Below, in pieces: positions 1-11,837 of a stretch of DNA of 11,837 bases. The position numbers and the translations under genes were made by a program. Numbering within the stretch: position 1 is the stretch's first letter; each line of letters starts with the position of its first letter. Location: assembly GCA_902767065.1 (NCBI GenBank), contig CACXFW010000311.1, positions 1-11,837 on the forward strand. The letters are read 5' to 3'. Below the pieces are notes generated by a model that was not told the DNA's origin, made no database searches, and worked only from the letters and a program-made list of their open reading frames with translations. This DNA is from an uncultured Lachnospiraceae bacterium. GTDB lineage: Bacteria > Bacillota > Clostridia > Lachnospirales > Lachnospiraceae.

Positions 1-986
1 AGCGCGTTTCCGTTGTAGATGCTGTTGATGATCAGGTCCACGTCAATTGCCATGCAGATTGCCTTGCGGACGTTGACATCCTTCAGATACTCCTGGTTTT
101 CGTTAAATGTCAGATAGGTCATTCCGGCGTTCGGCGTGCTCACAATCTGATCCTCATACATGGTCTTGTAGGTAGATTCCACGATGATGCTGTCCAGGCG
201 CTTCAGGTCGATCATGTCAAGCTCACCGTTCTGGAACATCAGGTTCTGGGTGCTGACGTCCGGAATCACGCTGACGATCAGCTTCTTCACCGTCGGTTCC
301 TCTCCGCGGTACTTCGGATTGTACTCCAGGGTGTAATGGTCATTCGCCTTCCATTCCGTCACGATATAGGGGCCGCTTCCGATGGTATCCGCCGGATCTT
401 CTCCGAAGTGCTTCACACTCTCGGTGGTCTCCTTGTCCACGATCGACATGGCTGCCGAAGAGAGCTCGGCGATAAATCCGGCATTCGGCTGCGTCAGGGT
501 CACGGAGAAATGGGTATCATCCGTGATCTGGAATCCTTCGAGGGAATCCGCGCTGCCGTCTATGACCGCTTCGGCCCCAAGCACCTCCGATGGGATATCC
601 ATGTTCTGCTCACCCGTCTTCAGCAGGCGCTCAAAGGAATACTGTACGTCCGATGCGGTCAGGGGGCTGTCATTGGAGAAGGTAACCCCGTCCTCCAGCG
701 TGAAATCATAGGTCAGGCCGTCATCGCTCACCTTATAATCGGTGCAGAGGTTTCCGACGACCTGCGCCGTGCCGTCAATTTTCCTGGTCTCGAACAGGCG
801 GTCAAATACATTCATCGGAATCAGGTAGTCATCCGTCGTCTTTGCGACATCCATCGTTGTAATGTCGTACTGAATCGCAGTACGCAGAAGCCCGTCCTCC
901 GCCGGTACCGCCATCACGGCAGATGCTCCCTGCAGCGCCATCCCTGCGGCCAGCACGGCCGCGATTGTCATGGTGTTCTTTCTCAT
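1..986 (-). CDS. ABC transporter substrate-binding protein, family 5 (peptide/oligosaccharide type), C-terminus cut off by window edge
   Basis: This is an extracellular solute-binding protein that would deliver a peptide, oligosaccharide or similar ligand to an ABC permease. Translated from ATG at 986, it gives about 328 residues before the window ends; full family members are about 500-600. Residues 1-26 form a Sec signal (basic MRKN, then a hydrophobic run ending ASAVMA). The SBP_bac_5 block lies at about 77-120, with YKVSDDGLTYDF, GVTFSNDSPLT and DVQYSFERLL, followed by GSGPYIVTEW at 203-212. A Shine-Dalgarno AGGAGG lies 6 nt before the ATG. There is no lipobox cysteine after the signal, which is odd for a Gram-positive binding protein. 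It lies downstream of the PfkB kinase on the same strand, with a 179-bp gap holding tandem repeats. Permease genes would be expected beyond position 1. The substrate cannot be read from the sequence. Confidence 0.93.
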   Translation of the reverse strand, partial: MRKNTMTIAAVLAAGMALQGASAVMAVPAEDGLLRTAIQYDITTMDVAKTTDDYLIPMNVFDRLFETRKIDGTAQVVGNLCTDYKVSDDGLTYDFTLEDGVTFSNDSPLTASDVQYSFERLLKTGEQNMDIPSEVLGAEAVIDGSADSLEGFQITDDTHFSVTLTQPNAGFIAELSSAAMSIVDKETTESVKHFGEDPADTIGSGPYIVTEWKANDHYTLEYNPKYRGEEPTVKKLIVSVIPDVSTQNLMFQNGELDMIDLKRLDSIIVESTYKTMYEDQIVSTPNAGMTYLTFNENQEYLKDVNVRKAICMAIDVDLIINSIYNGNA

Positions 987-1006
987 TTTTTTCCTCCTGT
1001 GATCAA

Positions 1007-1093
1007 TTCTTTGTCTGCTTTCCTCCCGGGATCACTTTTCTGTCCGCTTTCTTCCCGGAATCACTTTTCTGTCCGCTTTCTTCCTGGAATCAT
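1007..1093 (-). repeat. Three tandem 29-bp repeats upstream of the binding-protein gene
   Basis: Three head-to-tail copies lie at 1007-1035, 1036-1064 and 1065-1093. The second and third are nearly identical and the first is diverged. Each ends in a GGGATCAC or GGAATCAC-type block on the plus strand. A partial fourth copy seems to run into the Shine-Dalgarno of the binding-protein gene, where CCTCCTGTGATCA resembles the repeat's CCTCCCGGGATCAC. The repeats therefore sit in the kinase to binding-protein spacer, just 5' of the translation start, and may be expanded leader sequence. Confidence 0.85.
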
Positions 1094-1165
1094 AAGAACC
1101 TGTCAGCGGTTCCTGAAACGTCCTTTGTTCATCCTGCCGGTCTTCCGCTGACAAAACGCAGCGCA

Positions 1166-2290
1166 TCATTCGTTCTTCTTCCATCCGGATTGAATCTTCT
1201 CCTTCAGCTGGTCGAAGCTTCTTAATCCGCTGAGAGTATCGTAGGCCTCCACGCAGGAAGCGCCGGTCCCGGCGGAAAGATGCATGCACATCTCAGGATC
1301 ATACCCGTCCAGGACCGCCTTCAGAAAGGCGGCTATGCTGGTATCTCCTGCGCCGGTCCCGGAAAGGACCTTCTCCGGAACATAGCTTTTCTCAAAGAAG
1401 TCCTGATCCGCCCACCTGGCGCTGTTAAGCTCCACTGCGGGGCTGATCCTCTCCAGGGACCTTCTGTCCGCCGTTCTCAGATACATGCCCGATGCGCCGC
1501 ATTTCAGAAGGAGCACCCTGCAGCCGAGCGCCATGCATTCCTCCGCAAGCGGCCGGATGTCCCGGTCCACATTCAGGATTGTGGTCACATCCCGTCCCGC
1601 TGCCCGCTCCTTCCACGCGTCAAAAAGGTTCCGGTCCAGCATCCAGCACAGCTCCTCGATGCTCGGGCAGAAAAAATCCACCAGAGGCAGCGCGCGGACA
1701 AGGATCGCCCTCCAGTCCTGGGCTCCCGCGCCGGAGTTCGGATCCACCGCCGCCAGATCAAGGCTGGTCGCAAGGTTCGCCTGCCTTGCGCCGGACAGGA
1801 TCTTCACAAGCTCCTCGCCATCATTCTCCCAGGTTTTCTTCATGATGGGCGGATACCCGAAATGAAACAGCGCCGCGCCTTTCACCTTCTCCCAGGGAAT
1901 GTCCTTAGCGCAGAACGTGTCATTTGCCCCGGGATGATGCAGGAAGATCCGGTCGATTCCGGGAATCGCAATCACTACCGTATAGCTGGTCGCGTCATGC
2001 TCCTGAACGATCAGTTCCTCCGCTGCCCCATATCTGCGGTATTCGTTCAGGATCAGCTCGCCGAAATCATCCTTCCCGATCTTTCCCATCAGGGAGACGT
2101 CCGCTCCAAGCACCTTCAGCCCCAGCCCCGTATTCGATACGCACCCGCCTGCAGACACAGACGCCTTCCCGACCTGTATGAGCTTTCCGGGCATCAGGAA
2201 TTCCTCAATCCTGACATTTCCCGGATCCGTAATCGCGGGCGTAATATCGATGCAGACATGTCCTGCGCAAATGATCCTTTTTCCACTCAT
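1166..2290 (-). CDS. PfkB-family carbohydrate kinase (ribokinase-like)
   Basis: This is a cytoplasmic ATP-dependent kinase of the ribokinase/PfkB fold, expected to phosphorylate a sugar, nucleoside or related alcohol. It is 374 residues from ATG 2290, slightly longer than the usual 300-340. The N-terminus has CAGHVCIDI with Asp15 as the likely substrate-binding acidic residue. PfkB signature 1 is at about 47-72 (SAGGCVSNTGLGLKVLG, then MGKIGKDDFG). Signature 2 is at 311-324 (GTGAGDTSIAAFLK), with Asp316 the catalytic base and GAG the anion hole. The start at 2290 is chosen because GGGAG lies 8 nt upstream; an in-frame GTG at 2350 lacks a suitable site and would add a lysine-rich tail encoded by a duplicated leader. 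The family call is secure, the substrate unknown. It is probably co-transcribed with the downstream binding protein and divergent from the LacI-like gene. Confidence 0.94.
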   Translation of the reverse strand: MSGKRIICAGHVCIDITPAITDPGNVRIEEFLMPGKLIQVGKASVSAGGCVSNTGLGLKVLGADVSLMGKIGKDDFGELILNEYRRYGAAEELIVQEHDATSYTVVIAIPGIDRIFLHHPGANDTFCAKDIPWEKVKGAALFHFGYPPIMKKTWENDGEELVKILSGARQANLATSLDLAAVDPNSGAGAQDWRAILVRALPLVDFFCPSIEELCWMLDRNLFDAWKERAAGRDVTTILNVDRDIRPLAEECMALGCRVLLLKCGASGMYLRTADRRSLERISPAVELNSARWADQDFFEKSYVPEKVLSGTGAGDTSIAAFLKAVLDGYDPEMCMHLSAGTGASCVEAYDTLSGLRSFDQLKEKIQSGWKKNE

Positions 2291-2293
2291 TAC

Positions 2294-2335
2294 CGCTTCT
2301 CCCTTACATTTTGCCTTGCGCTTCTCCTTACATTT
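2294..2335 (-). repeat. Direct duplication of the kinase ribosome-binding region
   Basis: An 18-bp block at 2294-2311 and a 17-bp near copy at 2319-2335 lie 25 bp apart. On the minus strand both read AAATGTAAGG(G)AGAAGCG, so the Shine-Dalgarno GGAG is present twice. Only the proximal copy is correctly spaced (8 nt) for the kinase ATG. A short upstream reading frame (2362 to 2327, 11 codons, MKTQGEEQSEM) ends in the TAA of the distal copy. Confidence 0.7.
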
Positions 2336-2390
2336 CGCTCTGCTCTTCACCTTGCGTTTTCATTGGATTCCCTGATTCCGGGCAGAATTT

Positions 2391-2419
2391 ATTATAACAT
2401 GATTTTCTGTGTGATGAAA
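2391..2419 (-). promoter_or_regulatory. Candidate promoter for the kinase gene
   Basis: On the minus strand, TTTCAT (2419-2414), a 17-nt spacer and TATAAT (2396-2391) form a plausible sigma-70/SigA promoter. The -10 is perfect and preceded by TG in the extended -10 position (TGTTATAAT). It would give a leader of roughly 95 nt before the ATG at 2290. The -35 is weak, which fits a promoter needing an activator or relying on the extended -10. Confidence 0.6.
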
Positions 2420-2429
2420 TCATGCATTT

Positions 2430-2531
2430 GTTACAGGTCACACCCCGGCCGGCCCCGCGCAGCAGCCACAGGGATCTGACCGGGGCGTGGTCTGGCCGGG
2501 GCGTGACCTGTAACAGGGTGTGACTTGTAAC
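2430..2531. repeat. Inverted and direct copies of GGGYGTGACYTGTAAC in the divergent promoter region
   Basis: The 16-bp motif appears inverted at 2430-2445 and direct at 2499-2514 and 2516-2531. A decayed copy (GGGCGTGGTCTGG) begins at 2483. The first and second copies extend to a 21-bp inverted repeat (2430-2450 and 2494-2514, one mismatch). The direct copies are spaced 16-17 bp apart. The inverted copy sits just upstream of the kinase promoter. The last direct copy supplies the TTGTAA -35 of the regulator promoter. Each copy therefore points toward its own promoter. It could be an operator set, an activator site or a long stem in the transcript; the binding protein is not identifiable from sequence. 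Confidence 0.7.
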
Positions 2532-2554
2532 CATGCGGCATTATCTGATAGAAT
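2525..2554 (+). promoter_or_regulatory. Candidate promoter for the LacI-like gene
   Basis: TTGTAA (2525-2530), an 18-nt spacer and TAGAAT (2549-2554) form a plausible housekeeping promoter. The -35 is the end of a GTGACYTGTAAC motif copy, so a protein bound there would occlude it, which would be consistent with autoregulation. The transcript leader would be about 160 nt and contains repeat copy 1. Apart from that repeat, nothing gene-like was seen between 2555 and 2628. Confidence 0.5.
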
Positions 2555-2628
2555 AAGAACTGGCCCATTCAGAAAAGAGAAAACACGAGAGTTTAAGAGA
2601 CCGCAGAAGAAGCATAGCAGGGGGATGC

Positions 2629-2717
2629 AGCCAGATACCGTTCGAAAGGACGAAGTAGTATCGATTACGGTATCGGCGTCCGAACGGATATTGCCAGAAA
2701 TAAACTGTTGTTTATAG
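2629..2717 (+). repeat. Interspersed palindromic element, copy 1 (89 bp, 13-nt internal deletion)
   Basis: It begins AGCCAGATACCGTTCGAAAG and ends ATAAACTGTTGTTTATAG. It is about 90% identical to copy 2 apart from a 13-nt gap in the stem loop, between CGAAAG/CGAAGG direct repeats. The outer stem GATACCGT (2634-2641) pairs with ACGGTATC (2667-2674). A second hairpin ATAAAC-TGTT-GTTTAT closes the 3' end. The element runs directly into the AGAGGAG ribosome site of the LacI-like gene. The reading frame that is translated in copies 2 and 3 (DYGIG...) ends here in a TGA overlapping a GTG start candidate of that gene. Confidence 0.88.
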
Positions 2718-2724
2718 AGGAGTC

Positions 2725-3630
2725 ATGGCAGTGAGAGTGAACAGTTCATCACAGCACATCGCAGATTCGCCTGAGAGCGGCACCTTGCAGGGTGAGCGCC
2801 GGATCGGCATCATATACATGGAAGAAAGCGGCCGCGGGCTGACACATCCCTTCTTCTCTCTGATCCTCGACGCGTTCAAGAAGGAAGCAGAGTCCCGGGG
2901 ATGTGAGATTACATTTCTCAACACCGGCATTCCCGGCAGCGGGATGAAATGGTCTGATTACTGCCGGCTCAGCGGGATTGACGGGGTCTGCGTGGTCTGC
3001 GGAAATTTCGATTCCCAGGATATGAAAGATCTGGCCTCCAGCGGCCTTCCCTGCGTGACGATCGATCACATGTATAAGCGCGTGTGCGCCGTGCTGTCGG
3101 ACAATGAGACCGGTGTCAGGGAGCTGGTGGAATACGCAATCTCGAAGGGGCACCGGCGTATCGCATTTATTCACGGGCACAATAACTCGATTGTAACCCG
3201 GGCCCGTATCTCACAGTTTCGCAATACGATGTCCGTCCACTCCCTTCCGGTTCCGCCGGAATATATCCAGGATGGAAAGTATGACGATATTAAGCTGACA
3301 AGAAAACTCGTTACGAACCTTCTGACCCTGCCCGAGCGCCCCACCTTTATTCTTCTGCCGGACGACATTTCCTACCTTGGCGCACAGGATGCGGCACGGG
3401 AGTGTTCCCTCAGCATTCCCGGGGATATCTCCTTCGCAGGGTATGACGGGATTCCGCTCACGCAGGCGCTTACTCCGAAGCTGACCACCATCCGTCAGGA
3501 TACCGACCAGATCGGGCGTCTGGCCGCCACGCGGATCATCGACCTGATTGATCATCCTTCCACCGCAACCCGGATGCCTGCGATCCTGCCGGTCAGGTTC
3601 ATGGAAGGCGGAACAGTCGGGACCGTCTGA
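2725..3630 (+). CDS. LacI-family ligand-binding domain protein lacking the N-terminal HTH domain
   Basis: This is a periplasmic-binding-protein-like sensor domain of LacI/GalR type, 301 residues against about 330-345 for the family. It opens with a short polar stretch, then ERRIGIIYMEE at about 24-34, which is where the ligand domain normally starts after the HTH and hinge. Later family landmarks are GIDGVCV (84-90), DNETGVRELVEYAISKGHRRIAFIHG (126-151), PDDISYLGAQDA (212-223), IPGDISFAGYDG (231-242) and LTTIRQDTDQIGRLAA (253-268). No LacI HTH is encoded upstream in any frame; that space holds repeat copy 1. AGGAG at 2718-2722 is only 2 nt from ATG 2725 but 8 nt from in-frame GTG 2731, so GTG 2731 may be the real start. 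Without the HTH it cannot bind operators in the usual way; it may be a decayed repressor or a stand-alone sensor. It is divergent from the kinase/transporter unit. Confidence 0.88.
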   Translation: MAVRVNSSSQHIADSPESGTLQGERRIGIIYMEESGRGLTHPFFSLILDAFKKEAESRGCEITFLNTGIPGSGMKWSDYCRLSGIDGVCVVCGNFDSQDMKDLASSGLPCVTIDHMYKRVCAVLSDNETGVRELVEYAISKGHRRIAFIHGHNNSIVTRARISQFRNTMSVHSLPVPPEYIQDGKYDDIKLTRKLVTNLLTLPERPTFILLPDDISYLGAQDAARECSLSIPGDISFAGYDGIPLTQALTPKLTTIRQDTDQIGRLAATRIIDLIDHPSTATRMPAILPVRFMEGGTVGTV

Positions 3631-3761
3631 GAACCCGAAGATGAATACTCATCATGAATGGCTCATTTTTCCGATTACAGCTATGATCTGATCCGAAACC
3701 GAAAGCAGATAGGGATTATTCAGAAGCAGCCAATGCAGATTGCGCTGGATTAGGAGAGATT

Positions 3762-5576
3762 ATGAGTTTCTTTGACCTGCTGACTTTGTTCGGCGGACTT
3801 GCGATGTTCCTCTACGGCATGCGCCTGATGGGGGACGGCCTGAAAGAAAGCTCTTCCGGTGCTTTGAAGACCGCAATGGAGCACGTGACCAACAACCAGT
3901 TCAAGGCATTTCTGCTTGGGCTTGGTGTCACGGCACTCATTCAGTCTTCTACAGCTACCATCGTCATTACATCGGGACTTGTCGCGGCGGGAATCCTTTC
4001 CCTCCATCAGTCACTGGGCATCATCGTCGGGGCCAATGTCGGAACGACCGTGACCGGCCAGATCATCCGTCTTCTCGATATGGATGCATCCGGCGGATCG
4101 TGGCTACAGATCTTCAAGCCCTCATCGCTGGCGCCGATTGCGCTGATTCTCGGGATCATCCTCATCATGGGGACGAACTACAAGAATTCCCGTACTTTCG
4201 GAAACATCGCGATCGGGTTTGGCATTCTCTTCTCCGGACTGCTCAGCATGACCGATGCCGTAAGCAATCTTACGCAGTCAGGAGTCTTTGAGAATCTCCT
4301 GTCAAGGCTTGACTCCAATCCCCTGCTTGGCTATGCAACCGGTGCCGGCGTTGCCTTTGTTCTGCAAAGCTCCAGCGCAACAATTGGTATTCTCCAGGCC
4401 TTTTCCGCGTCTGGGGTTCTGACCTTCAACGCGGTGTACCCGGTGATCATCGGCGTTTATCTCGGTGACTGCGTCACGACCGCAATCGTCTGCTCGATCG
4501 GTGCAAAGGCAGATTCGAAGCGCATCGGCATCATTCACATTCTGTTTAATCTGAGCAAAACGGTTCTGATCTTTGCCGTAGTCGCGATCCTTCATCAGTG
4601 CGGAGTTCTGGATTCGCTCTGGAACAAGACCGTGAACTCCGGCATCATCGCGAATACGAATACGATTTTTAACCTGGCATGCGCGGTCGCTCTGTTCCCG
4701 CTGCTTGGAACCTACGAGAAAATAAGCCGCCGTATCGTGAAGGATGAACCGGTTCCGGAGAATCCGTATAAGGAAAAGCTCGATGGTCTCAACCCTGTTT
4801 TCTTTTCGACACCGGCCCTCGCCCTGAACAGCTGTTATGATCTCCTGCTGACCCAGTTTCACGCAGCGCGCGCAAATGTCCGGGAAGCCATCACGCTCCT
4901 TGAAGAATACAATGAGAAGAAGGATGAACAGATCAATGCGGAGGAAGAAAATGTAGACCTTCTCACGGACAGCGCAAGCCGCTATATCGTGGAGCTTCTC
5001 CCGCATCTTCGTGAACAGCAGCACGTCCGCATTCTGGATCAGTATTACAGAGTTGTCTCAGAATTTGAGAGAATCGGAGATGAGGCGCCCAAAATTGCCA
5101 AAGCGGCAAGGGATCTTTCCGAAAGAGGCCTGTCCTTCTCCGAGATGGCGCAGCAGGAGCTCCGGGTCCTGTTTGAGCTGACAGATCATGTCTTCGATTA
5201 CACGGACACCACCTTCCGGACCCGGGATGTGGATGCCGCGTTTCAGATGGAGCCGCTGGAGGAGGTCGCAAATGAGCTGATCTCTACATTTAAGGTCAAT
5301 CACCTGAACCGTATGGGAAACGGGAAATGCAATCTCTTCGCCGACACGAATTTCATCAACCTGCTCTCTTCGGTCCAGCACATCGTAAATGCCTGTACCA
5401 ACATCGGAGAGGCAACCGTCATCCGGGTCAGGCCGGAGCTGGCAGCCAATGAGCACATTTACTTCGAGACCATGCGCGCCGGTGAGGATGAAACCTACAA
5501 TGAAGGCCTTCGCAAAGCACGGGAAGAATACTTCGGAAAGCTGTCTCCGGAATCGATGGAGTCAATGAACCTGTAG
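3762..5576 (+). CDS. Na/Pi cotransporter family protein with PhoU-like C-terminal domain
   Basis: This inner-membrane transporter of the sodium-dependent phosphate cotransporter family (two Na_Pi_cotrans repeats) is presumed to move phosphate or another anion with Na+. It has 604 residues, typical for the bacterial form with a PhoU-like tail. The inverted-repeat hallmarks are visible: QSSTAT at 61-66 followed by GANVGTT (90-96), and QSSSAT at 202-207 followed by GVYLGDCVTT (231-240). About eight hydrophobic segments fill residues 1-320. Residues 350-590 are soluble, helical and acidic, and resemble PhoU (for example DQYYRVVSEFERIGDEAPKIA). AGGAG lies about 6 nt before ATG 3762, preceded by a TAG at 3751. 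The gap to the LacI-like gene is 131 bp and no convincing promoter was seen there, so read-through from upstream is possible. The substrate is an inference from the family; some members act in phosphate homeostasis, not uptake. Confidence 0.95.
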   Translation: MSFFDLLTLFGGLAMFLYGMRLMGDGLKESSSGALKTAMEHVTNNQFKAFLLGLGVTALIQSSTATIVITSGLVAAGILSLHQSLGIIVGANVGTTVTGQIIRLLDMDASGGSWLQIFKPSSLAPIALILGIILIMGTNYKNSRTFGNIAIGFGILFSGLLSMTDAVSNLTQSGVFENLLSRLDSNPLLGYATGAGVAFVLQSSSATIGILQAFSASGVLTFNAVYPVIIGVYLGDCVTTAIVCSIGAKADSKRIGIIHILFNLSKTVLIFAVVAILHQCGVLDSLWNKTVNSGIIANTNTIFNLACAVALFPLLGTYEKISRRIVKDEPVPENPYKEKLDGLNPVFFSTPALALNSCYDLLLTQFHAARANVREAITLLEEYNEKKDEQINAEEENVDLLTDSASRYIVELLPHLREQQHVRILDQYYRVVSEFERIGDEAPKIAKAARDLSERGLSFSEMAQQELRVLFELTDHVFDYTDTTFRTRDVDAAFQMEPLEEVANELISTFKVNHLNRMGNGKCNLFADTNFINLLSSVQHIVNACTNIGEATVIRVRPELAANEHIYFETMRAGEDETYNEGLRKAREEYFGKLSPESMESMNL

Positions 5577-5591
5577 CGGTCAATGAAAGCA

Positions 5592-5681
5592 GCTGATGCT
5601 CTCCATCAGCCGGTCAAAGCAGCTGATGTCTCCATCAGTCAGTCAAAAACAGCTGATGCATTCTTCCGCATCAGCTGTTTT
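5592..5681. terminator. Triple tandem hairpin with strong, possibly bidirectional terminator
   Basis: Three related units follow the transporter stop. Hairpin 1 is GCTGATG/CATCAGC (5592-5610). Hairpin 2 is CTGATG/CATCAG (5623-5638). Hairpin 3 has a perfect 14-bp stem, AAAACAGCTGATGC and GCATCAGCTGTTTT (5646-5681), with an 8-nt loop. Each is preceded by GTCAA plus an A-rich stretch. Hairpin 3 has a T run on one side and an A run on the other, so it can end transcription of both the transporter (plus) and the convergent secreted-protein unit (minus). Confidence 0.85.
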
Positions 5682-5693
5682 GATTTCACAATT

Positions 5694-7007
5694 TCACATC
5701 TCCGGCTTCATTCCGGCCAGCGTCTTCAGCAGCCAGATCACTCCTCTCGCTGCCATTTCGGAGGTTCCCTTGTCCAGGCCGGTAACCTTCGAAATGATCC
5801 CGCCGACCGCTTCAGGTCCCTGGTCTCTGATATACAGACTCGTCATGGCTTCTCCGTATTCGGCAGGAGTCATCTCCTCCTTCGCGAGCAGATACGTGTA
5901 ACGGATGGATTCAAAGACACAATCCGCATTCCGCTCTACCTCTGCGCGGGACTGATTGCCAAACCAGCCGGCACGGTATGCATTTTTCACCGCGCGGCCA
6001 AAGCCTTTCCGCAGGATGCCCCATTCTTTGTCCGTGATATTGGTATTGGCGAGAACGCCCTTCAGGTACAGGAGCACGCGGGACCATTTATCAGAAAAAT
6101 CCTGGTAGCTCTCTTCCACCTTCCGGACTGTTTCGCTGACCGTGTCCTGCACGGTATCTGCCACGTCACTGACTGTATCTTGTACGGTGTCTACCGTGTC
6201 CTTAACGGCATCCGCCGTATCGCTGACCGTATCCTGAACGGCGCCTGCTGCAGCCGTGGCCTTCTCCAACGCGGCATCCACCGTGTCGCCGGCCATTCCC
6301 AACGCGGCATCCGCTGTGTCGCTGACCGTGTCCTTAACGGCATCCGCCGTATCGCTGGCCGTGTCCTTAACAGCGCCCGCTGCAGCCGTGGCCTTCTCCA
6401 ACGCGGCATTCACCGTGTCGCTGACCGTGTCCTTAACGACGCCTGCAGCCTCTGTGGCCTTCTCCAGCGCGGCATCCACCGTATCACCGACCGTCCCCTT
6501 AACGGCGCCTGCAGCCTCTGTGGCCTTCTCCTTGATGGAATCCACCACTGAGCCGCATTTTTCTTTTAAGGAGTCTGACGGATCAGAATCCTCATTCTCA
6601 TCGTCCAGGAGCAGGCCGGCGAGCAGGTTCCCCGCCTTCACGCCCAAGCTCTTCGCGTCTTGAAGAATCTTTCCGGCCATTTGGGCCAGTTCACCAGCTC
6701 TCTTCCCCAGAGCATCGAACCAGCCTCCGGAAGCTTCCTCCTCTGAAAACAACCGTTTATTCCTGACAATATCCGTTCGGATGCCGATACCGTAATCGAA
6801 ACCACTTCGTCCTTCGGACTCGTACTTTCGAACGGTATCTGGCTCCTTAGACTCATCGACTGTTTCCGCCAGCAATCCAGTGGCGGCTGCGGATGCAGGA
6901 GAATACCCTGCAGCCGGCACTTCCTGGCTCATCACAGCTGCCATCAGAAGGCAGATCATACAATACGCCAGGAATTTCTTCCCTGTTCTTTTTCTGTTCA
7001 TTTTCAT
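5694..7007 (-). CDS. Secreted protein with LEA-like 11-residue repeats and an embedded palindromic element
   Basis: A 437-residue exported protein of unknown function. Residues 1-33 form a signal peptide (basic MKMNRKRTGKK, hydrophobic core, cut likely near VPAAG). Residues 56-90 are encoded by repeat copy 2 and include GFDYGIGIRTDIVRNKRLF. Residues 95-135 are helical. Residues about 161-297 are a long run of 11-residue units of the type AVKDTVSDTAD and ALEKATAAAGA, rich in Ala, Asp, Thr, Val and Lys. These resemble LEA group 3 or apolipoprotein-like amphipathic helices. Residues 300-437 form a distinct C-terminal region (SDKWSRVLLYLKGVL, then EWGILRKGFGRAVKNAY) that I do not recognise. GGAG lies 4 nt before ATG 7007. 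It sits 44 nt after the small membrane protein and is probably co-transcribed with it. A stress, surface or envelope role is only suggested by the repeat type. Confidence 0.85.
   Translation of the reverse strand: MKMNRKRTGKKFLAYCMICLLMAAVMSQEVPAAGYSPASAAATGLLAETVDESKEPDTVRKYESEGRSGFDYGIGIRTDIVRNKRLFSEEEASGGWFDALGKRAGELAQMAGKILQDAKSLGVKAGNLLAGLLLDDENEDSDPSDSLKEKCGSVVDSIKEKATEAAGAVKGTVGDTVDAALEKATEAAGVVKDTVSDTVNAALEKATAAAGAVKDTASDTADAVKDTVSDTADAALGMAGDTVDAALEKATAAAGAVQDTVSDTADAVKDTVDTVQDTVSDVADTVQDTVSETVRKVEESYQDFSDKWSRVLLYLKGVLANTNITDKEWGILRKGFGRAVKNAYRAGWFGNQSRAEVERNADCVFESIRYTYLLAKEEMTPAEYGEAMTSLYIRDQGPEAVGGIISKVTGLDKGTSEMAARGVIWLLKTLAGMKPEM
6117..6527 (-). repeat. Coding tandem repeats (33-bp units, 11-residue periodicity)
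   Basis: Repeated blocks such as GCATCCGCCGTATCGCTGAC and GCAGCCGTGGCCTTCTCCAA on the plus strand recur through this stretch, spaced in multiples of 33 bp. Larger duplications are visible, for example around 6240-6300 and 6370-6430. Pairs such as 'gcctgcagcctctgtggcc' near 6440 and 6508 are identical. The pattern indicates recent unit duplication and likely length variation between strains. Confidence 0.85.
6743..6844 (-). repeat. Interspersed palindromic element, copy 2 (102 bp), in frame inside the secreted protein gene
   Basis: On the minus strand it starts AGCCAGATACCGTTCGAAAG and ends near GTTGTTTTCAG. The stem GATACCGT plus TCGAAA pairs with TTTCGA plus ACGGTATC, with a two-nucleotide bulge. 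The loop carries a GTCC-GAA-GGAC mini-hairpin. It is 102 bp (34 codons) with no stop in the translated frame, so it inserts about 34 residues without disrupting the gene. It lies between the signal peptide and the helical region, where extra sequence could be tolerated. Confidence 0.9.
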
Positions 7008-7051
7008 TACGCTCCGGATTCTGATCTCTCCAGGTTATTTCTGAACCAGTC

Positions 7052-7546
7052 CTACTCCCTGAGAATCTTTACGATCTCAACGACTGGTTCCATGATCTCG
7101 GCCAGGCTCGAAATGGAGTGATTCAGGCTTTCAAAGTCAACACTGTTGAAGTTATCAAGCGCCACTTTGATGGCTTCTTCATTTTCATTGATCAAAACAT
7201 CCGTATCCTTCGCCAGATCCGTCAGCTCTGACATGGAGGTTTCCGCATGTGCCACAAGCGCGTCCACGTTATCCATGGTTTCCTGCACTCTGGTAACCGT
7301 TTTCAGAAACATCGGAACCAGAAGAACAAACACAACCACCAGCACACCGAGAAGTGCAAACTCCGCGATGGCGATGGCCTTTGATACCGAGATGCCCCGC
7401 TCCTGCCGTCTGCTCATCTTCTGCAGCAGCCTGGTCTGTTCCTTGGCCTCCTTAGTATGAGCCTTATCTTCTGTCGGGATTGGCCTCTGACCGGGATGGT
7501 CTTCTATTGCTTCCATATCTGTCTCTTTCACTCCTTTCTCCTGCAC
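7052..7546 (-). CDS. Small single-pass membrane protein with coiled-coil extracytoplasmic region
   Basis: Unknown function; 164 residues from GTG 7546. A polar, charged N-terminal segment (1-54) is followed by one transmembrane helix at about 55-81 (ending VLVVVFVLLVPMFLK). After it comes a heptad-like amphipathic region (82-164), for example TVTRVQETMDNVDALVAHAE. The charge pattern (RRQER before the helix) predicts the N-terminus inside and the coiled coil outside. The start is uncertain. GTG 7546 has a weak site. In-frame GTG 7531 has AGGAG 6 nt upstream and may be correct. ATG 7516 is a third choice. It is first in a likely two-gene unit with the secreted repeat protein and has a strong promoter upstream. 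The region resembles the general architecture of DUF948-like or methyl-accepting-type membrane coiled coils, but I do not recognise a specific family. Confidence 0.75.
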   Translation of the reverse strand: MQEKGVKETDMEAIEDHPGQRPIPTEDKAHTKEAKEQTRLLQKMSRRQERGISVSKAIAIAEFALLGVLVVVFVLLVPMFLKTVTRVQETMDNVDALVAHAETSMSELTDLAKDTDVLINENEEAIKVALDNFNSVDFESLNHSISSLAEIMEPVVEIVKILRE

Positions 7547-7551
7547 TCATC

Positions 7552-7565
7552 TGTCTGATCAGACA
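7552..7565. promoter_or_regulatory. Perfect 14-bp palindrome in the leader of the membrane protein gene
   Basis: TGTCTGATCAGACA is its own reverse complement. It lies just upstream of the start candidates and downstream of the promoter. It could be a dimeric repressor operator or a stem in the mRNA near the ribosome site. No cognate regulator can be named. Confidence 0.45.
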
Positions 7566-7573
7566 ATGCCGGA

Positions 7574-7594
7574 TTCCTGTCTTCCGGACAGGAA
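7574..7594. promoter_or_regulatory. 8-bp hairpin in the 5' leader of the membrane protein gene
   Basis: TTCCTGTC and GACAGGAA form a perfect 8-bp stem around a 5-nt loop. It falls about 10-30 nt after the predicted transcription start on the minus strand, so it would be at the very 5' end of the transcript, as in mRNA-stabilising 5' stems. It has no T tract, so it is not a standard terminator. Confidence 0.5.
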
Positions 7595-7610
7595 AGACAT
7601 TTCGTTCGCG

Positions 7611-7639
7611 AGTATAATACGACTCCGTTTCATTTTCAA
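7611..7639 (-). promoter_or_regulatory. Strong SigA-type promoter for the membrane-protein/secreted-protein unit
   Basis: On the minus strand, TTGAAA (7639-7634), a 17-nt spacer and TATACT (7616-7611) match the housekeeping consensus closely. It would start transcription near 7604 and serve the genes at 7546-7052 and 7007-5694. Confidence 0.75.
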
Positions 7640-7751
7640 GAGGGACTGCCTTTGGGCTATAGCGGAAAAAATACCATGCAGCGAATGATCTGCTCATACG
7701 GAGAAGGAAAACGGATCCCTCTTTATATTGTCAAAGCAGATCCTGGTGGCA

Positions 7752-7770
7752 GGAAGCCGGGCACGCTTCC
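7752..7770 (-). terminator. Weak hairpin just after the MATE gene
   Basis: GGAAGC and GCTTCC (6 bp, 7-nt loop) lie just 3' of the MATE stop codon. There is no T run, so this is at best a factor-dependent or weak terminator; it may only be chance pairing. Confidence 0.25.
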
Positions 7771-7774
7771 CGGA

Positions 7775-9139
7775 TCAGATTCCCGGCGGCCATCCCTCCA
7801 TCTTCCTGATCCTGAAATAGATGAGGTAAGAAACGATCACTGTAAAAAAGTCCGCAATCGCCTGCGTCCAGACGATCCCCATCATTCCGAACAGAGAATT
7901 CAGCAAAAACAGCAGCGGGATATTGAACACCAGCTGTCGAATGGCAGGCAGGAAAAAAGATTCCCTGCCCCGCCCGAGCGCCTGGGTAAAATGCACCATA
8001 CTGAAACACAGAAACATCAGCGGGGTCGCAAAGCATCTCGCCCGCAGGAACTGCGTACCGAAACGTACCGTATCCGCGTCCCGGATAAATGCCTGTATGA
8101 TATCCGGAGCAAACACATAGTACAGGAGCACACTGAAGATCCCGATGACCAGGCCGACCCCTCTGCCGAAACGAAAGACCGCATCCATGCGTTCCCGGTT
8201 TCCGGAGGAGTAACTGTAAGCCAGAAGAGGCACCATGCCCAGGCAGATTCCGATGCCGATATTCAGAGGCAGACGTTCCACCTTCAGTACAATTCCGATC
8301 GCGGCAAGCTCGATGTCTCCATGGCCGGCGGACAGGCGGTTGATGACGATATTGCAAAGATCAAACAGAAGCAAAGACACGGCGGCAGGGATTCCCACGC
8401 TGAAGACAGAAGCAAGAGAACGGCGGGACAGATATGTGCCGCCCATCCGGATACGAAGAATCGTCTGCCTGCCGGCCCTTATGTATGTTACAAGAAAATA
8501 TACCAGCGCAGCCGTGTTGCTGAGCATGGTCGCGATCGCAGCCCCCAAAACCTGCTGCCCGTCCGGAAGAATCACAAACATGAAGAGCGGATCCAGCGCG
8601 ATGTTCAGGACGCCCCCCATGCTGAGTCCGAAGGATGCCCTGGAAGACAGACCGATGCTGCGGAGCATGGAGGAAAGCACATTGCTCAGGATCACAGGCG
8701 TCCCGCCGATGACGACCACAAAGAGCATATACTGCTTCGCGTATCCGATCACATTGTCGCTTGCACCCAGAAAGCGCAGAAATGGCGTCATTCCCACATA
8801 GCAGACCGCCGAATACACGACAGCGCATGCAAGCGCCATCCAGATACACGCCGCGGACACCCTGGAGGCTTCTTCCTCCTCCCCTCTTCCGATCAGGCGG
8901 GCGATCAGGGTGCCGCCTCCGGCCCCGAAAACATTCGAAATGACAACGGTCAGCATGAGGGCAGGCAAAACGAGAGAACAGGAAGCAACCATGAATGGGT
9001 TGTCTGTTCGCCCCACAAACCAGGTGTCTGCCAGATTATAGATCAGGAGAATCAGCTGGCTGACGACAGCCGGAAGCGCCATGACCGCCAATGCGCGGGG
9101 AACGCTGTACTTCTCAAAAATCTCTTTCCTGTCCTGCAT
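7775..9139 (-). CDS. MATE family efflux transporter
   Basis: This is a multidrug and toxic compound extrusion protein, an inner-membrane antiporter that exports cationic drugs or metabolites using an Na+ or H+ gradient. It has 454 residues, normal for the family. About 12 hydrophobic helices fall in two MatE halves (roughly 13-175 and 235-400). Family features seen include PAVVSQLILLIYNLADTWFV (24-43), the GAGGGTLIARLIGRGEEEEA stretch after helix 2, and SMGGVLNIALDPLFMF, characteristic of the NorM/DinF-like subgroup of Clostridia. The start at 9139 has AAGG 7 nt upstream. It lies 92 nt after the C11 peptidase gene on the same strand and could be read through from it; no convincing own promoter was seen. 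The exported compound cannot be told from sequence. Confidence 0.95.
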   Translation of the reverse strand: MQDRKEIFEKYSVPRALAVMALPAVVSQLILLIYNLADTWFVGRTDNPFMVASCSLVLPALMLTVVISNVFGAGGGTLIARLIGRGEEEEASRVSAACIWMALACAVVYSAVCYVGMTPFLRFLGASDNVIGYAKQYMLFVVVIGGTPVILSNVLSSMLRSIGLSSRASFGLSMGGVLNIALDPLFMFVILPDGQQVLGAAIATMLSNTAALVYFLVTYIRAGRQTILRIRMGGTYLSRRSLASVFSVGIPAAVSLLLFDLCNIVINRLSAGHGDIELAAIGIVLKVERLPLNIGIGICLGMVPLLAYSYSSGNRERMDAVFRFGRGVGLVIGIFSVLLYYVFAPDIIQAFIRDADTVRFGTQFLRARCFATPLMFLCFSMVHFTQALGRGRESFFLPAIRQLVFNIPLLFLLNSLFGMMGIVWTQAIADFFTVIVSYLIYFRIRKMEGWPPGI

Positions 9140-9231
9140 TTAGATGCCTTATTCTGATCCTTTTTCCGAACACTTTTTCCGGATCCTTCTCCCCGTCCTT
9201 GTTTTGTGAGAATTCATGGGGTGCTGAACAG

Positions 9232-11358
9232 TTACTCAAAAGAAACCGATTCTCCATCCCAGTACACATTAAAATAGTCAGTGTAGTGGGCATTGTTGAA
9301 CACATCCCTGGCTATGAAGCGGATCATGTATTCCCCTTCCGGAAGCTTTTCGTTCTCAATCACGGAATCTTTCGTAATCAGTGTGTCCATTCTCCTGATA
9401 TAGTCCGATATCCTGTTATACTTTCTACTGTACACTGCATCGCACAGAGTGATATAATCCCCTTCAATCTCGCTGATCGGAACTACATTTCTCCCGGCAA
9501 GGCCGCTATGGGCGTCAAATCCGTCCCACAGCCCCAACAGCTCATACGAACTATTCTTTTCATCCGTGTCGATGCCCATCTCTTCCGTTTCCATGCCTTC
9601 TTCCATACCGGCATCAGTTTCCTCTTCCAGGTCCGTGTCTTCCGCCTGCATACCGGCTTCAGATTCTCCTTCCAGGCCTGCCTCTTCCTCCGGGTTTGCT
9701 TCCTGATAATAAGACAGAATCCGCAGTTCCATATCTTCATCCTGAATCTTGACCGGAGAGTGATACAGAACGTAGGATTCGGTATCATCTGCGATAGACA
9801 TGCAAAGAGGTTTTCCGTCCAGCGTCGGCCAGGTTCCGTCAAATCCCAGCTTAAACCATTCCGTCCCCTGCTCTTCATCTGTCTCATAAGTCAGATTCCC
9901 GCTCTCTCCCAAAGTATAAGTAACTCCGTAATCTGCATCTTCGAAATACAGTGCGTAAGACAGAGTCATAACGGAATCAAATCCTGAGCTGAACGTCAGA
10001 TACGCCTTGGTACGGTCTTCGGAAAAAGCGATCTCCGGAACGACAATAAAGCCGCTTCGATCCAGCTCCGGATGTCTGTCTGCTTTTTCATAAACCCATT
10101 CCGGCGCAACCCAGTTCACATTGATGCTGTCCAGGAACGAAAGATGCTCCGGATTCTTACTTGTCCTGGCAAAATGATCCAGGGTTTCATCGCTATCATT
10201 GAGCGAATAATAGACAGAAAGGCCATGCGAATACATATGATTGGCAGAACGGAGATTGTATACAACCGCGTCTTCAACTGCATCCTGCAGGGCATGGGTT
10301 ACCTCCTTTGAGATTCCCCCCTTCTCCGCCCTCCGGCTGAGATCGAAAAGATCCACCATGGATTTCACTAAATAATTTTCTGTATAGTAGGTTTCCCTGG
10401 CATAGTTATAAAAATCTTCCGAATCCTGTACCAGTCCGGACACATCATGAATAAATGCATTGAATGCTTCCGCGACCGCATCTATCTTTGAAAGGTCAAT
10501 CAGGGACATGGTAAAATATGTGGTAGTGCTCTTCTGATCCGTTTCCATATAATACTGCTGGGAGTAATCACAGATCCGCTTCCCCAGCTGTTCGGCAGAG
10601 CATTCCGGACGGTCATACAGATACTGCACCCAGCCTTTGTAGTTGGTTCCGTCCCCGGCCATGACCTCCTCGGAGGCTGCCAGATAGTCCGCGTAGGGGG
10701 CAAGTGCCTGCCCCATTTCCAGGGAAGCCATCAGGCACGCATCCGTCATCACAAGATCAAAATGAGTTCCTCCCTCACGAAGCGCATCTTCAATAGCATA
10801 CAACGGCATGATCGTATCCCCGTAATTCTCATCGCAGATCATTCCCGCATTGCTCCCGCCGCCATGATCCCAGAGAATCAGCATGTTTTTCTTCGCGCTG
10901 TAGTTCTCCGCTGCCCAGCGGATAAAGTCGGAAAGTGTCTGCCCATTGGACATACAGGATTCTTCTGCTTCATCCACCAGAACATATCCATCCTGCCCGT
11001 AATACCAGCGCTGCAGTCTGTCATTCGCAATCTCGAATCCAAGCTTCTCTTCCGGATCCCAGTTCTTTGTCCCGCCTGTCTCCACCAGAAGATTCACTCC
11101 GTCATCGGGCAGTGTCTCGGCAATCGCGCTCAGGTTCAGCGTCGCTGCGCCTGCATCCGATTCAAGGTCTGTACCACACAGATACAGCAGGACATTCCAT
11201 TCACATTCCTCACCCTGCTCAGCTTCGGTCAGAGACTGGAATTCTGCCGTTTCACCGGTCTTTGCCTCCCTGGCCTGTTCGGTTTCCCCGGCGGGGGCAA
11301 CACCACACAGCCCCATCGTCAGCGACAACGAAAGCAGCACCGTAATCATTCTTTTCAT
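9232..11358 (-). CDS. Secreted clostripain-related cysteine peptidase (family C11)
   Basis: A 708-residue extracellular endopeptidase of clan CD. Clostripain relatives cut after basic residues, though this specificity is only inferred. Signal peptide at 1-24 (MKRMITVLLSLSLTMGLCG, cut likely near APAG). The C11 core opens with NVLLYLCGTDLESDAGAA (55-72). The catalytic His is H165 in ILWDHGGGS, the nucleophile is C208 in LVMTDACLMASLE, and AASEEVMAGDG follows at 227-236. Residues 553-600 are a Glu/Asp-rich insertion made of near-duplicate units. The remaining 601-708 is an Ig-like or beta-rich C-terminal region. ATG 11358 is chosen because GGAG lies 6 nt upstream and the signal peptide starts there; an in-frame ATG at 11460 would add 34 residues encoded by repeat-derived DNA. 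It is probably autoprocessed as in the family. Substrate and role are unknown. Confidence 0.93.
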   Translation of the reverse strand: MKRMITVLLSLSLTMGLCGVAPAGETEQAREAKTGETAEFQSLTEAEQGEECEWNVLLYLCGTDLESDAGAATLNLSAIAETLPDDGVNLLVETGGTKNWDPEEKLGFEIANDRLQRWYYGQDGYVLVDEAEESCMSNGQTLSDFIRWAAENYSAKKNMLILWDHGGGSNAGMICDENYGDTIMPLYAIEDALREGGTHFDLVMTDACLMASLEMGQALAPYADYLAASEEVMAGDGTNYKGWVQYLYDRPECSAEQLGKRICDYSQQYYMETDQKSTTTYFTMSLIDLSKIDAVAEAFNAFIHDVSGLVQDSEDFYNYARETYYTENYLVKSMVDLFDLSRRAEKGGISKEVTHALQDAVEDAVVYNLRSANHMYSHGLSVYYSLNDSDETLDHFARTSKNPEHLSFLDSINVNWVAPEWVYEKADRHPELDRSGFIVVPEIAFSEDRTKAYLTFSSGFDSVMTLSYALYFEDADYGVTYTLGESGNLTYETDEEQGTEWFKLGFDGTWPTLDGKPLCMSIADDTESYVLYHSPVKIQDEDMELRILSYYQEANPEEEAGLEGESEAGMQAEDTDLEEETDAGMEEGMETEEMGIDTDEKNSSYELLGLWDGFDAHSGLAGRNVVPISEIEGDYITLCDAVYSRKYNRISDYIRRMDTLITKDSVIENEKLPEGEYMIRFIARDVFNNAHYTDYFNVYWDGESVSFE
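9604..9693 (-). repeat. 45-bp tandem duplication in the acidic segment of the peptidase
   Basis: The plus-strand block CATACCGGC(A/T)TCAG occurs at 9604 and 9649, followed in both by TTCCAGG and a final CTTCC. The 45-bp period encodes 15 residues, giving units of the type LEGESEAGM and LEEETDAGM. It keeps the frame and lies in the Glu-rich linker. Confidence 0.75.
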
Positions 11359-11410
11359 AAACAGCTCCTTTTCAAGTACGTTCCGATTGTTTTCTGAATC
11401 AACATCACAT

Positions 11411-11454
11411 ACAGACACCGCTTTCCACGCCTGCGCAGGGCGGAAACTGTCTGT
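11411..11454. other. Long interrupted hairpin in the upstream region of the peptidase gene
   Basis: On the plus strand, ACAGACA (11411-11417) pairs with TGTCTGT (11448-11454), TTTCC (11422-11426) with GGAAA (11442-11446), and GCC (11429-11431) with GGC (11439-11441), around TGCGCAG. Small bulges separate the blocks. It directly follows palindromic element copy 3 and may be the 3' module of a longer form of that element. There is no T run, so it is not a plain terminator. It also encodes the last residues of the PIN fusion ORF (PPCAGVESGVCM). Confidence 0.6.
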
Positions 11455-11460
11455 TCTCAT

Positions 11461-11564
11461 CTATAAACCTATGTTTATATCTGACTCTGTCCGGTCTGTT
11501 GCCGATGCCGTAATCGAAAGTGCTTCGTCCCTCAAGACTCGCACTTTCAAACGGTAATCTGGCT
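11461..11564 (-). repeat. Interspersed palindromic element, copy 3 (104 bp)
   Basis: On the minus strand it begins AGCCAGATTACCGTTTGAAA and ends with a perfect hairpin TATAAAC-ATAG-GTTTATA. The inner stem GAAAGTGC/GCACTTTC is 8 bp and perfect, and CCGT/ACGG closes the outside. The loop retains GTCT...GGAC pairing. It is the most diverged copy and carries one extra T near the 5' end and one extra base in the loop. It is flanked by a PIN-domain fragment upstream and hairpin 11411-11454 downstream. Confidence 0.85.
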
Positions 11565-11837
11565 ACCAATAAAATATCAGTTTTACAGGAGGGAAACAAG
11601 AGGCTCAGGGAACTCGTCATCCGCAATCCTTCCACCACTCTGTAATGCTTATCGTTTGCCGTTATCAGTGTTTCGTTTTCTTCAATACAAGTACTGGCAA
11701 TCAAAGCATCCGCCATTTCCATAGAATGACTTAATGAGTACATTTCAACATAATCCGAAGCACGCAGGGAGATACTTTCAGACAACGGAATGATTTCAAC
11801 GCTCATCTCCCCGACTGAGTTGAATTACATTCATCGC

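Follow-up and report, generated by a model that had tools for sequence, protein, structure and literature searches.

A high-copy structured repeat of Lachnospiraceae often found at Shine-Dalgarno-like sites, probably a non-autonomous mobile element

Three copies of one palindromic unit

The window, i.e., the whole 11,837-nucleotide stretch of Lachnospiraceae DNA analysed here, contains three copies of a palindromic unit, of which the first lies close to a start codon, the second is read in frame inside a gene and the third belongs to a separate subtype, features that are absent from the original prediction:

2627-2722, forward strand: copy 1, with a type A tail and a short loop; left GCAG at 2627-2630, hairpin 1 at about 2630-2677, then the tail hairpin ATAAAC-N4-GTTTAT and the right end GAGGAG at 2717-2722
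2725-3630, forward strand: 301-codon gene, Pfam Peripla_BP_3 and Peripla_BP_1 (LacI-type ligand-binding domain)
5694-7007, reverse strand: 437-codon gene with copy 2 in frame
6738-6846, reverse strand: copy 2, type A; left GGAG at 6846-6843, right end GAGGAG at 6743-6738
9232-11460, reverse strand: open reading frame located downstream of copy 3, clostripain family (PF03415)
11456-11566, reverse strand: copy 3, type B; left GTAG at 11566-11563, right end GATGAG at 11461-11456

Sequence matches place all three copies on the strands originally given to them: copies 1 and 2 share inverted matches of 77 nt at 90% and 25 nt at 96% identity, and copies 1 and 3 have 75 nt in common at 76%. The predicted positions hold except that the conserved 3' end (GAGGAG or GATGAG) had been omitted, which makes the unit slightly longer. 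The ATAAAC-N4-GTTTAT hairpin is found in copies 1 and 3 and is degraded in copy 2, as described, and the proposal that the 5' half folds into a conserved structure is borne out by pairing that is held while the stem sequence changes. Compared with 200 dinucleotide shuffles per copy, the folding z-scores of copies 1, 2 and 3 are -3.1, -4.5 and -5.6, respectively, with 0, 0 and 1 of the 200 shuffles folding equally well.

The first possible start codon of the 301-codon gene lies 2 nt past the right end of copy 1; alternative GTG starts are present at 2731 and 2737. The gene that hosts copy 2 encodes, by eye, a signal-peptide-like N-terminus and carries 33-nt tandem repeats, and within it the copy is translated in frame as EPDTVRKYESEGRSGFDYGIGIRTDIVRNKRLFSEE. 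A variant of this gene, P0128, diverges from the left element boundary outward and may be an assembly chimera. Downstream of copy 3, the first ATG of the clostripain-family frame is located inside the GATGAG of the element. Because a start that looks by eye like that of a signal peptide (MKRMITVLLS) occurs about 100 nt downstream of the element's ATG, a position in the 5' leader is more likely for copy 3 than one at the ribosome-binding site.

Copy number, distribution and architecture

In its own genome, a 2.40 Mb draft that is 70% complete, covariance model R1 finds 107 matches (E<=0.01), and 90 unique full or partial matches were collected. A core pattern with three mismatches allowed hits 85 sites in this genome versus none for the reversed control pattern. 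The number of elements is thus far beyond chance, and the high copy number originally proposed is confirmed. Among the matches listed, near-full copies have 82-94% identity with the query and give no direct sign of recent movement. Further copies, the lack of which was to have counted against the family, also occur in relatives: 31 additional matches were found in four of 18 same-genus genomes, and the element is present in other genera of the Lachnospiraceae. The exact type A pattern gave no match over genome contigs; the common tail pattern did, and matches in 32 genome records (84,980 species scanned), which are named Lachnospiraceae, Butyrivibrio, Eubacterium or, in one case, uncultured Clostridia; the cultured Butyrivibrio sp. 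LC3010 and INlla16 are among them. The element was not found in the viral contigs, phages and plasmids searched. Identity with an already named family was likewise addressed with Rfam 15 (4227 models), which neither the window (E<=1) nor ten related loci (E<=0.1) matched. The literature covered, which takes in few subscription journals and no bioRxiv preprints, yielded no account of the element family.

The unit measures about 70-110 bp, or more when extra hairpins are present, and a typical copy is about 109 bp long. It consists, in order, of a variable hairpin (GCC...GGC), the motif ATCCG, a spacer, a tail hairpin that usually reads TCAG(R)ATAAAC-N4-GTTTAT, and a terminal GAGGAG. It contains no gene, in agreement with its predicted non-autonomous character. 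When the copy 2 structure is counted on the alignment, 85.6% of 2330 cells are paired, compared with 31-45% when the structure is slid by one to three columns, and the covariation score is 0.116 versus 0.028-0.050; these slid controls already favour the structure because it was taken from one of the aligned rows. Pairs changed on both sides number 17 versus 8-20 in the slid controls, which is no excess over some of them. Stems in other genera retain the pairing with a wholly different sequence. RNAalifold predicted no pairs on the 70-sequence alignment, perhaps because the stems and loops of the subfamilies occupy different columns.

The likeness to REPs, MITEs and Rickettsia palindromic elements that was initially suggested holds in style, e.g., in the short, non-autonomous, high-copy character shared with MITEs (about 109 bp, 107 model matches), but not in the marks of insertion. 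A terminal inverted repeat above the shuffled level was not found in 67 copies: the best 12-base end match has a median of 6 and a maximum of 8, versus 6 and 9 with shuffled left ends. Neither was a target duplication, the left 4-mer being repeated at the right in none of the 37 both-ended copies in which it differs from GGAG. Five pairs of elements are arranged in tandem, head to tail, and overlap by exactly 4 nt.

Insertion site and neighbouring genes

The insertion site, which this analysis newly defines, has its left boundary at GGAG, or more loosely NNAG, and its right boundary at the element's own GAGGAG. At 70 type A left ends the bases before CC are A (54), G (50), G (48), A (66) and G (66), and A and G are enriched further out, which results in RAGGAG-like sites. 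Past GAGGAG, information drops from 1.2 to 0.4 bits and is near zero within five bases. The same right end is found in unrelated subfamilies. On the left, GGAG accounts for 30 of 67 copies and GTAG for five, with TGAG, GCAG, ATAG and others also occurring; type B favours RTAG.

A gene start follows the right end by 3-14 nt in 28/64 copies, in comparison to 117/2336 (5.0%) of other GGAG sites (p 7e-20); the remaining 36/64 copies fail this strict test. A looser measure is passed by 36/64 copies in the sense orientation versus 4/61 antisense from the left end, and also by 20.6% of ordinary GGAG sites, for which reason the stricter test is relied on. In the named genomes, a start lies 0-14 nt downstream at 56 of 69 tail sites by a loose measure. 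Downstream genes include clpX, cysS, alaS, fmt, queA, trpA, rpe, icd and ybaB (names from NCBIfam), which have no common pathway. Comparison of these nine housekeeping genes with element-free relatives, which rests on copies other than the three of the window, places the insertion just 3' of the Shine-Dalgarno at seven of them, and covariance model R1 finds no element in 37 relative loci. For clpX, the gap between stop codon and ATG is 8 nt in four of four relatives, which equals the own flanks minus the element. The element-free site lengths at clpX and queA indicate that the left tag belongs to the target and not to the element. The native Shine-Dalgarno still follows the element at alaS and ybaB, where the site was thus not taken over.

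Six or seven copies, copy 2 of the window included, are part of the reading frame of a gene, to which each contributes 35 codons. Their hosts encode a UvrD/PcrA helicase, a protein kinase, a glycosyl hydrolase 3, a 5'-nucleotidase-like protein and the end of a histidine kinase. All seven in-gene copies are in phase versus 16/60 others, a comparison that is partly circular because the in-gene copies were chosen by their open frame. The element at L004 and at L016 may represent a leader with an N-terminal extension and not an in-gene insertion.

Proposed mechanism, alternatives and related elements

These observations are best explained by a strand-specific, non-autonomous mobile element family that occurs in rumen and gut Lachnospiraceae, uses a Shine-Dalgarno-like GGAG as target and then replaces it, a reading that we consider probable. 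The element would insert directly 3' of GGAG (loosely NNAG) and leave the target unduplicated. Since GGAG forms the Shine-Dalgarno core, many of the surviving insertions are located between the Shine-Dalgarno of a gene and its start codon. The element's GAGGAG, a putative ribosome-binding site, would take the place of the old site at a similar distance from the start codon, which would allow translation of the host gene to continue. Copies inside a gene or at its edge would be readable only if in phase and stop-free, with a gain of 35 codons. The element may still be able to move, presumably by single-strand transposition (IS200/IS605-like or rolling-circle) with the enzyme supplied in trans. 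That the Shine-Dalgarno itself is recognised, by an element class that returns a working one at its 3' end with the help of an enzyme in trans, is a more tentative proposal to which we give somewhat less than an even chance. If true, insertion would have almost no effect on translation, even upstream of essential genes. Insertion at the Shine-Dalgarno with an apparently self-supplied replacement is the most telling property of the family and escaped the original prediction.

The site bias could also reflect survivorship of an ordinary element whose NNAG target is loose, other sites being mostly in genes, and this too is quite possible, if a little short of evenly balanced. The variable left 4-mers (GGAG in 30/67) and the RTAG preference of type B agree with it, whereas the RAGGAG-like left flank of type A and the GAGGAG right end of unrelated subfamilies speak against it; the bias may in part come from survival, with selection removing insertions into genes. 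This alternative concerns the origin of the bias and not the mobile element itself.

A REP/RAYT-type or IS200/IS605-derived miniature element, whose left tetranucleotide is read by a Y1 HUH transposase, appears unlikely. Insertion on the 3' side of a short, unduplicated target, strand specificity and subterminal hairpins, one of them near the right end, are what is seen in IS200/IS605-type elements, and the NNAG tag right before an imperfect palindrome resembles GTAG-tagged REPs as excerpts of their descriptions present them (PMC3733652, PMC8266576). The ATCC beside the stem could moreover pair with the left GGA in a guide-like manner: TCC accompanies left GGAG in 27/47 rows and ACA accompanies right TGAG in 6/6. 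This remains a lead, since the pattern tracks two subtypes and the rows are mixed. Against such a transposase, Y1_Tnp (PF01797) has no match in the 70% complete own genome, the left tag is assigned to the target by the clpX and queA site lengths, and the available flanks of 15 Y1 loci in relatives contain no element. Of the four same-genus relatives that bear the element, three also lack the domain, which is found in genomes without elements. Searches of the own genome and 16 others linked no Y1 transposase to the element, which disfavours it as mobiliser.

An origin as cis-regulatory RNA leader, i.e., a riboswitch- or attenuator-like structure spread by duplication and kept for translation control, is improbable. 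It would account for the paired structure on the sense strand beside start codons and for the hairpin right before GAGGAG. Some of the 69 exact tail sites, sorted by script into 42 with the left hairpin, three with an ATCCG-like string only, 21 with the tail only and three near a contig end, keep the tail without a recognised left hairpin, as if the tail alone were useful, although the script overlooks clear left hairpins (L269, L281) and thus overcounts the tail-only class. In contrast, the downstream genes share no pathway, copies occur in frame with coding genes and as head-to-tail tandems, the relatives examined lack the element at these genes, and no Rfam family matches. Site-specific recombination by a serine or IS110-type recombinase with a GGAG core, or an RNA intermediate (reverse splicing or reverse transcription), would suit the direct GGAG at both ends without duplication and the well-pairing, sense-oriented copies near starts, respectively, but is hardly probable in a unit in which, by eye, nothing pairs with AGGAG as a long guide.

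Rickettsia palindromic elements (RPEs) are near 100 bp in length, and we know of no mobiliser for them. Several families resemble the mobile element proposed here, as far as excerpts of their descriptions go. RPEs are palindromic repeats inside many unrelated protein genes (PMC3733652; titles cited in PMC10969869), and in-frame presence in unrelated genes is shared by the Lachnospiraceae element; it differs, by description only, in its bacterial hosts and in its frequent position before starts at GGAG with a replacement ribosome-binding site. GTAG-tagged REPs have a short palindrome after an NNAG tag, high copy number and some copies in genes, and REPs, at 20-40 bp, are found mostly downstream of coding regions (PMC3733652, PMC8266576), unlike the present unit of about 70-110 bp with two hairpins, often just upstream of starts. 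The pneumococcal BOX, RUP and SPRITE are non-autonomous, structured and probably parasitic, BOX being modular, with 125 BOX and 110 RUP in one genome (PMC3049150); BOX and RUP have, in the parts described, terminal inverted repeats and target duplications, neither of which was found here. ERIC/RU of enterobacteria (103-168 bp) are mobile, contain open frames and are in some cases fused to genes; they duplicate TA, carry terminal inverted repeats and are not tied to the Shine-Dalgarno in the excerpt (PMC2759123).

Bacterial genomes are dense and therefore offer few harmless places to a selfish element. A ribosome-binding site used as landing pad and replaced on arrival would be an elegant way out, and to our knowledge no described family uses and replaces this site. 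In one species, but not in the relatives examined, clpX, cysS, fmt, queA and further core genes are preceded by these structured leaders, which provides a natural experiment in the rewiring of 5' leaders. Several copies sit at contig ends, and such repeats may thus help explain fragmented drafts.

Copy number, host range and structure of the element

The three copies of the window were found on the strands claimed for them by the original prediction, and all fold better than almost every shuffle (z of -3.1, -4.5 and -5.6 for copies 1, 2 and 3, respectively). The existence of the unit that it described was confirmed but not its extent, as the full unit is longer and terminates in GAGGAG (copies 1 and 2) or GATGAG (copy 3). 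The suspected high copy number was borne out in the window's own genome, a 70% complete draft of 2,395,544 bases in 516 contigs (the window being contig C311). BLAST returned at least 42 matches (40 of 106 candidates scored), the core pattern with up to three mismatches 85 sites (its reversed form none), and the fetched loci yielded 90 unique full or partial copies, in which interrupted copies are counted twice. A covariance model made from 70 sequences (R1), scored on 150 of 826 candidates in this genome, gave at least 107 matches there at E<=0.01 and 31 more in same-genus genomes (G008, 13; G016, 11; G009, 6; G002, 1), with none in the remaining 14.

In a sample of the family, at least 6 of 299 genomes matched R1 (own genome included; up to 12 candidates scored per genome). 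Allowing two mismatches, the tail pattern was found in 4 of the 397 genomes taken from the family and in 2 of the 391 drawn from the class, both counts including the own genome, and the other class-drawn match belongs to the same family. The exact tail pattern occurs in 68 stretches of a collection of 84,980 species, representing 32 genomes (counted by record prefix) named as Lachnospiraceae, Butyrivibrio or Eubacterium sp., with one uncultured Clostridia. The viral contigs, phages and plasmids searched held no match, nor did Rfam 15 match the window at E<=1. Judging from these copy numbers and this range, the element family looks old and, within a single bacterial family, patchily distributed; in the window's species it seems to have undergone a burst. 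No description of it was found in the titles, abstracts and passages of the literature consulted.

Structure of copy 2, from the outside inwards, followed by its tail
Outer stem: GCC.GATACCGT/ACGGTATCGGC
Bulge: two bases, UU
Next stem: UCGAAA/UUUCGA
Inner stem: GUCC/GGAC
Tail: two small hairpins

That structure is kept while sequence varies, as had been proposed, is supported by the copy 2 structure: across 70 sequences, 85.6% of its 2330 cells are paired, versus 31-45% when partners are slid by 1-3 columns. Its covariation score is 0.116 (0.028-0.050 slid), and none of 500 shuffles attains the observed pairing or covariation values. Pairs changed on both sides (17 of 34) exceed the shuffles (mean 8.6) but not every slid control (8-20). 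Columns 8-71, 10-69, 13-67, 16-65 and 29-50 often fail to pair, and the outer part is thus not kept in every copy. Wholly different stem sequences still pair in other genomes (AATTACCGCTTGCGGTAATGGC in G094, AGATTTTGTTC... in G008 and G009, AAGTACTGTCC... in G176 and G209). ATCCG is retained at most loci with divergent stems, as is a tail resembling TCAGATATAAAC-N4-GTTTATAGAGGAG; the TTTTGTTC group has a different tail yet also ends in GGAGGAG, and in type B copies another string replaces ATCCG. Three longer copies (L035, L038 and L151) carry an extra strong hairpin at one fixed internal place, after GGCATC, which suggests a modular growth like that of BOX elements. At eight loci (L234, L236, L239, L247, L262, L265, L268 and L293) the tail of the TCAGATATAAAC-N4-GTTTATAGAGGAG kind lies ahead of a gene start and the left hairpin is unrecognisable; these may be degraded copies retained because they supply a ribosome-binding site, or else a leader module in its own right.

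Insertion site and position relative to gene starts

The element inserts 3' of GGAG/NNAG without duplication and carries its own GAGGAG at the right end. In the left flank of type A copies (n=70), the bases before the first CC are A 54, G 50, G 48, A 66 and G 66, conservation weakening leftwards, while at the right boundary (67 copies) the last G of GAGGAG carries 1.2 bits of information, which drops beyond it to 0.4 and soon to almost nothing. Type B copies (11, the right end being present in 9) have RTAG-like left flanks and a terminal GATGAG. Among the 67 copies with both ends, GGAG is found at the left in 30 and at the right in 42, and both ends are identical in 23. None of the 37 whose left four bases differ from GGAG repeats them at the right, indicating that the right GGAG is part of the element and that the target is not duplicated. 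Inverted repeats between the ends do not exceed the shuffled level. Tandem copies share exactly four bases (C18, C81 and C186 of the own genome, G008:C4 and G016:C166), as expected if the right end of a copy is itself a target.

Placement before genes is strand-specific. In a strict test with flanks joined (start codon 3-14 nt past the site, an ORF at least 80 codons long, no in-frame start more than 25 codons upstream), a gene start follows 28 of 64 copies. Within the same loci the figures are 117/2336 for other GGAG sites, 55/643 for AGGAG and 95/2527 for GCAG, which gives the background of the test itself. A looser test gave 36/64 copies versus 500/2432 ordinary GGAG sites, and 4/61 from the left end on the opposite strand. 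In the named genomes, a start lies 0-14 nt downstream of 56 of 69 sites by a loose test.

Equivalent sites in relatives

Nine conserved-looking genes, picked from 52 ORFs downstream of copies and none of them belonging to a window copy, were sought in 18 same-genus genomes by one chained query. Their NCBIfam names are ClpX, cysteine-tRNA ligase, alanine-tRNA ligase, Fmt, QueA, TrpA, Rpe (a gene truncated by the contig end, matching below the cut-off), isocitrate dehydrogenase and YbaB. The 37 upstream regions read, from G002, G006, G013, G014, G015 and G018, all match the gene start except L204, and R1 detects no element in them; the element is absent from the same sites in these relatives. 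Upstream of alaS in G002, which has one model match, tgttgtttatagaagaaagg (L172) resembles a worn right end.

In all four relatives, clpX shows a stop codon, GGGG, four bases and ATG; in the own genome it shows a stop codon, AAAG, the element, four bases and ATG, so that without the element the stop-to-ATG distance is the same eight bases. At queA, the own genome has TTAAGGAG, the element and TGAC-ATG, and G014 has TTAGGAG-GGAA-ATG; G013 deviates, with AAGGAG 22 bases ahead of the start. In five further cases (cysS, fmt, trpA, icd and rpe, whose copy has a worn left end), 6-10 bases separate the element's right end from the start, and a purine-rich site is similarly spaced in most relatives read. 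The copies at alaS and ybaB are positioned upstream of a native site that persists. By this reading, the element would have replaced the native site at seven of the nine genes and not at the other two.

Copies inside genes, putative mechanism and neighbouring repeats

Six genes carry the element in frame, and L004 is a less certain seventh. These copies read EPD.VRKYESE.RS.FDYG.GIRTD.VRNKR.FIEE, a behaviour resembling that of Rickettsia palindromic elements.

Genes carrying an in-frame copy
L005: UvrD/PcrA-type helicase
L010: protein kinase, after the kinase domain
L107: glycosyl hydrolase 3, after a signal-peptide-like start
L003: 5'-nucleotidase-like protein, after a signal-peptide-like start
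L028: histidine kinase, at the end
Window 5694..7007, minus strand: copy 2 gene, 437 codons, carrying copy 2

The in-gene copies use a single frame, with 108 bases from GAG to GAGGAG; of the remaining 60 copies, 16 are in phase and 9 open in that frame, a comparison limited by the in-gene set having been picked by its open frame. In the helicase (827 residues), the element piece sits in a linker of variable length; eight of the 7900 relatives found were aligned, and all of them (747-778 residues) lack it. At E<=1e-10 the copy 2 protein has eight matches, among them the window's own, and the other seven all have the element piece. The copy 2 gene contains imperfect 33-nt tandem repeats (window 6139-6588), where database variants vary in length.

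The element appears to work like a miniature mobile element. It is not classed with the REPs, given its size and place and with no RAYT found in the 70% complete own genome, nor with the MITEs, as target duplication and terminal inverted repeats are lacking. Transposition in trans by a single-strand-acting enzyme is inferred. In the passages seen, IS200/IS605 elements are described as choosing cleavage sites via guide tetranucleotides beside palindromes (PMC8266576), and REP tags as NNAG-like (PMC3733652). No Y1 transposase was found in the draft own genome, and none of 15 Y1 transposase loci of relatives has the element beside it. Replacement of the Shine-Dalgarno sequence by the element would make copies ahead of clpX or cysS tolerable, and selection against insertions elsewhere must add to the site bias.

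Other repeats occur in or near copies. In L048 (contig C90), another miniature element, some 80 bp long and with ends TTACTATTCAC and GTGAATAGTAA, is nested in a copy, flanked by ATCCGAGCG and ATCCGAACG, which resemble a 9-base target duplication. Copies in L089, L043 and L077 (also L072 and L080) are interrupted by a different repeat starting with GTAACTATTCAGCACC or GTAATTATTCAGCACC; in L089 it ends with GGTGCTGAATAATTAC, and TAAACTGT is present on both sides. The inverted repeat at window 2429-2515 (27-nt arms, 89% complementary; TGTTACAGGTCACACCCC...) is possibly an additional repeat family, and a related sequence, GGGGTGTGCCCTGTAACA, lies inside the copy of L087.
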